Assembly (NCBI RefSeq): GCF_014359565.1
Contig: NZ_JACIZD010000003.1
Span: 1-64,000, forward strand
DNA length: 64,000 nucleotides
Source: Immundisolibacter sp.
GTDB taxonomy: Bacteria; Pseudomonadota; Gammaproteobacteria; Immundisolibacterales; Immundisolibacteraceae
Direction of reading: 5' to 3'
In this document: positions 1 through 64,000 of the stretch, piece by piece
Position numbering within the stretch: the first letter of the stretch is position 1
Layout of the letters: each line of letters starts with the position of its first letter
Made by a program: the position numbers and the translations under genes
Notes under the pieces: model-generated
Database searches by the model: none
Told to the model about the DNA's origin: nothing
What the model saw: the letters and a program-made list of their open reading frames with translations, nothing else

Positions 1-314
1 GCGTACTCGAGATCGGAAAAGCTCGTTTGCATGACGTCTGCTCACCCCCGCTGCGGACCAGACCGCATTGTCTCAGGACCAAGGTCTCACGCCACCAAGA
101 CGTGGGAATAAATCAGCGTTTCCCTGGGCCATCGGTTGGGTGGCGAGGTGGTGATCCGGAAACCGGGGAGAGTCCCGTCGCTGGCCCATGTGACGAATCC
201 GCCGGGCTTGATTGCGCTGTATGTCTGAACTGCATAAGCAGAAAGGTCCACTTTGCTCGGTAAACTGGACAACAACATGTCATCCATATCGCGTTAGCAC
301 CCATGAGGCCATCC
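1..314. other. left-edge stretch with no assigned gene
   Basis: No gene can be supported here. A 66-codon minus-strand reading frame (287 down to 87) and a 78-codon plus-strand frame exist, but neither has a clear ribosome-binding site or a recognisable product. The base composition looks less GC-rich than the rest of the window, which would suit an accessory-region border. Confidence 0.3.
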
Positions 315-890
315 ATGTCGAAGGCTCGCCCGTCAGCACCTTCACCGCCGGCTCAGCCCACTCGAGTCGATCGCTTCTTGCGTAGGGCGAAGGACAATCG
401 CGTCGTATCTGTCTTGGTCGTGTTGGGGATCGTCGTCGGGGCGATCGGGTCATTCGCCGATTCCGCTAGAAAACTCGCCTCTTCCGTAGCAGAGATGGTG
501 GGCATCGTGCAAGGCCCATCGAGAACCGAATTGGCAGCTCAGGCGGAAGCGCGCCAAGCGGCTCAGGTCGTGGGGCGCTACTACTCAAGGGCTATAGGTC
601 AGCAGGTTCTCGACTACCGATCTCCAACACGAGAGGAGCTTCGGGCCATCGAATCCGCCCTGCAGCGGATGCTCATCGCGCTTCACGCACAGAAGCAACC
701 CGAAAAGGTCAAGCTGGCGGAGCTGGCTGTCCAAGTCGTTACCAAACTGCGGCGCGATCCCTCACGGGTGGACTATTGGCAAGTCGCCGAACTGCAGTCT
801 CAGCGCGACGAGTTGGCAAGCATCTTTCAAGCACTTGGCGTGCCCCTTGAAGCGGTAGGAGCCCCTGCATCCGACGCAAGCACGCGATGA
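315..890 (+). CDS. hypothetical protein with one N-terminal membrane segment
   Basis: I do not recognise this 191-residue protein. After a basic, proline-rich N-terminus there is one hydrophobic segment (about residues 34-50, VVSVLVVLGIVVGAIGSF), followed by an alpha-helical, charged domain. This predicts a single-pass inner-membrane protein with a cytoplasmic or periplasmic helical tail. An alternative ATG lies four codons upstream at 303; neither start has an obvious Shine-Dalgarno sequence. The gene stands alone, and its less GC-biased codon use than the genes to its right suggests possible acquisition. It is probably a real gene because the frame is long and the composition is protein-like; the function is unknown. 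Confidence 0.55.
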   Translation: MSKARPSAPSPPAQPTRVDRFLRRAKDNRVVSVLVVLGIVVGAIGSFADSARKLASSVAEMVGIVQGPSRTELAAQAEARQAAQVVGRYYSRAIGQQVLDYRSPTREELRAIESALQRMLIALHAQKQPEKVKLAELAVQVVTKLRRDPSRVDYWQVAELQSQRDELASIFQALGVPLEAVGAPASDASTR

Positions 891-1008
891 GGGCTAACTC
901 CTACATCGAGCGGACATCCAAACGTCGCTTCGTGCCTTTTGGTCCACCGCTCATGTCGAATGTTGGACGGAACAAAATAAATGAGTACCCATGAACGCAG
1001 GTGAGTCC

Positions 1009-1119
1009 GAGCAATAAGCCCAGCGCATTGCGCCGTATCGTGTTTGAGCGACGCGGATAGGGCGAAGATTCCGGTCGCGATCCGGCGGGTTACGGCTTGG
1101 CCCAAGCCGCCCCTGCGCC
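1009..1119 (+). repeat. dispersed palindromic repeat R1, copy 1
   Basis: This is one of three same-orientation copies (others at 3839-3960 and 8096-8211). Each begins with an imperfect palindrome built on GCGCAATAAGC...GCGCATTGCGCC and ends with a second GC-rich dyad around GATCCGGCGGGTTA. This copy is the most diverged at its 5' end. It sits between the 3' ends of the convergent hypothetical and antiporter genes, so it could act as a transcription terminator or be a non-autonomous mobile element. Confidence 0.75.
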
Positions 1120-1185
1120 AAGTGGTTTGACACTGCCGGCGTCGAGCGTAATTCCCCGACCCGCTCGCGCCTGCAAATCGCTCCG

Positions 1186-3012
1186 TCACTCGGCTGAGGG
1201 CTCTTCCACGCGGTGCTGACGCAGTTCCGGCGCGCGGCGCGAGGGTTCGCCCGGCCGGCGGTCGTAGACGCCGCCCTCGCCCGACACCCGCATCTCCTGC
1301 ACCACCAGCTGTGTTTCGCGATCCGGAACACCCAGGCTGCGCAGGGCGTAATCCACCAGTCCGAAGGCCAGTTCGCGCTCGCCCATGATGGCCACGCCAA
1401 CGCCCTGTCGCATCAGCTGGGCGACCTCGGCCTCGGTGTGGGTACGCACTGCGGTGTCGATGTCCGGGTTCAGGTTGCGCACCAGCTCGATGACACGTCG
1501 CGTCTGGTAGCCGACGGGCGTGGCGATCACGATCAGGCGCGCCTTGGCTGCGCCTGCTGCTTCCAGCACGCCGGGTAGGGTGGCGTTGCCGTGAACCGCC
1601 TGCGCGCCGCGCTCGCGTAGCGCCTCGATGCGCCGGCGATCCTGGTCGATCACCACAATCGGGATGCCCTGGCCTTGCAGCCCCCGTTCAACCACCCGGC
1701 CTACGCGGCCATAGCCAACAATGATCACGTGATCGGACGGACCTTCTTCGCCATCCGTGGGCAGCGTGGACAGCCGCTCTGCGCCGCGCCGTTCCAGACG
1801 CGCCAGCAGGCCGCCGCGCGTGCGGGTCCAGACGGAAATCCGGTGAAGCCCCCTGAACACCAGCGGATTGAGCGTAATCGACAGCAGCGCGCCGGCGAGG
1901 ATCAAGTCCCGACCCTGCGGCGGCAAAAGGCCGAGTGCCACGCCCAGCCCGGCCAGGATGAACGAGAACTCGCCGATCTGCGCCAGGCTTGCCGAAACGG
2001 TAAATGCCGTCGAGCCGGGATAGCCCAGCGCCATCACAATCCCGAACGCTGCCAGCGACTTGCCAAGAACAATGACCAGCACGACGGCCAGCACGGCCAG
2101 CGGCTCGCGCAGCACAATGGTCGGGTCGAACAACATGCCCACCGACACGAAAAACAGCACGGCGAAGGCATCCTGCAGCGGCAGCGAGTCGGCCGCGGCC
2201 TGATGGCTGAAGTCGCTTTCGCTGAGCACCACGCCGGCAAAAAACGCCCCCAGCGCAAACGACACGCCGAACAGCACAGCCGAACCATAGGCAATGCCCA
2301 GCGCAGTTGCGAGCACCGACAGCGTGAACAGCTCGCGCGAGCCGGTACGCGCCACGTGCGCCAGAAGCCAGGGGATCGCCCGCGTGCCAACGACCAGCAC
2401 CAGCGCCAGAAACAGCCCAAGCTTGCCCAGCGTCAGCGCCAGGACCACCCAGAGAGGATCGCCGGCGGTTGCACCGGGAACACCGCCCAACCGGCCCGCC
2501 AGTGCCGGCAGCAGCACCAGCGCCAGCACCATCGCCAAGTCTTCAACGATCAACCAGCCGACGGCGATGCGTCCGTTCGGCGAGTCGAGCACACCGTGCT
2601 CCTCCAGCGCGCGCAGCAGTACCACCGTGCTGGCGACGGACAACGCCAGGCCGAACACCAGGCCGGCACCGAAGGTCCAGCCCCACAGATGCGCCATGCC
2701 AACACCCAGCGCCGTGGCTATCGCGATCTGCCCGATCGCTCCGGGAATGGCCACCCGGCGGACGGCCAGCAGATCCTTGATCGAGAAATGCAGCCCGACC
2801 CCGAACATCAACAGGATGATGCCGATTTCTGCAAGCTCGGCAGCGAGCTTTGCGTCGGCAACGAACCCTGGCGTAAACGGCCCGACCGCGACGCCGGCCA
2901 GCAGGTAGCCGACCAGCGGCGGCAGCTTGACCTTGCTGGCAAGAAATCCACCGACAAACGCGAGCAGCAACCCCATGACGATGGTGGGGATGAGTGTGGT
3001 TTCGTGAGGCAT
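1186..3012 (-). CDS. CPA2-family cation:proton antiporter (YbaL/KefB type) with RCK domain
   Basis: A 608-residue inner-membrane antiporter that exchanges K+ or Na+ for protons. Residues 1 to about 390 are a string of hydrophobic helices typical of Na_H exchangers, beginning with the LVGYLLAGVAVGP signature. A Rossmann-type RCK/TrkA-N domain follows (DHVIIVGYGRVGR, about residue 415 on), which in this family binds NAD(H) or nucleotides and gates transport. The ATG at 3012 is chosen because a GGAG motif lies just upstream and the residues before it are arginine-rich and unlike a transporter N-terminus. YbaL of E. coli is slightly shorter. The gene appears monocistronic. Ion specificity cannot be read from the sequence. 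Confidence 0.88.
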   Translation of the reverse strand: MPHETTLIPTIVMGLLLAFVGGFLASKVKLPPLVGYLLAGVAVGPFTPGFVADAKLAAELAEIGIILLMFGVGLHFSIKDLLAVRRVAIPGAIGQIAIATALGVGMAHLWGWTFGAGLVFGLALSVASTVVLLRALEEHGVLDSPNGRIAVGWLIVEDLAMVLALVLLPALAGRLGGVPGATAGDPLWVVLALTLGKLGLFLALVLVVGTRAIPWLLAHVARTGSRELFTLSVLATALGIAYGSAVLFGVSFALGAFFAGVVLSESDFSHQAAADSLPLQDAFAVLFFVSVGMLFDPTIVLREPLAVLAVVLVIVLGKSLAAFGIVMALGYPGSTAFTVSASLAQIGEFSFILAGLGVALGLLPPQGRDLILAGALLSITLNPLVFRGLHRISVWTRTRGGLLARLERRGAERLSTLPTDGEEGPSDHVIIVGYGRVGRVVERGLQGQGIPIVVIDQDRRRIEALRERGAQAVHGNATLPGVLEAAGAAKARLIVIATPVGYQTRRVIELVRNLNPDIDTAVRTHTEAEVAQLMRQGVGVAIMGERELAFGLVDYALRSLGVPDRETQLVVQEMRVSGEGGVYDRRPGEPSRRAPELRQHRVEEPSAE

Positions 3013-3202
3013 CAATCTCCTGCTGCAATGCTGGGCGCGAGGTCCGATGATCGGGTGCGCAGCCGCTCCTTGCAGCATCGTATCTTCACTGGCACGCATG
3101 GGCCGCTGCGCCAGCACGGTGGATCGACCTTGACCACCGTGCAAGCGGCGATCGGCACCAACGCGCACAGCCACCGCCCCCCACGGCGGCAGCAGGCTGG
3201 GC

Positions 3203-3616
3203 TCAGCGGTGGTACTCGCCCGCCCGCTCCGGCTGGTAGACCACCTCCTCGATGCGCACCTTCAGCATGCCGCCGCCCGGGCTCGGCCACTCGATCTCGT
3301 CGCCCTGGGCAAGCCCCAGCAGCGCGCTGCCCACCGGAGCGAGGATGGAGATCTTCTCCCCGCTGGCGTCCACACCCTTCGGGTAGACCAGCGTAAGGCG
3401 GAACTCCTCGTTGGAGGAGGACACCCGGAAGCGGACCGTGGAGTTCATGGTGACCACGTCCGGCGGCAGGTCCTTCGGGTCCACGATCTGCGCGCGGTCG
3501 AGCTCGGCCTGCAGGGCCGCCTTGCCGGGGAAATCATCCGCCGGCAGGGACTCGAGCAGCCGGTCCAGGCGCTCGTAGTCCTGTTCCGTGACGATGATCT
3601 TGGGTTTGCTGTTCAT
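3203..3616 (-). CDS. rnk: Rnk, regulator of nucleoside diphosphate kinase (GreA/GreB-like)
   Basis: A 137-residue protein, close to the 136 residues of E. coli Rnk. The N-terminal third is a short helical segment and the C-terminal part is the GreA/GreB-type FKBP-like domain (ISILAPVGSALLGLAQGDEIEW). Family members bind RNA polymerase without cleaving the transcript as Gre factors do, and Rnk influences nucleotide pools. The start is supported by an AGGAG motif upstream. It lies between the antiporter and an R1 repeat copy and is transcribed leftward, probably alone. Confidence 0.88.
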   Translation of the reverse strand: MNSKPKIIVTEQDYERLDRLLESLPADDFPGKAALQAELDRAQIVDPKDLPPDVVTMNSTVRFRVSSSNEEFRLTLVYPKGVDASGEKISILAPVGSALLGLAQGDEIEWPSPGGGMLKVRIEEVVYQPERAGEYHR

Positions 3617-4031
3617 GTCATTACTCCTAAATCAGGCCCGTCGGACCATCCGGCGGGCGAAGCGACAGGCCCGTCCGGCCGCACGGGTGTACAGCTGTTC
3701 GCGGCGCAGCTCGCGGTGGCGAAAGCAGGTGTTGAGGTGGTCGTTCACCAGGCCTACGAACTCCCGGTAGGCCTGGCAGATGGTGGAACCCGCGAAATTG
3801 CAGCGGGGCTTCCCCGAGGTCGTGGGCCAGCCTGCGCCGGGCGCAATAGGCGCTGCGCATTGCCCCGTATTGTGTTCGATTCGAGCGGCGTGGGTCACAT
3901 GGCGACGGTTCCGATCGCGGTCCGGGGGTTATGGTTTTGCCCAACCCCGCCCTGTGCGAAATGAACAATCTGGCCGATCTGTTCGACGGCCCGCCGCAGC
4001 GGCGCTGCTGGAGCTGTTCGAGGGCTGAGGG
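3617..4031. other. intergenic stretch containing R1 repeat and a possible remnant frame
   Basis: Apart from the repeat at 3839-3960, this stretch holds an 88-codon minus-strand frame (3898 down to 3632) whose C-terminal half (AYREFVGLVNDHLNTCFRHR) looks somewhat protein-like, while its N-terminal half is read through the repeat. It may be the tail of a small gene truncated by the repeat, or chance. No promoter could be assigned with confidence. Confidence 0.3.
3839..3960 (+). repeat. dispersed palindromic repeat R1, copy 2
   Basis: This is the second copy of the repeat seen at 1009-1119 and 8096-8211, in the same orientation. The block order is the same: a GCGCAAT/ATTG palindrome, a variable linker of about 40 bp, then the GATCGCGGTCCGGGGGTTA dyad and a CCCGCCCTGTGCGA end. 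It lies downstream of the GGDEF-EAL gene and upstream of rnk. Confidence 0.78.
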
Positions 4032-7001
4032 TCAGTGGCGCGTTTGACGCAGCCGGGTGCCAGACATCTGCGGGCGGTGGACTGCGGACGCGTTCGGGTC
4101 GGCGTCGCCGTCGTGCAGGCTCATCACCAGGCCGCCGAACTGGCCGCACATGCGCTCGTGCAGCGCGTACAGTTCGGCGATGCGGCCCAGGGCCTCCTGC
4201 GAGTGGCCCTGGGTGTGCAGCCGCATGAGCTCATCGGCCAGGTCGTGCATTTGCTGGTGCAGGTCCTGGATGGCGCGAAAGGCCGGCGAGCGGTCGTACA
4301 GCTCGCGGCCCTCGCCGCCGAGCCAGGTGCCGAAGCGACCGGCGTGGGCGCTGACCGTCGGCGGCGCGGACCGCGTGCCGCGCAGCCAGGCCTCGATCGC
4401 CCGGATCCAGGCGCGGTGTTCCAGGTCGCCCATCAGCAGCGGCTGGTGGTCGCGGGCGACGCGGGTTGCCGTCTGCCAGGCCTCGGGCGGGCGCCAGCCG
4501 GCGATCCAGTCGGGTAGCTCGGCCGCCGGCATGGGCCGGGCGATGCCATAGCCTTGCCCAAACTCGCAGCCCAGCTGCAGCAGCACGGCGCCTTGGGCGA
4601 CGGTTTCCACGCCTTCGGCGACGGCGGTGCGGCCGAAACCGCGCGCCAGGGTCAGCACGCACTCCAGGATCGGCAAGTTGTCGGCGTCGTCGAGCAGGTG
4701 GCGCACGAAGCTCTGGTCGATCTTGAGCGTTTCGGCCGGCAGGTGTTTCAGGTACAGCAGCGACGAGTAGCCGGTGCCGAAGTCGTCCAGCGCAAAGTTC
4801 ACGCCGATGTCGGCGCACTCGCGCATCAGCCCGGCCACGTGCTCGAGGTCCGCCAGGGCGATGGTTTCCAGCACTTCGATTTCCAGCGCCCCGCGGCCGA
4901 GCGTCGGGTGGGCCTGCAGCGCCGCGCGCAGCCGGGCCAGGAAATCGGGCTGCTGCAGATGATCGGCGCTGACGTTGACGCTGATCGGCAGCTCGAGCCC
5001 GCTGTGGCGCCACAGCGCCGCCTGGCGCAGGGCGGCGTCGATGACCCATTCGCCGAGTTCGACCGCCAAGGGGTGGTTTTCGATCACCGGCAGGAACAGC
5101 TCCGGCGCCAGCAGGCCGCGCTGCGGGTGTTGCCAGCGAATCAGCGCTTCGACGCCGATCACCTGCCCGGTGCGCAGGTTGACCTTGGGCTGGTAGTGCA
5201 GCACGAACTGGCCGGCGGCCAGCGCCCGGCGGATTTCTTCCAGGTTCTCGTGCCGGCTGCGGGCCGCCTGGTCGTGGCTGGCGTCGTAGATGTGGCAGCG
5301 GTTCTTGCCGGCCAGCTTGGCCTGATACAGCGCCTGGTCGGCCTGCCGCACCAGTTGATCGGCGTCGATCGGCTGGTCCTGCGGGTAGAACGTGACGCCC
5401 AGGCTGGCGGACACGCGCAGCTCCCCGCCGGTGCTGGGCACCGGTTCGCTGGCGGCCGCCAGCAGGCGCTCGAGCAGTGGCGAGCAGTCCTGGCCGCTGC
5501 GCAGATCGGTCAGCACGGCGACGAATTCGTCGCCGCCGATGCGCGCCAGGGTATCGCCCTGGCGCAGCACGTCGCGCATGCGGTGGGCGACGGCGATCAG
5601 CAGGGCATCCCCCCGGTTGTGGCCGTGGCGGTCGTTGATCGCCTTGAAGCCGTCCAGATCGATATAGACCACCGCCACGCGTTCGTCGCGCCGCGTCGCC
5701 GCGGTCATGGCCTGCTGCAGCCGGTCGGCCAGCAGTGCGCGGTTCGGCAGGCCGGTCAGGGCATCGTGATAGGCGATGTGCTCGAGCTGGCGCTGCTGGG
5801 TTTTCAACTGCGTGATGTCGGTCAGGATGGCGACGTGGTGCGTGACCTCGCCGGCCTCGTTGCGCGCCACGTTCACGTTCAGCGTGGCCGCATAGCGCTC
5901 GCCGCAGGCGCGCTGGCCGCGCAGCTCGCCCAGCCAGGTGCCGTGCTGCAGCAGGCTTTTGCGCACGTCCTCGACGGTTTCGCCGCCCAGGTAGTCGAAG
6001 TGCAGCTGGTGCGTGTAGCGCCCGACCAGCTCGGTATCGTCGGGGTAGCCGAGGATGCGCGCGAAAGCCCGGTTGGCGGCCAAAATGCGGCTGTCCGGGC
6101 CGGTGATCAGCACGCCCTCGCCGGCGTGCGTGAACACGCTGGCGGCGATGTCCATCCAGCGCCGGGATTCGCGCTCGGCGGTGATGTGGCGCACCAGCAC
6201 GGCGAAGCGCTGCGGGCCGGCGCTGGTGCCGATCAGGCCCGCCGACAGCGCGAACCAGCGCTCGCCCTGCGGCGTGGGCAGCGAAAATTCGGCGTTGTGC
6301 ACCTGCCCGTGCTGGGCGGCTTCGCGCAGCGCCTGCAGTATCGTTTGCGCGGCTGCCTTGGGCAGCGCCTCGGGTATCCGTTTGCCGACCAGTTGTTCAG
6401 GCGCGATCGCGGTGGTGCGCACAGTGGGCGCCCAGCTGTCCAGGACGAGTCCGTCGGCGTCGACCTCGAAAATCGGATAGGGGGTTGCCGACAATAGAGC
6501 CCGCTGGCGGGCCAGCGCCTGCTGGAGCGCTGCTTCGCCGGCAGCCAGGCGGCGGTTGCGGGTCGCCAGCAAGGCCAGCAGGGCCGCGATGGCCATTGCG
6601 GCCACGCCGGTGATGCTCAGCATGACCCGGTGCCGGGCCGACCATTCCCGCCAGCTCAGGGTCGATGCCAGGTCGCGGGGCGGCGTGTGCAAGGTGCGGG
6701 CCAGGCTCGACACCGGCAGGTAATCGACCGGCGGGGCAAGGGTGGCTGCCAGCGCCTGCCAGTTCAGGGCGTGCAACCGGGACCACTCCAGCCCGCCCGC
6801 GCGGGCCAGAATTTCCATCAGCCGCGCCGGTGTGCGGCGAAGCGGCGCCGACAGGTACGCTGCGAGCGGGCGATGACGGGCCGCGACGACTTCGGTAGGG
6901 CGCTCGGCCCCGACGCCAACCGTGAGGCCCGGCGCCGCACGGCTGGCCCCGGTGCACAGCAGCAAGGCGATGGCGAGACGCCTAGCCGCGTGCGCGGTCA
7001 C
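4032..7001 (-). CDS. membrane PAS-PAS-GGDEF-EAL-CZB cyclic-di-GMP enzyme
   Basis: A 989-residue signalling protein that probably makes and/or degrades cyclic di-GMP. The order is: signal-like segment (1-23), short periplasmic region (24-125), membrane helix (126-147), two PAS domains (about 165-280 and 285-400), GGDEF (GGDEF at 489-493), EAL (EAL at 618-620) and a C-terminal CZB-like helical domain (about 855-965). Both catalytic motifs are intact, and an RQGD inhibitory-site motif sits five residues before GGDEF. The periplasmic region starts like a PhnD-type sensor (GLTVGVGAERPTE) but is only about 100 residues, far too short for a full binding protein. In the CZB domain the usual zinc Cys in CxFGxW appears as Gly (GRFGTW), although an HxxxH pair is kept. 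It overlaps the upstream lipoprotein gene by 4 bp. Confidence 0.9.
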   Translation of the reverse strand: MTAHAARRLAIALLLCTGASRAAPGLTVGVGAERPTEVVAARHRPLAAYLSAPLRRTPARLMEILARAGGLEWSRLHALNWQALAATLAPPVDYLPVSSLARTLHTPPRDLASTLSWREWSARHRVMLSITGVAAMAIAALLALLATRNRRLAAGEAALQQALARQRALLSATPYPIFEVDADGLVLDSWAPTVRTTAIAPEQLVGKRIPEALPKAAAQTILQALREAAQHGQVHNAEFSLPTPQGERWFALSAGLIGTSAGPQRFAVLVRHITAERESRRWMDIAASVFTHAGEGVLITGPDSRILAANRAFARILGYPDDTELVGRYTHQLHFDYLGGETVEDVRKSLLQHGTWLGELRGQRACGERYAATLNVNVARNEAGEVTHHVAILTDITQLKTQQRQLEHIAYHDALTGLPNRALLADRLQQAMTAATRRDERVAVVYIDLDGFKAINDRHGHNRGDALLIAVAHRMRDVLRQGDTLARIGGDEFVAVLTDLRSGQDCSPLLERLLAAASEPVPSTGGELRVSASLGVTFYPQDQPIDADQLVRQADQALYQAKLAGKNRCHIYDASHDQAARSRHENLEEIRRALAAGQFVLHYQPKVNLRTGQVIGVEALIRWQHPQRGLLAPELFLPVIENHPLAVELGEWVIDAALRQAALWRHSGLELPISVNVSADHLQQPDFLARLRAALQAHPTLGRGALEIEVLETIALADLEHVAGLMRECADIGVNFALDDFGTGYSSLLYLKHLPAETLKIDQSFVRHLLDDADNLPILECVLTLARGFGRTAVAEGVETVAQGAVLLQLGCEFGQGYGIARPMPAAELPDWIAGWRPPEAWQTATRVARDHQPLLMGDLEHRAWIRAIEAWLRGTRSAPPTVSAHAGRFGTWLGGEGRELYDRSPAFRAIQDLHQQMHDLADELMRLHTQGHSQEALGRIAELYALHERMCGQFGGLVMSLHDGDADPNASAVHRPQMSGTRLRQTRH

Positions 7002-7966
7002 GGTCCGCGAGCCTCCTGCAGGGGCAGGTAGTCGGCACTGAACAGGCCCTCCAGCGGGTCCGGCCGGGTCAGCATGCGGCGTTCGATCATCAGCGCGTGC
7101 AGCTGTTGCACGGCAGCGTCGAAACGCGATCCGGGCGTCAGCGCATAGCGGTTGCCGGCCAGCCAGGGTTGGACGATGCCGCCCAAGGCGCGCAGCACCT
7201 CGTCGCTGGAGATGCCGTGGTAGGAGGCGATGCGGTGCGCCGCGTCCTGATGGTTCTGCCGGATGTATTCCAGCGCCCGAAAATGCGCTGCCAGCAGTTC
7301 GCGCAGCACCGTCTTGCGTCCCGCCAGCCGGTCGCTGCGAACCGCTAGCACGTCGAAGATGGTTTCTGGCATCTGCCGGCTGTCGAACAGCTGCACAGCC
7401 CCTTCGCGCAGCAACTGCGCTGCGGTCGGCTCGTAAGTCACCACGGCATCGACCTGGGCGCTGCGCCAGGCCGCCAGTTGCGCGGGTGGACTCAGTTCCA
7501 CCAGCGTGACCGACTCGGCGGTCAGCCCGGCCCTTTGCAGCACTTCGCGCAAGACCAGACTGCCTACGGCGGTCGGTTCATAGGCGACGCGCCGGCCGGC
7601 CAGGTCGGCCAGGCGGCTTATCGGCGGGCGCGCCAGCAGCACATCCGCCCCGGCCGAGCTGTCGAACACCAGCACCACCGTCAGTGGCACTCCCTGGGCA
7701 CGGACCTGCAGAACCTCATCCAGAGTCAAGGCTGCCGCATCGATGGTGCCGGCCCGCAGGGCGGACAGGGAATTGCCGGCGCTGGTCTGCTCGCTCAGGC
7801 TGACGGCAGGCGGCAGCCAGCCGAAATCGCGCGCCAGGCGCAACGACTCGTAGCCGACCCAGGAGTGCGTGCCGACGCGCAGCGGCTGTCCAGGGTTACA
7901 GGCGGCCAGGCACAGCGACAGGCCGAGCAGGGCGAGGGCGCGCGTGAACAGGGGGAGTATTCGCAT
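6998..7966 (-). CDS. NrtA/SsuA-like periplasmic substrate-binding lipoprotein
   Basis: A 322-residue binding protein of the NMT1/THI5-like (nitrate, taurine, sulfonate) ABC-transporter type. The N-terminus is a lipoprotein signal with an LAAC lipobox (Cys at residue 23). The mature part shows the family pattern VGTHSWVGYESLRLARDFG, then AGTIDAAALTLDEVL and AVGSLVLREVLQRAGL. No permease or ATPase gene is nearby. Instead the gene overlaps the GGDEF-EAL gene by 4 bp (ATGA), so it most likely serves as a sensory ligand-binding subunit for that protein. The ATG at 7966 is chosen because it places the signal peptide at the N-terminus. The ligand is not known. Confidence 0.88.
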   Translation of the reverse strand: MRILPLFTRALALLGLSLCLAACNPGQPLRVGTHSWVGYESLRLARDFGWLPPAVSLSEQTSAGNSLSALRAGTIDAAALTLDEVLQVRAQGVPLTVVLVFDSSAGADVLLARPPISRLADLAGRRVAYEPTAVGSLVLREVLQRAGLTAESVTLVELSPPAQLAAWRSAQVDAVVTYEPTAAQLLREGAVQLFDSRQMPETIFDVLAVRSDRLAGRKTVLRELLAAHFRALEYIRQNHQDAAHRIASYHGISSDEVLRALGGIVQPWLAGNRYALTPGSRFDAAVQQLHALMIERRMLTRPDPLEGLFSADYLPLQEARGP

Positions 7967-8274
7967 CGAGGTCTGTGTTCTTGATCCGGACCTTTGTCGG
8001 CGTGTTGGCGCACGACTTGAGCCGGGTTCGGTGGGCTGTCCCGAAGCGTTGACGCACCGGCGGGGGCAAACATACCCGGCCGGCGCGCAGCCCGCGGGCG
8101 CAATAAGCGCAGCGCATTGCGCCGTTATTGTGCGTGAGCGGCACGGACATGCCGAAGGTTCCAATCGCGATCCGGCGGGTTATGGCTTCGCCCGCCCCGC
8201 CCTATGCGATCTGTCGAGCAGCCGCGCCGCCGTGTGCTGCCGGTGTGCACACGGCGGGGCCAGGTCGCGCTTCG
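7967..8274. other. intergenic stretch, promoter side of the lipoprotein/GGDEF unit
   Basis: This stretch carries R1 repeat copy 3 (8096-8211) and, nearer the lipoprotein start, about 130 bp that should hold the promoter of the lipoprotein-GGDEF/EAL operon. I could not identify a convincing promoter pair or operator. Confidence 0.4.
8096..8211 (+). repeat. dispersed palindromic repeat R1, copy 3
   Basis: This is the best-preserved copy. The 5' dyad has arms GGCGCAAT (8097-8104) and ATTGCGCC (8116-8123). The 3' part has a longer imperfect dyad between ATCGCGATCCGGCGGG and CCCGCCCTATGCGAT. It lies between the end of the BNR-repeat gene and the start region of the lipoprotein operon. Confidence 0.8.
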
Positions 8275-9414
8275 TTACGCCTCGCGGATCACCATCTGCT
8301 CCATCAGCGCGCGGATTTCGTCTGGAATGCGCACCTCGGTCAGGTCGAGCTTGCCGTGGATCAGATCGGCGTGGAAGCACTTGCTGACCGGCGGCAGCCC
8401 GCTGGCGATCTGGCGCCATTGCGTACCCTCGTCCTCGGTCAGCCAGACCTCGCCGTCGGTGTTGCCGATGAACACCCGGCAGGCGTCGCCGACCGCTTCG
8501 AGGCACATGGCCTCGACCGAGGGCTTGAACTCGTCCGGCAGGCCGCCGCGCGCGTATTGCCAGCTGTCGCCGCCGTCGCTGGAGCGGGCGATGCTGACGT
8601 TGGCGCTGCCCTTGACCCAGGTGTCCGGCGTGGCGAAGGCGCCGCTGACGAACATCGTCTCCGGCCGCCGCGGGTGGTAGACCAGCGGGTCCGCGTAGCC
8701 GATTTTCTTCGTCTGCTCCTTCATCTCGAACCAGGTCTTGCCGCCGTCGTCACTGCGGTTGAAGAAAAAGCCGTTGGCCAGGAACAGCCGCCCCGGCCGG
8801 GTCGGGTGCAGCAGCACACGGTGGGCGTCGTTGGGCATGCCGGCGGTGTGTTCGGTCCAGGTCTTGCCGGCATCCGGGCTGCTGTACAGGCCGCCCTGTT
8901 CCACGCACACGTAGATCAGGTCCGCGTCCTGCGGATGGATGGCGATCTGCTTGATGTGTGCGATGAACGGCGGCGCCGGGAACATCCAGCCCTCGCGGCC
9001 GGTGGTGTGGTCAAGCCCGGTCAGGCGCTGCCAGGACTGGCCGAAGTCCCGGCTCTCGAACAGTGCCGCCGGTTCCGTGCCGGCATACAGACGTACCGAG
9101 CCATCCGGGCGGCGCACGCTGGCCATGCTGAACACGTTGCTGTGTTCCAGGCCCTGGCTGGCGGGTTGCCAGTGGCGCCCGTCGGGGCTCACGAACACGC
9201 CGGCGTCGTGGGTGCCGGCGTAGTAATTGCCGCTGACCGGCTCGCCGATCAGGGCGCACACGTGGTGGTCGGCAAGACCCCGGCCGGCCTCGCGCCAGAC
9301 GGCGGCGGTTTCTTCGAGCTCGACAACGCCGCCCTGGGTGCCGACCAGCAGGCGTCCGGCGGCGGTGGGCGAGTCGTAAACGGCGCTGCCGCCGGGGGAA
9401 AGGCATGGGTACAT
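8275..9414 (-). CDS. BNR/Asp-box repeat beta-propeller protein (sialidase-like fold)
   Basis: A 379-residue protein made of at least six Asp-box repeats of the S-x-D-x-G-x-[TS]-W type (for example SSPDAGKTW, SDDGGKTW, SSDGGDSW, DEGTQW), which predicts a six- or seven-bladed beta-propeller like sialidases or photosystem-stability-factor homologues. The catalytic Arg triad of true sialidases was not identified, so an enzymatic role is doubtful. There is no signal peptide; the protein starts MYPCLSPGGSAVYDSP. An AGAGGAG motif upstream of 9414 supports the start. It is transcribed divergently from the phytase-like gene. Confidence 0.8.
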   Translation of the reverse strand: MYPCLSPGGSAVYDSPTAAGRLLVGTQGGVVELEETAAVWREAGRGLADHHVCALIGEPVSGNYYAGTHDAGVFVSPDGRHWQPASQGLEHSNVFSMASVRRPDGSVRLYAGTEPAALFESRDFGQSWQRLTGLDHTTGREGWMFPAPPFIAHIKQIAIHPQDADLIYVCVEQGGLYSSPDAGKTWTEHTAGMPNDAHRVLLHPTRPGRLFLANGFFFNRSDDGGKTWFEMKEQTKKIGYADPLVYHPRRPETMFVSGAFATPDTWVKGSANVSIARSSDGGDSWQYARGGLPDEFKPSVEAMCLEAVGDACRVFIGNTDGEVWLTEDEGTQWRQIASGLPPVSKCFHADLIHGKLDLTEVRIPDEIRALMEQMVIREA

Positions 9415-9622
9415 GGTGTCGCTCCTCTTGGTCGTGGTCTGTGCTGCATCGATCCGTCGTTCGGTGCCGGCTAGCTTAATCCAGTGTCGGCGTGGGCAAC
9501 CGCCACGTTGCACTGTGCGCCGGAGGCGCTGCGCCCGGCCGGTGTCACGTGGGTGAAATATTCCCTTTTTAGGGTGCGCAGCCCCTGCGCGATGGTGCGT
9601 GCGGCTGAGCCCTGCCGGAGTG

Positions 9623-12496
9623 ATGAGCGTGAAAATTCGAAAGCGGTCCGTTTTTGGCATCTGCATGCCCTTGTTGGTCGCCGCCGCGGGGGCGCAGGCG
9701 CTGTCGCTGGAGCCGCTCGGTCGCTATGACACTGGCCTGATTCAGGCCGGCCAGGGCACTGCCGGTGAGACCGCTGCGCTGCGCGGCGATCGACTGTACG
9801 TGACCAACGCCGATGACGTGTCGCTGGACATCGTGGACGTGTCGAACCCGACCCAGCCGCAGCTGCAGCGTCGGGTGTCACTGGCCGCGTACGGCGGCAG
9901 CGTCACCAGCGTCGCCGTGTCGTCCAGGAACCTGATCGCCGTGGCAGTCACGGCGGCCAAGAAAACCGATCCGGGCAGCGTGGTGTTCCTGACCCCGGCC
10001 GGGCAGGTGATCCGCACCGCTACCGTCGGCGCACTGCCGGACATGGTGACGTTCACGCCGGACGGCGACCGGTTGCTGGTGGCCAACGAAGGCGAGCCGG
10101 ACTGCTACGGCGCCGGCTGCACCGACCCCGAGGGCACGGTGAGCATCGTCCGCGTGGTGCCGATGCTGCCGCGGCTGCCGGTGCAAACGGTGGGCTTCAG
10201 CGGCGTTGCCATGCCCGACGGCGTGCGCATTTTCGGCCCCGGCGCGACGCCGGCGCAGGATGTTGAGCCCGAATACATCACCGTTGATCCGACCGGCGCC
10301 AGGGCCTTCGTGACCCTGCAGGAGAACAACGCCATTGCCGAGATCGACATCCGCACCGCCCAGGTCACGCGCGTTCGTGCGCTGGGCTACAAGGACCTTG
10401 ACGGGGCCCCGGTAACGTCGACCTTCGAGGTGACCGGCCTGCCGGGCATCGGCGCGACCGCTGCCGGCCAGGCACTGACGCTGGGCGGCTTCTCGGGCTT
10501 GTTCTACGAGGGCCAGACCGACGACGGCAAGCTCAAGTTCGTCACCCACACCGACCGTGGCCCCAACGGCGAGCCGACCGGCTCCCTGCGCCCGTTCCTG
10601 CTGCCCGATTTCAGCCCGCGCATCGTGCGCCTGGAGCTGGACCGGACTACCGGGCAGGTGGCGCTCACCGGGCAGGTGGCGCTGCGCCTGCCGGACGGTA
10701 GCGCGCTCACCGGCCTGCCCAACACGGCCATTGCCGGCGCCAATGCCAATTCGCCCTACAACGACGAAGTGCCGGTCGACCTGCGCGGCAACGTGCTGCC
10801 GAGGCAGGCGCTGGGCGCCGATCTGGAAGGCATCGCGGTTGATGCCAATGGCCACTTCTGGATGGCCGACGAGTACCGCCCGGCGATCTACCACTTCGAT
10901 CCGACGGGTCTGCTGATCGAACGCCTGGTGCCGATCGGCACCGCCGCGGCGGCCGGCGCGCCGGCCGGCAGCTTCGGCACCGAGGTGCTGCCCGCAGTGC
11001 TCGCCCAGCGGCGCCAGAACCGCGGCTTCGAAGCCATTGCCCTGCAGGACGGCAAGGTCTACGCCTTCGTGCAGAGCCCGCTGCGCAATCCGACCACGCT
11101 TGCCAACAGCGCGCTTAATGCCATGCGCAACATCCGCGTGGTGGAGTTTGATCCGGCCACGCAGGCGACGCGCCAGTTCCTGTATGTCATGGACAACCCG
11201 GCGCCGTTGAACGCCGACGACAGCATCGCCGACAAGATTGGCGATGCTGCGGCCATGCCCGGCGGCGGCTTCCTGGTGGTGGAACGCGACGATGATGCGG
11301 CGCCGGCCGACCAGGTGGCGCAGATCACCAAGAAGATCTACGCCTTCAACCTGACCGGCGCCACCGACATCACCGCCAAGGACGTGCTCTACGGCGGCAA
11401 GTCCCTGGACCAGATGAGCAGCAGCGAGCTGGCCGCAGTGGGCGTGACGCCGCTGGCCAAGGTGCTGCACGTGGATCTGGCCAGCGCCGGCTACGACAAG
11501 GTGCAGAAGGTCGAAGGGCTGGCGTACATCGACGCCAACACCCTGGCGGTCATCAACGACAACGATTTCGGCGTGGCCGGTATCAACATCGACAACGCGA
11601 CCGGCACCTTTACGTTGTTGCCCGGTTACCAGCCGGAGCCGGTGCTGCTGGGCATCGTCAGCACCTCCGGTCTGGACGCGTCCGACCGCGACAATGTGGT
11701 CAACATCCGCAACTGGCCGGTGTACGGCATGTACCAGCCGGATGCCGTCGCCAGTTTCATGGCCGGCCGCCGGACTTACCTGATCACCGCCAACGAGGGC
11801 GATGCCCGCGACTACGACGGCTTCGCCGAAGAAGAGCGCGCCCGCAGCGTGCGCAGCAGCTATCCGGCGGCCATCCAGCCGGTGCTGAACGACAACCTGC
11901 AGCTTGGGCGGCTGACGGTCACCAGCGCGCCGCCGGGTGGCGACTATTCGCGGCCCTACGTGTTCGGCACGCGTTCGTTTTCCATCTGGGATGCCGCCAC
12001 CGGGGATCAGGTGTGGGATTCCGGCGCCGAGATCGAAGCGCGCACCGCGGCCGCTTTCCCCGGCAACTTCAACAGCAACAACGACGCGAACACCTTCGAC
12101 GATCGCTCCGACAACAAGGGGCCGGAGCCGGAAGGCGTGGCGGTGGGCACCGTGGCCGGCCGCAGCTATGCCTTCGTGGGCCTGGAGCGCATCGGCGGCG
12201 TGATGGTCTACGACGTTACCGACCCGGCGGCGCCGGACTTCGTGGATTACGTGAACCCGCGCAGCTTCGAGGGCGACGCGGTCGGCCCGGACAGCGGGCC
12301 GGAAGTGGTGCGCTTCATCGAGGCCAAGGACAGCCCCAACCACCGGCCGATGCTGGTCGTTGCCAACGAGATCACTGGTAGCGTGAGTCTGTGGCGGGTG
12401 ACGCCAGCGGCCCGCAGCCCATGCAACCGTATCGGCGGCGGACCGGTGGTCCGGGCCTGGTGCCGGGCGGCGGCGCTGTGGGGCGATCGGCAGTAA
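9623..12496 (+). CDS. secreted esterase-like phytase / choice-of-anchor I fusion protein
   Basis: A 957-residue exported protein. A signal peptide ends near AAGAQA (about residue 25). Residues about 30-230 and about 680-940 match the two parts of a choice-of-anchor I beta-propeller (VTFTPDGDRLLVANEGEPD; NEGDARDYDGFAEEERA). Between them lies an esterase-like phytase domain (GADLEGIAVDANGHFWMADEY and NRGFEAIAL). Such proteins probably act on phosphate esters outside the cytoplasm. GTG at 9629 is an equally good start, with GGAG 8 bp upstream. The last 25 residues are basic and unlike a sorting tail, and no PEP-CTERM or GlyGly-CTERM motif is visible. A 32-bp inverted repeat follows the gene. Confidence 0.82.
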   Translation: MSVKIRKRSVFGICMPLLVAAAGAQALSLEPLGRYDTGLIQAGQGTAGETAALRGDRLYVTNADDVSLDIVDVSNPTQPQLQRRVSLAAYGGSVTSVAVSSRNLIAVAVTAAKKTDPGSVVFLTPAGQVIRTATVGALPDMVTFTPDGDRLLVANEGEPDCYGAGCTDPEGTVSIVRVVPMLPRLPVQTVGFSGVAMPDGVRIFGPGATPAQDVEPEYITVDPTGARAFVTLQENNAIAEIDIRTAQVTRVRALGYKDLDGAPVTSTFEVTGLPGIGATAAGQALTLGGFSGLFYEGQTDDGKLKFVTHTDRGPNGEPTGSLRPFLLPDFSPRIVRLELDRTTGQVALTGQVALRLPDGSALTGLPNTAIAGANANSPYNDEVPVDLRGNVLPRQALGADLEGIAVDANGHFWMADEYRPAIYHFDPTGLLIERLVPIGTAAAAGAPAGSFGTEVLPAVLAQRRQNRGFEAIALQDGKVYAFVQSPLRNPTTLANSALNAMRNIRVVEFDPATQATRQFLYVMDNPAPLNADDSIADKIGDAAAMPGGGFLVVERDDDAAPADQVAQITKKIYAFNLTGATDITAKDVLYGGKSLDQMSSSELAAVGVTPLAKVLHVDLASAGYDKVQKVEGLAYIDANTLAVINDNDFGVAGINIDNATGTFTLLPGYQPEPVLLGIVSTSGLDASDRDNVVNIRNWPVYGMYQPDAVASFMAGRRTYLITANEGDARDYDGFAEEERARSVRSSYPAAIQPVLNDNLQLGRLTVTSAPPGGDYSRPYVFGTRSFSIWDAATGDQVWDSGAEIEARTAAAFPGNFNSNNDANTFDDRSDNKGPEPEGVAVGTVAGRSYAFVGLERIGGVMVYDVTDPAAPDFVDYVNPRSFEGDAVGPDSGPEVVRFIEAKDSPNHRPMLVVANEITGSVSLWRVTPAARSPCNRIGGGPVVRAWCRAAALWGDRQ

Positions 12497-12533
12497 GCGG
12501 TCGCCGGCCTATGACGCAGAAATCGCAGAAATC

Positions 12534-12620
12534 GTAGCCTGGATGCAGCGCAGCGGAATCCGGGACCCTCATCACTCCCCGAAGGAAATCCCGGATTCCG
12601 CTGCGCTCCATCCGGGCTAC
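12534..12620. repeat. 32-bp inverted repeat between convergent genes
   Basis: The arms 12534-12565 and 12589-12620 pair with two mismatches across a 23-base spacer, giving a strong hairpin in either strand. It lies between the phytase-like gene and lhr, which converge, so it probably ends transcription from both sides. The core GGATTCCGCTGCGCTCCATCCGGG is typical of widespread proteobacterial intergenic palindromes. Just upstream is a tandem duplication of GCAGAAATC (12516-12533). Confidence 0.75.
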
Positions 12621-12631
12621 ACGCTGCCTGC

Positions 12632-15600
12632 TCAGGCTGGCAGCGCTTCGGCCTCCGTGCCACCGGCGGGTGTGCTGATCCGCGCGCTGCGCAGCATGGC
12701 CAGTGCTTCCGGCGCCGCGTACTGCTCGCCGGCAAAGCGCTCCACGAAGCGGCCGCCGCGCAGCTCGCCGCGCGCCTCCAGCCGGCGGTAAACGTACAGC
12801 AGTTCGCGCCACGGTGGCGCGCAGTTCTCGGCCTCCAGCGCGGCGCGAAACACGATGCCGTGGCGTGCCAGCAGGGTGTGCGCGACGTGCTCGATGGCCG
12901 CGTCGCGGGTCCTGGGGTCGGCATCGGCGAGCGTCGGCAGCAGCGACCAGCGCCCGGCGGCGCCCACGCCGGCCACGCGCGCCCGCGGGCTGCGATAGCG
13001 GCGCGGTGCGAAGCTCGGCCGCTGGCTGGCCGGGGCGATCAGCGTGCGCAGGCCCGAGAAACTGTCCGACGTGACCATGCCGAGCGCCACCAGTTCGGCC
13101 AGAGCCGATTCCACCTGCGTGCGCAGCAGGCCGGTGGCGGCGACCAGTTCGGCAAAAAACGAGGCGCCCAATTCCGTCAGGGCGTCGCGCACCCGGCCGG
13201 CCGGCGAGGACAGTTCGGCCGCCACCGGCGGCGTCGGTGCCAGCACGCGCCAGAACGCCAGGTGCTCGCGCGGTACCAGCACGATCGGCGTGCTGCGCAC
13301 CGGCGTCACGGCGCGCGGCCGGTCGCGGGACAGGCGTGGCGGCAGCAGACGCAGCCAGGCCACGCGGCCCTCGGCGCACAGCTGATCCAGCCAGAACGGC
13401 AGATAACCGGCCATGCGCGCCGGCAGGATCTGGCCCTCCCAGGCCGCCGCCGGATGCGACAGACCCTCCAGCTGCTCGATGACGGCGTACAGCGCCTCCG
13501 GGCCCTCGACCGGTTCGTCGAGGCCCTGCCAGCGGCGCAGGAAGCGCGCGTAATCGGCTTCGCTGACGGGCGCGATCTCGCGTCGGCGGCGATCCAGGCT
13601 GTAGCGGTGGATGCGCGCCAGAAGACCCCGCTCGCACCATTCCTCGTCGCGAGTGCCCGGCGTGTAGCGGCCGCGCAGGACGAAGCCTTCGCCTTCCAGC
13701 GCCAGCAGCGCCGCTTCGATGCACGTCAGCGGCAGGCCGAGCGGCGCCGCAAGCTGCGGCGAGGTCACCGGCCCCAGGCCCTCGAGCCGGCCGCGCAGCA
13801 GCTCGCGCAGGGCATCTTCGGCAGCTGGCGGCGGGCCGTCGGCAATGGCGGCGACAGGCGGATTGGCCACGGCATCGGGCAATACAGCGCGCACTTCCCC
13901 CAGGCGTTCGGCGGCCACCCACAGGGCGCCATCCAGGCAGGTGGCCCGCCCGTCCAGAGCCAGCGCGGCCAGTCCATCCGCCCAGCCGATCTCGCGCGCC
14001 GCCTCGGCAGTGGTCACGAAGCCCAGCAACAGCAGCGCATCGTGCAGCTCATCGGCATCGCGCGCCTGCGGCCAGGCTTCGGCGCGTACCCGGTCGATGG
14101 CCTCCTGCCGCAGCACGCCCAGCGAGGCGGCGCTCGCCAGGTCGGTCGGCGCCGGACGCACGGCCAGCGTGCGGCGCTCCTCGGCCGGCACATCGTCCAG
14201 AAACGCGTACGGTCGGGCGTTGAGGATTTCTTCGGCCAGCGGCGAGGGGGCGGTCAGGTCGCGCGTCAGGATCCGGATGGCGCCGCTTTCGATGCCGGCC
14301 AGCACGGCCAGGAAGCCGTTCACGTCCATGGACTCGGTCAGGCAGTCGGCGATCGCCTGGCGCACCAGCGGGTGGTCCGGCACGCTGCGCTCGGCGTGCA
14401 GGTTCTCGGCGCAGGCGATCTGGTCCGGGAACACCGCCGCGACCAGATCCTGGGCGTCGCTCCGCTGCCACTGCGGCGGCGTGCGCCGGCCGGCGCGCTG
14501 GCGCAGGATGGCCAGCGCGGCAGTCGCCACCCAGCGCCAGCGGGCCTCGAACAGCGGCGCCGCGATCACGGCCTGGATCAGCACCTCGCGGGCGCTGGCG
14601 CTGTGCAGGTAGCCGGCCGGCTCGTGCAGCGGAAAGCTGTGTACGGACCCGAGCGAGATGACGATGCTGTCCTCCAACGCCGCCGCCTGCAGCTCGAAGT
14701 TGAAACGCCGGCAAAACCGCTTGCGCAGCGCCAGACCCCAGGCCTTGTTGACGCGCGATCCGAACGGGGCGTGGATGACCAGATGCTGGTCGCCGGTCTC
14801 GTCGAAGAAGCGCTCGAAGATCACCATCTCCTGCGTCGGCAGCGCGCCCAGCGCCGCTCGGGCGGCGGCCAGATACTCGATCAACTGGCGCGCCGCGGTG
14901 GGCGGCACCGGCAGCTGCGCTTCGAGCCGGGCCTGCGCCAGCGGCATGCCGCCTTCGTCCAGCCAGGCCGAGATGTCCGCCCGCAGGCGCGACACGGCGC
15001 TCGACAGCTCCAGCGTGCGGCCGGGCGCCTCGCCGAACCAGAACGGGATGTTCGGCGGCTGGCCGTGGGCGTCCTCGACGAACAGGCGCCCGGTCTCGAC
15101 CTTCAGGATGCGGTAGGAGGTGTTGCCGAGCTGGAAGATGTCGCCGGGCAGGCTCTCGAAGGCGAAGTCCTCGTTCACGCTGCCGATGCGAAGCGCCTCG
15201 GGCGTCAGCAGCACGTCGCAGTCGAACTGGTCCGGAATCACGCCGCCGGAGGTCACCGCCGCCAGCGCGGCGCCGCGCCGGGCGCGCAACCGGCCGTGCA
15301 CGCCATCGCGATGCAGCCAGGCGCCGCGCCGGCCGCGGCGGGTGGTGTAGCCCTCGGCCAGCATTTTCACGACGGCGGTGAAATCGGCCCGATCGAGCTG
15401 CCGGTAGGGCGCGGCGGCGCGAAACGCATCGAACAGCGCCTGCTCGTCCCACTCGCGGGCCGACACCTCGGCCACGATCTGCTGCGCCAGCACGTCGAGC
15501 GGCGCCTGCGGCATGACGATGGCGTCGAGCTCACCGCGCCGCACCGCATCCAGCAGCGCCGCGCATTCCACAAGATCGTCCCGCGAGAGCGGAAACAGCC

Positions 15601-16711
15601 GCCCCTTGGGCAGGCCGCCGACGGCGTGGCCGGAGCGCCCCACGCGCTGCAAAAAGGTGGCGATGGACTTCGGCGAGCCGAGCTGGCAGACCAGATCCAC
15701 GTCGCCGATGTCGATGCCCAGCTCCAGCGAGGCGGTGCACACCAGCGCCTTGAGCTGGCCGGCCTTCAGGCGCTGCTCGGCATCCAGCCGGTGGCGGCGG
15801 GCCAGGCTGCCGTGGTGGGCGGTGACGAACTCCTCGCCCAGGCGCTCGGCCAAGTGCCGCGCCGCCCGCTCGGCCAGGCGGCGGGTGTTGACGAACACCA
15901 GCGTGGTGCGGTGTTCGGCCACCAGGGCCGCCAGGCGGTCGTAGACCTCGGTCCAGACTTCATTCGCCATCACTGCGGTGAGTGGCGAGTCCGTGACCTC
16001 GATGGCCATATCCCGCTCGCGACCGTGGCCGGTGTCGATCACGGTACAGGCGCCGCCGTCGCCGACCAGGTAATCCGCAATCCGCCCGATCGGCTTTTGC
16101 GTGGCGGACAGGCCGACGCGCTGCGGCGGTTGATCCGTCAGCGCCGACAGGCGTTCGAGCGACAGCATCAGGTGCGCGCCGCGCTTGTTCGCCGCCAGCG
16201 CGTGAATCTCGTCCACGATCACCGTGCGCACGCCGCCCAGCATGGCGCGGCCGGATTTGGACGTCAGCAGGATGTACAGCGACTCGGGCGTGGTGACCAG
16301 GATGTGCGGCACCTGCCGGCGCTGGCGCACCCGCTCGGCCTGCGGCGTGTCGCCCGTGCGCACGCCCGTGCGGATGGGCACATCCGACAGGCCGTGCAGC
16401 AAAAGCTGGTCACGAATGCCGGCTAGCGGCGCTTCCAGATTGCGCTGGATGTCCGCCGACAGCGCTCGCAGCGGCGAGACATAGAGCACCTGCACCGCGT
16501 CCGGCAGCGGCCCGGCAAGGCCTGCGCGGACCAGATCGTCGATGGCGGTCAGAAACGCCGCCAGCGTCTTGCCGCTGCCGGTGGGCGCCGCCAGCAGCGT
16601 GTGTTGTCCGCTGCGGATGGCCGGCCAGGCGCCAAGCTGCGCCGCTGTGGGCGCGGAAAACGCCTGGCCGAACCAGGCGGCGACGGCAGGATGAAAATCG
16701 GCCAGGGGCAT
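12632..16711 (-). CDS. lhr: Lhr-type large ATP-dependent helicase
   Basis: A 1359-residue superfamily 2 helicase. Walker A (APTGSGKT, residues 42-49), the DEIH box ([15 protein letters not shown]) and the QRVGRSGH motif VI are clear. The helicase core is followed by the Lhr-specific winged-helix and beta-barrel region and a long C-terminal HTH_42-like extension. Lhr proteins unwind RNA:DNA hybrids and are linked to DNA repair. E. coli Lhr is 1538 residues. ATG at 16711 is preferred, since the upstream in-frame residues are Arg/Cys-rich. It is divergent from ppk2, with about 150 bp between the starts. Confidence 0.92.
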
Positions 16712-16865
16712 GCTGCGCACTATGCCGCAGGGATGCCGGCAGGGACAGGGCGGCCGGCGTCGGCCACAGTCGCAATGCACGGCGCCAGTGGCGGGCGAAT
16801 GGGGCGTGGTACGTTCTGGCCGACCGCCCCTGAGGGCGCCTTCTCGGGACCAGGAGCCACGCCGC

Positions 16866-17633
16866 ATGAAGCGCGATGCCTACGAACGCCACCTCGAACC
16901 GATGCTGCTGGAGCTGAACAACCTGGCCCGCTGGCTGGCAACCACCGGCAAGCGCATCGTGGTGCTGCTCGAAGGTCGCGACACCGCCGGCAAGGGCGGC
17001 ACCATCGCCGCCATCACCGGCAAGCTGAACCCGCGCCAGGTGCGCGTGGTGGCGTTGCCCAAGCCGGACCCGCGCGAGCGCACGCAGTGGTATTTCCAGC
17101 GCTACATCGCGCACCTGCCGGCGGCCGGCGAACTGGTGCTGTTCGATCGCAGTTGGTACAACCGGGCCGGGGTGGAGAAGGTGATGGGCTTCTGCTCGCC
17201 CGAGGAATACGAAACCTTCCTGCGCGAGACGCCCTATTTCGAGCGCTCACTGGTCGACAGCGGCATCCTGCTGCTGAAGTACTGGCTGGCCGTGGACCAG
17301 GCCGAGCAGGAAACCCGCTTCGCGGAACGCGCCAACGACCCGCTCAAACGCTGGAAGCTGTCGCCGATCGACCTGGTGGCACGAGAAAAATACCGCGACT
17401 ACGGCAAGGCGCGGGACGCCATGTTCGAGGCCACGCACCGGCCCTTCGCGCCATGGGTGGTGGTCGACTACAACGACCAGCGCACCGGCCGGCTGACGCT
17501 GATCCGCCACCTGCTCGACCACGTGCCCGACTACCGGCTGCCCGACGAGCCGATGCAGCTGCCGCCGCTGAAAGAAAAGCCGGCAAAAGAGCGCTTTCGC
17601 GGGCCGGTCAAGCCGATCAAGCCTGCGTTCTGA
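16866..17633 (+). CDS. ppk2: polyphosphate kinase 2
   Basis: A 255-residue cytoplasmic PPK2-family enzyme that transfers phosphate between inorganic polyphosphate and nucleotides. Walker A is GRDTAGKGG (about residues 37-45) and the Walker B/lid region is [18 protein letters not shown]. The size fits single-domain class I PPK2. The start is set by AGGAG nine bases upstream. The gene is followed by hairpins at 17682-17759. Whether it favours GDP, ADP or AMP cannot be told from the sequence alone. Confidence 0.93.
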
Positions 17634-17688
17634 GTGAGCCGGCCGGTTGGCCGGTGGCGCGTCACGGTTTCCAACGGGAGCGCTGAAT

Positions 17689-17730
17689 AAATCCATCCTG
17701 GATTTCTCAGCGCCCGCCTCCCTGCGCTGC
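17689..17730 (-). repeat. dispersed repeat R2, copy A
   Basis: Read on the minus strand, these 42 bases match 38751-38792 on the plus strand at about 38 of 42 positions. The shared core is GCGGGCGCTGAGAAATCC. Both copies lie just after the 3' end of a gene (ppk2 and the UDP-glucose dehydrogenase gene). Confidence 0.65.
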
Positions 17731-17759
17731 GGGAAACGCTGAATACTTCAGCGTTTCCC
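17731..17759. terminator. perfect 12-bp hairpin downstream of ppk2
   Basis: GGGAAACGCTGA pairs exactly with TCAGCGTTTCCC around the 5-base loop ATACT. There is no U-run, so it is a hairpin of terminator or repeat type rather than a classic intrinsic terminator. Confidence 0.55.
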
Positions 17760-17982
17760 AAGGCACAAGCGCTCGCCGCCGCGGTAACGCTGGGCTTGGA
17801 TACAGCTTGCTGTAGCAGGTTTTCCGTAGAGCCAATACTTTCGATCATATGCCGGTGCGCGACGCAAACCGCCCCGGTCATCCCAGCCTTTGGAACCAAA
17901 TCGGCACGGCGAGCTTGCCCGCCCGTGCATCGCGCGGGGCCTGGAAAAGTGTGCCCGTTTCGGGTATGGTTTGGAGGTCAAG

Positions 17983-18366
17983 ATGACGCGCATCCTCAAG
18001 CGAAAGGATTTTGCGCGGTGGCAGGCGGGCGAAAGACTGTCCGATGCCGCCTTGTGCAAAGCGGTTCAGGAGATGGAAAGCGGTCTGATTGACGCGGACT
18101 TGGGCGGCTTTCTCTGCAAGAAGCGGGTTGCCCGACCCGGTGGCGGCAAGAGCGGCGGCTACCGCACGCTGCTGTCGGCCCGGATCGGTAGCCGCTACGT
18201 GTTCCTGCACGGGTTCCCCAAGAGCGACAAGGCGAACATCACGCAGGACGAGAAGAAGGCGCTGCAATTCGCCGGCAAGGTGTTCCTGGAACTGTCCGCC
18301 GAGGCTTTGGCGAAGGCGTTGCAGTCGGGCGTGTTATTGGAGGTGCATTGTGAGCAAGATCATTGA
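17983..18366 (+). CDS. RelE/ParE-superfamily toxin of a type II toxin-antitoxin pair
   Basis: A 127-residue protein with the pattern GGFLCKKRVARPGGGKSGGYRTLL and FLHGFPKSDKANI, typical of the COG4737/HigB-like branch of RelE toxins, which act as ribosome-dependent mRNA interferases. The last arm of the family (KALQFAGKVFLELSAEALAKAL) is present. GGAGG six bases upstream sets the ATG at 17983. Its 3' end overlaps the antitoxin by 17 bp, so the two are co-translated. The toxin comes first in the operon, as in HigBA-type modules. A small palindrome at the putative promoter suggests autoregulation by the antitoxin. Confidence 0.82.
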   Translation: MTRILKRKDFARWQAGERLSDAALCKAVQEMESGLIDADLGGFLCKKRVARPGGGKSGGYRTLLSARIGSRYVFLHGFPKSDKANITQDEKKALQFAGKVFLELSAEALAKALQSGVLLEVHCEQDH

Positions 18367-18652
18367 ATCCCTGCGTGGCGACCTGGCTGCGCTCCACGAA
18401 GCGGGAGCGATCAGCAAGGTGACGATGCGCGAGTTCGACGCCATCTGCCCGCCGCCGGTGCGGGAGTTCAGCGCTGCCGACATCAAACGCCTGCGCGAAC
18501 GGTTGAATTTCAGCCAGCCAGTGTTCGCACTCCATCTGCACACTACCGCTTCGACCGTGCGAAAGTGGGAGCAAGGCGAAACCCATCCCACCGGGCCTGC
18601 GCTCAAGCTGCTCAACGTCATCGCCGACAAGGGGTTGCAGGCAATTATTTGA
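18350..18652 (+). CDS. XRE-family antitoxin (HigA/YiaG-like)
   Basis: A 100-residue protein with a C-terminal helix-turn-helix (IKRLRERLNFSQPVFALHLHTTASTVRKWEQGE, about residues 44-76), as in HigA-like antitoxins that bind the cognate toxin and repress the operon. The GTG at 18350 is chosen because GGAGG lies six bases upstream, inside the toxin gene. A longer frame extends upstream but overlaps the toxin extensively and lacks a start signal. The module sits directly before the split tRNA gene. Confidence 0.83.
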   Translation: MSKIIESLRGDLAALHEAGAISKVTMREFDAICPPPVREFSAADIKRLRERLNFSQPVFALHLHTTASTVRKWEQGETHPTGPALKLLNVIADKGLQAII

Positions 18653-19049
18653 TCACGGCAAACAGTTCAGCGATTCCTCCCATTGCGCGCTTCACTTGCG
18701 TGGGATCTGCGCCAACGCAGCGGCCGTTGCCTGTCCAGCCGTCTCTCCCTGACTTCATCACCTTGTCCGCGATTGTAGCCCGCGGCCGTGTGCCATCGGG
18801 GCACGCCGGGCCGTGTCCTCGCTGCGCTGCGGGCCGCAGCACCCGGCGCTTTCCTCCTTGACGGCTTCCGTCCGCGCTCCTGACCGGTGCGGGCGATGAA
18901 CTCAGGAAAGACGCTGCCAACGAGGCCGGCCCAGGTCTCCGCGCCAACCCCACCGGAAAGCCGAAAGGCGGCGGCTCGAATTTTGTCCATGTTCTTCGCT
19001 TGACGAACATGAATAGGCCGCTCCTGCGTGAACAGGGGCGGCTCCGGAT
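18653..19049. other. gene-poor stretch between antitoxin and tRNA-Leu
   Basis: A 107-codon minus-strand frame (18990 down to 18667) starts MDKIRAAAFRLSGGVG and turns into an Arg/Ala-rich tail. It could be a degenerate small gene, but no family is recognised and it has no good ribosome-binding site. A 7-bp palindrome (CATGTTC 18988-18994 with GAACATG 19005-19011) and the hairpin at 19017-19042 lie just downstream of the tRNA. Confidence 0.35.
19017..19042 (-). terminator. hairpin just downstream of the tRNA-Leu gene
   Basis: The arms 19017-19026 and 19033-19042 form a 10-bp stem with one G-U pair and a 6-base loop, eight bases past the encoded CCA end of the tRNA. It could end tRNA transcription, but no U-run follows. 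Confidence 0.45.
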
Positions 19050-19362
19050 TGGTGCCCGAGGCCGGAATCGAACCGGCATGACCGTGAGGTCGAGGGATTT
19101 TCTTACCACTTCGACTTTCGCCGCCAGCGCAGGCGCTGTTCGTGGTCTGGAGCACGCCTTCACCATGGCCTAGCGGCCGCAGGTGCCCGCCGTCTGCTCT
19201 CTACACCTTCCCAGCCGGACGGCTCGGGCTTGGCTCGGCGTTGGCTCGGATGCCGGAGCATCCAGGGCGTTCGCCGACTTTGACGGGCTTCACCTCTGGG
19301 GTTTCCCCCGGAGGGCTCAAATTGTTCAAGTCCCTTGTGTCTACCGATTTCACCACTCGGGC
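19050..19362 (-). tRNA. tRNA-Leu(UAA), split in the anticodon by a group I intron
   Basis: The 5' exon is 19362-19328 (35 nt) and the 3' exon 19101-19050 (52 nt), giving an 87-nt tRNA. The acceptor arm GCCCGAG (19362-19356) pairs with CTCGGGC (19060-19054), followed by discriminator A and an encoded CCA. The anticodon stem AGGGA pairs with TCCCT around the loop CTTAAAA, so the anticodon is UAA. A long variable arm (GACC/GGTC) and the T-arm GCCGG-TTCGATT-CCGGC are typical of tRNA-Leu. The exons join exactly between U34 and A35. It diverges from recQ, whose start is about 130 bp away. Confidence 0.93.
19102..19327 (-). ncRNA. group I (IC3-like) self-splicing intron in tRNA-Leu(UAA)
   Basis: The intron is 226 nt and ends in G (19102), as group I introns do. 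The 5' exon GGGACUU can pair with an internal guide (GAG-CCC) shortly after the splice site, leaving a U-G pair at the cut. Conserved core blocks follow in order: CGGGGGAAACCCC, GTCAAAGTCGGCGAA, ACGCCGAGCCAAGCC, GAAGGTGTAGAGAGCAGACGG and CATGGTGAAGGC. In P7, AGCA (19198-19195) pairs with TGCT (19154-19151). Compared with the Azoarcus tRNA-Ile intron as I recall it (ACUA/UAGU), this is a compensatory change. No homing endonuclease is encoded. Confidence 0.9.
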
Positions 19363-19491
19363 GGCCGGTGCTGGCGCGGGCATGGTAACGCGGCGGCGCG
19401 CATCGGGGTCGCCTTTCAGGGCCGCGGCTGGGTACCTGGCGCGCTTGGTGTTCGCCGATCTGCGCCGGGTCGCCGCATAATTGCTGGCACC

Positions 19492-21298
<1,807 letters not shown>

Positions 21299-21300
<2 letters not shown>

Positions 21301-21324
21301 CGGTCGGTCGGAAACCTGACCGCT
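21299..21324. terminator. hairpin between convergent recQ and moaA
   Basis: AGCGGTC (21299-21305) pairs with GACCGCT (21318-21324) across 12 bases. It spans the short gap between the two convergent stop codons and could serve both genes, though it lacks U-runs. Confidence 0.35.
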
Positions 21325-22325
21325 CAGCCGCCGGTCATCGACATGAAGCGGATGACTTTTTCCGGCTTCTCGCGGAATTCGTGCCGCTCGGGCTTGAGAC
21401 CAATGGCGGCGCGGATGGCTGTTTCCAGCTCCGCGTCGCTGGCACCGGCGCGCAGCATGGGCCGCAGTTCGTAGCGGTTGTCCTGGCCCAGGCACAGGTA
21501 AAGCGTGCCGTCGGCGGCCAGGCGCACGCGGTTGCAGGTTTCGCAAAAGTGCTGGGAGATGGGCGTGATGAAGCCGATGGTGGTTTTCGAGCCGGCCACG
21601 CGGTAGTAACGCGCCGGGCCGCCGCCGGGCAGGATGTCCGGGATCAGATCGAAACGCTCGGCGAGTCGCTCGCGCACGGATTGCAGGCTCAGGTACTGGC
21701 CGCCGGCGTTGCGACCGGTGTCGCCCATGGGCATGGTTTCGATCAGGCGCAGGGTGAAATCGCGCTCGGCACAGAACGCGACCATGTCCTCGATTTCGTC
21801 GTCGTTGACGCCGCCCATGGCGACCATGTTGATCTTGACCGGAGCCAGCCCCGCGGCGTGGGCGGCGTCCAGGCCGCGCAGCACCTTGTGCAGCTTGCCG
21901 CCGCCGGTGATCTCGGCGAACCGCTCGGGACGCAGCGAATCCAGGCTGACGTTGACGCGCCGCACGCCGGCCGTCTTGAGCGCGACCGCGTATTTGTCCA
22001 GCCGCACGGCGTTGGTGGACAGCGACAGATCGGCCAGGCCGGGCAGGGCGGACAGGCGCGCGGCCAGGTTCGGCAAATCGCGGCGCACCAGCGGCTCGCC
22101 GCCGGTCAGGCGAATGCGCTGCACGCCAAGGCGCACGAAGGCCGCCACCACGCGCTCGATTTCGCCAAAGGTGAGCCAGTCGTCCGGCTCGTGAAAGCCG
22201 TCGAAGCCCTTGGGCATGCAGTAGCTGCAGCGCAGGTCACAGCGGTCGGTGACCGACACGCGCACGTACTCGATGCGCCGCTGGAAAGGATCGGTCAGGG
22301 TGGGCGTGGGGGGGTGGCTGATCAT
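21324..22325 (-). CDS. moaA: GTP 3',8-cyclase MoaA
   Basis: A 333-residue radical-SAM enzyme that, with MoaC, converts GTP to cyclic pyranopterin in molybdenum cofactor synthesis. The SAM-cluster motif is C29-x3-C33-x2-C36. The second 4Fe-4S cluster site is FCETCNRVRLAADGTLYLCLG, and the C-terminus ends in the family Gly-Gly (MTGG). It lies 7 bp downstream of tsaD on the same strand and may be co-transcribed. XdhC and MocA homologues that use molybdenum cofactor chemistry appear about 20 kb away. Confidence 0.95.
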   Translation of the reverse strand: MISHPPTPTLTDPFQRRIEYVRVSVTDRCDLRCSYCMPKGFDGFHEPDDWLTFGEIERVVAAFVRLGVQRIRLTGGEPLVRRDLPNLAARLSALPGLADLSLSTNAVRLDKYAVALKTAGVRRVNVSLDSLRPERFAEITGGGKLHKVLRGLDAAHAAGLAPVKINMVAMGGVNDDEIEDMVAFCAERDFTLRLIETMPMGDTGRNAGGQYLSLQSVRERLAERFDLIPDILPGGGPARYYRVAGSKTTIGFITPISQHFCETCNRVRLAADGTLYLCLGQDNRYELRPMLRAGASDAELETAIRAAIGLKPERHEFREKPEKVIRFMSMTGG

Positions 22326-22332
22326 CGCCGGA

Positions 22333-23367
22333 CTATAGCAAGGCGGGCGCTTGGCTGGCCGCCGTCAGCTCCGCCAGCGGCCAACGGGCACGGGCGCCGC
22401 AGTCCGGTCCGGCCTGTTCGCCGGCCTGCAGGCGCAGGCAGCCGGCAAAGGCCACCATGGCGCCGTTGTCGGTGCACAGCTCGGGCGGCGGGTAGTGAAC
22501 GGCAAAGCCGTCGCTGGCTGCGGCGCTGTCCAGAGCCGTGCGCAGGTGGCGATTGGCACTGACGCCACCGGCCACCACCAGCGCGCGCAGGCCGGTCTGC
22601 GTCAGCGCGCGCCGGCACTTGATCAGCAGCGTGTCGACCACGGCGTCCTCGAAGGCGCGGGCGATGTCGGCGCGGTGCTGCGGCTGCGGGTGCGCCTCGA
22701 TCAGCAGGCGCACCTGGGTTTTCAGGCCGCTGAAGCTGAAATCGAGGCCGGGTTTGGCGGTCATCGGTCGCGGCAGGGTGAAGCGGTCGCTTCGACCATC
22801 CTGCGCCAGCGCGGCCAGCGCCGGCCCGCCGGGGTAGGGCAGACCGAGCAGCTTGGCGGTCTTGTCGAAAGCCTCGCCGGCGGCATCGTCTACCGACTCG
22901 CCCAGAATCGTGTATGCGCCCAGGCCGTCCACCTGTGCCAGCAGCGTATGGCCGCCCGACACCAGCAGCGCCAGGAACGGAAAGCGCGGCCGGCTGGCGG
23001 GATCCAGCAGCGGCGAGAGCAGGTGCGCTTCCATGTGATGTACGCCGACCGCCGGTATGCCGAGCGCGAAGGCCAGGCTGCGGCCGATGCTGCTGCCGAC
23101 CAGCAGCGCGCCGATCAGGCCAGGGCCGGCGGTGTAGGCGATGCCGTCCAGCTGCGACAGGTCGGTGCCGGTCTCGGTCAGCAGCTGGCGCAGCAGCGGC
23201 ACGGTGCGGCGCAGGTGATCGCGCGAGGCCAGCTCCGGCACCACGCCGCCGTGCGGTGCGTGCAGGCCGACTTGGCTGTGCAGCGTGTGGCCGAGCAGGC
23301 CGCGGTCGCTGTGGTACAGGCCAAGGCCGGTTTCGTCGCAGGAAGTTTCGAGGCCAAGGACCAGCAT
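22333..23367 (-). CDS. tsaD: tRNA N6-adenosine threonylcarbamoyltransferase TsaD
   Basis: A 344-residue ASKHA-fold enzyme that transfers the threonylcarbamoyl group to A37 of ANN-decoding tRNAs. It starts [14 protein letters not shown], as in the family, and carries the metal ligands H111 and H115 (HHMEAH), with nucleotide-binding [11 protein letters not shown] and [10 protein letters not shown] motifs. The start at 23367 fits the family N-terminus; the 17 in-frame residues upstream do not. It is divergent from rpsU, a common arrangement in proteobacteria. Confidence 0.95.
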
Positions 23368-23501
23368 GGAAGGCGCAATCAGGATCGGCGGGCGGGGCGA
23401 CTTTCGCCACAGGTGCAAGTGCAGCTAGAATCTAGCACTTTTCTTCATCCCGGCTTTGTGGGTTTTGTCCCGCGCCGGCTCCAGGTTTCAGAGGTCTTTG
23501 C

Positions 23502-23732
23502 ATGCCGGTCGTTCAACTGCGCGAAAACGAACCCTTCGACGTTGCCCTGCGCCGCTTCAAGCGCACCTGCGAGAAAGCGGGGGTTTTGTCCGAATCGCGA
23601 CGGCGCGAGTTCTACGAAAAGCCAACCCAGGAACGCAAGCGCAAGGCCGCCGCAGCGGTCAAGCGGCACCAGAAGAAAGTCTCCCGCGGCGGTCGCAGCG
23701 TGCGCCGCGTGCGCGGTGCGCGCCTGTCCTGA
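23502..23732 (+). CDS. rpsU: 30S ribosomal protein S21
   Basis: A 76-residue protein, slightly longer than the usual 70-71. The N-terminus ([25 protein letters not shown]) and the basic C-terminus ([19 protein letters not shown]) are typical. S21 binds near the anti-Shine-Dalgarno region of 16S rRNA. A TAGAAT element at 23426-23431, inside the palindrome GCTAGA-A-TCTAGC (23424-23436), may be the -10 box of its promoter. The next gene follows after 5 bp. Confidence 0.95.
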
Positions 23733-23737
23733 GCGCC

Positions 23738-24184
23738 GTGTCGCTCAAGCAGCGCCTTGACGAAGCCGTCAAGGCGGCCATGCGGGCCCGTGACCGGGAC
23801 CGCCTCGGCACGCTGCGACTGATCACCGCCGCCATCAAGCAGCGCGAAGTCGACGAGCGCATCGTGCTCGACGACGCGCAGGTGCTGGCGGTGCTCGACA
23901 AGATGGTCAAGCAGCGGCGCGAGTCGATCGCACAGTTCGATGCCGCCGGGCGGACCGATCTTTCAGACAAGGAACGATTCGAGCTGGGCATCCTGCAGGA
24001 GTTCCTGCCGGCCGCGCTGACACCCGCCGAAATCGACCACTTGATTGCCGATGCCATCACCGCCAGCGGCGCGCAAGGCGCCCGCGACATGGGTGCCGTG
24101 ATGGCGCTGCTGCGCCCGCAGGTGCAGGGCCGTGCCGACATGGCGGACGTCAGCCGGCGCGTGAAGGCGCGCCTCGGCGGCTGA
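23738..24184 (+). CDS. GatB/YqeY domain protein
   Basis: A 148-residue helical protein of the YqeY family, related to the tail domain of the amidotransferase GatB. Signature segments are LRLITAAIKQREVDERIVL, QRRESIAQFDAAGR and ELGILQEFLPAALT. Its role is thought to involve tRNA or amidotransferase interaction but is not settled. The start is GTG at 23738, 5 bp after rpsU, so the two form an operon. The rpsU-yqeY-dnaG order common in related bacteria is broken here: dnaG is absent and a protease gene follows. Confidence 0.9.
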   Translation: MSLKQRLDEAVKAAMRARDRDRLGTLRLITAAIKQREVDERIVLDDAQVLAVLDKMVKQRRESIAQFDAAGRTDLSDKERFELGILQEFLPAALTPAEIDHLIADAITASGAQGARDMGAVMALLRPQVQGRADMADVSRRVKARLGG

Positions 24185-24204
24185 TTCGGCGCCAATTACC
24201 GGTC

Positions 24205-24861
24205 ATGAAGCGTTTCATGCGCCGGATTTTTGCTCCCCTGGTAATCCTTGGCGCGGCCCTGTGCGGTAGCGCCGCGGCTGCGCCGCTGATCGAACTGCAG
24301 GCCGTGCTTGGACAAACTGCGGTGTTGCAGGTGGACGGCGCGCGGCGCACGTTGCGGGTCGGACAGACCAGTCCCGAAGGTGTGCGCCTGCTGGCGCTCG
24401 GCGCTGCCAGCGCGCGGCTGCAGGTGGACGGTCAAACGCACGAAGTCCCGCTCGGTGGGCGCGCCGGTGGGGCCTTGCCGACCGCGCAGACCGCAGCGGT
24501 GCGCATAGCCCGCGGTGACGGCGGCATGTTCCTCACCACGGGCACCATCAACGGCCAGTCGGTCGACTTCCTGGTCGATACCGGCGCGACGACCGTGGCC
24601 ATGAACGATGCCACGGCGCGTGGTCTCGGTATCGACTACCGGGCCGGCAGCCGGGGATTGGTGGAAACGGCCAGCGGCATCACCGAAGCCTACGCGGTCA
24701 CGCTGCGCGAGGTGGGTGTCGGCGCCATCCGGCTGCCGAATGTGCAGGCGGTGGTGATCCGCGGCGCCCAGCCGAGCCGTGCGCTGCTGGGCATGTCGTT
24801 CCTGTCGCGCACGCAGATCGAGCACGCGCAGGACGCGCTGGTGCTGCGCCGCAAGTATTGA
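24205..24861 (+). CDS. retropepsin-like aspartic protease, exported
   Basis: A 218-residue protein of the clan AA (TIGR02281-like) bacterial retropepsin group. A signal peptide (1 to about 26, ending GSAAAA) is followed by a short N-terminal region and the protease domain with the catalytic triplet D125-T126-G127 (DFLVDTGATTVAM). The single Asp motif implies that it acts as a dimer. The substrate is unknown; it probably works in the periplasm. It lies 20 bp after yqeY and may share its transcript. Confidence 0.88.
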   Translation: MKRFMRRIFAPLVILGAALCGSAAAAPLIELQAVLGQTAVLQVDGARRTLRVGQTSPEGVRLLALGAASARLQVDGQTHEVPLGGRAGGALPTAQTAAVRIARGDGGMFLTTGTINGQSVDFLVDTGATTVAMNDATARGLGIDYRAGSRGLVETASGITEAYAVTLREVGVGAIRLPNVQAVVIRGAQPSRALLGMSFLSRTQIEHAQDALVLRRKY

Positions 24862-24868
24862 TCGAGGC

Positions 24869-25684
24869 TCAGCCCGCGCGGGCCGGCTTTTCGATCAGCG
24901 CGTAGGCCGAGTGGTTGTGGATGGACTCGAAGTTCTCCGCCTCCACCACGTAGCCGGCCAGGCGCTCGTCGTTGTTGAGCGCACCGGCGATGTCGCGCAC
25001 CAGATCCTCGACGAACTTCGGGTTGTCGTAGGCATGTTCGGTGACGTACTTCTCGTCCGGGCGCTTTAGCAGTCCGTACAGTTCGCTGGACGCCTGCGCC
25101 TCCACCAACTCGATCAGTTCTTCGATCCACACCGGCGTGCGCAGGTGGGCAGTCAGCGTCACGTGCGTGCGCTGGTTGTGGGCGCCGTAGTCGGAAATCT
25201 TCTTCGAGCACGGGCACAGGCTGGTGACCGGGATCACCAACCTGGCGGTCAGGCGCTCGGCCTGGCCGTGCACGATTTCGCCGATGTAGCTGACCTGGTA
25301 GTCCATCAAGCTGGTCACGCCGGTGACCGGCGCCGCCTTGTTGACGAAAAACGGAAAGCTCATCTCGATGTGGCCGGCGCGGGCCTCCAGGCGCTCGCAC
25401 ATTTCGCGCAGCATCTGGCGGAATGTGCCGAGCGAGATTTCCTGCTCGTGGCCGTTCAGGATCTCGATGAAACGGGACATGTGCGTGCCTTTGAAGTTGT
25501 GCGGCAGGTGCACGTACATGTTGAAGTTGGCCACCGTGTGCTGTTCGGTGCCGCTGCGGGCGAGGATGCGCACCGGGTGGCGGATGCCCTTGATGCCGAC
25601 GCGGTCGATGTCCAGCCGGCGCGTGTCGGGCGATCCCTGGACGTCGGCGATCTGCGGCACGGCCGGTTCGGATGGCGTGTTCAT
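24869..25684 (-). CDS. folE2: GTP cyclohydrolase FolE2 (type IB)
   Basis: A 271-residue enzyme that converts GTP to dihydroneopterin triphosphate at the entry to folate or queuosine synthesis. Family blocks include [31 protein letters not shown] and [19 protein letters not shown], which has the metal-binding Cys. FolE2 uses metals other than zinc and often replaces FolE under zinc limitation. No Zur box was recognised upstream. It converges with the retropepsin gene, 7 bp apart. Confidence 0.93.
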
Positions 25685-25821
25685 GCGATGGTTCCTGGCG
25701 CCCTGGCACGGCGGGCGGTGGGGGAGGGGCAGGGCCGGTGAGCGTCGGCGGCGACGCTGCGCGAGCCGGTCGCCGATTGTACCGAGCGGCGGCGACGGCG
25801 CCAGTCGGGCGGGTCTCGCGG

Positions 25822-26175
25822 TCAGTTTCGGGCGAAGAACTGCACCACGTTGCCGGCCGGATCGCGGCAGGTAAAGAAGCTGCCGTGGCCGCCCATGCCG
25901 ATGGTCTCGCTCACCGCGATGCCTTGTGCGGCAAGCTGCGTGCGCGTGGCGGTCAGGTCATCGACCTGCAGCACCACCGTGGCGTTGTGGCCCGGGTCCA
26001 CCTGGCCCGGCGCCGGGGTGGCCAGCGCCAGCTGCGTGCCGCCGACCTCGAACTGCGTCCACTTGTCGCCGTCCTGGAATTTGATCGCCAGGCCCAGGGT
26101 GTCGCGATAAAAGGCCAGCGCGGCGTCCATGTCGGGCACCACGTAATAGACGTTGGTCACTTTGCTGATGGCCAT
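25822..26175 (-). CDS. VOC/glyoxalase-fold small protein
   Basis: A 117-residue single-module VOC protein ([46 protein letters not shown]). Such proteins include glyoxalases, antibiotic-binding proteins and isomerases, and the substrate cannot be assigned. AGGAG upstream sets the ATG at 26175. It diverges from ttcA across about 106 bp. Confidence 0.85.
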
Positions 26176-26281
26176 GGCGCGTCTCCTGATTTGGCTGTTG
26201 GCGTGGGCGGAATTGTCCCACGCAGGCCGCCGCCGGGCGCTGTGGGACAATCGCGGCCCGCCATCAGCTCCCGACGTCGCC

Positions 26282-27097
26282 ATGAATCCTGCCCTCAAAC
26301 CCTCGCGCAGTCTGCTTGCCGCCGCCGCCGATGCGATCCGCGAGTTCGACCTGATCCGCGACGGCGACCGCATCCTGGTCGGCGTGTCCGGTGGCAAGGA
26401 CAGCCTGTCCCTGCTGCACGTGCTGCTGTACCTGCAGCAGCGCGCGCCGGTGCGCTTCACGATCGGCGCCGCCAACATCGACCCGCAGATGCCCGGTTAC
26501 GACCCGAGCCCGCTGGCCGGCTACGCGGAAAGTCTTGGCGTGTCCTACCACCAGGCCAGTTACAGCCTGGCGCGGGCGGCCAAGGGCTCGTTCGAGGGCC
26601 GCACGCTGTGCGCGTTCTGCTCGCGCATGCGTCGGGGCAAGCTGTACGGCCTGGCGCGCGAGCACGGCTACAACACGCTGGCGCTGGCGCACCACCTGGA
26701 CGACGTGGCCGAGACCTTCCTGATGAATGCCTTTTTCGGCGGCAAGCTGCGCGCCATGCCGGCCGTGTACACCAACGATGACGGCGACCTGCGGGTGATC
26801 CGCCCGCTGGTCTATGCCCGCGAGCGGCAAACGGCCGCCTTCGCCGACAGCGCCCCGCTGCCGGTGATCCCGGACAACTGCCCGACCTGCGATTCCGCGA
26901 CCCGCCAGCGCCAGCAGATGAAGGCGCTGCTCGGCGAGCTGGAAGCGCAGCATCCGCGGCTGTATTCGGTGCTGCGCACCACGCTCGCGCCCTTGCTGCG
27001 CGCAGATGCGACCGGCGGCCTGCCAGTGCCGGATGCGGTGCAGGTGCTCGCGGACCTGCGGCTGCGAGAACCGGTCGAGGTGCTGGCGACCGACTGA
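26282..27097 (+). CDS. ttcA: tRNA 2-thiocytidine(32) biosynthesis protein TtcA
   Basis: A 271-residue PP-loop ATPase that thiolates C32 of certain tRNAs using a 4Fe-4S cluster. It has the SGGKDS PP-loop (about residues 38-43), CAFC and later CPTC cysteines, and the AHHLDDVAETFLMN motif. The start at 26282 matches the family N-terminus. It converges with the downstream Rieske gene. Confidence 0.93.
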   Translation: MNPALKPSRSLLAAAADAIREFDLIRDGDRILVGVSGGKDSLSLLHVLLYLQQRAPVRFTIGAANIDPQMPGYDPSPLAGYAESLGVSYHQASYSLARAAKGSFEGRTLCAFCSRMRRGKLYGLAREHGYNTLALAHHLDDVAETFLMNAFFGGKLRAMPAVYTNDDGDLRVIRPLVYARERQTAAFADSAPLPVIPDNCPTCDSATRQRQQMKALLGELEAQHPRLYSVLRTTLAPLLRADATGGLPVPDAVQVLADLRLREPVEVLATD

Positions 27098-27127
27098 GCT
27101 CGCGGCCGGCCGGCGCCAACCCCGGCG

Positions 27128-28393
27128 TCACATATCCATCAACCGCCGATAGCCGTTCCAGAAGCCGCGCACCGGGTCTTCGCTGGCCATGAAGGTGGTG
27201 TCCGGCGCCACCGTCTTGCCGCCCATCTCGATGATGGCTTCGGCGCCGCCGTCCCTGGCGATGCCCTGCTGCACGATCTCGATGGCCAGGCCGTCCTCCA
27301 TCGACACCAGTCCGGCCGGGCCGATCAGGTTGATCTGCTTAAGGCGCATGTCGGTCAGCTCCTGGTCTTCGTCGGCATAGCCGAAGAAGGTGTAGTGCAC
27401 GGTCACGCCGTCCGGCCCGTGCGGCTCGAACTGGCGGATGTTCAGGACGTTGGCGATCTGCTGCAGCATCATGATCGGGAACACGTCGATGATGACCAGG
27501 TTGATGCCATCGTCCCATTCCATCCGGCCCTTGAGCAGGTTGCCGTCTTCCAGCTTGTAGGTGCCTTCCTGGTAGGTGTGGGCGGCCTCCTGCATGCCCT
27601 GCCGGCGGGCCGCCTCGTCTTCCTTGCCGACGTAGGTGTAGAAGCAGGTCTGCAGGCCGTCTTCGGTGACGTGCAGCTGGCCCTTCTGGCTGGCCCGGAA
27701 CAGGCCGAAGGTGGCGAAGAACAGGTGCAGCAGGCTGGCGTGGTAGCCGTCGCGCGGGTTCTCGGCGTACAGCTTCCAGTTGCCGCGCATGTGCTGGTGC
27801 TGGTGGCCCAGGATCTTGATCGGTCGGTGGAAGATGCGGCGCATGAACCTGGCGACGTGCGGACCCAGGTAGTCCTCGATCGGCGGTGTGTCGTCGCTGA
27901 AGCTCACGAACAGCACGCCGCAGAAGTTCGCCACCCGCAGCTTTTTGGGCCGGATGGCGTCCATGTCGAAATCGGCCGGCATGCCGCCCTGGCCGCCGAT
28001 GCCACGGGCGAACGGCACGGCGGTCAGGCGGCCGGTCAGATCGTAGGCCCACTGGTGGTAGACGCAGTAGAAGCTGTCGGTGTTGCCCTGCTTGTCGAGG
28101 CAAATCTTGGCGTTGCGGTGCGCGCAGCGGTTCAGCCAGGCGTGGATGCTGCCGTCGGTGTCGCGGCTGACGATGACCGGCGTGTCGGCGATCTGCACCG
28201 TCTTGTAGTCGCCGGGCTTGGGGAGCTCCGCCTCCAGGCCGACGAAGTTCCACACCGGCCCGCGGAAGATGCGTTCCTGCTCGAGGGCGTAGATGTCCGG
28301 GTCCACGAACACCCGGCCGGGTACGCGGGTGACGCTGTCCTGTTGGCCGGGCCAGGCGATGGCGGCGACGGGTGGGCGCTGGATGGCGTTCAT
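27128..28393 (-). CDS. Rieske-type aromatic-ring-hydroxylating oxygenase, large subunit (orphan)
   Basis: A 421-residue Rieske non-haem iron oxygenase alpha subunit. Cluster ligands are C90/H92 (CAHR) and C110/H113 (CVYH). Mononuclear iron ligands fit D215, H218 and H223 (ENPRDGYHASLLH). It resembles the salicylate/anthranilate/benzoate hydroxylase branch more than naphthalene dioxygenases, but the substrate is uncertain. No small subunit, ferredoxin or reductase lies next to it. A well-formed ribosome-binding site precedes the ATG. The gene is just downstream of apaH and the extradiol dioxygenase genes on the same strand. Confidence 0.9.
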   Translation of the reverse strand: MNAIQRPPVAAIAWPGQQDSVTRVPGRVFVDPDIYALEQERIFRGPVWNFVGLEAELPKPGDYKTVQIADTPVIVSRDTDGSIHAWLNRCAHRNAKICLDKQGNTDSFYCVYHQWAYDLTGRLTAVPFARGIGGQGGMPADFDMDAIRPKKLRVANFCGVLFVSFSDDTPPIEDYLGPHVARFMRRIFHRPIKILGHQHQHMRGNWKLYAENPRDGYHASLLHLFFATFGLFRASQKGQLHVTEDGLQTCFYTYVGKEDEAARRQGMQEAAHTYQEGTYKLEDGNLLKGRMEWDDGINLVIIDVFPIMMLQQIANVLNIRQFEPHGPDGVTVHYTFFGYADEDQELTDMRLKQINLIGPAGLVSMEDGLAIEIVQQGIARDGGAEAIIEMGGKTVAPDTTFMASEDPVRGFWNGYRRLMDM

Positions 28394-28526
28394 GATGGTT
28401 CTCCTCCTTGGCGGTCATTTGGCTGCGCGGGCGCATTCGGCCCGGGGGCGGGCCTCCCACACTCTATGAGATTGATTCTATGTGGAAGCGGCGCCCGCGC
28501 CGCGAACGGTGGCTCGTGTCGCCATG

Positions 28527-29354
28527 TTAATCGCCGCCCGCCGGGCCGCGGGCGCTGCAATCCACGCTCACCCAGCGCCGTTCTTCCAGGCACAGGGCGC
28601 TCAGTTGGCGGCCCCAGACGCAGCCGGTGTCGAGCGCGTACACGTCGTGGCCATCGACCATGCCGATGCTGGACCAGTGCCCGAACACGATCGGTGTGCC
28701 GGCGCTGGCCCGGCCGGGCAGGGCGAACCACGGCAGGTAGCCATCCGGCTGCGTGCCGGGCGGACCCTTGGCGCGCATGTCGTAGGTGCCGTCGGGTCGG
28801 CAAAAGCGCACCCGGGTCAGGTAATCGGTGATCACCCGCAGGCGCCGCCAGCCGCGCAGGGCGTCGTCCCAGCGGTGCGGCGTGTCGCCGTACATGTGCG
28901 CGAAATAGCCGTCGGCGTCACCCGCCAGCGCGGCCTGCACCTCGGCGGCGCGCGCCTTGGCGGTGGCCAGATCCCAGCTCGGCGCCAGCGCCGCGTGGAC
29001 CATCGCCATGTTCAGCGCCGGGTCGTGGTGAAACAGCGGCCGGCCGTGCAACCAGTCGAGCAAGGCCTGCCGATCCGGCGCCGCCAGCACCGCATCCAGC
29101 GTGTCGCCGCGCTTGGTGCGCCCATGCCCGGCGGCGACCGCCAGCAAGTGCAGATCGTGATTGCCCAGCAGCGTGATCGCGCCGTCGCCGAGCGAGCGCA
29201 CGAAGCGCAAGGTGTCGAGCGACTTCGGGCCGCGGTTGACCAGATCGCCGACCAGCCACAACCGGTCGCGGTCGGGTCGAAAGTCGATGGCGCGCAGCAG
29301 CGCCGTGAGTTCATCGAAGCAGCCCTGAAGGTCGCCGATTGCCCAGGTGGCCAT
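28527..29354 (-). CDS. apaH: symmetrical bis(5'-nucleosyl)-tetraphosphatase ApaH
   Basis: A 275-residue calcineurin-like phosphatase that hydrolyses Ap4A to two ADP and can remove Np4-type caps from RNA. Metal-site motifs GDLQGC, GDLVNRGPKS and LGNHDLHL are intact, as is the C-terminal GHWSS. It is usually found in the ksgA-apaG-apaH cluster; here it sits alone inside an aromatic-degradation segment, which is unusual. The gap of 139 bp to the upstream dioxygenase gene suggests its own promoter or read-through. Confidence 0.94.
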   Translation of the reverse strand: MATWAIGDLQGCFDELTALLRAIDFRPDRDRLWLVGDLVNRGPKSLDTLRFVRSLGDGAITLLGNHDLHLLAVAAGHGRTKRGDTLDAVLAAPDRQALLDWLHGRPLFHHDPALNMAMVHAALAPSWDLATAKARAAEVQAALAGDADGYFAHMYGDTPHRWDDALRGWRRLRVITDYLTRVRFCRPDGTYDMRAKGPPGTQPDGYLPWFALPGRASAGTPIVFGHWSSIGMVDGHDVYALDTGCVWGRQLSALCLEERRWVSVDCSARGPAGGD

Positions 29355-29464
29355 GACGCGTCGCGGTTGAGGAATGGCGGCTAGGAAAATAACCGCTTTG
29401 CCGCGTTTCGTGCACTGCTTGGGGGTGCGGCGCCGCCTGGCGCCGGCGCATGGGCCTTGTCGAG

Positions 29465-29486
29465 CGTCAGCGAGCGGCCGCTGACG
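29465..29486 (-). terminator. hairpin after the extradiol dioxygenase genes
   Basis: CGTCAGCG (29465-29472) pairs with CGCTGACG (29479-29486) around a 6-base loop, eight bases past the stop codon of the upstream minus-strand gene. No strong U-run is present. Confidence 0.45.
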
Positions 29487-29493
29487 GGGCGGA

Positions 29494-30501
29494 TCAGCGC
29501 GGTGCGGGTTGTCCCACGCAATCGGCCGACGCGCGGCCGGTGCCAGCCAGCGACGGGGCCAGAAAATCCTCCTGCACGTCCCGGTCGTACCAGGACAGGG
29601 CCTTGCCGAGCTCGGCCTCGTCCCAGATCACCGGCTGAAACTGGCTGTGCACTTCGGTGACGCGGCCGCCGGCGCACAGCTCCAGGCGCACGCCGAACGG
29701 ATCGCGGCAGTGCAGGGAAAAGGTCTTGCCGTAGGACTGGCGCGTCGGGCCGTAGCGGTCGATGTCCACGCCGCCTTCGCGCAGGTACATGCCGGTCACC
29801 AGGATGTCGTTGGGGTCTTCCTTGGTGAAGGCGATGTGATGCAGCGCGCCGGCCGGGCCCGGAAACAGCGCCAGTTCCTGGCCGCCGACTTCCTTGGACA
29901 TCCGAAACAGCAGCGCCGACAGCAGGCGGCCGTCGGCGGCGTCGATGCGTTCCGACACCACGAAACCGAGCACACGGGTCAGAAAGTCCACCGCCGCCTG
30001 TGGGTCGGGCGCCGTGAAGCCGACGTGGTTCAGAAAAAACGGCGCCGGTGTGCCGCGCAGCGGCCGTGGCGTGACCCAGTCCGGCGAGTCGTAGCCGGTG
30101 ACGTAGCCCGGCTGCGCCATGTCGGCATACAGGCGCAGTCGCGGTCCGCCGGGGATGGCAAAGGCGATGCTGGCGCCCAGGCTCTCGAGTTCGGCTGCGG
30201 CGGCGCTGCGCTGCACGGCAACGCCGGCCTGCTCGACCAGGCCTGCCAGGCGCGTGAGATCGGCATCGTCCCGCACCTGAAAGCCGATTTCGAGCAGCCG
30301 GTTGTCGGCGCTTTCCTCCAGCACCAGCGAGTAGGCGAACGGCTCGTGCCAGCAGCGCAGGTACAGCCGTCCCGGCCCGCGGCGCGATTCGAGCAGGCCG
30401 AACTGCTCGCAATAGAACTCGCGTGCGCGCAGCAGGCGCGGGTCGGCCAGCGCCAGGCGCACGTAGCCGAGACGGTGAATGCCTTGGTGTTTCAGGGCCA
30501 T
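29494..30501 (-). CDS. type I extradiol dioxygenase (VOC, catechol 2,3-dioxygenase-like)
   Basis: A 335-residue two-module VOC protein. The C-terminal module has the metal ligands His (LNHVGF), His (LHHIAF) and Glu (RLELCAGG), plus the FGPT/YGPT-type loop (DRYGPTRQSYG), consistent with an Fe(II) extradiol ring-cleaving enzyme. It is the second gene of a pair, 10 bp after the other dioxygenase, with a TGAGG ribosome-binding site. The two proteins are clearly different and may act on different catechols or on successive intermediates. The exact substrate is not evident. Confidence 0.87.
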   Translation of the reverse strand: MALKHQGIHRLGYVRLALADPRLLRAREFYCEQFGLLESRRGPGRLYLRCWHEPFAYSLVLEESADNRLLEIGFQVRDDADLTRLAGLVEQAGVAVQRSAAAAELESLGASIAFAIPGGPRLRLYADMAQPGYVTGYDSPDWVTPRPLRGTPAPFFLNHVGFTAPDPQAAVDFLTRVLGFVVSERIDAADGRLLSALLFRMSKEVGGQELALFPGPAGALHHIAFTKEDPNDILVTGMYLREGGVDIDRYGPTRQSYGKTFSLHCRDPFGVRLELCAGGRVTEVHSQFQPVIWDEAELGKALSWYDRDVQEDFLAPSLAGTGRASADCVGQPAPR

Positions 30502-30511
30502 GGCGCGTGCC

Positions 30512-31438
30512 TCAGGTCACTTCCGCGAAAAAGCTCTCCGGCACCACGCTTTCGTAATAGAAGGCGCCGCGCGGAAACTCCTGCGCCTGCCAGACGATGG
30601 GCGGGATCAGGCCCGGCACGCCTCCGGCCTGGTAGGCGCCGTTGTAGACCTCGTTGCGGTTGCCGGCCGGGTCGAAGAAATAGATGGTCGTCACGCCGGA
30701 TACGCCGTGGCGGGTGGGGCCGTATTCCATCAACGTGGTGCCGGCCTCCTTCATGATGTCGACGGCGTCGATGACGTCGCTGCGGCTTTCCAGGCCGAAG
30801 GCGATGTGGTGCAGGTGGCCGTTCGGGCCGGGGGCGATGGCCAGGTCGTGCATGGTGTGGCCGCAGGTCGTGAAGGCCGCGATCACGCTGCCGTCCGGGG
30901 CCACCACCTGCTCGGACAGGTTGAAATCGAGCACCTCGATCAGGAACTGCGCCGTGGCGGCCGGCCGCTCACCGGCCAGCAGCAGGTGATCCAGATGCGT
31001 CACCCGCGCGCCCGGCTTGCCGTGTGGCGGCACCGGGTTGGGATTGCGCATGCCGGTGGCGTAGCCGATCTTGTCCAGGTGATGCAGCAGGCGCATTTCC
31101 TGGCCCGAGGGCAACGTGAAGGCGATCGCCGCGCCGGCTCCCAGCACCTCACCGGCCGGCACATCGCGCACCGCAATGCCGCGCGCCCGCACGGCCGCCT
31201 GCGCCTCGGCGAGGTCTTCCACCTCGCCCACCTTGAAGGCCACATGATCGATGCCGGCGTGCAGCGCCTCGGTCAGGATCAGGCAGTGGTGATCCTGGTT
31301 GTCGGCCGCCTGAAGATAAACACGGCCATGCGCATCGCGACCGGTCTCGCGCAGGCCGACCACCTCGACGTAATGGCGTCGGGCCGCATCCAGATCCGTC
31401 ACGTACAGGCTGATATAGCCGATGCGGCTGACCGCCAT
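30512..31438 (-). CDS. catechol 2,3-dioxygenase-like extradiol dioxygenase
   Basis: A 308-residue extradiol dioxygenase with N- and C-terminal VOC modules. Active-site motifs are THLDH, LHHIAF and NEVY, which supply His, His and Glu for Fe(II), and YGPTRHG matches the XylE-type substrate loop. The length equals that of typical catechol 2,3-dioxygenases (about 307). AGGAG precedes the ATG. It heads the two-gene dioxygenase operon downstream of the DapA-like gene. It cleaves catecholic rings beside the hydroxyls; the Rieske and aldolase neighbours support a role in aromatic breakdown. Confidence 0.9.
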   Translation of the reverse strand: MAVSRIGYISLYVTDLDAARRHYVEVVGLRETGRDAHGRVYLQAADNQDHHCLILTEALHAGIDHVAFKVGEVEDLAEAQAAVRARGIAVRDVPAGEVLGAGAAIAFTLPSGQEMRLLHHLDKIGYATGMRNPNPVPPHGKPGARVTHLDHLLLAGERPAATAQFLIEVLDFNLSEQVVAPDGSVIAAFTTCGHTMHDLAIAPGPNGHLHHIAFGLESRSDVIDAVDIMKEAGTTLMEYGPTRHGVSGVTTIYFFDPAGNRNEVYNGAYQAGGVPGLIPPIVWQAQEFPRGAFYYESVVPESFFAEVT

Positions 31439-31701
31439 GGGGATTCTCCTGCCGGGCTGATTTTTCGGTGACCGCCCGGTGGGCAGTCAAAGAAGCACGG
31501 CAGGCATAGTGCAGGGGCAGCGCGGCGCAGGCTTGCCGCGGGTCAAGATCGCGTCACGTGGCCGGCTGGCACGGTCCGCGGGTGAGAATGGCGCAAGTGC
31601 GCTGGCGGATGGCCAATTGCCGATTCGCCAGGGCGTGGGACCGAAACGCCGACCGGATTCCAGCCATGCGGACGATCCGCAGCCGGGCCAGGAACGACGA
31701 A

Positions 31702-31727
31702 GGCGCCGGGGTCAAGGCCCCGGCGCC
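31702..31727 (-). terminator. 10-bp GC hairpin after the DapA-like gene
   Basis: GGCGCCGGGG (31702-31711) pairs perfectly with CCCCGGCGCC (31718-31727) around TCAAGG, nine bases past the stop at 31737. A long U-run is lacking. The rest of the 298-bp gap up to the dioxygenase operon (31439-31701) holds no gene and probably contains that operon's promoter. Confidence 0.55.
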
Positions 31728-31736
31728 GTGCCGATT

Positions 31737-32702
31737 TCAGACCAAGCCCAGCGCCTCGATGCGTCCGACCAGCCGTTCCCGATCGGCCGGCGGCAGGTGC
31801 TGCACCGGCGGTTTCATCGGGCCAGCCTTCAGGCCCAGCGTCTCACACCAGATCTTGATCACCGACATCAGCGAGGCATACGACGCGGTGCGGATCAGCG
31901 GGTTCATGAACTCGTCCTCGTACAGATGCCAGATCGGGCGCAGGCTTTTCCACTCCGTGTAGGCGCCCTCCCAGTCGCCGGCGCGCGCCTTGTCCACGTA
32001 CGAGCGCAGCACCGAGCGCTTGCGGCCGTAGATGATGTAAGAGAACTCGGCAAACAGCACCTGGCCACCCTCGCGCAGGTCGTCGAGGTAAAAGTGCTCG
32101 GTCGGATCCGAAACGATGAAATCGTCGCGCAGCTCGCGCCGCAGCAGTAGCGATTCGGCCCGGTTCAGGTTGCCCTGCTTGGTGCAGACCACGGTGTCGA
32201 TGTCGACCAGACGCTTTAGCAGTTCGAGGCCCATCACCTTGCCCGACACCGGCGTGCGGTACAGGCAGATGGCCAGATCGCTGCGGTCGGTGACGTACTT
32301 GAAGAAGTTGTAGATCTCGTCGTCGCCGCGTAGCTGGGTCATCGGGTTCATCAGCTCGGCGCCCGAGAAGCCGAGCTTCTCGACGTGCCTGAGCTTGTCC
32401 ACGCAGACCTCGGCGCAGGGGTCGAGGATGATGGTCCACAGGTCCGTGCGGCCCTTGACCGCGTCGGCGGTGATCTCGTGCAGGCGATACCACCACTCCG
32501 GGCGCATGTTCCAGGTTTCGTTGGCAAAGCCGCCGACGACCAGGCCGTTGACGCCCCAGTCGATGTAGGCCTCGATGTTCTCGCGGATGCCGGCTTCGTC
32601 GAGCTGGAAATCCTGGGTCAGCGGGGTGATCGGCGCGGCATAGAAGTCGCGCACGCGGGCCTTGGCCCAGGATTTCGCTTCGCGGCGGGTAAATTCGGGC
32701 AT
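31737..32702 (-). CDS. DapA-family aldolase/hydratase-aldolase
   Basis: A 321-residue TIM-barrel class I aldolase of the dihydrodipicolinate synthase superfamily. The Schiff-base lysine is K175 (CTKQGN) and the partner tyrosine is Y148 (CLYRTP). The context of ring-cleavage enzymes suggests a hydratase-aldolase that splits a benzylidenepyruvate-like ring-fission product, as NahE does, rather than lysine synthesis. This is inferred from neighbours; the sequence alone supports only the superfamily. A strong AGGAGGAG motif precedes the ATG. Confidence 0.85.
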   Translation of the reverse strand: MPEFTRREAKSWAKARVRDFYAAPITPLTQDFQLDEAGIRENIEAYIDWGVNGLVVGGFANETWNMRPEWWYRLHEITADAVKGRTDLWTIILDPCAEVCVDKLRHVEKLGFSGAELMNPMTQLRGDDEIYNFFKYVTDRSDLAICLYRTPVSGKVMGLELLKRLVDIDTVVCTKQGNLNRAESLLLRRELRDDFIVSDPTEHFYLDDLREGGQVLFAEFSYIIYGRKRSVLRSYVDKARAGDWEGAYTEWKSLRPIWHLYEDEFMNPLIRTASYASLMSVIKIWCETLGLKAGPMKPPVQHLPPADRERLVGRIEALGLV

Positions 32703-32883
32703 GTCGGTCTCCTCCTGGTTTTTGGAAGCTTTGCAGCGGGCCGGTCCACAGGGCTCGGGCCTCCGGACGCGGCGACCTGCTCAGGCGTGGCTCTGTGCGA
32801 GCCCCACGGCTTGAGCGGGAAGTCCCACGATACTCCGCTGGTGCGCCGGTTAGAATGCGCGGCCTTCCCCAACGGCCCTGCCC

Positions 32884-33636
32884 ATGCACGACCTACCCTC
32901 CGGTGCCGCGTTCTGGATCGCCCTGCTGCAGATCATCGGTATCGATATCGTGCTGTCGGGCGACAACGCGGTGGTGATCGCGCTGGCTTCGCGCGGCCTG
33001 CCGCCGGCGCAGCGCCGTCGGGCGGTGCTGCTGGGCACGGGCGCCGCCATCGCCATGCGCGTCGTGTTGGCACTGGTGGCCGCGGCCTTGATGAGCTACC
33101 CGGGCCTGAAGCTGGCCGGCGGGGCCTTGCTGCTGTGGATCGGCATCAGCCTGCTGCGCCCACAGGGTGGCGAGGGCGGCCACGACGGTCCCACCAGCAC
33201 GACGCTGGCCGGCGCCGTACGCACCATTCTGGTCGCCGACGTTGCCATGAGCCTCGACAATGTCGTCGGCATTGCCGCCGCCGCCAAGGGCAGCGCCGTG
33301 CTGCTGATCCTGGGCCTGGCGATCAGCATCCCGCTGATCGTCTTCAGCAGTGCCGTGCTGCTGCGGCTGATGGACCGTTTCCCGGTCATCATCGTCATCG
33401 GCGCTGCCCTGCTTGGCTATGTGGCGGCCGAGATGATGGTCACCGACAGCCTGATACGCGACTGGCTGACGGCCACCGTGCCGTATGTGCACCGGGTGGC
33501 GCCGGTGCTGGGCGCCTTGCTGGTGGTGATCGTTGGCAAATGGCTGGCGGCGCGCCTGCCGGCGCCCGCGCACGAGGTACCACTCGCCGAGCCGGCCGGT
33601 GAACCGGTCGCCACACACAAGGAGCGCGAGCAATGA
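32884..33636 (+). CDS. TerC-family integral membrane protein (YjbE type)
   Basis: A 250-residue protein with about seven membrane helices and the two TerC acidic motifs SGDNAVVIA (about residue 24) and SLDNVVGIAA (about residue 122). TerC proteins are linked to metal-ion export, often of manganese, and to metalation of secreted proteins. I looked for a yybP-ykoY manganese riboswitch upstream and did not see one. It overlaps the following uspA gene by 4 bp (ATGA), so they form an operon. Confidence 0.9.
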   Translation: MHDLPSGAAFWIALLQIIGIDIVLSGDNAVVIALASRGLPPAQRRRAVLLGTGAAIAMRVVLALVAAALMSYPGLKLAGGALLLWIGISLLRPQGGEGGHDGPTSTTLAGAVRTILVADVAMSLDNVVGIAAAAKGSAVLLILGLAISIPLIVFSSAVLLRLMDRFPVIIVIGAALLGYVAAEMMVTDSLIRDWLTATVPYVHRVAPVLGALLVVIVGKWLAARLPAPAHEVPLAEPAGEPVATHKEREQ

Positions 33637-34058
33637 AAATCCTGCTGCCCGTCGATGGCTCCGAACACGCCCTGCGAGCCGCCCGCCACGTGGCGGCCAT
33701 GGGCGAATATCTGGCCGGGCCGCCGACCGTGCTGCTGCTGAACGTGCAGCCGCCGGTGGCGTCCGGGCTGGTGCGGCGTTTTCTGAGTCAGGAAGCGCTG
33801 GACGGCTACTACCGCGACGAAGCCCGTAACGCGCTGGAGCCGGTCGAGGCGGTTCTGGCGGCAAGCGGCGTGAGGGCCGAATCGCACGTGGTGGTGGGCG
33901 ACATTGCTGCCACCATCGCCGAGTTCGCCGCCAGCCACGGCTGCGATCAGATCGTGATGGGCACGCGCGGCCTGGGCGGGGTCAAGGGTGCCCTGTTGGG
34001 CTCGGTGGCCAGTGAGGTACTGCACCTCGCCGACCGGCCGGTGTTGCTGGTCAAGTAG
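33633..34058 (+). CDS. universal stress protein (UspA family)
   Basis: A 141-residue UspA-fold protein. The ATP-binding signature G-x2-G-x9-G-S is present as GTRGLGGVKGALLGSVASEVLHLADRP, so it belongs to the nucleotide-binding branch. It is translationally coupled to the TerC gene. Such proteins support survival under stress; the link to TerC is inferred only from the overlap. Confidence 0.92.
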   Translation: MKILLPVDGSEHALRAARHVAAMGEYLAGPPTVLLLNVQPPVASGLVRRFLSQEALDGYYRDEARNALEPVEAVLAASGVRAESHVVVGDIAATIAEFAASHGCDQIVMGTRGLGGVKGALLGSVASEVLHLADRPVLLVK

Positions 34059-34120
34059 CAGATTGACCCGGCACCGCTGGTCTGCCTACGCTTGCGGCGC
34101 AGTCTTCGGGTAGCCGCGCC

Positions 34121-34684
34121 ATGCCTGTTTCCTTGCCGCCAGTTCGCCACCGTCACAGCGTCAGCGAGTTCCTGCGCATGGCGCAGGCCGGCGTATTGGC
34201 CGAAGACGATCGGGTCGAGTTGATCGACGGAGACCTGATCGATATGAGGCCCATCGGTAGCCGCCATGCTGGCGCGGTTTCTCGTCTGACGAGCTTGTTT
34301 GGCGCAGGGGTGGGTGCGGAGGCGATCGTTTCCGTGCAAAACCCGGTTCAGCTCGACCGCTACTCGCAGCCCCAGCCGGACCTTGCCCTGCTGCGACCGC
34401 GTGCGGATTTCTATGCGGAAAGTCACCCGCAGCCGGCCGACGTGTTGCTGATCGTGGAGGTGGCCGAGGCCAGCCTCGACTACGACCGCGACGTCAAGGT
34501 GCCGCTCTATGCTCGCCACGGCGTTGCCGAGGTGTGGCTGCTTGACGTGGCGGGGCGCTGCCTGACGGTGTATCGCTCACCGGGGCCGGACGGCTACGGC
34601 CAGCAGCGGTGCGTCCAGAATGCGGAGTCGATCTCGCCGGTCCTGCTGCCGACGGTGGTGGTTGATCTCGCCGGGCTGTTGTAG
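34121..34684 (+). CDS. Uma2/DUF820-family putative endonuclease
   Basis: A 187-residue protein of the Uma2 family with a PD-(D/E)XK nuclease-like core: VELIDGDLIDM, QPDLALLRPRADF, DVLLIVEVAEASLDYDRDVKVPLYARHGVAEVWLLDV. The order Glu...Asp...ExxxxS...K matches the family. The family is abundant in cyanobacteria and scattered elsewhere, with unknown function. It converges with the FAD-oxidoreductase gene and is probably a single-gene unit. Confidence 0.88.
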   Translation: MPVSLPPVRHRHSVSEFLRMAQAGVLAEDDRVELIDGDLIDMRPIGSRHAGAVSRLTSLFGAGVGAEAIVSVQNPVQLDRYSQPQPDLALLRPRADFYAESHPQPADVLLIVEVAEASLDYDRDVKVPLYARHGVAEVWLLDVAGRCLTVYRSPGPDGYGQQRCVQNAESISPVLLPTVVVDLAGLL

Positions 34685-34692
34685 GCGCGACC

Positions 34693-36093
34693 CTATCGGC
34701 CGCCCAGCCCCAGATTGCCGGGGGCCAGCACGCCGGCCGGGTCGAGCGCGGCCTTGATGCGCGTGAGCGTGCGGTGGTATTCGGTCAGCTTGCTGACCTG
34801 ATCGGCCCACAGCTTGCCGCTCTTGTAAGGCACGCAGCCGACCGCCATCAGGTCACCGGTGCAGCCGGCCACCACCTGCCGCACGTCCGGCCACTGGCGC
34901 TGCTCGTCGTAAAAGGTCAGCACTGCGCCATGCAGGCCGCGCCGGCACAGCACGGTGGCGCTGGCCCAGGTGAACTGCGGGTGTTGCTCGCGCCAGGCCT
35001 GCGCCTGATCCAGGAAGGCCGGCAGGGTTTCCGTCGCGAACGATGCCATGACCATCGCGCAGCGCGACGTGGCGAAGTAGCCGGCGTAGGAGTACCAGTA
35101 CAGCTCGTCCCGGCGCAGATCGCGAAAGTACACCTCGTCGAAGCGCGGTTGCGGCCGGCCGCCGTAGTGGCTGGCCAGCGTTTCGATGCGTGCGCGGTCG
35201 CGCCGGACGGCGTCGGCATCACCGCCGTAGTCCAGGCCCAGCACGAAACGCGGCAATGAGGCCGGATCGAGTGCCGGATCGGCGCCCAACAAGCGTCCAC
35301 GCACCGCTGCCGCATCGTAGCCGGCGCCGTACCAGACGTTATCCAGCAGCGCCTTGCGCTGCAGTTCGCCCACGAAAGCGGCCGCGCTCGGGTAGTCGGC
35401 AAAGCCCAGACACGCCGTTTCGCGGTGCGCCGGCAGCGGGTGCAGCCACAGGGCGATCTTGGTGATGACGCCCAGCGTGCCGTCGGCGCCAATGAAAAGA
35501 CCCGTCAAATCGGGTCCGATGGCATAGCGCTGAAAAAACCCGGCGCCGTGCGCGGCGGCGCTGCCGGTGCGCATGAAGCTGCCATCGGCGAGCGCCACCT
35601 CGAGGCCCGCTACCTGATCGCCCATGCTCTGGAAGCGCGGCGAGCCGGTGCCCAGCGCATGCGCGCTGACCGCGCCGCCGACGGTGGCGGCGGCGCCGGT
35701 GGACGGCACGATGCCGATGGTCTGGCCGAACGGTTCCAGCGCCGCCAGCAGCGCGCCGAAGGTGACGCCCGGTTCCAACACCACCACACCCTTGACGGTG
35801 TCGATGTCCAGAATCCGCCCCAGGCCGGACAGGTCCAGCACCAGCCCGCCGGCGTGCGGGTTGACGCCGCCGGCGTACATGGAGCCGGCGCCGCGGCTGT
35901 ACACCGGCACGCCCAGGCGGCTGGCGGCCGCCAGCACGCGTCCGACGGTGGGCGCATCCGGCGGTCGCACCACCAAATCCGGCCGGCCGGGGATGACGAT
36001 GGAGCTGTCGCGGCTATAGGCCAGCGTGTCGACTGGCTCCTGCCACGCCAGGCCTGGCGGCAGCAGGGCAGTGATCTGGTCCTGCCAGCTCAT
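34693..36093 (-). CDS. FAD-binding oxidoreductase (GlcD-like)
   Basis: A 466-residue flavoprotein of the PCMH/VAO type. The FAD-binding half carries VRPPDAPTVGRVLAAASRLGVPVYSRGAGS and GIVPSTGAAATVGGAVSAHALGTGS. The C-terminal cap ends ALDPAGVLAPGNLGLGG, typical of glycolate/D-lactate dehydrogenases. It overlaps the upstream Fe-S gene by 4 bp, and the two match the GlcD/GlcF pairing for oxidation of a 2-hydroxy acid. The ATG at 36093 is the family start. Natural substrate not known. Confidence 0.88.
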   Translation of the reverse strand: MSWQDQITALLPPGLAWQEPVDTLAYSRDSSIVIPGRPDLVVRPPDAPTVGRVLAAASRLGVPVYSRGAGSMYAGGVNPHAGGLVLDLSGLGRILDIDTVKGVVVLEPGVTFGALLAALEPFGQTIGIVPSTGAAATVGGAVSAHALGTGSPRFQSMGDQVAGLEVALADGSFMRTGSAAAHGAGFFQRYAIGPDLTGLFIGADGTLGVITKIALWLHPLPAHRETACLGFADYPSAAAFVGELQRKALLDNVWYGAGYDAAAVRGRLLGADPALDPASLPRFVLGLDYGGDADAVRRDRARIETLASHYGGRPQPRFDEVYFRDLRRDELYWYSYAGYFATSRCAMVMASFATETLPAFLDQAQAWREQHPQFTWASATVLCRRGLHGAVLTFYDEQRQWPDVRQVVAGCTGDLMAVGCVPYKSGKLWADQVSKLTEYHRTLTRIKAALDPAGVLAPGNLGLGGR

Positions 36094-37271
36094 GCGTCGG
36101 GCCCGGCGACGGCGAAGTGGGCGGCGATGAACTCGCAGATGCCGTACACCGGCAGCCGCGCGCCGGCACTGCCGGCCAGGTGTCCGGCGCACAAGGGATT
36201 GGCGCTGATGAGTGCTTCGGCGCCCAAGTGGTCGGCGCTGGCGATGCATGCGCCGGCCATGCGCTGGGCCGACGCCGGCTGTAGTTGCGCCATACCACCG
36301 GCGGCGCCGCAGCAGATGGCAAACCAGGGCGCCGCGGCCGGCTGCGTGATCTGGCAGCCGAGCACGGCCAACACCTCCCGCAGCAGGCGCGGGGCGTCCA
36401 CATCGCCCAGGCCGTGGTGGGGTTTGGACAGGTGGCAGCTGTCCTGAACCGCGACCACGACGGGTGGCGGTGCGTCAGCGCGTGGCGCGACTGCCAGGCG
36501 GCCATCGTGCAGGGCCGCGTGCAGCAGTTGCAGCACGGACTCGGCCGGGCGGTCACGGGCGCGCAGCTGCGCGAGGCATTCGCCGCCCAGCATGGCCAGC
36601 ACCGGCCCAGCCGGCACGCCGGCGGCCAGTGCTTCGCCCTGGTGATCCGCCTCGTGCACAAAGCCGAGCGCCGCCAGTGGCGCGCCACAGCAGGTTTCCC
36701 GTTGCGGCCAGCCGACGTCGAAGCCGATCACCGACAGCAGCTGCGCCGCCGCGCGCGCCTCGGCCGGATGGCGATGACTGGCCGCGCAGCCGGGCAACAG
36801 CCACAGCGTCGGCTGCGGATGTGGTGCAAGGCCAAGGCACCAGTCGGCGCCCTGGGCGGCCGGTGCGCCCCAGGGGTTTTGCCGCGCCAGCACGTCATCG
36901 CGCAGCTGCTGCGCGGCAGGCGGGGCAAGGCCGCGCTCGGCCAATTCCGCCCGCAATGCCTTGACCACCGCCGTCGGTGGCATGTCGATCGGGCACACGG
37001 CCTCGCAGTTGCCGCAGGTGGTGCAGGCGTAGGCGCGTTCGGCAACTGCGTGCAAGTCCAGCGCTTCGCCTTCCAGCAGCGCGCGGGCGGTGGCCAGATA
37101 GCCCTTGCCGGAATAGGACGCGGCTGGCGAGTGGCTGCGCAGGGTGGCGCATACGCCGTCGATGTCACGCTGCGGCCACACGGCCGATACACAGTAATTG
37201 CAGGTGGCGCAGTGATACAGCGCCCGCTCGTAGCGCCGCAGGCGAGCGAATGCGGTATCGGCGGTGGTCAT
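36090..37271 (-). CDS. (Fe-S)-binding oxidoreductase subunit (GlcF/HdrD-like)
   Basis: A 393-residue protein with two N-terminal cluster motifs. The second is a full CxxCxxCxxxCP (CTTCGNCEAVCP); the first, CATCNYCVSAVWP, ends without its last Cys. Two C-terminal CCG-type domains follow (ETCCGAPLAALG and AICCGAAGGM). It passes electrons from the flavoprotein subunit to the membrane. GGAG precedes the ATG at 37271. It is the first gene of a two-gene operon and diverges from the UDP-glucose dehydrogenase gene. Confidence 0.87.
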   Translation of the reverse strand: MTTADTAFARLRRYERALYHCATCNYCVSAVWPQRDIDGVCATLRSHSPAASYSGKGYLATARALLEGEALDLHAVAERAYACTTCGNCEAVCPIDMPPTAVVKALRAELAERGLAPPAAQQLRDDVLARQNPWGAPAAQGADWCLGLAPHPQPTLWLLPGCAASHRHPAEARAAAQLLSVIGFDVGWPQRETCCGAPLAALGFVHEADHQGEALAAGVPAGPVLAMLGGECLAQLRARDRPAESVLQLLHAALHDGRLAVAPRADAPPPVVVAVQDSCHLSKPHHGLGDVDAPRLLREVLAVLGCQITQPAAAPWFAICCGAAGGMAQLQPASAQRMAGACIASADHLGAEALISANPLCAGHLAGSAGARLPVYGICEFIAAHFAVAGPDA

Positions 37272-37402
37272 GGCGGCTCCTGCCTGCGGGAGCGCTAATT
37301 TACCGCGGCCCGATGCCCCGGCGGTTGACTCCGCGGCGTACAGCGCGCATGCGATCATGCGCCCCGGCCCAGTGGCGGCCTGGCAAGGGAGATCTGGAAC
37401 GC

Positions 37403-38722
37403 ATGAATGTAGTGATGATTGGAACCGGCTACGTGGGCCTCGTATCGGGCGCGTGTTTTGCGGACTTCGGCGCCGACGTGGTGTGTGTCGATATCGATCC
37501 GGGCAAGATCGAGCGCCTGCGGCGGGGCGAGATTCCGATCTACGAACCGGGCCTGGACGAGCTGGTGGCCCGCAACGCCGACGCCGGGCGGCTGAGCTTC
37601 ACCACCGACCTGGCGTCCGCGGTGCGCGAGGCCGATCTGGTGTTCATCGCCGTCGGGACGCCGAGCCGCCACGGCGACGGCCACGCGGACCTCAGCTACG
37701 TCTACGCCGCCGCACGCCAGGTGGCCGAGCATTTGACCGGCTACACGGTGATCGTGGACAAGTCCACGGTGCCGGTGGGCACTGCCCGTCAGGTCGGGCG
37801 CATCGTGCGCGAGGTCAACCCGCAGGCCGACTTCGACGTCGCCTCGAACCCGGAATTCCTGCGCGAGGGCGCCGCCATCGGCGACTTCATGCGCCCGGAT
37901 CGGGTCGTGCTGGGCGTGGAGAGCCCGCGCGCCGAGGCGCTGCTGCGCGAGCTGTACCGGCCGCTGAACCTGATCGAGACGCCGATCGTGGTGACCGGTC
38001 TTGAGACTGCCGAACTGATCAAGTACGCCGCCAATGCGTTCCTGGCCACCAAGATCAGCTTCATCAACGAGCTGGCGCAGCTGTGCGAGCACTCCGGCGC
38101 GGACGTGCACGACGTGGCGCGCGGCATTGGCCTGGACGGTCGCATCGGGCGCAAGTTCCTGCATCCGGGGCCGGGGTATGGCGGCTCGTGCTTTCCCAAG
38201 GACACGCTGGCGCTGATCCGCATTGCGCAGGAAGCCGGCGCGCCGCTGCGCATCGTCGAGGCGGTGGTCGAGGTCAACGCCGCCCAGAAGGCGCGCATGG
38301 TGCTCAAGATTCGCCAGGCGCTGGGTGGCAGCGAGGCCGGCAAGACCATCGCCGTGCTCGGCCTGACCTTCAAGCCGAACACCGACGACATGCGCGAGGC
38401 GCCGGCGCTGGCCATCCTGCCGCCGTTGCTGGATCGCGGTGCCCACATCCGCGCCCACGATCCGAAGGGCATGGCCGAAGCGCGCAGCCTGCTGCCGGCG
38501 GCGGTCGAGTACTGCGATGATCCCTACAGCACCCTGGACGGTGCCGACGCGCTGGTGCTGCTGACCGAGTGGAACGAATACCGCGGCCTGGACCTGGACG
38601 AGGTCCAGGCGCGCATGACCGGGCGCGTGGTGGTGGATTTGCGCAATGTCTACGATCCGGCCCACATGACGGCGCGTGGCTTCGACTACCACTGCATCGG
38701 GCGGGTCGATCACGCCGCCTGA
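37403..38722 (+). CDS. ugd: UDP-glucose 6-dehydrogenase
   Basis: A 439-residue enzyme that oxidises UDP-glucose to UDP-glucuronate in two NAD-dependent steps, feeding polysaccharide synthesis. The NAD-binding motif is GTGYVG (residues 7-12) and the catalytic Cys is C263 (GGSCFPKDT). The central and C-terminal UDP-binding domains are complete (GLTFKPNTDDMREAPAL). No exopolysaccharide genes adjoin it. It is followed by repeat R2 copy B. Confidence 0.94.
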   Translation: MNVVMIGTGYVGLVSGACFADFGADVVCVDIDPGKIERLRRGEIPIYEPGLDELVARNADAGRLSFTTDLASAVREADLVFIAVGTPSRHGDGHADLSYVYAAARQVAEHLTGYTVIVDKSTVPVGTARQVGRIVREVNPQADFDVASNPEFLREGAAIGDFMRPDRVVLGVESPRAEALLRELYRPLNLIETPIVVTGLETAELIKYAANAFLATKISFINELAQLCEHSGADVHDVARGIGLDGRIGRKFLHPGPGYGGSCFPKDTLALIRIAQEAGAPLRIVEAVVEVNAAQKARMVLKIRQALGGSEAGKTIAVLGLTFKPNTDDMREAPALAILPPLLDRGAHIRAHDPKGMAEARSLLPAAVEYCDDPYSTLDGADALVLLTEWNEYRGLDLDEVQARMTGRVVVDLRNVYDPAHMTARGFDYHCIGRVDHAA

Positions 38723-38750
38723 GGGACCGCTGTGGTATGCGGCGGCTCGC

Positions 38751-38792
38751 GCAGCGCAGGGGCGCGGGCGCTGAGAAATCCTGGAGGGATTT
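38751..38792 (+). repeat. dispersed repeat R2, copy B
   Basis: This is the partner of the copy at 17689-17730 (opposite strand), matching about 38 of 42 bases. It lies in the 105-bp gap between the ugd stop and the convergent ArgE-like gene. Confidence 0.65.
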
Positions 38793-38827
38793 GACCAGTG
38801 CTTCTCATCAGGCGCGGCGGCGACCGT

Positions 38828-39976
38828 TCAAGTGCACAGGCGGGCGATTGCCCGCCGCAGCATGCGGACCGTCGGAGCCAGCCGGTCCAGCGCCAGGTAT
38901 TCGTCCGGCTGGTGCGCCTGGGCGATGTCGCCGGGACCCAGGATGACCGTCTCGCTACCGAGCGCGTCGTAGTACGGGCCTTCGGTGCCGAAGGCCGCGG
39001 CGCCGGCAACGGCACCGCTCAGTTGCTCCGCAAGGCGCACGATGTGCGCGTCGGCCGCCGTGGCCAGCGGCGGCAGGCCGTCGAAGATGGCCTCGAATTC
39101 CACTGCAAGCCCGCGCGACTCGGCCACGGCCTGCACCCGCGCCCGCAGTTCAGCGCGCAGGTCGGGGATGGTCATGCCCGGCAGCGGGCGAAAATCCAGC
39201 GTCAGCTCGCACTCGCCGCAGATGCGATTCGGGTTGTCGCCGCCGTGGATGTGGCCGAGGTTCAGGGTGGGCACCGGCACGCTGAAGGCCGGATCGTGAT
39301 GGCGGGCTTGCAGTTCGTCGCGCCAGGCGAGCAGGGTGCCGATCACCGCGTGCATGCCTTCGAGTGCGCTGTTGCCCAGCGCCGGATCGCTGCTGTGGCC
39401 GGCGCGGCCGACCAGGCGGATGCGCTCGTCGAAGATGCCCTTGTGCTGGCGAATGGGTTTAAGACCCGTCGGTTCGCCGATGATGCAGTGCAGACCCAGG
39501 CGCCGCCCGGCGGCGGCGAGGCTGCGCGCGCCCAGCATGCCGCTCTCTTCGTCGGCGGTGGCCAGCAGCACCAGGGGACGCTTGAGATCGCCGGCGCGCA
39601 GATCGCGCACGGCTTCGATGGCAAGTGCCAGAAACGCCTTCATGTCGGCGGTGCCGAGGCCGTACAGGCGCTCGTCGGCTTCGCGCAGGGTGAAGGGGTC
39701 GCGCTGCCACAGCGCCGGATCGCAGGGCACGGTGTCGGTGTGCCCGGCCAGGATCAGGCCGTCGTCGCCCTGGCCCAGCGTCGCGATCAGGTTGGCCTTG
39801 GCCGGGTCGGTGTGCAGGTCCTGGATTTCGATGTGAAAGCCGAGATCCTCGAGCCAGCCGGCGAGCAGGTCGATGACCGCCCGGTTGCCGTGGTTCAGGT
39901 CGGCCTCGAAGCTGCTGACCGATGGCGTGGCCACCAGCTGGGCGATCAGGTCCAGCAGCTTCGGCGGCATGGGCAT
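38828..39976 (-). CDS. argE: ArgE-like acetylornithine deacetylase (M20 family)
   Basis: A 382-residue M20 metallopeptidase-fold enzyme. Zinc ligands fall in GHTDTVP, GTADMKAF and ATADEESGMLGARS, and the dimerisation domain includes GRAGHSSDP. The length and the C-terminus (GPGDIAQAHQPDEYLALDRL) match ArgE, which removes acetyl from N-acetylornithine in arginine synthesis. It starts 1 bp after the stop of the CaiB gene and is thus in an operon with it, so a role as another deacylase in a catabolic route is possible. Confidence 0.85.
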   Translation of the reverse strand: MPMPPKLLDLIAQLVATPSVSSFEADLNHGNRAVIDLLAGWLEDLGFHIEIQDLHTDPAKANLIATLGQGDDGLILAGHTDTVPCDPALWQRDPFTLREADERLYGLGTADMKAFLALAIEAVRDLRAGDLKRPLVLLATADEESGMLGARSLAAAGRRLGLHCIIGEPTGLKPIRQHKGIFDERIRLVGRAGHSSDPALGNSALEGMHAVIGTLLAWRDELQARHHDPAFSVPVPTLNLGHIHGGDNPNRICGECELTLDFRPLPGMTIPDLRAELRARVQAVAESRGLAVEFEAIFDGLPPLATAADAHIVRLAEQLSGAVAGAAAFGTEGPYYDALGSETVILGPGDIAQAHQPDEYLALDRLAPTVRMLRRAIARLCT

Positions 39977-39977
39977 G

Positions 39978-41222
39978 TCAGATGATCTTGTTGGCCTTCA
40001 GCTGGGCCAATTCCGCCTCGGTCAGGCCCAGTTCGACACCGAGTACTTCGCCGTTGTGCTCGCCCAGCAGCGGCGCTGCCCGACGCACGCCGCCGGGCGT
40101 GCGCGAGTGCTTGGTGGCGACGCCGTAGTGGGTGATGGGGCCGTGCACGGCGTGCTCGGCTTTCACGATCATGTCGCGGGCGTGGTAGTGGGGGAACTCG
40201 ACGATGTCGCCGAAGTCCATGACCCGCGCGGCGACCAGATCGGCGGCCTCCAGCGTGGCCTCGGCCTGGTCGGCGGTCTGCGTGGCCACCCAGGCGGCGA
40301 CTTCAAGATCGATGAACTCGGCATTGGCGACGCGGGCGTTCCAGTCCGCGCAGCGCGGGTCGCTGGCCAGTTCCGGCTGGCCCATGACGCCGCACAGCGC
40401 CTGCCATTGCTTGTCGAACGGCGCGAACAGACACAGCCAGTGGCCGTCCGAGGTCTTGTACGTGTTCATGGGCGCGCCACCGCCGATGGCGTTGCCCGAG
40501 CGCTGCCAGATGGTGTCGCATTCGGCCGCCGCCATGATGCCGTAGGAGGTGGCATACAGCTGCGAGTCGGTCAGGCAGGCGTCGACCCACTGGCCCTCGC
40601 CGGTGCGCTCGCGATGATGCAGCGCTGCCAGCGTGCCGATGGCCGCCTGCCAGCCGGCCATGTCGTCGGCGATCACGGTGCCGGCGCGCAACGGCCGGCC
40701 GTCGGGCTCGCCGGTCACGCTCATCAGGCCGCCCATGGCCTGCCCGACCGGGTCGAAGCCGCGCTTGTGCGACAGCGGGCCGTACTGGCCAAAGCCGGAG
40801 ATCGAGGTGTAGATGATGTCCGGCTTCACGGCGCGGATGGCCTGGTAGCCCAGCCCCCAGGCGTCCATGGTGCCGGGCGAGAAGTTCTCGATCAGGATGT
40901 CGGCCCGGGCCGCCAGGCGGCGGAACAGTTCCTGGCCTTCGGGTTTTCGAAAATCCAGCGTCACGCAGCGCTTGCCGCGGTTCAGGCTGTTGTAGACCAC
41001 GGACGATTCGCCGTCGCGCTGGCCCTTGATGAAGGGCGGCACGAAGCGGTTCGGATCACCGCTGCCGGGTAGTTCGCACTTGATGGATTCGGCACCGAGG
41101 TCCGACAGGATCATGCCGCACACCGGACCGGAGGCGTAGTTGGTGGCCTCGAGCACCCGCAGGCCGGTCAGCGGGCCCTGGGTGTCGGGGCGGGCGTTGG
41201 CGAAGAACTCGGCCTTGTCCAC
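39978..41222 (-). CDS. CaiB/BaiF-type (family III) CoA-transferase
   Basis: A 414-residue CoA-transferase. The N-terminal Rossmann region (GLRVLEATNYASGPVCGMILSDLGAESIKCE) and the catalytic Asp region (WVDACLTDSQLYATS) are clear. These enzymes move CoA between carboxylic acids in the activation of carnitine, bile acids or aromatic acids. The start is GTG at 41222 with GAGGAG upstream. It precedes argE by 1 bp. A terminator at 41303-41337 separates it from the DUF1329 gene. Confidence 0.9.
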   Translation of the reverse strand: MDKAEFFANARPDTQGPLTGLRVLEATNYASGPVCGMILSDLGAESIKCELPGSGDPNRFVPPFIKGQRDGESSVVYNSLNRGKRCVTLDFRKPEGQELFRRLAARADILIENFSPGTMDAWGLGYQAIRAVKPDIIYTSISGFGQYGPLSHKRGFDPVGQAMGGLMSVTGEPDGRPLRAGTVIADDMAGWQAAIGTLAALHHRERTGEGQWVDACLTDSQLYATSYGIMAAAECDTIWQRSGNAIGGGAPMNTYKTSDGHWLCLFAPFDKQWQALCGVMGQPELASDPRCADWNARVANAEFIDLEVAAWVATQTADQAEATLEAADLVAARVMDFGDIVEFPHYHARDMIVKAEHAVHGPITHYGVATKHSRTPGGVRRAAPLLGEHNGEVLGVELGLTEAELAQLKANKII

Positions 41223-41302
41223 TCGCTCTCCTCATTGTTGATGTGGTGAGCGCGAACCTTAGCACTGGCGACGGGCGGCCGGCAGTCGCCGCCGTCGGGC
41301 AT

Positions 41303-41337
41303 AAAAAAACGCCCACAGGCTGGTCGGCCTGTGGGCG
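41303..41337 (-). terminator. intrinsic terminator of the DUF1329 gene
   Basis: An 11-bp perfect stem (41310-41320 with 41327-41337) and 6-base loop are followed on the minus strand by seven U residues (41309-41303). It sits about 60 bases after the DUF1329 stop and insulates the CaiB-argE operon. This is the clearest intrinsic terminator in the window. Confidence 0.88.
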
Positions 41338-41398
41338 CTCGCAAGAACCTTATGGGTCCGCTGCGTTCGAGGGTGCGCTGGCCGCGCCAGCGCTGCGA

Positions 41399-42646
41399 TC
41401 AGTTGATCAGGCGCGGAATGGCGTCCGGCGTGAAGTCCGCCGACTTGGCGTCTTCGAAGTTGTGCCGGCCCTTTGGGTCGGCAAACACGATCGTGGCGTG
41501 CAGGCGCTGCAGGTCATAGACCGGCACGTACGACACGGTTTGCGCCATGGAGCCGTCATCGCGCTTGGTCGGCCGGTAGTTGCAGTTCTCGATGCGCCAC
41601 AGCTCGTTCTTCTTGTCGTAGAACTCCTGCCAGTGCAGCATCGGCGCGTGCAGTTCGGCATCGTAGTACTGCACCTTGCGACTGAGCAGGTGGCCCGGGC
41701 CAGGCTTGCCTTCGACCATGTAGACCTCACGCGGCTCCCAGTCGTCCAGGATGTTCCAGTACGGGGCCTTGGTGGCGTCGATCATCGGGAAGCGCTGGTC
41801 GCCAGCGGCGGGCACCTCTATCTTGGAATGGGCCGAGCCCAGGATCCAGCGCTTGCCCAGCAGCTTCCATTCCTGGTACCAGGACGGGTCCAGGCTCATG
41901 CCGAAGGACTCGTCGTTCAGCAGGTCGGTGGAGGACAGCGGATCGGACCAGGCATTGCTGGACAGACGCCGCACGCGGCGCACGCTGCGCACGTAGGCGT
42001 ACACGTCCGGCAGGCGGGCGTCGGTGTACTGAATGGTCAGCACGCCCAGGCCGCGCGAGTCGTTGGGGTATTTGTTGAGCACCACCTCGTACTTGGCGAT
42101 CTCACCCTTGGGATCCTTCAGCGCCGGGTTCAGGGCGCCGTCGGCCAGGTAGCGGGCGAAACGCCAGTGCTGTTCGCGCTCGAAGCCCTTCTGCCCGTTG
42201 ATCAGCGCGAAGTACATGGGGTTGTAGTCCACCACGTCGGCGTACCAGGGGCCGCGCATGAAGTTGTAGGCCAGCTTGATGCCGTCGGCCGGGTTGTTGG
42301 CGTCGATGGTGGCAAACGGCATGCCGGTGACGAAGTTCTGCAGGCGCTTCTTGTCGTCCAGGCTGGCCTTGCCGGCGTTTTCCTTGGTGGCGGCGACCAG
42401 ACGGGGATCGACCTGTATCTGCTGGCTCGACTGCAGGCGCATCTGCAGGCCAAGCTCGCGGATCATCTTTTCCTGCGTCGGCAGGATCAGGTCGGCCAGG
42501 GGCTTTCCTTCGAAGGTCTGCGCCTTGAGCTGGTCGATGTTGGCGGCGTTGAGCACGGTGCCTGGGGCAATGTCCTGCGCCTGCGCGCCGGATACCAGCC
42601 CGAGCAGCGCCAGAGCGCCCAAGGTTTGAGTGGGTTTCGTGAACAT
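41399..42646 (-). CDS. DUF1329 protein, exported, outer-membrane lipid-handling type
   Basis: A 415-residue protein with a signal peptide (1 to about 23, ending SGAQA). The mature part has DUF1329 features such as GMPFATIDANNPADGIKLAYNF, DPSWYQEWKLLGKRW and the Tyr/Trp-rich strands expected of a LolA-like fold. Family members commonly accompany DUF1302 outer-membrane proteins and RND exporters in steroid or hydrocarbon degraders; none is adjacent here. AAGGA precedes the ATG at 42646. A 14-bp palindrome (42842-42855) about 200 bp upstream may be an operator. Confidence 0.87.
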   Translation of the reverse strand: MFTKPTQTLGALALLGLVSGAQAQDIAPGTVLNAANIDQLKAQTFEGKPLADLILPTQEKMIRELGLQMRLQSSQQIQVDPRLVAATKENAGKASLDDKKRLQNFVTGMPFATIDANNPADGIKLAYNFMRGPWYADVVDYNPMYFALINGQKGFEREQHWRFARYLADGALNPALKDPKGEIAKYEVVLNKYPNDSRGLGVLTIQYTDARLPDVYAYVRSVRRVRRLSSNAWSDPLSSTDLLNDESFGMSLDPSWYQEWKLLGKRWILGSAHSKIEVPAAGDQRFPMIDATKAPYWNILDDWEPREVYMVEGKPGPGHLLSRKVQYYDAELHAPMLHWQEFYDKKNELWRIENCNYRPTKRDDGSMAQTVSYVPVYDLQRLHATIVFADPKGRHNFEDAKSADFTPDAIPRLIN

Positions 42647-42841
42647 GGTCTTCCTTGTCCTGTGGAGTGATGCCGACGGGTGCTGCCGGCGGTAGACGGA
42701 ACGAACGGACGGGGTGACGGATGTGATGGCAGACCTCCAGTTGCGTTTGCCCAAGGGCACAGGCACAGCGCGCGCCACCGGACCGTGGGGCTGCGTTGGG
42801 CATGACACCTGGATCAAGATGGGGTGAGGCAGGCACGCGGC

Positions 42842-42855
42842 TGACCGAACGGTCA
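42842..42855. promoter_or_regulatory. TetR-type operator-like palindrome
   Basis: TGACCG-AA-CGGTCA has perfect 6-bp arms. Its form, ACCG-N2-CGGT, resembles operators of TetR regulators of aromatic-acid and fatty-acid catabolism such as PaaR. The assigned target would be the DUF1329 gene; no regulator gene is in the window. Confidence 0.45.
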
Positions 42856-43132
42856 CCTGCGAGCCATTAGGATACCGCGGACCGGCGGCCCGCCCAAGCG
42901 CTTGCGTTCGGACCTGCAATCCCTTCGCACGGCGGAGTTACCCGCCTGACAGCCCGGTGCAAGCCGGTGCAAGACTGCAAGTCATGCCCTGTGGCGGGGC
43001 ATGGGGTGAGGCGCGGACAAGGGCTGACGGCATTCTGGCGGCCCGGTGCCACTGTAATTAGGCTGTCGTAAACGGCGTAGATAGTGCAATTTCTTTGATA
43101 TGGGCCGCTCGCGCCAATGGCAATCAGGAAGT

Positions 43133-43149
43133 TGGCACAAAAAGTGTTT
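43133..43149 (+). promoter_or_regulatory. possible sigma-54 promoter for the PEP-CTERM-like gene
   Basis: TGGCAC at 43133-43138 is followed, with the correct 10-base spacing between GG and the -12 dinucleotide, by GT (43146-43147) in place of the usual GC. PEP-CTERM genes are known to be under RpoN/PrsR control in some bacteria, which makes this plausible despite the mismatch. Confidence 0.35.
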
Positions 43150-43245
43150 GGTACTACGTAAGCGCTACTGCAACAAGGTGCTTGGGTGGATCGTTCCATG
43201 ACCGTCACGGATGGCGGTTTCGACGGGTTTTATGAGGATATGCGC

Positions 43246-43767
43246 ATGAACATCAAGTCACTTGCTCTTGGAGCAGCCCTGGGGCTTGGCGCGGCAGGGG
43301 CCGCCCATGCCGCAACTTTCACGGCTTTTGACTTGCAGCCGACATCTACCGTTAGTTTGTTTTCGCCCGAGACTTTCAGCCTTGAATACGACACGACCGG
43401 GTGGGCATCGATAGACAGCGCCACGTTGTACCTGACGCTCGGCGATGATCGCGATCGTTTGCCGGAAGCGGCAGTCAGCTACGTCTCTGGAAACGGGTCG
43501 GCTTCGGTTTTCCTGACCACGCCTATTTCTACGTTCACCGGGTACAGCCTGGGTTCGGTGTTGGACTTGGTCGCCTTGGGTGGGACCAGCCTGACAGGTA
43601 CTGTGTTCGGCGTAGGCGATTTCCTCTATGGCGGCGCGACGTTGGTTCTTGAATACACGCCGGAATTCACGCCGATCCCGGAAGCCTCCGAGCTGTGGAT
43701 GCTGGCCGCCGGTCTGCTGGCGGTCGGCGGCATCGCCGTCAAGCGCAGGTCCCTCGGGCAAGTTTGA
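43246..43767 (+). CDS. PEP-CTERM-like exported protein with variant sorting motif
   Basis: A 173-residue protein: signal peptide (1 to about 22, AAGAAHA), a Thr/Ser-rich beta domain (FDLQPTSTVSLFSPETFSLEYDTTGW), and a C-terminal Pro-Glu motif, membrane segment and basic end (IPEASELWMLAAGLLAVGGIAVKRRS). The sorting motif reads PEAS instead of PEP. In this class an exosortase removes the tail and sends the protein to the cell surface, usually with exopolysaccharide. No exosortase gene is in the window. GAGGA about 8 bp upstream favours ATG 43246 over 43240. Codon use is less GC-biased than the neighbours. Confidence 0.8.
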   Translation: MNIKSLALGAALGLGAAGAAHAATFTAFDLQPTSTVSLFSPETFSLEYDTTGWASIDSATLYLTLGDDRDRLPEAAVSYVSGNGSASVFLTTPISTFTGYSLGSVLDLVALGGTSLTGTVFGVGDFLYGGATLVLEYTPEFTPIPEASELWMLAAGLLAVGGIAVKRRSLGQV

Positions 43768-43833
43768 GCGGTGACCGCCGATCCCCGCTCTGAGGCGCGT
43801 CAGGGCGGAGGGTCGTGTCCGCATTCCGTGGCG

Positions 43834-44445
43834 TCAGGGTGTTTGCGACGGTCCGCCATGTTGCTTTCCTGGCTGGCGCTGTGACATCTGTTCAAGGTCT
43901 GTGACCGTGTCAACGTCGGTGACCACGCCGGCATCGTCGATGGGAATTTCCAGCACGGCATTGACGCTGCTGCGCAGAATGTCGCGCGCGCCGCGGTCCT
44001 GAGTCAGTTCCCGAAGCCGCGGCACGAAGCGGGCGGCAAAGCCCACCGGGTGGCCGCGCCGACCCTGATGGCAGGGCACGGCGATGGCGGCACCGTCAGC
44101 GAGCGCGGCGATGATGCGCTCGATCGTGTGCGGGGCGACGGCCGGCATGTCGCCCAGCGCTACCAATACATCGCAATCCAGAGGCACCTGCCGGGCGCCG
44201 CAGGCCAGGCTGTGGCCCATGCCGGCCGTAGCCTGATCGCAGACCACCACGTGAGCTCCGGCCTGCGCGAGCACGACGGCAAGGTCCTCGTCGCCAGGGC
44301 GCACCACCGCAATGATTTCGGTCACGGCCGGGCGCAGGGCTGACACGGCGTGCAGGACCAGCGGCCTGCCGTGCAGTGGCGCCAGCAGCTTGTTGCCACC
44401 GAAGCGCGAGCCGGCACCCGCGGCCAGCAGGATGCCTATCGTCAC
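43834..44445 (-). CDS. MocA-like NTP transferase (molybdenum cofactor cytidylyltransferase family)
   Basis: A 203-residue GT-A fold nucleotidyltransferase: GILLAAGAGSRFGGNKLLAPLHGRPLV is the nucleotide-binding N-terminus and DVLVALGDMPAV carries the metal Asp. MocA adds CMP to molybdopterin for xanthine-dehydrogenase-type enzymes. The start is GTG at 44445, sharing GTGA with the XdhC stop, so the two genes are translationally coupled. Confidence 0.86.
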   Translation of the reverse strand: MTIGILLAAGAGSRFGGNKLLAPLHGRPLVLHAVSALRPAVTEIIAVVRPGDEDLAVVLAQAGAHVVVCDQATAGMGHSLACGARQVPLDCDVLVALGDMPAVAPHTIERIIAALADGAAIAVPCHQGRRGHPVGFAARFVPRLRELTQDRGARDILRSSVNAVLEIPIDDAGVVTDVDTVTDLEQMSQRQPGKQHGGPSQTP

Positions 44446-45446
44446 GCGGCGCCGACGGCCTTGCGGCTGGCGCGGTCGACCAGTCGGGCCTGCGCGCCGG
44501 CCAGCGCGCCGTTGCGGGCGCCGATCAGCTCGGCCGCGATGGCGACTGCGATCTCCATCGGCGCGTGCGAGCCGATCGGCAGGCCGATGGGCGCGTGCAG
44601 GCGGGCAATGGCCGCCTCCGGCAGGTCCAGTTGCCGCAGGCGTTCGAGGCGTTTTTCCGTGGTCCGCTGCGAGCCGAGCGCGCCGACGTAGAAGGCCGGC
44701 GATTCGAGCGCCTGCATCAGCGCCAGGTCGTCCACGCGCGGGTCGTGCGTGAGGGTGATGACGGCCGAGCGTTCGTCGGTGACGCGGGTGCGGATTACCT
44801 CGTCCGGCATGCCGCTGAGCAGTTCCGTGCCCGGCACGTCCCAGGCGGCGGCGTAGTCCGAGCGCGGATCGCAGACCACGACGTGGTAGTCGAGCGCCTG
44901 TGCGAGCTGGGCGATGCAGCGCGACAGTTCGGCGGCGCCGATGATGATCAGCTGCCACTGCGGCCCGAACACCTTGCGCAGCAGGTCGTCCCGCAGGGTG
45001 CAGGCGGCGGTGTGCGGGCCGGCCGGCAACAGGCGGCTGGCGCCGTTGGCAAGATTCAGTTCGCGGGTGATGGCGCGGCGCTGTTCGAGCGCCGCAAGGA
45101 CCTCGGCCAGATCGCCGGCCTGCGTTATCGGCTCGCATACCAGCTCCAGCGTGCCGCCACAGGGCAGGCCGAAGCGCTCGCCTTCCTCGCGACTGAGGCC
45201 GTAGATCAGCCGTTCGGGACCGCTGCGGGCAACCTGTCCGCCGCGCAGCTTGGCGACCAGGTCGTCCTCCACGCAGCCGCCGGACACCGAGCCCATCAGC
45301 TGGCCGGCGGCGCCGACTGCCAGCAGCGAGCCCACCGGCCGTGGCGACGAACCCCAGGTGTGCGTGACGGTGACCAGATGCGTCCGCGCGCCGGCGCGGA
45401 CCCAGTCCAGCAGGGCGCGGATGACGTTCAGATCGCTGCTGTCCAT
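44442..45446 (-). CDS. XdhC-family molybdenum cofactor insertion/sulfuration protein
   Basis: A 334-residue protein with the N-terminal XdhC domain (VTVTHTWGSSPRPVGSLLAVG; GSVSGGCVEDDLV) and the C-terminal Rossmann-like XdhC_C domain (YHVVVCDPRSDYA; YVGALGSQRTTEKR). It delivers and protects sulfurated cofactor for Mo-hydroxylases. Together with MocA it forms a maturation pair, but no Mo-hydroxylase structural genes are present in the window. Confidence 0.9.
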   Translation of the reverse strand: MDSSDLNVIRALLDWVRAGARTHLVTVTHTWGSSPRPVGSLLAVGAAGQLMGSVSGGCVEDDLVAKLRGGQVARSGPERLIYGLSREEGERFGLPCGGTLELVCEPITQAGDLAEVLAALEQRRAITRELNLANGASRLLPAGPHTAACTLRDDLLRKVFGPQWQLIIIGAAELSRCIAQLAQALDYHVVVCDPRSDYAAAWDVPGTELLSGMPDEVIRTRVTDERSAVITLTHDPRVDDLALMQALESPAFYVGALGSQRTTEKRLERLRQLDLPEAAIARLHAPIGLPIGSHAPMEIAVAIAAELIGARNGALAGAQARLVDRASRKAVGAA

Positions 45447-45479
45447 GCCTGTTGGTTGCGGTTCAGGGGTGCCGGGTGG

Positions 45480-46079
45480 TCATTTTACGTCGCTGCCGGC
45501 CGGTAGCCTTCGCGCCACGGCACGGGCCAGAGCGAAGCGGCTATCGGCTTGCGCGCCGGGAAACAGGCCTTCCTGGTAATGCACGATGTCGAGTTGCCAC
45601 AGCAGGTGCCGCAGCTCGCCGGGGCGCAGGCGAAAGTGTGGCGAGGCTGGCCCGGCCACCGGCTGCGGCCAGCGCAGGTGCTGCTCGAACAGCAGCCAGC
45701 CGCTGGGTTTCAGGGCGTCCGTGAACTGCGCGACCAGATCCCGGTTCACGAAGTGGATGTTCACGATCAGGTCGTAATGGGCCTCGGGCAGGCGCCAGTC
45801 GGCCAGGTCGGCGCAGCGCCAGTCGACCGTTACGCCGCGTCGCCGTGCTTCCTCGCCGGCGCGGGCGAGCGCGGTGGGTGCAATGTCGATCGCCTCGACG
45901 TCGAAACCGGCCTCGGCCAGCGCGATGGCCGTGGCGCCCAGGCCGCAGGCGACGTCGAGTGCCCGCCCGCGCGGCAGGCGCGCCAGCCAGTCCATCACAA
46001 ACGACGACGGCGTGGATGCGTAGGCGGCGTCGCCAGTCCGGTAACGGGCTTCCCAGCGGTCGGTATCGGACTGGCTCAT
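45480..46079 (-). CDS. class I SAM-dependent methyltransferase (TehB-like)
   Basis: A 199-residue methyltransferase. Motif I is ALDVACGLGATAIALAEAGFDVEAIDIAP, and the acidic and aromatic motifs (CADLADW; YDLIVNIHFVNRDL) fit TehB/UbiE-like enzymes that act on small molecules. The substrate is unknown. Starts at 46088 or 46106 are possible alternatives; none has a strong ribosome-binding site. It lies 33 bp upstream of the XdhC gene on the same strand and could be co-transcribed. Confidence 0.82.
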   Translation of the reverse strand: MSQSDTDRWEARYRTGDAAYASTPSSFVMDWLARLPRGRALDVACGLGATAIALAEAGFDVEAIDIAPTALARAGEEARRRGVTVDWRCADLADWRLPEAHYDLIVNIHFVNRDLVAQFTDALKPSGWLLFEQHLRWPQPVAGPASPHFRLRPGELRHLLWQLDIVHYQEGLFPGAQADSRFALARAVARRLPAGSDVK

Positions 46080-46219
46080 GGCAGGCATCCGGGCGGCGTG
46101 TGCCAAGCATAGTGCACGCGGTCCGAGTGCCGTCGCCGCGGCGTTTTCTGGCGTCCAGCAGTTAGCATTGGCGTTCGGACGCCTCTCGGCGAACCGCTAC
46201 TGATGCGAGGGGGATGTGC

Positions 46220-48259
46220 ATGAAATCGTTGGCCAGGGCTGCGTTCTGGATTGCCGCAATCGCCCTGGGCGCAGCGGCGTTCGGTGGTATCGCGACGGCC
46301 CGCGGCGAACCGATTAATGCCTGGTGGCTGATCGCTGCCGCGGTGTGCGTGTATGCCATTGGCTATCGTGTCTACGGCGCCTGGGTGGCGACGCGGGTGC
46401 TGCTGGTGGATGGCCGGCCGACGCCGGCGGTGCGCATCGATGACGGCCGCGACTTCGTACCCACCAACCGCTGGGTGGTGTTTGGGCATCACTTCGCCGC
46501 CATCGCCGGTCCCGGCCCGCTGGTCGGGCCGACGCTGGCGGCGCAGTTCGGTTACCTGCCGGGCACGCTGTGGATATTGATCGGCGCCGTGCTCGGCGGC
46601 TGCATCCAGGACATGGTGATCCTGTTCTGCTCGACCCGCCGCGATGGGCGCAGCCTCGGCCAGATGGCGCGCGACGAGCTGGGCCCGGTCGGCGGCGGCG
46701 CGGCGCTGGTCGGCACGCTGATGATCCTGGTGATCCTGATCTCGGTGCTCGGCCTGGTGATCGTGAACGCCATGAAGCACAGCCCCTGGGCCACGGCGAC
46801 GGTGGCGGCCACCATTCCGATCGCGGTGCTGGTCGGCGTCTACATGCGCAGCATCCGCCCCGGCCGGGTGCTGGAGGGCAGCGCCATCGGCGTCGCGCTA
46901 TTGCTGCTGGCGGTGTGGGGCGGCGGCTGGGTGGATCACCACCCGCTGCTGCGGACCTGGTTCGATCACGGGCCGCTGCCGATCGCCTACGCCATCATGG
47001 TCTACGGCTTCCTGGCGGCGGTGCTGCCGGTGTGGCTGTTGCTGGCGCCGCGCGATTACCTGTCGACCTTCATGAAGCTGGGCACGGTGGCGCTGCTGGC
47101 GGTGGCCATCATCTGGCTCAATCCGGTGCTGCACATGCCGGCGCTGACGCAGTTCGTGGACGGCAGCGGGCCGATCTTTGCCGGCAAGGTGTTCCCGTTC
47201 GTGTTCATCACCATCGCCTGCGGGGCGATTTCCGGCTTCCACGCCCTGGTCAGCTCCGGCACCACGCCCAAGCTGCTCACCGACGAGCGCGACATCCACA
47301 TGATCGGCTACGGCAGCATGCTGCTGGAGTCCTTCGTGGCGCTGATGGCGCTGATCGCTGCCTGTGTGCTGGAGCCGGGGGTGTTCTTTGCCATCAACAC
47401 CGCGCCCGGCGTGGTGGGGGAGGGGGCGCAGGCGGTGGCCACCATCTCGTCCTGGGGTTTTCCGGTGGCACTCGACCAGATGCAGGCCCTGGCCCGCGAG
47501 ATGGGCGAGGCGACGCTGTTTGGCCGCACCGGCGGCGCGCCGTCGCTGGCGGTGGGCATGGCCAGCATTTTCGGCAGCGCCTTCGGGCAGGGGCTGCTGG
47601 CGGTCTGGTACCACTTCGCCATCATGTTCGAGGCGATCTTCATCCTGACCACGCTCGACGCCGGCACGCGCGTCGGGCGCTTCATGTTGCAGGACTTTCT
47701 GGGCAACTTCGTGCCGGCCCTGGGGCGTACCAGCTGGTATCCGTCGGTGCTGCTGTGCAGCGCCCTGGTGGTCGGCGCCTGGGGGTATTTTCTGTACATC
47801 GGCGTCATAGATCCGGCCGGCGGGGTCAACATTCTGTGGCCGCTGTTTGGCATTTCGAACCAGATCCTGGCCGCCATCGCCCTGTGCGTGGGCACCGCCA
47901 TCCTGGTCAAGACCGGGCGCGAGCGCTATTTCTGGGTCACCGGCCTGCCGCTGGCCTGGCTGACGGCGGTCACCAGCACCGCCGCCTGGCACAAGGTGAT
48001 GAGCGACGACCCGCGGCTGGGCTTTTTTGCCGGTGCGAACGACCTTGCCATGAAGCTCGCCGGCGGCCTGCTGCCGCCCGAGAAGGCTGCCGTGGCGCCG
48101 CAGCTGATCTTCAACCAGCGCCTGGACGGCTGGCTGACCGTGCTGTTCGTGGCCCTGCTGTGGCTGATCCTGGCCGATACGGGCCGGGTGTGCCTGCGCC
48201 ATCTGCGCCGGTCGCGACAGGCGGCGTCGGCGGCAATGCCGGCACGGGGACAGGCATGA
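46220..48259 (+). CDS. cstA: CstA-family pyruvate/peptide transporter
   Basis: A 679-residue inner-membrane protein with about 16-18 hydrophobic helices. Family blocks include [42 protein letters not shown] and [21 protein letters not shown]. CstA/BtsT proteins import pyruvate or peptides under carbon starvation. The ATG at 46220 has GAGGGGG six bases upstream; an in-frame ATG lies at 46214. It overlaps the YbdD gene by 4 bp, the usual pairing. Confidence 0.95.
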
Positions 48260-48432
48260 AGGCGCTGCGTGCTTTTTGGGCCTGGTTGCGGGCGGTGTCA
48301 GGCGACGATGCCTATGAGCGTTACCTGGCCCATCACGCGGCGGCGCATCCGGACCGCACGCCGCTTGGGCGGCGGGAGTTTTTCAGTCAGCGGCAGGCTG
48401 CGGCCTGGGCCAAGGTCAAGCGCTGCTGTTAG
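48256..48432 (+). CDS. YbdD/YjiX-family small protein
   Basis: A 58-residue protein ([21 protein letters not shown]...[12 protein letters not shown]) that matches the YbdD/YjiX family normally encoded just after cstA or btsT. It is thought to be needed for function of the partner transporter. Translation is coupled through the ATGA overlap with cstA. The C-terminus (KVKRCC) ends in two Cys, somewhat unlike the usual R-C-C ending but related to it. Confidence 0.9.
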
Positions 48433-48452
48433 GAAGCCCGGTCGAGTTGAGT

Positions 48453-49187
48453 TCAGGCGCGGGTGGAGATCAGGCTGCCGACCGGCGCCGTCAGGGCCAG
48501 CGTCAGGAATTCCAGCCGCAGCAACCAGCCGCCGCGTGCCGCGGCCGGCTCGCTGCCCACAACGCGCGCCAGGGCGTCGAACAGGGGGGTCTTGAGTGCC
48601 AGTACGGTGTCGGAGGGCAGAGTTTCGCCGGTCGTCAGCTGCGCGCCGGCGGGCGAGAAATCCCGCAGTTGCGCCGGCCGTGGCGCGGTGGCGCCATGCA
48701 GGAAGTATTCGACCTGGGCCGCTACCGGCAGCCGCTCGAAGGCACGCCGCGTCGCGCTGAGTCGTCGCGCCGTGGGCGGCGGTGACAGCGGGCTGGCGCA
48801 GGCGCCGCAGCGTGGGGCGGGGCTGTTTGTCGCCGTGGCCGGATTTCGGGCGGCACAGAAGGGGCAGATGCCGGCGTTTTGATGGCGCCGGTCCGGTGCT
48901 GCGGGGCGCTCGGCCGGGACCGCGGGTGCCAGTCCTGACGGTTCCGGGCGCGTCGCGCGCCCATGACCGCGACCGAGCTGCGCGTCGTACTCGGCGCGCC
49001 GCGCCGGGTCCGATAGAACGGCATAGGCCCGGTTGATCAGCGCCGCCATGGCACCGTCGCCGCCCAGGTCCGGATGCAGGCGCAGTTTTTGCATTAGCGT
49101 GCGGTAGGCGGTGCGGATGACGGCCTCGTGCGCGTCCGGTTGCACCTGCAGGATGCGGTAATAGTTGCGTCGGTTGCTTCGCTGCAT
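48453..49187 (-). CDS. J-domain, zinc-ribbon and PilZ-domain fusion protein
   Basis: A 244-residue protein. Residues about 8-70 form a J-domain with HPD at 38-40, which would stimulate a DnaK-type chaperone. A linker contains two CxxC pairs (108/111 and 127/130), suggesting a zinc ribbon. Residues about 145-240 look like PilZ: RxxxR at 148-152 (RAFER) and DxSxxG at 176-181 (DFSPAG), the cyclic-di-GMP-binding signature. This would make chaperone recruitment responsive to cyclic di-GMP. ATG at 49187 begins the J-domain; longer frames upstream are not protein-like. Convergent with the cstA operon. Confidence 0.8.
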   Translation of the reverse strand: MQRSNRRNYYRILQVQPDAHEAVIRTAYRTLMQKLRLHPDLGGDGAMAALINRAYAVLSDPARRAEYDAQLGRGHGRATRPEPSGLAPAVPAERPAAPDRRHQNAGICPFCAARNPATATNSPAPRCGACASPLSPPPTARRLSATRRAFERLPVAAQVEYFLHGATAPRPAQLRDFSPAGAQLTTGETLPSDTVLALKTPLFDALARVVGSEPAAARGGWLLRLEFLTLALTAPVGSLISTRA

Positions 49188-49401
49188 CGCAGGCGGCTTC
49201 GCGGTCTGATCGGGCGTTGCTAGGGTCCGGGCGTGCGGGTGTCCGAAGCATACAGCCTCCGATGCAGTACACTGCGCGCCATCGCTTGGCGCACTTCGGT
49301 CCGCGCCCTGTCTGCTGAAGCCCACTTTCGGGCCCGTCAATCCCCGCTTTGCCTGGACCGTCCGCAGGCTCGCCCTGCGCAGGCCCACATCAGGAATCCG
49401 T

Positions 49402-50652
49402 ATGCCTTTTTCGACTCTCGGCCTGCGCGCCGAGCTGTGCCGTGCCGTGTCCGCGCAGGGCTATGACGCCCCGACACCCATTCAACAGCAAGCCATCCCG
49501 GTCATTCTGGCCGGCAAGGACGTGCTGGCCGCCGCCCAGACCGGCACCGGCAAGACCGCCGGTTTTTCGCTGCCGATGTTGCAGCGCCTGGCCGCCAGCG
49601 AGCAGCCGGCGCGGCCCAAATCGGTCCGTGCGCTGGTACTGACACCGACCCGTGAGCTGGCGGCCCAGGTTGGGCAGAACGTCAAGGATTACGGCAGCGG
49701 GCTGCGCCTGCGCAGCGCCGTGATTTTCGGCGGCGTTGGCATCAACCCGCAGACCAATGCCCTGGCGCGCGGTCTTGACGTGCTGGTGGCCACGCCCGGT
49801 CGCCTGCTGGATCACCTGCAGCAGGGCAACTGCGTTCTGGACCGGGTCGAAATCCTGGTACTGGACGAGGCCGACCGCATGCTGGACATGGGCTTCATCC
49901 GCGACATTCGGCGGATTCTTGCCCTGCTGCCGAAGCAGCGGCAGACGCTGTTGTTCTCGGCCACGTTCTCGAGCGACATCCGTTCGCTGGCGTCGCAGTT
50001 CCTGCACCAGCCGGTGGAAATCGACGTCTCGCCGCGCAACTCGACCGTCAGCCAGATCACGCAGGTGGCCTACGCCGTCGACAAGGGCCGCAAGCGCGAG
50101 CTGCTGTCCTGGCTTGTCGGCAGCAACAACTGGCAGCAGGTGCTGGTGTTTGCCCGCACCAAGCACGGCGCCAACCGCCTGGCCGAGCAGCTCGATTCGG
50201 ACGGCCTTAAAAGCGCCGCCATTCACGGCAACAAGAGCCAGGGTGCCCGCACGCGGGCGCTGGAAGGCTTCAAGAACGGCGATGTGCGCGTGCTGGTGGC
50301 AACCGACATCGCCGCCCGCGGCATCGACATCGACCAGCTGCCGCTGGTGGTGAACCACGACCTGCCGGACGTGCCGCACGATTACGTGCACCGCATCGGC
50401 CGTACCGGCCGGGCCGGGCGCGATGGCCAGGCTATCTCGCTGGTGGCGCCGGACGAAATCGGCCTGTTGCGCAGCATCGAGCGGCTGGTCAATCAGCGCA
50501 TCTCGCCGCAGGTGCTGCCCGGCTACGAGCCCTCGCCGCACGCGGCGCGGGCCGAGCCCGACGCCCGGCCTCCGCAGCGCGGTCGGCCGCCGCAAGGCGC
50601 CGGGCGCCGTCCGGGCCCTTCGCGCAGCGCCCCGCGCGGCGGGCGCGGCTGA
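49402..50652 (+). CDS. rhlE: DEAD-box RNA helicase RhlE-type
   Basis: A 416-residue RNA helicase with all core motifs: the Q-motif ([14 protein letters not shown]), [18 protein letters not shown] (LDEADRMLD), SAT and [11 protein letters not shown]. The C-terminal tail from about residue 375 is Arg/Gly/Pro-rich and basic, typical of RhlE. It acts in ribosome assembly and RNA decay. AGGAA precedes the ATG. About 210 bp upstream carry no gene and may form a long leader. Confidence 0.93.
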
Positions 50653-50669
50653 GCGGTATTCAACCGGGA

Positions 50670-50706
50670 CTGACATGGGCGGTCGTCACGCGACCGCCCA
50701 TGTCAG
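50670..50706. terminator. perfect 16-bp hairpin between convergent genes
   Basis: CTGACATGGGCGGTCG (50670-50685) pairs exactly with 50691-50706 around TCACG. It lies between the stops of rhlE and the Rieske beta gene and probably terminates transcription from both sides. Confidence 0.75.
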
Positions 50707-50719
50707 CAACCGTCCCTTT

Positions 50720-51235
50720 CTACAGATACACGTTCAAATTCTTCGACAGCAGTACGCTCTGGTCGAGCAGGATGGTGCGCCGGGCAATCCGCAGTTCACC
50801 CTCGATCGTGCGCAGCAGGTCCTCGCGCTGGCCGACCAGCCAGGCTTCCTCACGCTCCAGGCGGTGCCGGTAGACGATGAAGTTCGACAGCGCGCGGATT
50901 TCGTTGCCGCTGGCGGGGAAGACTTCGACGTTGGTGATCAGGTGCCGGTAGCGGGTGCGCGGGTTCTCGGACCAGGCGGTACCGGTGTCCAGGCGCGAGG
51001 CACGCATGCGCAGGGACTCCAGCGTCTCCTTGTAAAAGTTCATGCGCTGCGGGTCGGGCGCCGTCTCGTCGCGGCGAAAGCGCGTCTCGCGGGTCGGCAT
51101 CCAGTAGTGCAGGTCCTCGGTCAGCAGGCCGAACCAGCGTTCGTAGTCTTCCTGGTCCAGGTAGCGCGCCTCGGCGGCGTACAGGCGGTTCACGGCGAAC
51201 CACAGGGCCTGGTCGTTGGAACTGTCGATGCTCAT
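50720..51235 (-). CDS. aromatic-ring-hydroxylating dioxygenase beta subunit
   Basis: A 171-residue SnoaL/NTF2-fold small subunit (ALWFAVNRLYAAEARYLDQEDYERWFGLLTEDLHYWMP; IVYRHRLEREEAWLVGQREDLL). It structurally supports the Rieske alpha subunit in an (alpha-beta)3 hexamer. GAGGAGG upstream sets the ATG at 51235, 11 bp after the alpha gene. Length is within the family range (about 160-190). Confidence 0.92.
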   Translation of the reverse strand: MSIDSSNDQALWFAVNRLYAAEARYLDQEDYERWFGLLTEDLHYWMPTRETRFRRDETAPDPQRMNFYKETLESLRMRASRLDTGTAWSENPRTRYRHLITNVEVFPASGNEIRALSNFIVYRHRLEREEAWLVGQREDLLRTIEGELRIARRTILLDQSVLLSKNLNVYL

Positions 51236-51246
51236 GGCGGGCCTCC

Positions 51247-52542
51247 TCAGCGCACGCGCGGGATGTCCCGCCACGATTGACCGGTCATGAAATCCAGCCA
51301 GCGCTGGTAGAAGGCGAGCTGGTTCACGTCGCTGTACATCGGGCGGCTGATGTTGCCCGGCAGGTCCGGGTCATCGCGGCGGCTGGTGCCCACGCGCAGG
51401 CCGTAGTGCAGGCGCTGGCGGCGGGTGACCACGCCCTCGTTGGCGCGGGTGGCGTTCTCCCAGTTCTCGCCGTCGTCCATCTCGAATACGCCGCTGGGCG
51501 AGAAGGTTTCCATGCAGGCGTCGCGCATGGCATTGCGGACCTCGTCCGGCATGTCGCGGTTGACGATGGTCCAGGCGCGCAGCTCGATGCGGCGCGGGCC
51601 CTTGGGGTGCCACACGCGCATGGTGCCGATGCCCGGCAGGTAGGAGAAATTCGGGAACACCGAGGCCGACACCACCGAGCCGAACAGGCGCGTGGCGCGC
51701 AGCTCGCCCAGGCGGCGCGCCATCTGGGCACGCTTTTGCTGGTAGTAGGCCATGATCACCGGCCGGCGCAGGCTCATGATGCCCAGCGTGCCCAGGCCGT
51801 CGGTGCCGCCTTCCCAGCCGTGGCCGTTGGCGTTGGCGTGAAACGAGTCCTGCTCCACCGGCATGAACTCCGGCACCGGTTTGCCGTAGGTCATGGCCTT
51901 GGCGCCGGAGTCGTGCGTCCAGGAGGCGTGCAGGGAATCGCCGATGAAGTTCTCGACGCCGAATTTCCAGTTGGCCTGAAAGTCGTTGCGCACGCAGCCG
52001 CCGATGAACTCGGTGCCCTCGTCGGTCTGGTCGAGCACGATGTCCAGGTACCAGCGGTAGTCGCCCAGGTAGTCCTCCAGCGACGGCGCGTCGGCGTCGA
52101 AGCAGGCGAACACCAGGCCCTTGTAGGTTTCCACGCGAGCGTTTTGCAGGCCCCACTGGGACTTGTCGATCCAGCCGGCGTAGTGGGCTTCCTCGTGCTG
52201 GCCCAGCAACGCGCCGTCGGTGCCGAACGACCAGCCGTGGTAGTTGCAGGTGAACTGGCGCGCGTTGCCGCCGTCGGCAAAGCAGATGCGGTTGCCGCGG
52301 TGGGTGCAGGAGTTGGTGAACACGCGGATGCGCCCGTCCGTGTGGCGGGCCACGATGACGCTGTCCTGGCCCATGTAGGTGGTCAGGAAATCGCCCGGCC
52401 GGGGCAGCTCGCTTTCGTGAGCCACAAACAGCCAGGCGCGGGCGAACACGCGCTCCAGTTCCTGCTCGTAGATGGCCTGGTCCCAGAAAATCCGCCGGTC
52501 GACCCAGCCCTCGCGGGTGTTGATCAGGCCAGTCACGTCCAT
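51247..52542 (-). CDS. Rieske aromatic-ring-hydroxylating dioxygenase alpha subunit
   Basis: A 431-residue catalytic subunit. Rieske ligands are C79/H81 and C99/H102 (CTHRG; CNYHGW). Iron ligands fit D202, H205 and H210 (ENFIGDSLHASWTH). It is the first gene of a two-gene operon with the beta subunit. Together they would introduce O2 into an aromatic or polycyclic substrate, but ferredoxin and reductase must be encoded elsewhere. The palindrome AACGATCGTT (52606-52615) lies about 65 bp upstream and may be the operator. Confidence 0.92.
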   Translation of the reverse strand: MDVTGLINTREGWVDRRIFWDQAIYEQELERVFARAWLFVAHESELPRPGDFLTTYMGQDSVIVARHTDGRIRVFTNSCTHRGNRICFADGGNARQFTCNYHGWSFGTDGALLGQHEEAHYAGWIDKSQWGLQNARVETYKGLVFACFDADAPSLEDYLGDYRWYLDIVLDQTDEGTEFIGGCVRNDFQANWKFGVENFIGDSLHASWTHDSGAKAMTYGKPVPEFMPVEQDSFHANANGHGWEGGTDGLGTLGIMSLRRPVIMAYYQQKRAQMARRLGELRATRLFGSVVSASVFPNFSYLPGIGTMRVWHPKGPRRIELRAWTIVNRDMPDEVRNAMRDACMETFSPSGVFEMDDGENWENATRANEGVVTRRQRLHYGLRVGTSRRDDPDLPGNISRPMYSDVNQLAFYQRWLDFMTGQSWRDIPRVR

Positions 52543-52605
52543 GTGCCGCTCCTCGTGTGCGCTGCGTGTCGGGCGCTAGCCTAGGCGGAGCGCGGGTAGA
52601 GGTCA

Positions 52606-52615
52606 AACGATCGTT
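52606..52615. promoter_or_regulatory. operator-like palindrome upstream of the Rieske alpha/beta operon
   Basis: AACGATCGTT is a perfect 10-bp palindrome (CAAACGATCGTTAG in context), of a kind often bound by TetR- or similar-family dimers. It lies 64 bp before the alpha-subunit start and about 135 bp from the divergent aldolase gene, so it could regulate both directions. Confidence 0.4.
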
Positions 52616-52748
52616 AGGGAAGGTGTGGCGGGCACGGCCGCCATTCGTTTGTGACAATGCACTTCTGGAGTCACTGCACGAGAGCGTCGCCCATGTCATC
52701 CCGTCCGCCCGAGGCTGTTAGTCCGTCAGCAACCGCCCGCGCCTGGCC

Positions 52749-53516
52749 ATGAACGTCTCCGAAAATACCTTCAAGCGGGCGCTCGCCGCCGGCCGCCGCC
52801 AGCTTGGCGCCTTCCTGGCGCTGGGTGATGCGCACGCCGCGGAGTTGATGGCCAGCGCCGGTTTCGACTGGCTGCTGATCGACTGCGAGCACGGACCAAA
52901 CGACCTGCCCTCGGTGCTGGCGCAGCTGCAGGCGCTGGCCGGTTATGCGGTGCAGGCGGTGCTGCGCCCGGCCGACCACGACGCGGCGCGCATCAAGCAG
53001 TACCTGGACCTTGGCGTGCAGAGCCTGCTGGCGCCGATGGTGGACAGCGCCGCGCAGGCGCAGGCGCTGGTGGCGGCCATGCGCTACCCGCCGCGCGGCA
53101 TCCGCGGCGTGGGCGCCGGCATGGCGCGGGCGGCGCGCTGGGGTGGCGTCGCCGGCTATTACGCGCAGGCGGAAGCCGAGCTGTGCCTGGCGGTGCAGGT
53201 CGAGACCCTGGCCGGGCTCGACAATCTGGATGCCATTGCGGCAGTCGAGGGCGTGGACGGCGTATTCCTGGGGCCGGCGGATCTGGCCGCGGCGCTGGGG
53301 CATCTGGGCGAGCCGATGCACGCCGACGTGCGCGCGGTCGTCCAGCAGGCCCTGCCGCGCATCCGCGCCGCCGGCAAGGCGGCCGGCGTGTACTGCGCCG
53401 ATCCGGACGTCGCGGCCGGCTATGCCGCGCTGGGCGCGAGCTTCTTCCTGGTCGCCGCGGACGCGATTTTGTTGCGCACGGCCGCGGCGGCGGCGCTGGG
53501 GCGGTTCGCGTCCTGA
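52749..53516 (+). CDS. HpcH/HpaI-type aldolase
   Basis: A 255-residue class II pyruvate-dependent aldolase of the HpcH/HpaI family. Motifs AGFDWLLIDCEHGPND, LRPADHDAARIKQYLDLGVQSLLAPMV and VQVETLAGLDNLDAIAAVEGVDGVFLGPADLAAALG supply the metal Glu/Asp and active-site residues. It cleaves 4-hydroxy-2-oxo acids, fitting the last step of meta-cleavage or sugar-acid pathways. It heads a plus-strand group with the thiolase and CaiB genes. Confidence 0.9.
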   Translation: MNVSENTFKRALAAGRRQLGAFLALGDAHAAELMASAGFDWLLIDCEHGPNDLPSVLAQLQALAGYAVQAVLRPADHDAARIKQYLDLGVQSLLAPMVDSAAQAQALVAAMRYPPRGIRGVGAGMARAARWGGVAGYYAQAEAELCLAVQVETLAGLDNLDAIAAVEGVDGVFLGPADLAAALGHLGEPMHADVRAVVQQALPRIRAAGKAAGVYCADPDVAAGYAALGASFFLVAADAILLRTAAAAALGRFAS

Positions 53517-53551
53517 AATCGTTTTGCCTTTCATCTGACACGGGTTCGGTC

Positions 53552-54754
53552 ATGCTCGACGCTTATATCTACGGCGGCCTGCGCTCGCCCTTTGGCCGCC
53601 ACGGCGGCGCGCTGGCCAGGCTGCGGCCGGATGATCTGGCGGCGCAGGTGACGCGCGCGGTGGTGGACCGTTATGGACTGGCCGGTTCGCAGGTCGAGGA
53701 TGTGCTGCTCGGCTGCACCTGCCAGGCCGGCGAGGATGCTCGCAATGTGGCCCGGCACGTGGTGCTGTTGTCCGGGCTGGGCGAAGCTGTGCCGGGGCAG
53801 ACGGTCAATCGCCTGTGCGCGTCCGGCCTGGCGGCGGTGTTGGACGCAGCCCGCGCCATCAGCTGCGGCGAGGGCGAGCTGTATCTGGCCGGTGGCGTGG
53901 AGAGCATGAGCCGGGCGCCGTTCGTGGTCGGCAAGGCCGAGCAGGCCTTCAGCCGCGACTTCAGGGTGTTCGATTCGGCCATCGGCGCGCGCTTTCCCAA
54001 TCCCCTGATCGGTGCCCAGTTCGGCGAGGACACGATGGCGCAGACGGCCGACAACGTGGCCCGCGAGTACGGCATCGGCCGCGAGGACAGCGACGCCTAC
54101 GCGGCGCGCTCGCAGGCCCGTTACGCGCGGGCATTGGCCGAAGGCTTCTTTGCTGGCGAGATCACGCCGGTCGAAGTCTCCGGCGCCGGCAAGGCGCTGG
54201 CGAGCGTCGTGAGTGCAGACGAGCACCCGCGCCCGCAAAGCACCGCCGAGTCGCTGGCCAAGCTGCGGCCGCTCGAGGCCGGCGGCGTCACCACCGCCGG
54301 TAACGCGTCCGGCATCAACGACGGCGCGGCGGTGCTGCTGGTCGGCAGCCGGGCGCTGGGCGAGCGGCTGGGCATCGCGCCGCTGGCGCGCATCCTGGCC
54401 GGCGCCGCGGTGGGCGTGGCGCCGCGCCTGATGGGCATCGGCCCGGCGCTGGCCATCCCCAAGGCGGCGGCGCGGGCCGGCGTGCGGCTGGCCGACCTCG
54501 ATGTCATCGAGATCAACGAGGCCTTCGCGGCGCAGGTGCTCGGCTGCCTGAAGCTGCTCGACCTGCCGTTCGACGAGGCGCGCGTGAATCCCAACGGCGG
54601 CGCCATCGCCATCGGCCACCCGCTGGGCGCCTCCGGCGCGCGGCTGGCGCTGACCGCGGCGCGCCAGCTGGTCGCCGGCGGCGGACGCTACGCGGCAGTG
54701 AGCCTGTGCATCGGCGTCGGGCAGGGCCTGGCCGTGATCCTGGAGCGCGCCTGA
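53552..54754 (+). CDS. thiolase (acetyl-CoA C-acyltransferase, PcaF-like)
   Basis: A 400-residue thiolase with nucleophile C89 (VNRLCASG), His in GHPLGASG and second Cys in CIGVGQG. It ends beta-oxidation-type cleavage of 3-oxoacyl-CoA. It most resembles 3-oxoadipyl-CoA thiolases (PcaF/PaaJ) in overall pattern, which would suit aromatic-acid catabolism. The stop overlaps the CaiB start (TGATG). Confidence 0.9.
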   Translation: MLDAYIYGGLRSPFGRHGGALARLRPDDLAAQVTRAVVDRYGLAGSQVEDVLLGCTCQAGEDARNVARHVVLLSGLGEAVPGQTVNRLCASGLAAVLDAARAISCGEGELYLAGGVESMSRAPFVVGKAEQAFSRDFRVFDSAIGARFPNPLIGAQFGEDTMAQTADNVAREYGIGREDSDAYAARSQARYARALAEGFFAGEITPVEVSGAGKALASVVSADEHPRPQSTAESLAKLRPLEAGGVTTAGNASGINDGAAVLLVGSRALGERLGIAPLARILAGAAVGVAPRLMGIGPALAIPKAAARAGVRLADLDVIEINEAFAAQVLGCLKLLDLPFDEARVNPNGGAIAIGHPLGASGARLALTAARQLVAGGGRYAAVSLCIGVGQGLAVILERA

Positions 54755-55977
54755 TGGCCGGTCCGTTAAAAGGCCTGCGCGTGCTTGACCTGTCGCGGGT
54801 GCTGGCCGGGCCGTGGTGCAGCCAGATGCTGGCCGACATGGGCGCCGAGGTGATCAAGATCGAGCGTCCCGGCCGCGGCGACGACACCCGCTCCTGGGGA
54901 CCGCCGTACGTGAAGGATCGCGACGGCCGGGACACGCCCGACGCGGCCTATTTCTTTGCCACCAACCGCGGCAAGAAATCGGTGACGGTGGACTTCACCC
55001 GGCCCGAGGGGCAGGCGCTGATCCGCGAACTGGCCGCCGTCAGCGACGTGCTGCTGGAGAACCTGAAGGTGGGCGACCTGGCCCGCTACGGTCTGGCTTA
55101 TGAGGACCTATCCGCGGTCAACCCGCGCCTGGTGTACTGCTCGATCACCGGCTTCGGGCAGACCGGCCCGCTGGCCAGCCGTCCGGGCTACGACTTCATC
55201 ATCCAGGCCATGGGCGGGCTGATGAGCGTCACCGGCGAGCGCGACGATCGCCCCGGCGGCGGGCCGCAAAAGCTCGGCATCGCCTACGCCGACCTGGCCA
55301 CCGGCATGCACGCGGCCATCGCCGTGCTGGCGGCGCTGGTGCAGCGCGGCGTCAGCGGCCGCGGCCAGTATATCGACCTGGCGCTGCTGGATGTGCAGGT
55401 GGCCAGCATGGCCGTGATGGCCATGAATTACTTCATCGGCGGCCAGGTGCCGGGCCGCCATGGCAACGCCCACGCCAACATCGTGCCCTATGAGGTATTC
55501 CAGGCCGCCGACGGACCGCTGGTGCTGGCGGTCGGTAATGACGCGCAGTTCCGGCGCCTGTGCGAAGTGGCCGGCGTGCCGCAGCTGGGCGACGATGCGC
55601 GCTTCGCGAGCAACGCCGGCCGGGTGCGCAATCGGGTGGAACTGATCGCCCTGCTGCAGGAAATCATCGCCACTCGCCCGGCGCTGGCCTGGGAAGAAGC
55701 CCTGTGCGCCGTGGATGTGCCGGCCGGGCGCATCAACGACATGGCGCAGGTGTTCGAGCTGCCGCAGGTCAGGGCACGCGGCCTGCGCATCGAGCTGCCG
55801 CACCCGCTGGCCGGCCAGGTGCCGCTGGTCGGCAGTCCGTTTCATTTCTCGGACACGCCGGTGAGCTATCACCTGCCGCCGCCGCGCCTTGGCGAACACA
55901 CCGACGAGGTGCTCGCCGGCCTGCTCGGCCGCAGCGCGGACGACATCGCGGCGCTGCGCGCCGCAGGGGTGCTGTGA
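54754..55977 (+). CDS. CaiB/BaiF-type (family III) CoA-transferase
   Basis: A 407-residue CoA-transferase: LKGLRVLDLSRVLAGPWCSQMLADMGAEVIKIERPG and YIDLALLDVQVASMAV with the catalytic Asp. It is translationally coupled to the thiolase and differs clearly from the other CaiB protein at 39978-41222. It likely loads CoA on an acid intermediate in the same route. Confidence 0.92.
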   Translation: MAGPLKGLRVLDLSRVLAGPWCSQMLADMGAEVIKIERPGRGDDTRSWGPPYVKDRDGRDTPDAAYFFATNRGKKSVTVDFTRPEGQALIRELAAVSDVLLENLKVGDLARYGLAYEDLSAVNPRLVYCSITGFGQTGPLASRPGYDFIIQAMGGLMSVTGERDDRPGGGPQKLGIAYADLATGMHAAIAVLAALVQRGVSGRGQYIDLALLDVQVASMAVMAMNYFIGGQVPGRHGNAHANIVPYEVFQAADGPLVLAVGNDAQFRRLCEVAGVPQLGDDARFASNAGRVRNRVELIALLQEIIATRPALAWEEALCAVDVPAGRINDMAQVFELPQVRARGLRIELPHPLAGQVPLVGSPFHFSDTPVSYHLPPPRLGEHTDEVLAGLLGRSADDIAALRAAGVL

Positions 55978-56045
55978 CACCGGCATAATCCTTGCCCGTC
56001 CGGGTCTTGCCCGGACGGCCCGATCACCCTCCATGCGACTCCCCC

Positions 56046-56669
56046 ATGTCCGACCTGAACAAACTCATCGAGTCCAACCGCGCCTGGGCGGCGCGGGTCA
56101 AGGCCAGCGATCCCGACTTCTTCACCCGCCTGCTGGGCCAGCAGCGCCCGCATTACCTGTGGATCGGCTGCTCGGACAGCCGCGTGCCGGCCAACCAGAT
56201 CGTCGGCCTGCTGCCGGGCGAGATCTTCGTGCACCGCAACGTCGGCAACCTGGTGCACCAGACCGACCTGAACTTCCTAGCCGTGCTGCAGTACGCCGTC
56301 GAGGTGCTGCGCGTCGATCACGTGATCGTGTGCGGGCATTACGGCTGCGGCGCCGTGCAGTCGGTGCTGGACGGCCAGCCGCTGGGCCTGATCGACAACT
56401 GGTTGCGCAACATCGAAACCGTCTACCGGCAACACCGGGACATCGACGCCCTGCCGGCCGACCAGCGTCTGAATGCGCTGTGCGAGCACAACGTGCGCGC
56501 CCAGGTACGGGCGGTGTGCGACAGCACCGTGATGCGCGGCGCCTGGGCGGCTGGCCAGGAAGTGACCGTGCATGGCTGGATTTACGGCATCGCCGACGGC
56601 CTGGTGAATGACCTTGGCGTCAGCTGCGCCTCGCCGGCCGACCGCGCCCGCCTGGATACGACCGACTGA
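56046..56669 (+). CDS. can: beta-carbonic anhydrase
   Basis: A 207-residue beta-class enzyme interconverting CO2 and bicarbonate. Zinc ligands are C42, H98 and C101, with the D44-R46 dyad (CSDSR; HYGC). The family's NVGNLVHQTD segment is present. It is followed 3 bp later by the phosphodiesterase gene. Confidence 0.95.
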   Translation: MSDLNKLIESNRAWAARVKASDPDFFTRLLGQQRPHYLWIGCSDSRVPANQIVGLLPGEIFVHRNVGNLVHQTDLNFLAVLQYAVEVLRVDHVIVCGHYGCGAVQSVLDGQPLGLIDNWLRNIETVYRQHRDIDALPADQRLNALCEHNVRAQVRAVCDSTVMRGAWAAGQEVTVHGWIYGIADGLVNDLGVSCASPADRARLDTTD

Positions 56670-56672
56670 AAG

Positions 56673-57350
56673 GTGCTGCGCATCGCCCATCGCGGCGCCA
56701 GTAGCGAGGCGCCGGAGAACACCCTGGCCGCCATCCGCCGCGCCATCGAACTCGGTGCGCCGTGGGTGGAGGTGGACGTGCAGGCCTGCGCCGACGGCCT
56801 GGTGGTGATCCACGACGAAACCCTGGAGCGCACCACCAACGGTCACGGGCCGGTGGCCGATCAGCCGCTGGCCGCGCTGCGGGCGCTCGATGCCGGCCAC
56901 GGCGAGCGCATCCCGCTGCCACGCGAAGTGCTGGACCTGTGCCGCGGGCGCTGCGGCGTGAATCTGGAATTGAAAGGGCCGGGCGTGGCGCCGCTGCTGC
57001 TACCGCTGCTGCGCGAGGCGCTGGCCGGCGGCTGGTCGAGCCGCGACCTGCTGGCCTCTTCGTTCGACTGGACCCAGCTGGCGACACTGCGCACCACTTT
57101 GCCGCAGCTGCCGCTCGGCGTCCTTACCGAGCAGGTGAATGAGCAAGCCTGCTCGGTGGCGCGCGCCGTGCAGGCCAGTGTCATCGGCTGCGCGCTGGAA
57201 TACGCCGACGCGGCGGCGGTGGCCGCGGCGCACGATGCCGGCTGCGCGCTGTGGGTCTACACCGTCAACCACCCGCAGGATCTGGCCCGCCTTGCAGCAC
57301 TCGGCGTCGATGCCGTGTTTTCAGACTCTCCCGCCGCTGCGCAGCTGTAG
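56673..57350 (+). CDS. glycerophosphodiester phosphodiesterase (GDPD/UgpQ-like)
   Basis: A 225-residue cytoplasmic enzyme. The HRGASSEAPENTLAAI motif, VEVDVQ, HDETLERTTNG and VNLELKG supply the His, Glu, Asp and metal sites. It splits glycerophosphodiesters to glycerol-3-phosphate. The start is GTG at 56673, only 3 bp after can, so the two are an operon. Confidence 0.92.
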   Translation: MLRIAHRGASSEAPENTLAAIRRAIELGAPWVEVDVQACADGLVVIHDETLERTTNGHGPVADQPLAALRALDAGHGERIPLPREVLDLCRGRCGVNLELKGPGVAPLLLPLLREALAGGWSSRDLLASSFDWTQLATLRTTLPQLPLGVLTEQVNEQACSVARAVQASVIGCALEYADAAAVAAAHDAGCALWVYTVNHPQDLARLAALGVDAVFSDSPAAAQL

Positions 57351-57605
57351 CGACACGATGGATTGATCGGCACTTGCCCAGACAAAAGCGGCGCCAGTCC
57401 ATTTTGGGCCGGCGCAGTCCCCGGCTGGGCGCGATCCGTCGAGGCGCCAATCGCTGCGCGCAGGCCCTTCCGCCGCGTTCAGTCATTCGCCAGCCCACCC
57501 GGCCGATGCCGGCTCCGCCATTCGGCCATCATTCAGCCGCAGCGCGAACTCCCCCCGCGGCGCTGGGGTCGAACAGGCCAGCACGGCAAGCAAAAGGAGA
57601 ATAGC

Positions 57606-58145
57606 ATGCGAGTCCTTACCCCCCTGTGTCTGGCCGCCGGCATGGCTCTTTTCAGCCCCGGTGCAGCGGTGTTGGCCGCCGAGGACGCCGCCACGCAGCC
57701 GCACGCCGCGGCGGCCCAATTGGTCGACGCGGATTTCGCGGCCGATACGGCCGCCGGCGGCGTTGCGGAAATCGAAATGGCCAGGCTGGCCAAGGAAAAG
57801 TCGACCAACGAGGCGGTGACGGCCTTCGCGGATCAGATGATCGCCGACCACGGCGCCGCGAATGCGCAGCTCAAGCAGGTGGCCGCAAAACTCGGCTGGG
57901 CCCTGCCGACGGACATGGGTCCGCAGCACCGCGAAACCTACGCCAACCTCAAAAAACTGTCCGGTGATCGGTTCGAGGCCGCCTACCGCTTGGCGATGGT
58001 CAGCGATCACAGCAAGACGGTGGCCGCCTTTGAGCAGCAGGCCGAGTACGGCAAGACGCCCGAACTGAAAGCCTTCGCGGAAACGTTGCTGCCGAAGCTC
58101 CAGCACCACCTCGAAATGGCGCAGGCACTGCCGGGCGGCGATTGA
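57606..58145 (+). CDS. DUF4142 exported protein (ferritin-like fold)
   Basis: A 179-residue protein with a signal peptide (ending VLAAEDA, about residue 25) and a DUF4142 helical domain (GGVAEIEMARLAKEKSTNEAVTAFADQMIADH; FEQQAEYGKTPELKAFAETLLPKLQHHLEMAQAL). Function is poorly known; some members respond to stress. AGGAG precedes the ATG. A 4-bp overlap (TTGA) couples it to the lipid-kinase gene. Confidence 0.9.
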   Translation: MRVLTPLCLAAGMALFSPGAAVLAAEDAATQPHAAAAQLVDADFAADTAAGGVAEIEMARLAKEKSTNEAVTAFADQMIADHGAANAQLKQVAAKLGWALPTDMGPQHRETYANLKKLSGDRFEAAYRLAMVSDHSKTVAAFEQQAEYGKTPELKAFAETLLPKLQHHLEMAQALPGGD

Positions 58146-59146
58146 GCAGCGCGGCCCCGGCCCCGCCCGCCACGCGGACGGCGCCCGGCGTGACCGAGCA
58201 GATGATTCCGGGCGGCGGCTTCTATTTCGTCGTCAATGCCGGCTCGGGATCGCAGCAGAGCGACGACACGCAACGGGTCATCCGCGAGGTGCTCGAATCG
58301 GCCGGGCACCGCTGCAAGTTCTTCGAGGCCGGCAGCGGTGCCGATTTGCCGGGGCTGGCGGCGCGCGCGCTGCACGAGGCGCAGCAGAACGACGGCATCA
58401 TCGCCGCGGCCGGTGGCGACGGCACGCTGAACGCCGTCGTGCAGGTGGCGCTTGGCGGCGGTCGACCGTTCGCCATGGTGCCGCGGGGCACATTCAACTA
58501 CTTCGGCCGCACGCACGGCATTCCGCAGGACCTGCGGGCGGCCGCCGAGGCGCTGCTCGACGCCCGTGTGACGCCGGTGCAGGTCGGGCTGGTCAATGAT
58601 CGGGTGTTCCTGGTCAACGCCAGCCTTGGCCTGTATCCGCGTTTGCTGGAAGACCGCGAAGCGTTCAAGCAGCGCTTTGGCCGCAGCCGTTTCGTCGCCT
58701 TCTGTTCGGCGCTGGCGAGTCTGCGGCGGCACTGGCAGCCGATGCCGATCGAGGTCGAGATCAACGGCGAGCGGCAGGTCCTGTCCACGCAGTCGCTGTT
58801 CGTCGGCAACAATGCCTTGCAGTTGCAGCAGGTGGGTGTCCCGGAGGCGGACGCCATCGGCCATGCGCTGGCGGTGCTGATGTTGCGCCCGGTCAGCACG
58901 GCGGGGCTGCTCGGCCTGCTGGTGCGGGGCGCGTTCTCGCGGCTGGGCGACGCGGACAGCGTGATCAATTTTTCGACCCGCGAGCTGACCGTGCGACCGC
59001 TGGTCGCCGGCAGGCGCTTCAAGGTGGCGGTGGATGGCGAGATCACGTATTTGACCGCGCCGCTCGTGTTTCGGGTGGCGCCGCAACCGCTGGCGCTGCT
59101 GGTGCCGCGCGACCGCGCTTCGCCGGCGGGTGCGGCGTGCGACTGA
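58142..59146 (+). CDS. diacylglycerol-kinase-fold lipid kinase
   Basis: A 334-residue DGK-family enzyme. The nucleotide-binding GGDGTLNAVVQ motif and the FVVNAGSGS start of the fold are clear. It phosphorylates diacylglycerol or a related lipid. A TTG start at 58142 overlaps the DUF4142 stop. It overlaps the following phosphoesterase by 10 bp, so the three genes are probably one translational unit. Confidence 0.86.
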   Translation: MSSAAPAPPATRTAPGVTEQMIPGGGFYFVVNAGSGSQQSDDTQRVIREVLESAGHRCKFFEAGSGADLPGLAARALHEAQQNDGIIAAAGGDGTLNAVVQVALGGGRPFAMVPRGTFNYFGRTHGIPQDLRAAAEALLDARVTPVQVGLVNDRVFLVNASLGLYPRLLEDREAFKQRFGRSRFVAFCSALASLRRHWQPMPIEVEINGERQVLSTQSLFVGNNALQLQQVGVPEADAIGHALAVLMLRPVSTAGLLGLLVRGAFSRLGDADSVINFSTRELTVRPLVAGRRFKVAVDGEITYLTAPLVFRVAPQPLALLVPRDRASPAGAACD

Positions 59147-59967
59147 TCCTGCACCTTTCGGACACCCATTTTGGTACCGAGCGCCCGGCGGTGGTGGCGG
59201 CGCTGACGCGCCTCGCTCAGCGCGAACGACCGGACATCGCCGTGCTGTCGGGGGATGTCACCCAGCGTGCGCGGCGGACGCAGTTCGCTGCCGCGCGGCG
59301 GTTCGTGCAATCGCTTGAGGTGCCGGTGGTGATCACGCTGCCGGGCAATCACGACATTCCGCTCGACAACGTGTTCGCGCGCCTGGGGAGGCCGTACGCC
59401 CGCTATCTGGAGGCCTTCGACGGCCCCCTCAGCCGCGTCCATTGCGGACCGGGCGAGTTCATCGTGGCGCTCAACAGCACGCGCTGGTACCGACACATCC
59501 ACGGCACCGTGTCACGCCGCCAGCTGCAATGGAGCTGCGATGAACTGCGCGCCGCGCCGCCCGGGCTGCTGAAGCTGGTGGTGACGCATCACCCGGTGTA
59601 CGTGCCGCGCCCCAGCGAGGAGCACAACCTGCTGCGTGGCCATCGCGAGGCGCTGGCCCAGTGGGCGGCGGCCGGCGCGGACCTGATTCTGGGCGGGCAT
59701 ATTCATCTGCCATCGATTACGCCGCTGGCGGAGGCGCGCGCGCTGAGCCGGTCGGTTTGGTCGGTGCAGGCCGGCACGGCGGTGTCCTCCCGCGTGCGCT
59801 GGGAGGCGCCCAACTCCGTCAACCTGCTGCGCTACGACCCGCTGGTCGCGCCCGGTGAATGCTGCGCCGAACGGTGGAACTTCAGCGCGGCGAGCGACGA
59901 ATTCGAGCTGGCCGAAGCGGTGCACATGCTGCTCGCCGGGCGCGCAGCGTCGGCCACCGCGCGGTGA
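59137..59967 (+). CDS. calcineurin-like metallophosphoesterase (CpdA-like)
   Basis: A 276-residue phosphoesterase with all metal-binding motifs: LSDTHFG, LSGDVTQRAR, LPGNHDIP, VTHHPVYVP and GGHIHLP. This is the arrangement of CpdA/YfcE-type cyclic-nucleotide or phospholipid phosphodiesterases. GTG at 59137 starts inside the lipid kinase. A substrate in lipid turnover is suggested by the neighbour. Confidence 0.87.
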   Translation: MRLILHLSDTHFGTERPAVVAALTRLAQRERPDIAVLSGDVTQRARRTQFAAARRFVQSLEVPVVITLPGNHDIPLDNVFARLGRPYARYLEAFDGPLSRVHCGPGEFIVALNSTRWYRHIHGTVSRRQLQWSCDELRAAPPGLLKLVVTHHPVYVPRPSEEHNLLRGHREALAQWAAAGADLILGGHIHLPSITPLAEARALSRSVWSVQAGTAVSSRVRWEAPNSVNLLRYDPLVAPGECCAERWNFSAASDEFELAEAVHMLLAGRAASATAR

Positions 59968-60088
59968 CCGGCCGATGCCGCGTGGCCAGCGCCCGCGAGC
60001 AGCGATAATGCGCCCAACGGCTCCATCCGCAGCCGGCTGAGGCGGCAACGCTCGGATCGCTTCGTTCACACCTCTTCAAGGAGACCCC

Positions 60089-60856
60089 ATGGCGTTCTTC
60101 GACTGGATGGCCAACCCCGAGGCCTGGCTGGCGCTCGGCGCCCTGACCGCAATCGAGATCGTGCTGGGCATCGACAACGTGATTTTCCTGTCCATCCTGG
60201 TGGCCAAGCTGCCGAAGGCGCAGCAGGCCAAGGCGCGCCAGATCGGCCTTGGCCTGGCCATGGGCATGCGCATCCTGCTGCTGCTGTCGCTGTCCTGGCT
60301 GCTGGGCTTCACCCAGCCGCTGTTCGCGCTGCTTGGCTATGAGATTTCCGGGCGCGACCTGATCCTGATCGCCGGCGGCCTGTTCCTGCTCGCCAAGAGC
60401 ACGCTGGAAATCCACTCCGGTCTGGAAGGCGAGGAAGGCGGTGCCTCGGCACGCGCAGTGGCCTCGTTTGCGGCCGTGATCGTGCAGGTGGTGTTGCTGG
60501 ACATCGTGTTCTCGATCGACTCGGTGCTGACCGCGGTCGGCATGGCCAACGACATTCCGGTGATGGTGCTGGCGATCGTGATCTCGGTCGGCATCATGCT
60601 GGTGGCCGCCAGCGCCATCCATGAGTTCATCGAACGCCACCCGACCATCAAGATGCTGGCGCTGAGCTTCCTGGTGCTGGTCGGCGTGGCGCTGATCGGC
60701 GAGGGCCTGGACATGCATATCCCACGTGGCTACATCTACTTCGCGATGGCCTTCTCGGTCGGCGTGGAAATGCTGAACATCCGTGTGCGCCGCCGCGCCG
60801 CGGCGCCGGTGCAGCTGCGCCGGGCCTACGTGGAGGACCAGCCGCCTGACCGTTGA
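60089..60856 (+). CDS. TerC-family membrane protein (YgdQ type)
   Basis: A 255-residue, seven-helix protein with the acidic motifs LGIDNVIFLSIL and FSIDSVLTAVGM. It belongs to a different TerC subgroup from the YjbE-like protein at 32884. It may export metal ions. AAGGAG precedes the ATG. The 3' end overlaps the likely start region of the next gene. Confidence 0.9.
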   Translation: MAFFDWMANPEAWLALGALTAIEIVLGIDNVIFLSILVAKLPKAQQAKARQIGLGLAMGMRILLLLSLSWLLGFTQPLFALLGYEISGRDLILIAGGLFLLAKSTLEIHSGLEGEEGGASARAVASFAAVIVQVVLLDIVFSIDSVLTAVGMANDIPVMVLAIVISVGIMLVAASAIHEFIERHPTIKMLALSFLVLVGVALIGEGLDMHIPRGYIYFAMAFSVGVEMLNIRVRRRAAAPVQLRRAYVEDQPPDR

Positions 60857-62584
60857 GGCGCCGTCCGGGCCGCTGCTGCGGGGTGTCGACGGCCGCTGGC
60901 TGCGCTTCTGCGAGCCGGCCGGCGAGGTCACGGCGGGGACACTCGGCGAGGTATTGCCGGCGCTGGCGCGGGTCGAGGGCGCGCTCGCCGCGGGCCTGTA
61001 CGCGGTCGGCATGCTCGCCTACGAGGCGGCGCCGGCCTTCGATCCGGCACTGGTGGTGCGTGCGGACGGGGAATTTCCGCTGCTGTGGTTCGGCTTCTAC
61101 CGCGCCGTGCGGGACTTCGACTGGCCGCTCATCGTCCCACCGCCGGCCGCGCGCTGGCGGGCCGAACTGGCGCAGCCGGATTATCTGGACGCGGTGGCGG
61201 ACATCCGCCGCGCGCTGGGCAAGGGCGACTGCTATCAGGTGAACTTCACCCAGCGTCTGCGGGCCGCCTGGCATGGCGACCCGTGGGCCTGGTTCGCGAA
61301 CGCGGCGCGCTGGGCCACGCACGGGGCCTACCTGGATCTGGGGCGCTACGTGGTGGCCAGTGCCTCGCCGGAGCTGCTGTTCGCCCGCACCGGTGAGCTG
61401 ATCGAATGCCGGCCGATGAAGGGCACCGCCCGGCGCGGCCGCACGCTGGCCGAGGACCGGCGCTTGGCCCGCGCCCTGCGCCACTCGCCCAAGGAGCGGG
61501 CCGAGAACCTGATGATCACCGACATGGCGCGCAACGACCTTGGCCGCATTGCTCTGCCCGGCAGCGTCGACGTGCCGCGGCTGTTCGAGGTGCAGCGCCA
61601 CCCCGGTGTGTGGCAGATGATCAGCCGCGTGCAGGCACGAAGCCGGGCCAGCCTCAGCGACACGCTGCGCGCGTTGTTCCCGGCCGCGTCGGTGACCGGC
61701 GCGCCCAAGGTGCAGGCCATGCGCCAGATCGCCGCCCGCGAGTGTTCGCCGCGTGGCATTTATTGCGGCAGCATCGGTTACGCGGCGCCGGACGGCACGG
61801 CCAGCTTCAACGTCGCCATCCGCACGCTGCTGGTCGATCGCCACACCGGCCAGGCCCGGTTCGGCACCGGCAGCGGCATCGTGTGGGATTCCGATCCCGT
61901 GGCCGAGGCGCGCGAGTGTCGCCTCAAGGCACGCGCCCTGCGCCGGCCGCCGCTGGCTTTCGGATTGATCGAAACACTGCGCTGGACGCCGGCCGAGGGC
62001 TATTTTCTGCTGGAAGAGCACCTGCGCCGGCTGCATGACTCCGCCGTCTGGGCCGGCATCTGGCTGCCGTCCGGCGCGGCGCAGGCGGCGCTGCAAACGG
62101 CGGCGGCGGGGTTCCCGCAGACACCGCAACGGGTGCGGCTGGAGCTGGGCGCCGACGGCGAGCTGTGCGTCGAGGCCACGCCGCTGGCCTGGCCCGGTCG
62201 CCGGCTGTGGACGCTGGCGCTGGCGGCAGCGCCGGTCGATGCGGCCGATCCGCTGCTGTTCCACAAGACCACCCGGCGTGAAATTTACGACCAGGCACGC
62301 GCGCAGCAGCCGGCGGCCGACGATGTACTGCTGTGGAACCGGCGCGGCGAACTGACCGAGACCACCATCGCCAACATTGCGTTTCTGCGCGGCGGCGTCT
62401 GGTACACGCCGCCGCTGCGCTGCGGCCTGCTGCCCGGCACCCTGCGCGCTGCGCTGCTGCGTCAGGGCAGAATCCGCGAGGGCGTGCTGCGGCGGGACGA
62501 GCTGGCGGCGACGCCGGCGCTGGCCGTGTTCAACTCGGTGCGTGGCTGGCTCGCCGCGCGGCTGATGGATGCCACGGAGGCGGC

Positions 62585-62588
<4 letters not shown>
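60783..62588 (+). CDS. PabB-PabC fusion: aminodeoxychorismate synthase I with class IV lyase
   Basis: An up to 601-residue bifunctional enzyme for 4-aminobenzoate. The PabB part has PMKGTARRG, ERAENLMITDMARNDLG, GAPKVQAMRQIA and FNVAIRT. A class IV aminotransferase/lyase (PabC-like) follows from about residue 395 (FGLIETLRW...; HKTTRREIYDQAR; ELTETTIANIAFL), with the PLP Lys. The start is uncertain: GTG at 60783 lies 74 bp inside the TerC gene, no ATG, GTG or TTG occurs until TTG 60954, and that would cut conserved PabB residues. CTG at 60846 is conceivable. Confidence 0.87.
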
Positions 62589-63417
<829 letters not shown>

Positions 63418-63418
<1 letters not shown>

Positions 63419-64000
63419 TGGCTTTCTGGGGCAAGCTGATCGGCGGCGTGGCCGGGCTGGCGGTGGGCGGCCCGCTGGGCGCCATGCTGGGCGTCGCCGC
63501 CGGGCACACGATGGACCAGGCCCGTGCCCGCGAGCTGCCGCAAGCGCGCCGGCGCCTGCGCCTGGATGCGCTGATCGACAGCGGCTTCGCGCTGATGGGC
63601 CACATCGCCAAGGCCGACGGCCGCGTCAGCGAGGCCGAGATCGCCGCCGCCGAGGCCTGGATGCAGCGCCTGGGCCTGAATGCCACGCAGCGCCAGCGGG
63701 CCATGGCGCGTTTCGAGGCCGGCAAACGGGCGGATTTTTCGGTCGCCCGCGGTATTGGCGAGTTTCGCGCCCAGGCGGGCGCCGATACCCGCCTGTTGCG
63801 CACCTTGCTGCAGATGCAGGTGTCGGTCGCCACGGCCGATGGGCGCCTGTCGGCCGCCTCGCGCCAGGCGCTGGCGGGCGTGCTGTCGCGTCTGGGCCTG
63901 CCGGCAGCGCTGCTGGATGCCATGCTCGGCCCGTCCGGCGCGGCCGGCGGCGGACGGCGGGCGGCGCCGTCCGCGCCGCGCATCGAACAGGACTATGCGG
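63418..64000 (+). CDS. djlA: DjlA-like TerB/J-domain co-chaperone, 5' part (cut by window end)
   Basis: The window contains about 194 codons of an open frame. The N-terminus (FWGKLIGGVAGLAVGGPLGAMLGVAAGHTMD) is a DjlA-type membrane anchor. A TerB-like helical domain follows (GFALMGHIAKADGRVSEAEIAAAEAWM; VSVATADGRLSAASRQAL). The J-domain expected at the C-terminus would lie beyond 64000. In this family it recruits DnaK to the membrane. It overlaps the channel stop by one base (TGATG). Confidence 0.85.

Follow-up and report, generated by a model that had tools for sequence, protein, structure and literature searches.

Small, ORF-less group I introns of the IC3 type interrupt the anticodon loops of tRNA-Ile(CAU) in Azoarcus BH72 and of tRNA-Arg(CCU) in Agrobacterium and Bartonella, and for the tRNA-Arg(CCU) intron of Bartonella bacilliformis splicing has been demonstrated both in vivo and in vitro (PMC7717549). 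Group I introns of cyanobacteria occupy tRNA-Leu(UAA). A third related system is provided by genomic islands of the anticodon-loop type, in which a tyrosine integrase crosses over in the anticodon loop, the tRNA gene is split and its halves lie at the island ends; ordinarily, the target gene is made whole again by attP, which contributes the missing part (Islander, PMC4383910). We analyzed a tRNA-Leu(UAA) gene in a 64,000-nt stretch of DNA from Immundisolibacter sp. (contig NZ_JACIZD010000003.1, positions 1 to 64,000; hereafter the window). Its intron resembles the IC3 introns in its small size, lack of an ORF, core motifs, GAAA loops on P2 and P9 and anticodon-loop site, but differs from them in its host, Leu(UAA), in its position, 34/35, and in P7 pairs altered by compensatory changes; its splicing is predicted from sequence, whereas that of the Bartonella intron was observed. 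With the cyanobacterial introns it shares the tRNA and, by sequence, the insertion site (ACTT/AAAATC), although the introns themselves are distant in sequence. Relatives of the window gene are carried by elements that resemble the anticodon-loop islands, except that the target is left in two halves and the element itself contains a complete copy interrupted by an intron. By itself, the window gene merely adds to an intron class that is already known. Considering the locus as a whole, we are fairly confident that it represents a working tRNA gene with a spliced intron, derived from an element as a replacement for the resident gene and persisting in the window as a relic.

ARAGORN with introns allowed recognized one gene, a tRNA-Leu(taa) of 87 nt mature length with a 226-nt intron, at 19050-19362 on the minus strand, in agreement with the boundaries and the U34/A35 insertion site proposed in the initial annotation. 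Plain ARAGORN, run without the intron option, called no tRNA anywhere in the 64 kb, as had been anticipated for default gene finders. The 5' exon (35 nt, 19328..19362, minus strand) ends at U34, and the 3' exon (52 nt, 19050..19101, minus strand) starts at A35 and encodes CCA; with the intron removed, they form a complete cloverleaf with a UAA anticodon, a long variable arm and CCA. The borders read ...AAGGGACTT, then the intron, then AAAATCCCTC, with ...GGGACTT immediately before the intron and AAAATCCC after it. The intron (19102..19327, minus strand), delimited by ARAGORN and recovered by the covariation and covariance-model analyses described below, ends in G (omega-G). An internal guide, UUUGAGCCC, read from the sequence at 19313..19321 (minus strand), could form P1 with GGGACUU of the 5' exon, with a U.G pair at the splice site and one A.C mismatch; its TTGAG motif is nearly invariant across 36 Leu introns. 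The group I landmarks described at the outset, namely the U before the 5' splice site, the terminal G and the guide, are thus all present. No homing endonuclease gene was found; the 226-nt intron is too short for one and contains no long ORF.

The assignment to group I was examined with covariance models and by comparative alignment. The Rfam model RF00028 gave nothing at E ≤ 1 in the 1 kb around the gene and nothing at E ≤ 10 across the whole genome, an outcome that the initial annotation had nominally listed as counting against an intron. This miss points to a weakness of the model, since it assigns the Agrobacterium tRNA-Arg intron, a classic proven case, only 33 bits when its cut-off is 50, and fails to match an Azonexus gene that is 90% identical to the window gene. 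A match to RF00028 is a criterion of the tool and not a defining feature of the group I family, and the model was dropped as a test of the window intron, being uninformative for a subfamily whose proven members it scores poorly. A covariance model trained exclusively on introns of tRNA-Ile and tRNA-Arg matched the window intron with 86.7 bits (E = 6.3e-23), and by its sequence we class the intron as Azoarcus/Agrobacterium-type, IC3-like.

For the covariation test, 36 introns of Leu genes were aligned, and the window sequence served to draw the structure, in which P3 and P7 form a pseudoknot. Across the P2-P9 structure, both partners have changed in 45 of the 61 pairs and 89% of the cells are paired; the covariation score was 0.355, compared to 0.127 for shuffled controls and at most 0.087 with the partners slid. 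P3, P4 and P7 are paired in all 36 introns and the P9b pairs hold too, which strongly supports a foldable P3-P9 core. The two strands of P7, placed by the same alignment, are GAGCA (19195..19199, minus strand), whose invariant G-C pair is taken as the guanosine-binding site, and TGCTC (19150..19154, minus strand). Double changes occur at three of the five P7 pairs; the pairs 131-176 and 132-175, which are G-C and C-G in the window versus C-G and U-A in most relatives, show eight double changes each, which substantiates the earlier suggestion of a compensatory change in P7. Single-sequence folding of the window intron did not recover the native core (z −2.5), as expected for a pseudoknotted ribozyme.

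Because the fold covaries and the Bartonella intron of the same kind splices, it is very likely that the window intron splices from its transcript, which would have to lose the 226 nt to give a tRNA. In the predicted reaction, guanosine would attack after U34, and the freed U34 would then attack after the omega-G, so that the joined exons would form a tRNA reading UUA. A search of the 3.09 Mb genome with RF00005 found 42 intact tRNAs, including those for Leu with anticodons CAA, UAG, CAG and GAG, and no second tRNA-Leu(UAA) among them; the intact second copy considered at the outset was not found in this assembly. The 27-contig assembly is incomplete, since genes for Ile(GAU) and Ala(UGC) are missing as well. 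Moreover, UUA is almost absent from the window genes that were checked (none in about 4500 codons of eight genes, and one in relE), so the cell depends on this tRNA less than its description as sole reader suggests.

To place the intron among its relatives, one core motif was scanned in GTDB genomes and was found in at least 117 stretches of DNA, from which 103 genes were classified. Among the matches listed, the hosts were Leu(UAA) in 42 cases, Arg(CCU) in 18 and a 'CAU' tRNA (Ile or fMet) in 14, the remainder being spread across several tRNAs; some of the ARAGORN calls for Phe, Ile, Ser, His and Stop resemble mis-split Leu or Arg genes, and those that the D-loop and the CTT/AAAATC exons clearly identified as Leu were reassigned. 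Leu(UAA) is the largest host class among the matches listed and occurs in alpha-, beta- and gammaproteobacteria and in some other phyla. The initial annotation had regarded an Azoarcus-like core in tRNA-Leu(UAA) as an unusual pairing, a view that this count does not support. Within the class to which the window belongs, the exact motif was present in 11 of 370 genomes. A tree built from 104 introns placed the window intron in a supported clade of 11 beta- and gammaproteobacterial Leu introns, nearest to those of Hydrogenophaga (L068), a member of the Lysobacterales (L046) and Azonexus (L066); the clade mixes Comamonadaceae, Azonexaceae, Alcaligenaceae and Rhodanobacteraceae. The cyanobacterial Leu introns formed a separate long branch. 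Direct transfer from cyanobacteria may have occurred, but the tree lends it no support and gives no rejection, and the same holds for common descent at this tRNA site: the AU test (p = 0.38) did not separate an arrangement in which these Leu introns group with the cyanobacterial ones from one in which they group with those of tRNA-Ile.

Several other members of the set deserve mention in their own right. Six patescibacterial sequences (L052, L073, L087, L096, L107 and L130) carry the same core motif in tRNA-Phe or tRNA-Thr and lie on a separate, very long branch. One close relative of the window gene (L002, G014:C7:550-868; 81% identical) has C34 in place of U34, giving the anticodon CAA, and a P1 that ends in C-G and not U.G; an intact Leu(UAA) is also present in its genome. 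A sequence from Coriobacteriia (L054) resembles it.

The history of the window gene was reconstructed from its neighborhood. The adjacent recQ (19492..21300, plus strand), whose protein is 97% identical in the congener G002, is a conserved neighbor that fixes the locus as orthologous. In two congeners (G001 and G002), the tRNA-Leu(UAA) next to the orthologous recQ has no intron, and the tRNA-Leu(UAA) of a genome from the same family (G003) also lacks an intron, which dates the change to the lineage of the window. The upstream flank (19363..19512, minus strand) matches G002 at 93% identity as far as the first base of the tRNA, and divergence begins exactly at the tRNA 5' end. Downstream, the segment between the tRNA and PPK2 (17661..19049) is wholly unlike that of G002, and blastn collinearity, present on both sides, returns at 17660. 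The exons are only 85% identical to those of G002 but 99% identical to L068 and 97% to L066, with a 5' exon that is the same or almost the same in L066, L046 and L068, and the intron is 90% identical to L068, a copy located in a Hydrogenophaga element. A terminator-like hairpin of 33 nt directly 3' of the tRNA (19017..19049, minus strand) is shared with L046 (31/33 matches) and L068 (30/33) and is absent from the other relatives inspected. From these comparisons, we consider it highly probable that the whole gene horizontally replaced a resident intronless gene, and probable that the source was an integrative element; the initial annotation had missed both this exchange and the seating of the relatives in integrative elements. 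No half of the resident tRNA was found in the window and no integrase near the gene, and the layout seen in islands, with the intron gene between 5' and 3' halves, is absent. It is for its exons, intron and hairpin, which correspond to those of element-borne copies, that we read the window gene as a probable domesticated relic of mobile DNA. The variable segment also contains a RelE-type toxin gene and an overlapping HTH gene (17890-18652; PF06296 and PF01381), and elsewhere in the window positions 3828-6799 span about 3 kb where G002 has about 0.3 kb.

The same exchange could have been brought about by plain homologous recombination or transformation of the whole gene, with no integrative element in this lineage. 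The junction coincides exactly with the 5' end of the tRNA and no att site is left, as this explanation would have it, and exchange of the entire locus was reported for cyanobacterial tRNA-Leu introns (Rudi 2002, cited in PMC3984707). On the other hand, the downstream flank was replaced too, within a hypervariable segment, and the hairpin is common only to element-borne copies among the relatives inspected. We regard this route as a possibility of rather low probability.

Origin of the gene from an integrative element is favored by the surroundings of its relatives. A survey of tRNA remnants covered 51 rows, one of which proved to be an artefact, leaving 50 Leu intron genes, all chosen for having the intron. 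A truncated tRNA-Leu 5' half was located up to 2.3 kb upstream, on the same strand, in 14 of these 50, and no nearby remnant was seen for the other 36. There was no genuine downstream or opposite-strand remnant among the 50 genes: two further hits were the opposite-strand intron genes of one locus (L042), and an intact Leu(CAA) in L125 was excluded. The same search returned no remnants for 18 tRNA-Arg introns. In the two loci that share the hairpin (L046 and L068), the truncated 5' half, from another tRNA-Leu(UAA), ends in ...GGACTTAAAATC, and conjugation genes lie nearby, of the TrbI and CagX/TrbG types in L068 (Pfam) and as TrbG/TrbI-like ORFs in L046/L204 (by inspection).

The missing 3' halves were recovered in six cases. 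A matching 3' half was found on the same contig and strand in L060 (an element of approximately 26 kb), L045 (34 kb), L128 (31 kb) and L069 (2 kb), and on another contig in L119 and L061; in the first four the intron gene lies between the 5' and 3' halves, and the last two are consistent with this arrangement across contigs. The acceptor strand of these 3' halves complements that of the 5' half, and when the six pairs of halves were rejoined, each was recognized as a perfect tRNA-Leu(UAA) with no intron. The attL/attR cores common to both halves, compared for five pairs, range from CTTAAAA to CAGCGGACTTAAAATC (7-16 nt), and the CTTAAAA of the anticodon loop is inside every one. Genes for tyrosine integrases adjoin the 3' half (attR) in L045 and L128; in L060, L031 and L061 they lie between the intron gene and the 5' half (attL). 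The element cargo comprises a restriction-modification gene and genes for efflux, metals, partition and type IV secretion. Truncated 5' halves of the same tRNA type are also located upstream of intron-bearing Ile(CAU) genes (L034, L074 and L124) and of a Thr(UGU) intron gene (L141), at 145-218 nt in this set. The L042 locus carries two intron-bearing tRNA-Leu genes on opposite strands within about 0.5 kb, one of them with a truncated 5' half upstream.

Intron-only movement has been proposed for cyanobacterial and tRNA-Arg introns, and mobility independent of the host gene is known for group I introns. Accordingly, the intron alone might have homed or transposed into the resident tRNA-Leu(UAA), the nearby islands being coincidental in view of the status of tRNA genes as integration hot spots; that the window has no att remnant and the tRNA-Arg introns have no remnants would fit such a history. 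However, the exons changed together with the intron, the 3' hairpin moved too, and the intron has no long ORF. In addition, the remnants found in relatives are always upstream on the same strand and are accompanied by matching 3' halves and integrases. We therefore judge intron-only homing to be unlikely. Vertical inheritance of an old proteobacterial Leu intron, lost by the congeners, would agree with the well supported beta/gamma clade, but is very improbable given the intronless genes of G001, G002 and G003, the presence of the exact motif in so few genomes of the class and the mixture of four families in the clade. That the gene is a decayed, non-splicing pseudogene is the least plausible reading of all: the RF00028 score is poor and splicing here is predicted from sequence, but all tRNA arms are intact, the core fits the tRNA-Ile/Arg intron model with high confidence, pairing is kept in P3, P4, P7 and P9b, and the genome search gave no other Leu(UAA) gene.

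Under the preferred interpretation of an element-derived replacement, the most likely source would be an integrative conjugative element from a family whose insertion site is the anticodon loop of tRNA-Leu(UAA). Crossover by the integrase in CTTAAAA would split the resident gene, while the element would bring a complete intron-bearing tRNA-Leu(UAA) as a replacement, and the host would live on its spliced product. In the replacement gene the intron divides the sequence as CTT^AAAA, leaving no contiguous core; since the same core is split, the replacement is presumably no longer a target of the integrase. At the window locus, both the body of the element and the split halves would have been lost and the replacement gene kept; recombination of the resident 5' half with the 5' exon of the incoming gene may have deleted the DNA between them, which would produce precisely the junction observed.

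More generally, we lean towards the view that anticodon-loop group I introns serve as att-site masks for integrative elements and temperate phages, in that the masked copy would keep the cell alive and escape recombination by the element's own integrase. This view is held with reserve because the set, having been picked for the intron, gives no frequency of intronless replacements for comparison. If true, a self-splicing intron makes an essential tRNA gene safe for the very element that targets it, which would help to explain the anticodon-loop position and sporadic spread of proteobacterial tRNA introns and would bear on how islands insert in single-copy tRNA genes. Among the open PMC papers searched on tRNA introns and islands, no account of intron-bearing replacement tRNAs in islands was found, and priority may lie with older work (Paquin 1997, 1999; Rudi 2002; Ikawa 2000). 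An island-borne replacement gene would be overlooked in tRNA lists made with intron-blind tools.

A comparable arrangement was found in an isolated phage. In Gordonia phage Daredevil (NC_048021.1, 40365-43501; L391), an integrase is followed by a free anticodon arm and an intron-bearing tRNA-Lys(UUU). The free copy of the tRNA-Lys anticodon arm, CGGACTTTTAATCCGC, is approximately 150 bp from the intron gene, which is unannotated and in which a 238-nt group I intron splits the same core at 34/35. This layout looks like an attP together with a replacement tRNA, and it lends independent support to the proposed mechanism. According to a 2014 review, the phage introns seen until then were all in protein genes (PMC3984707). 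In IMG/VR, at least 120 viral contigs contain the core (L246-L365); 37 of 67 classified genes were called tRNA-Leu(UAA), with introns mostly of 196-263 nt at the same site.

Intron-blind tRNA finders and RF00028 both miss such genes, even on common plasmids and phages. In PLSDB, 1282 records match the window gene. Intact, unannotated intron-bearing tRNA-Leu(UAA) genes occur on the resistance plasmids pCTX-M3 (NC_004464.2; L377, 6001-6248) and L378, where they adjoin an AAA-ATPase gene and aac(3)-IId. In the tree, this plasmid intron is nearest to that of the element-borne alphaproteobacterial L045.
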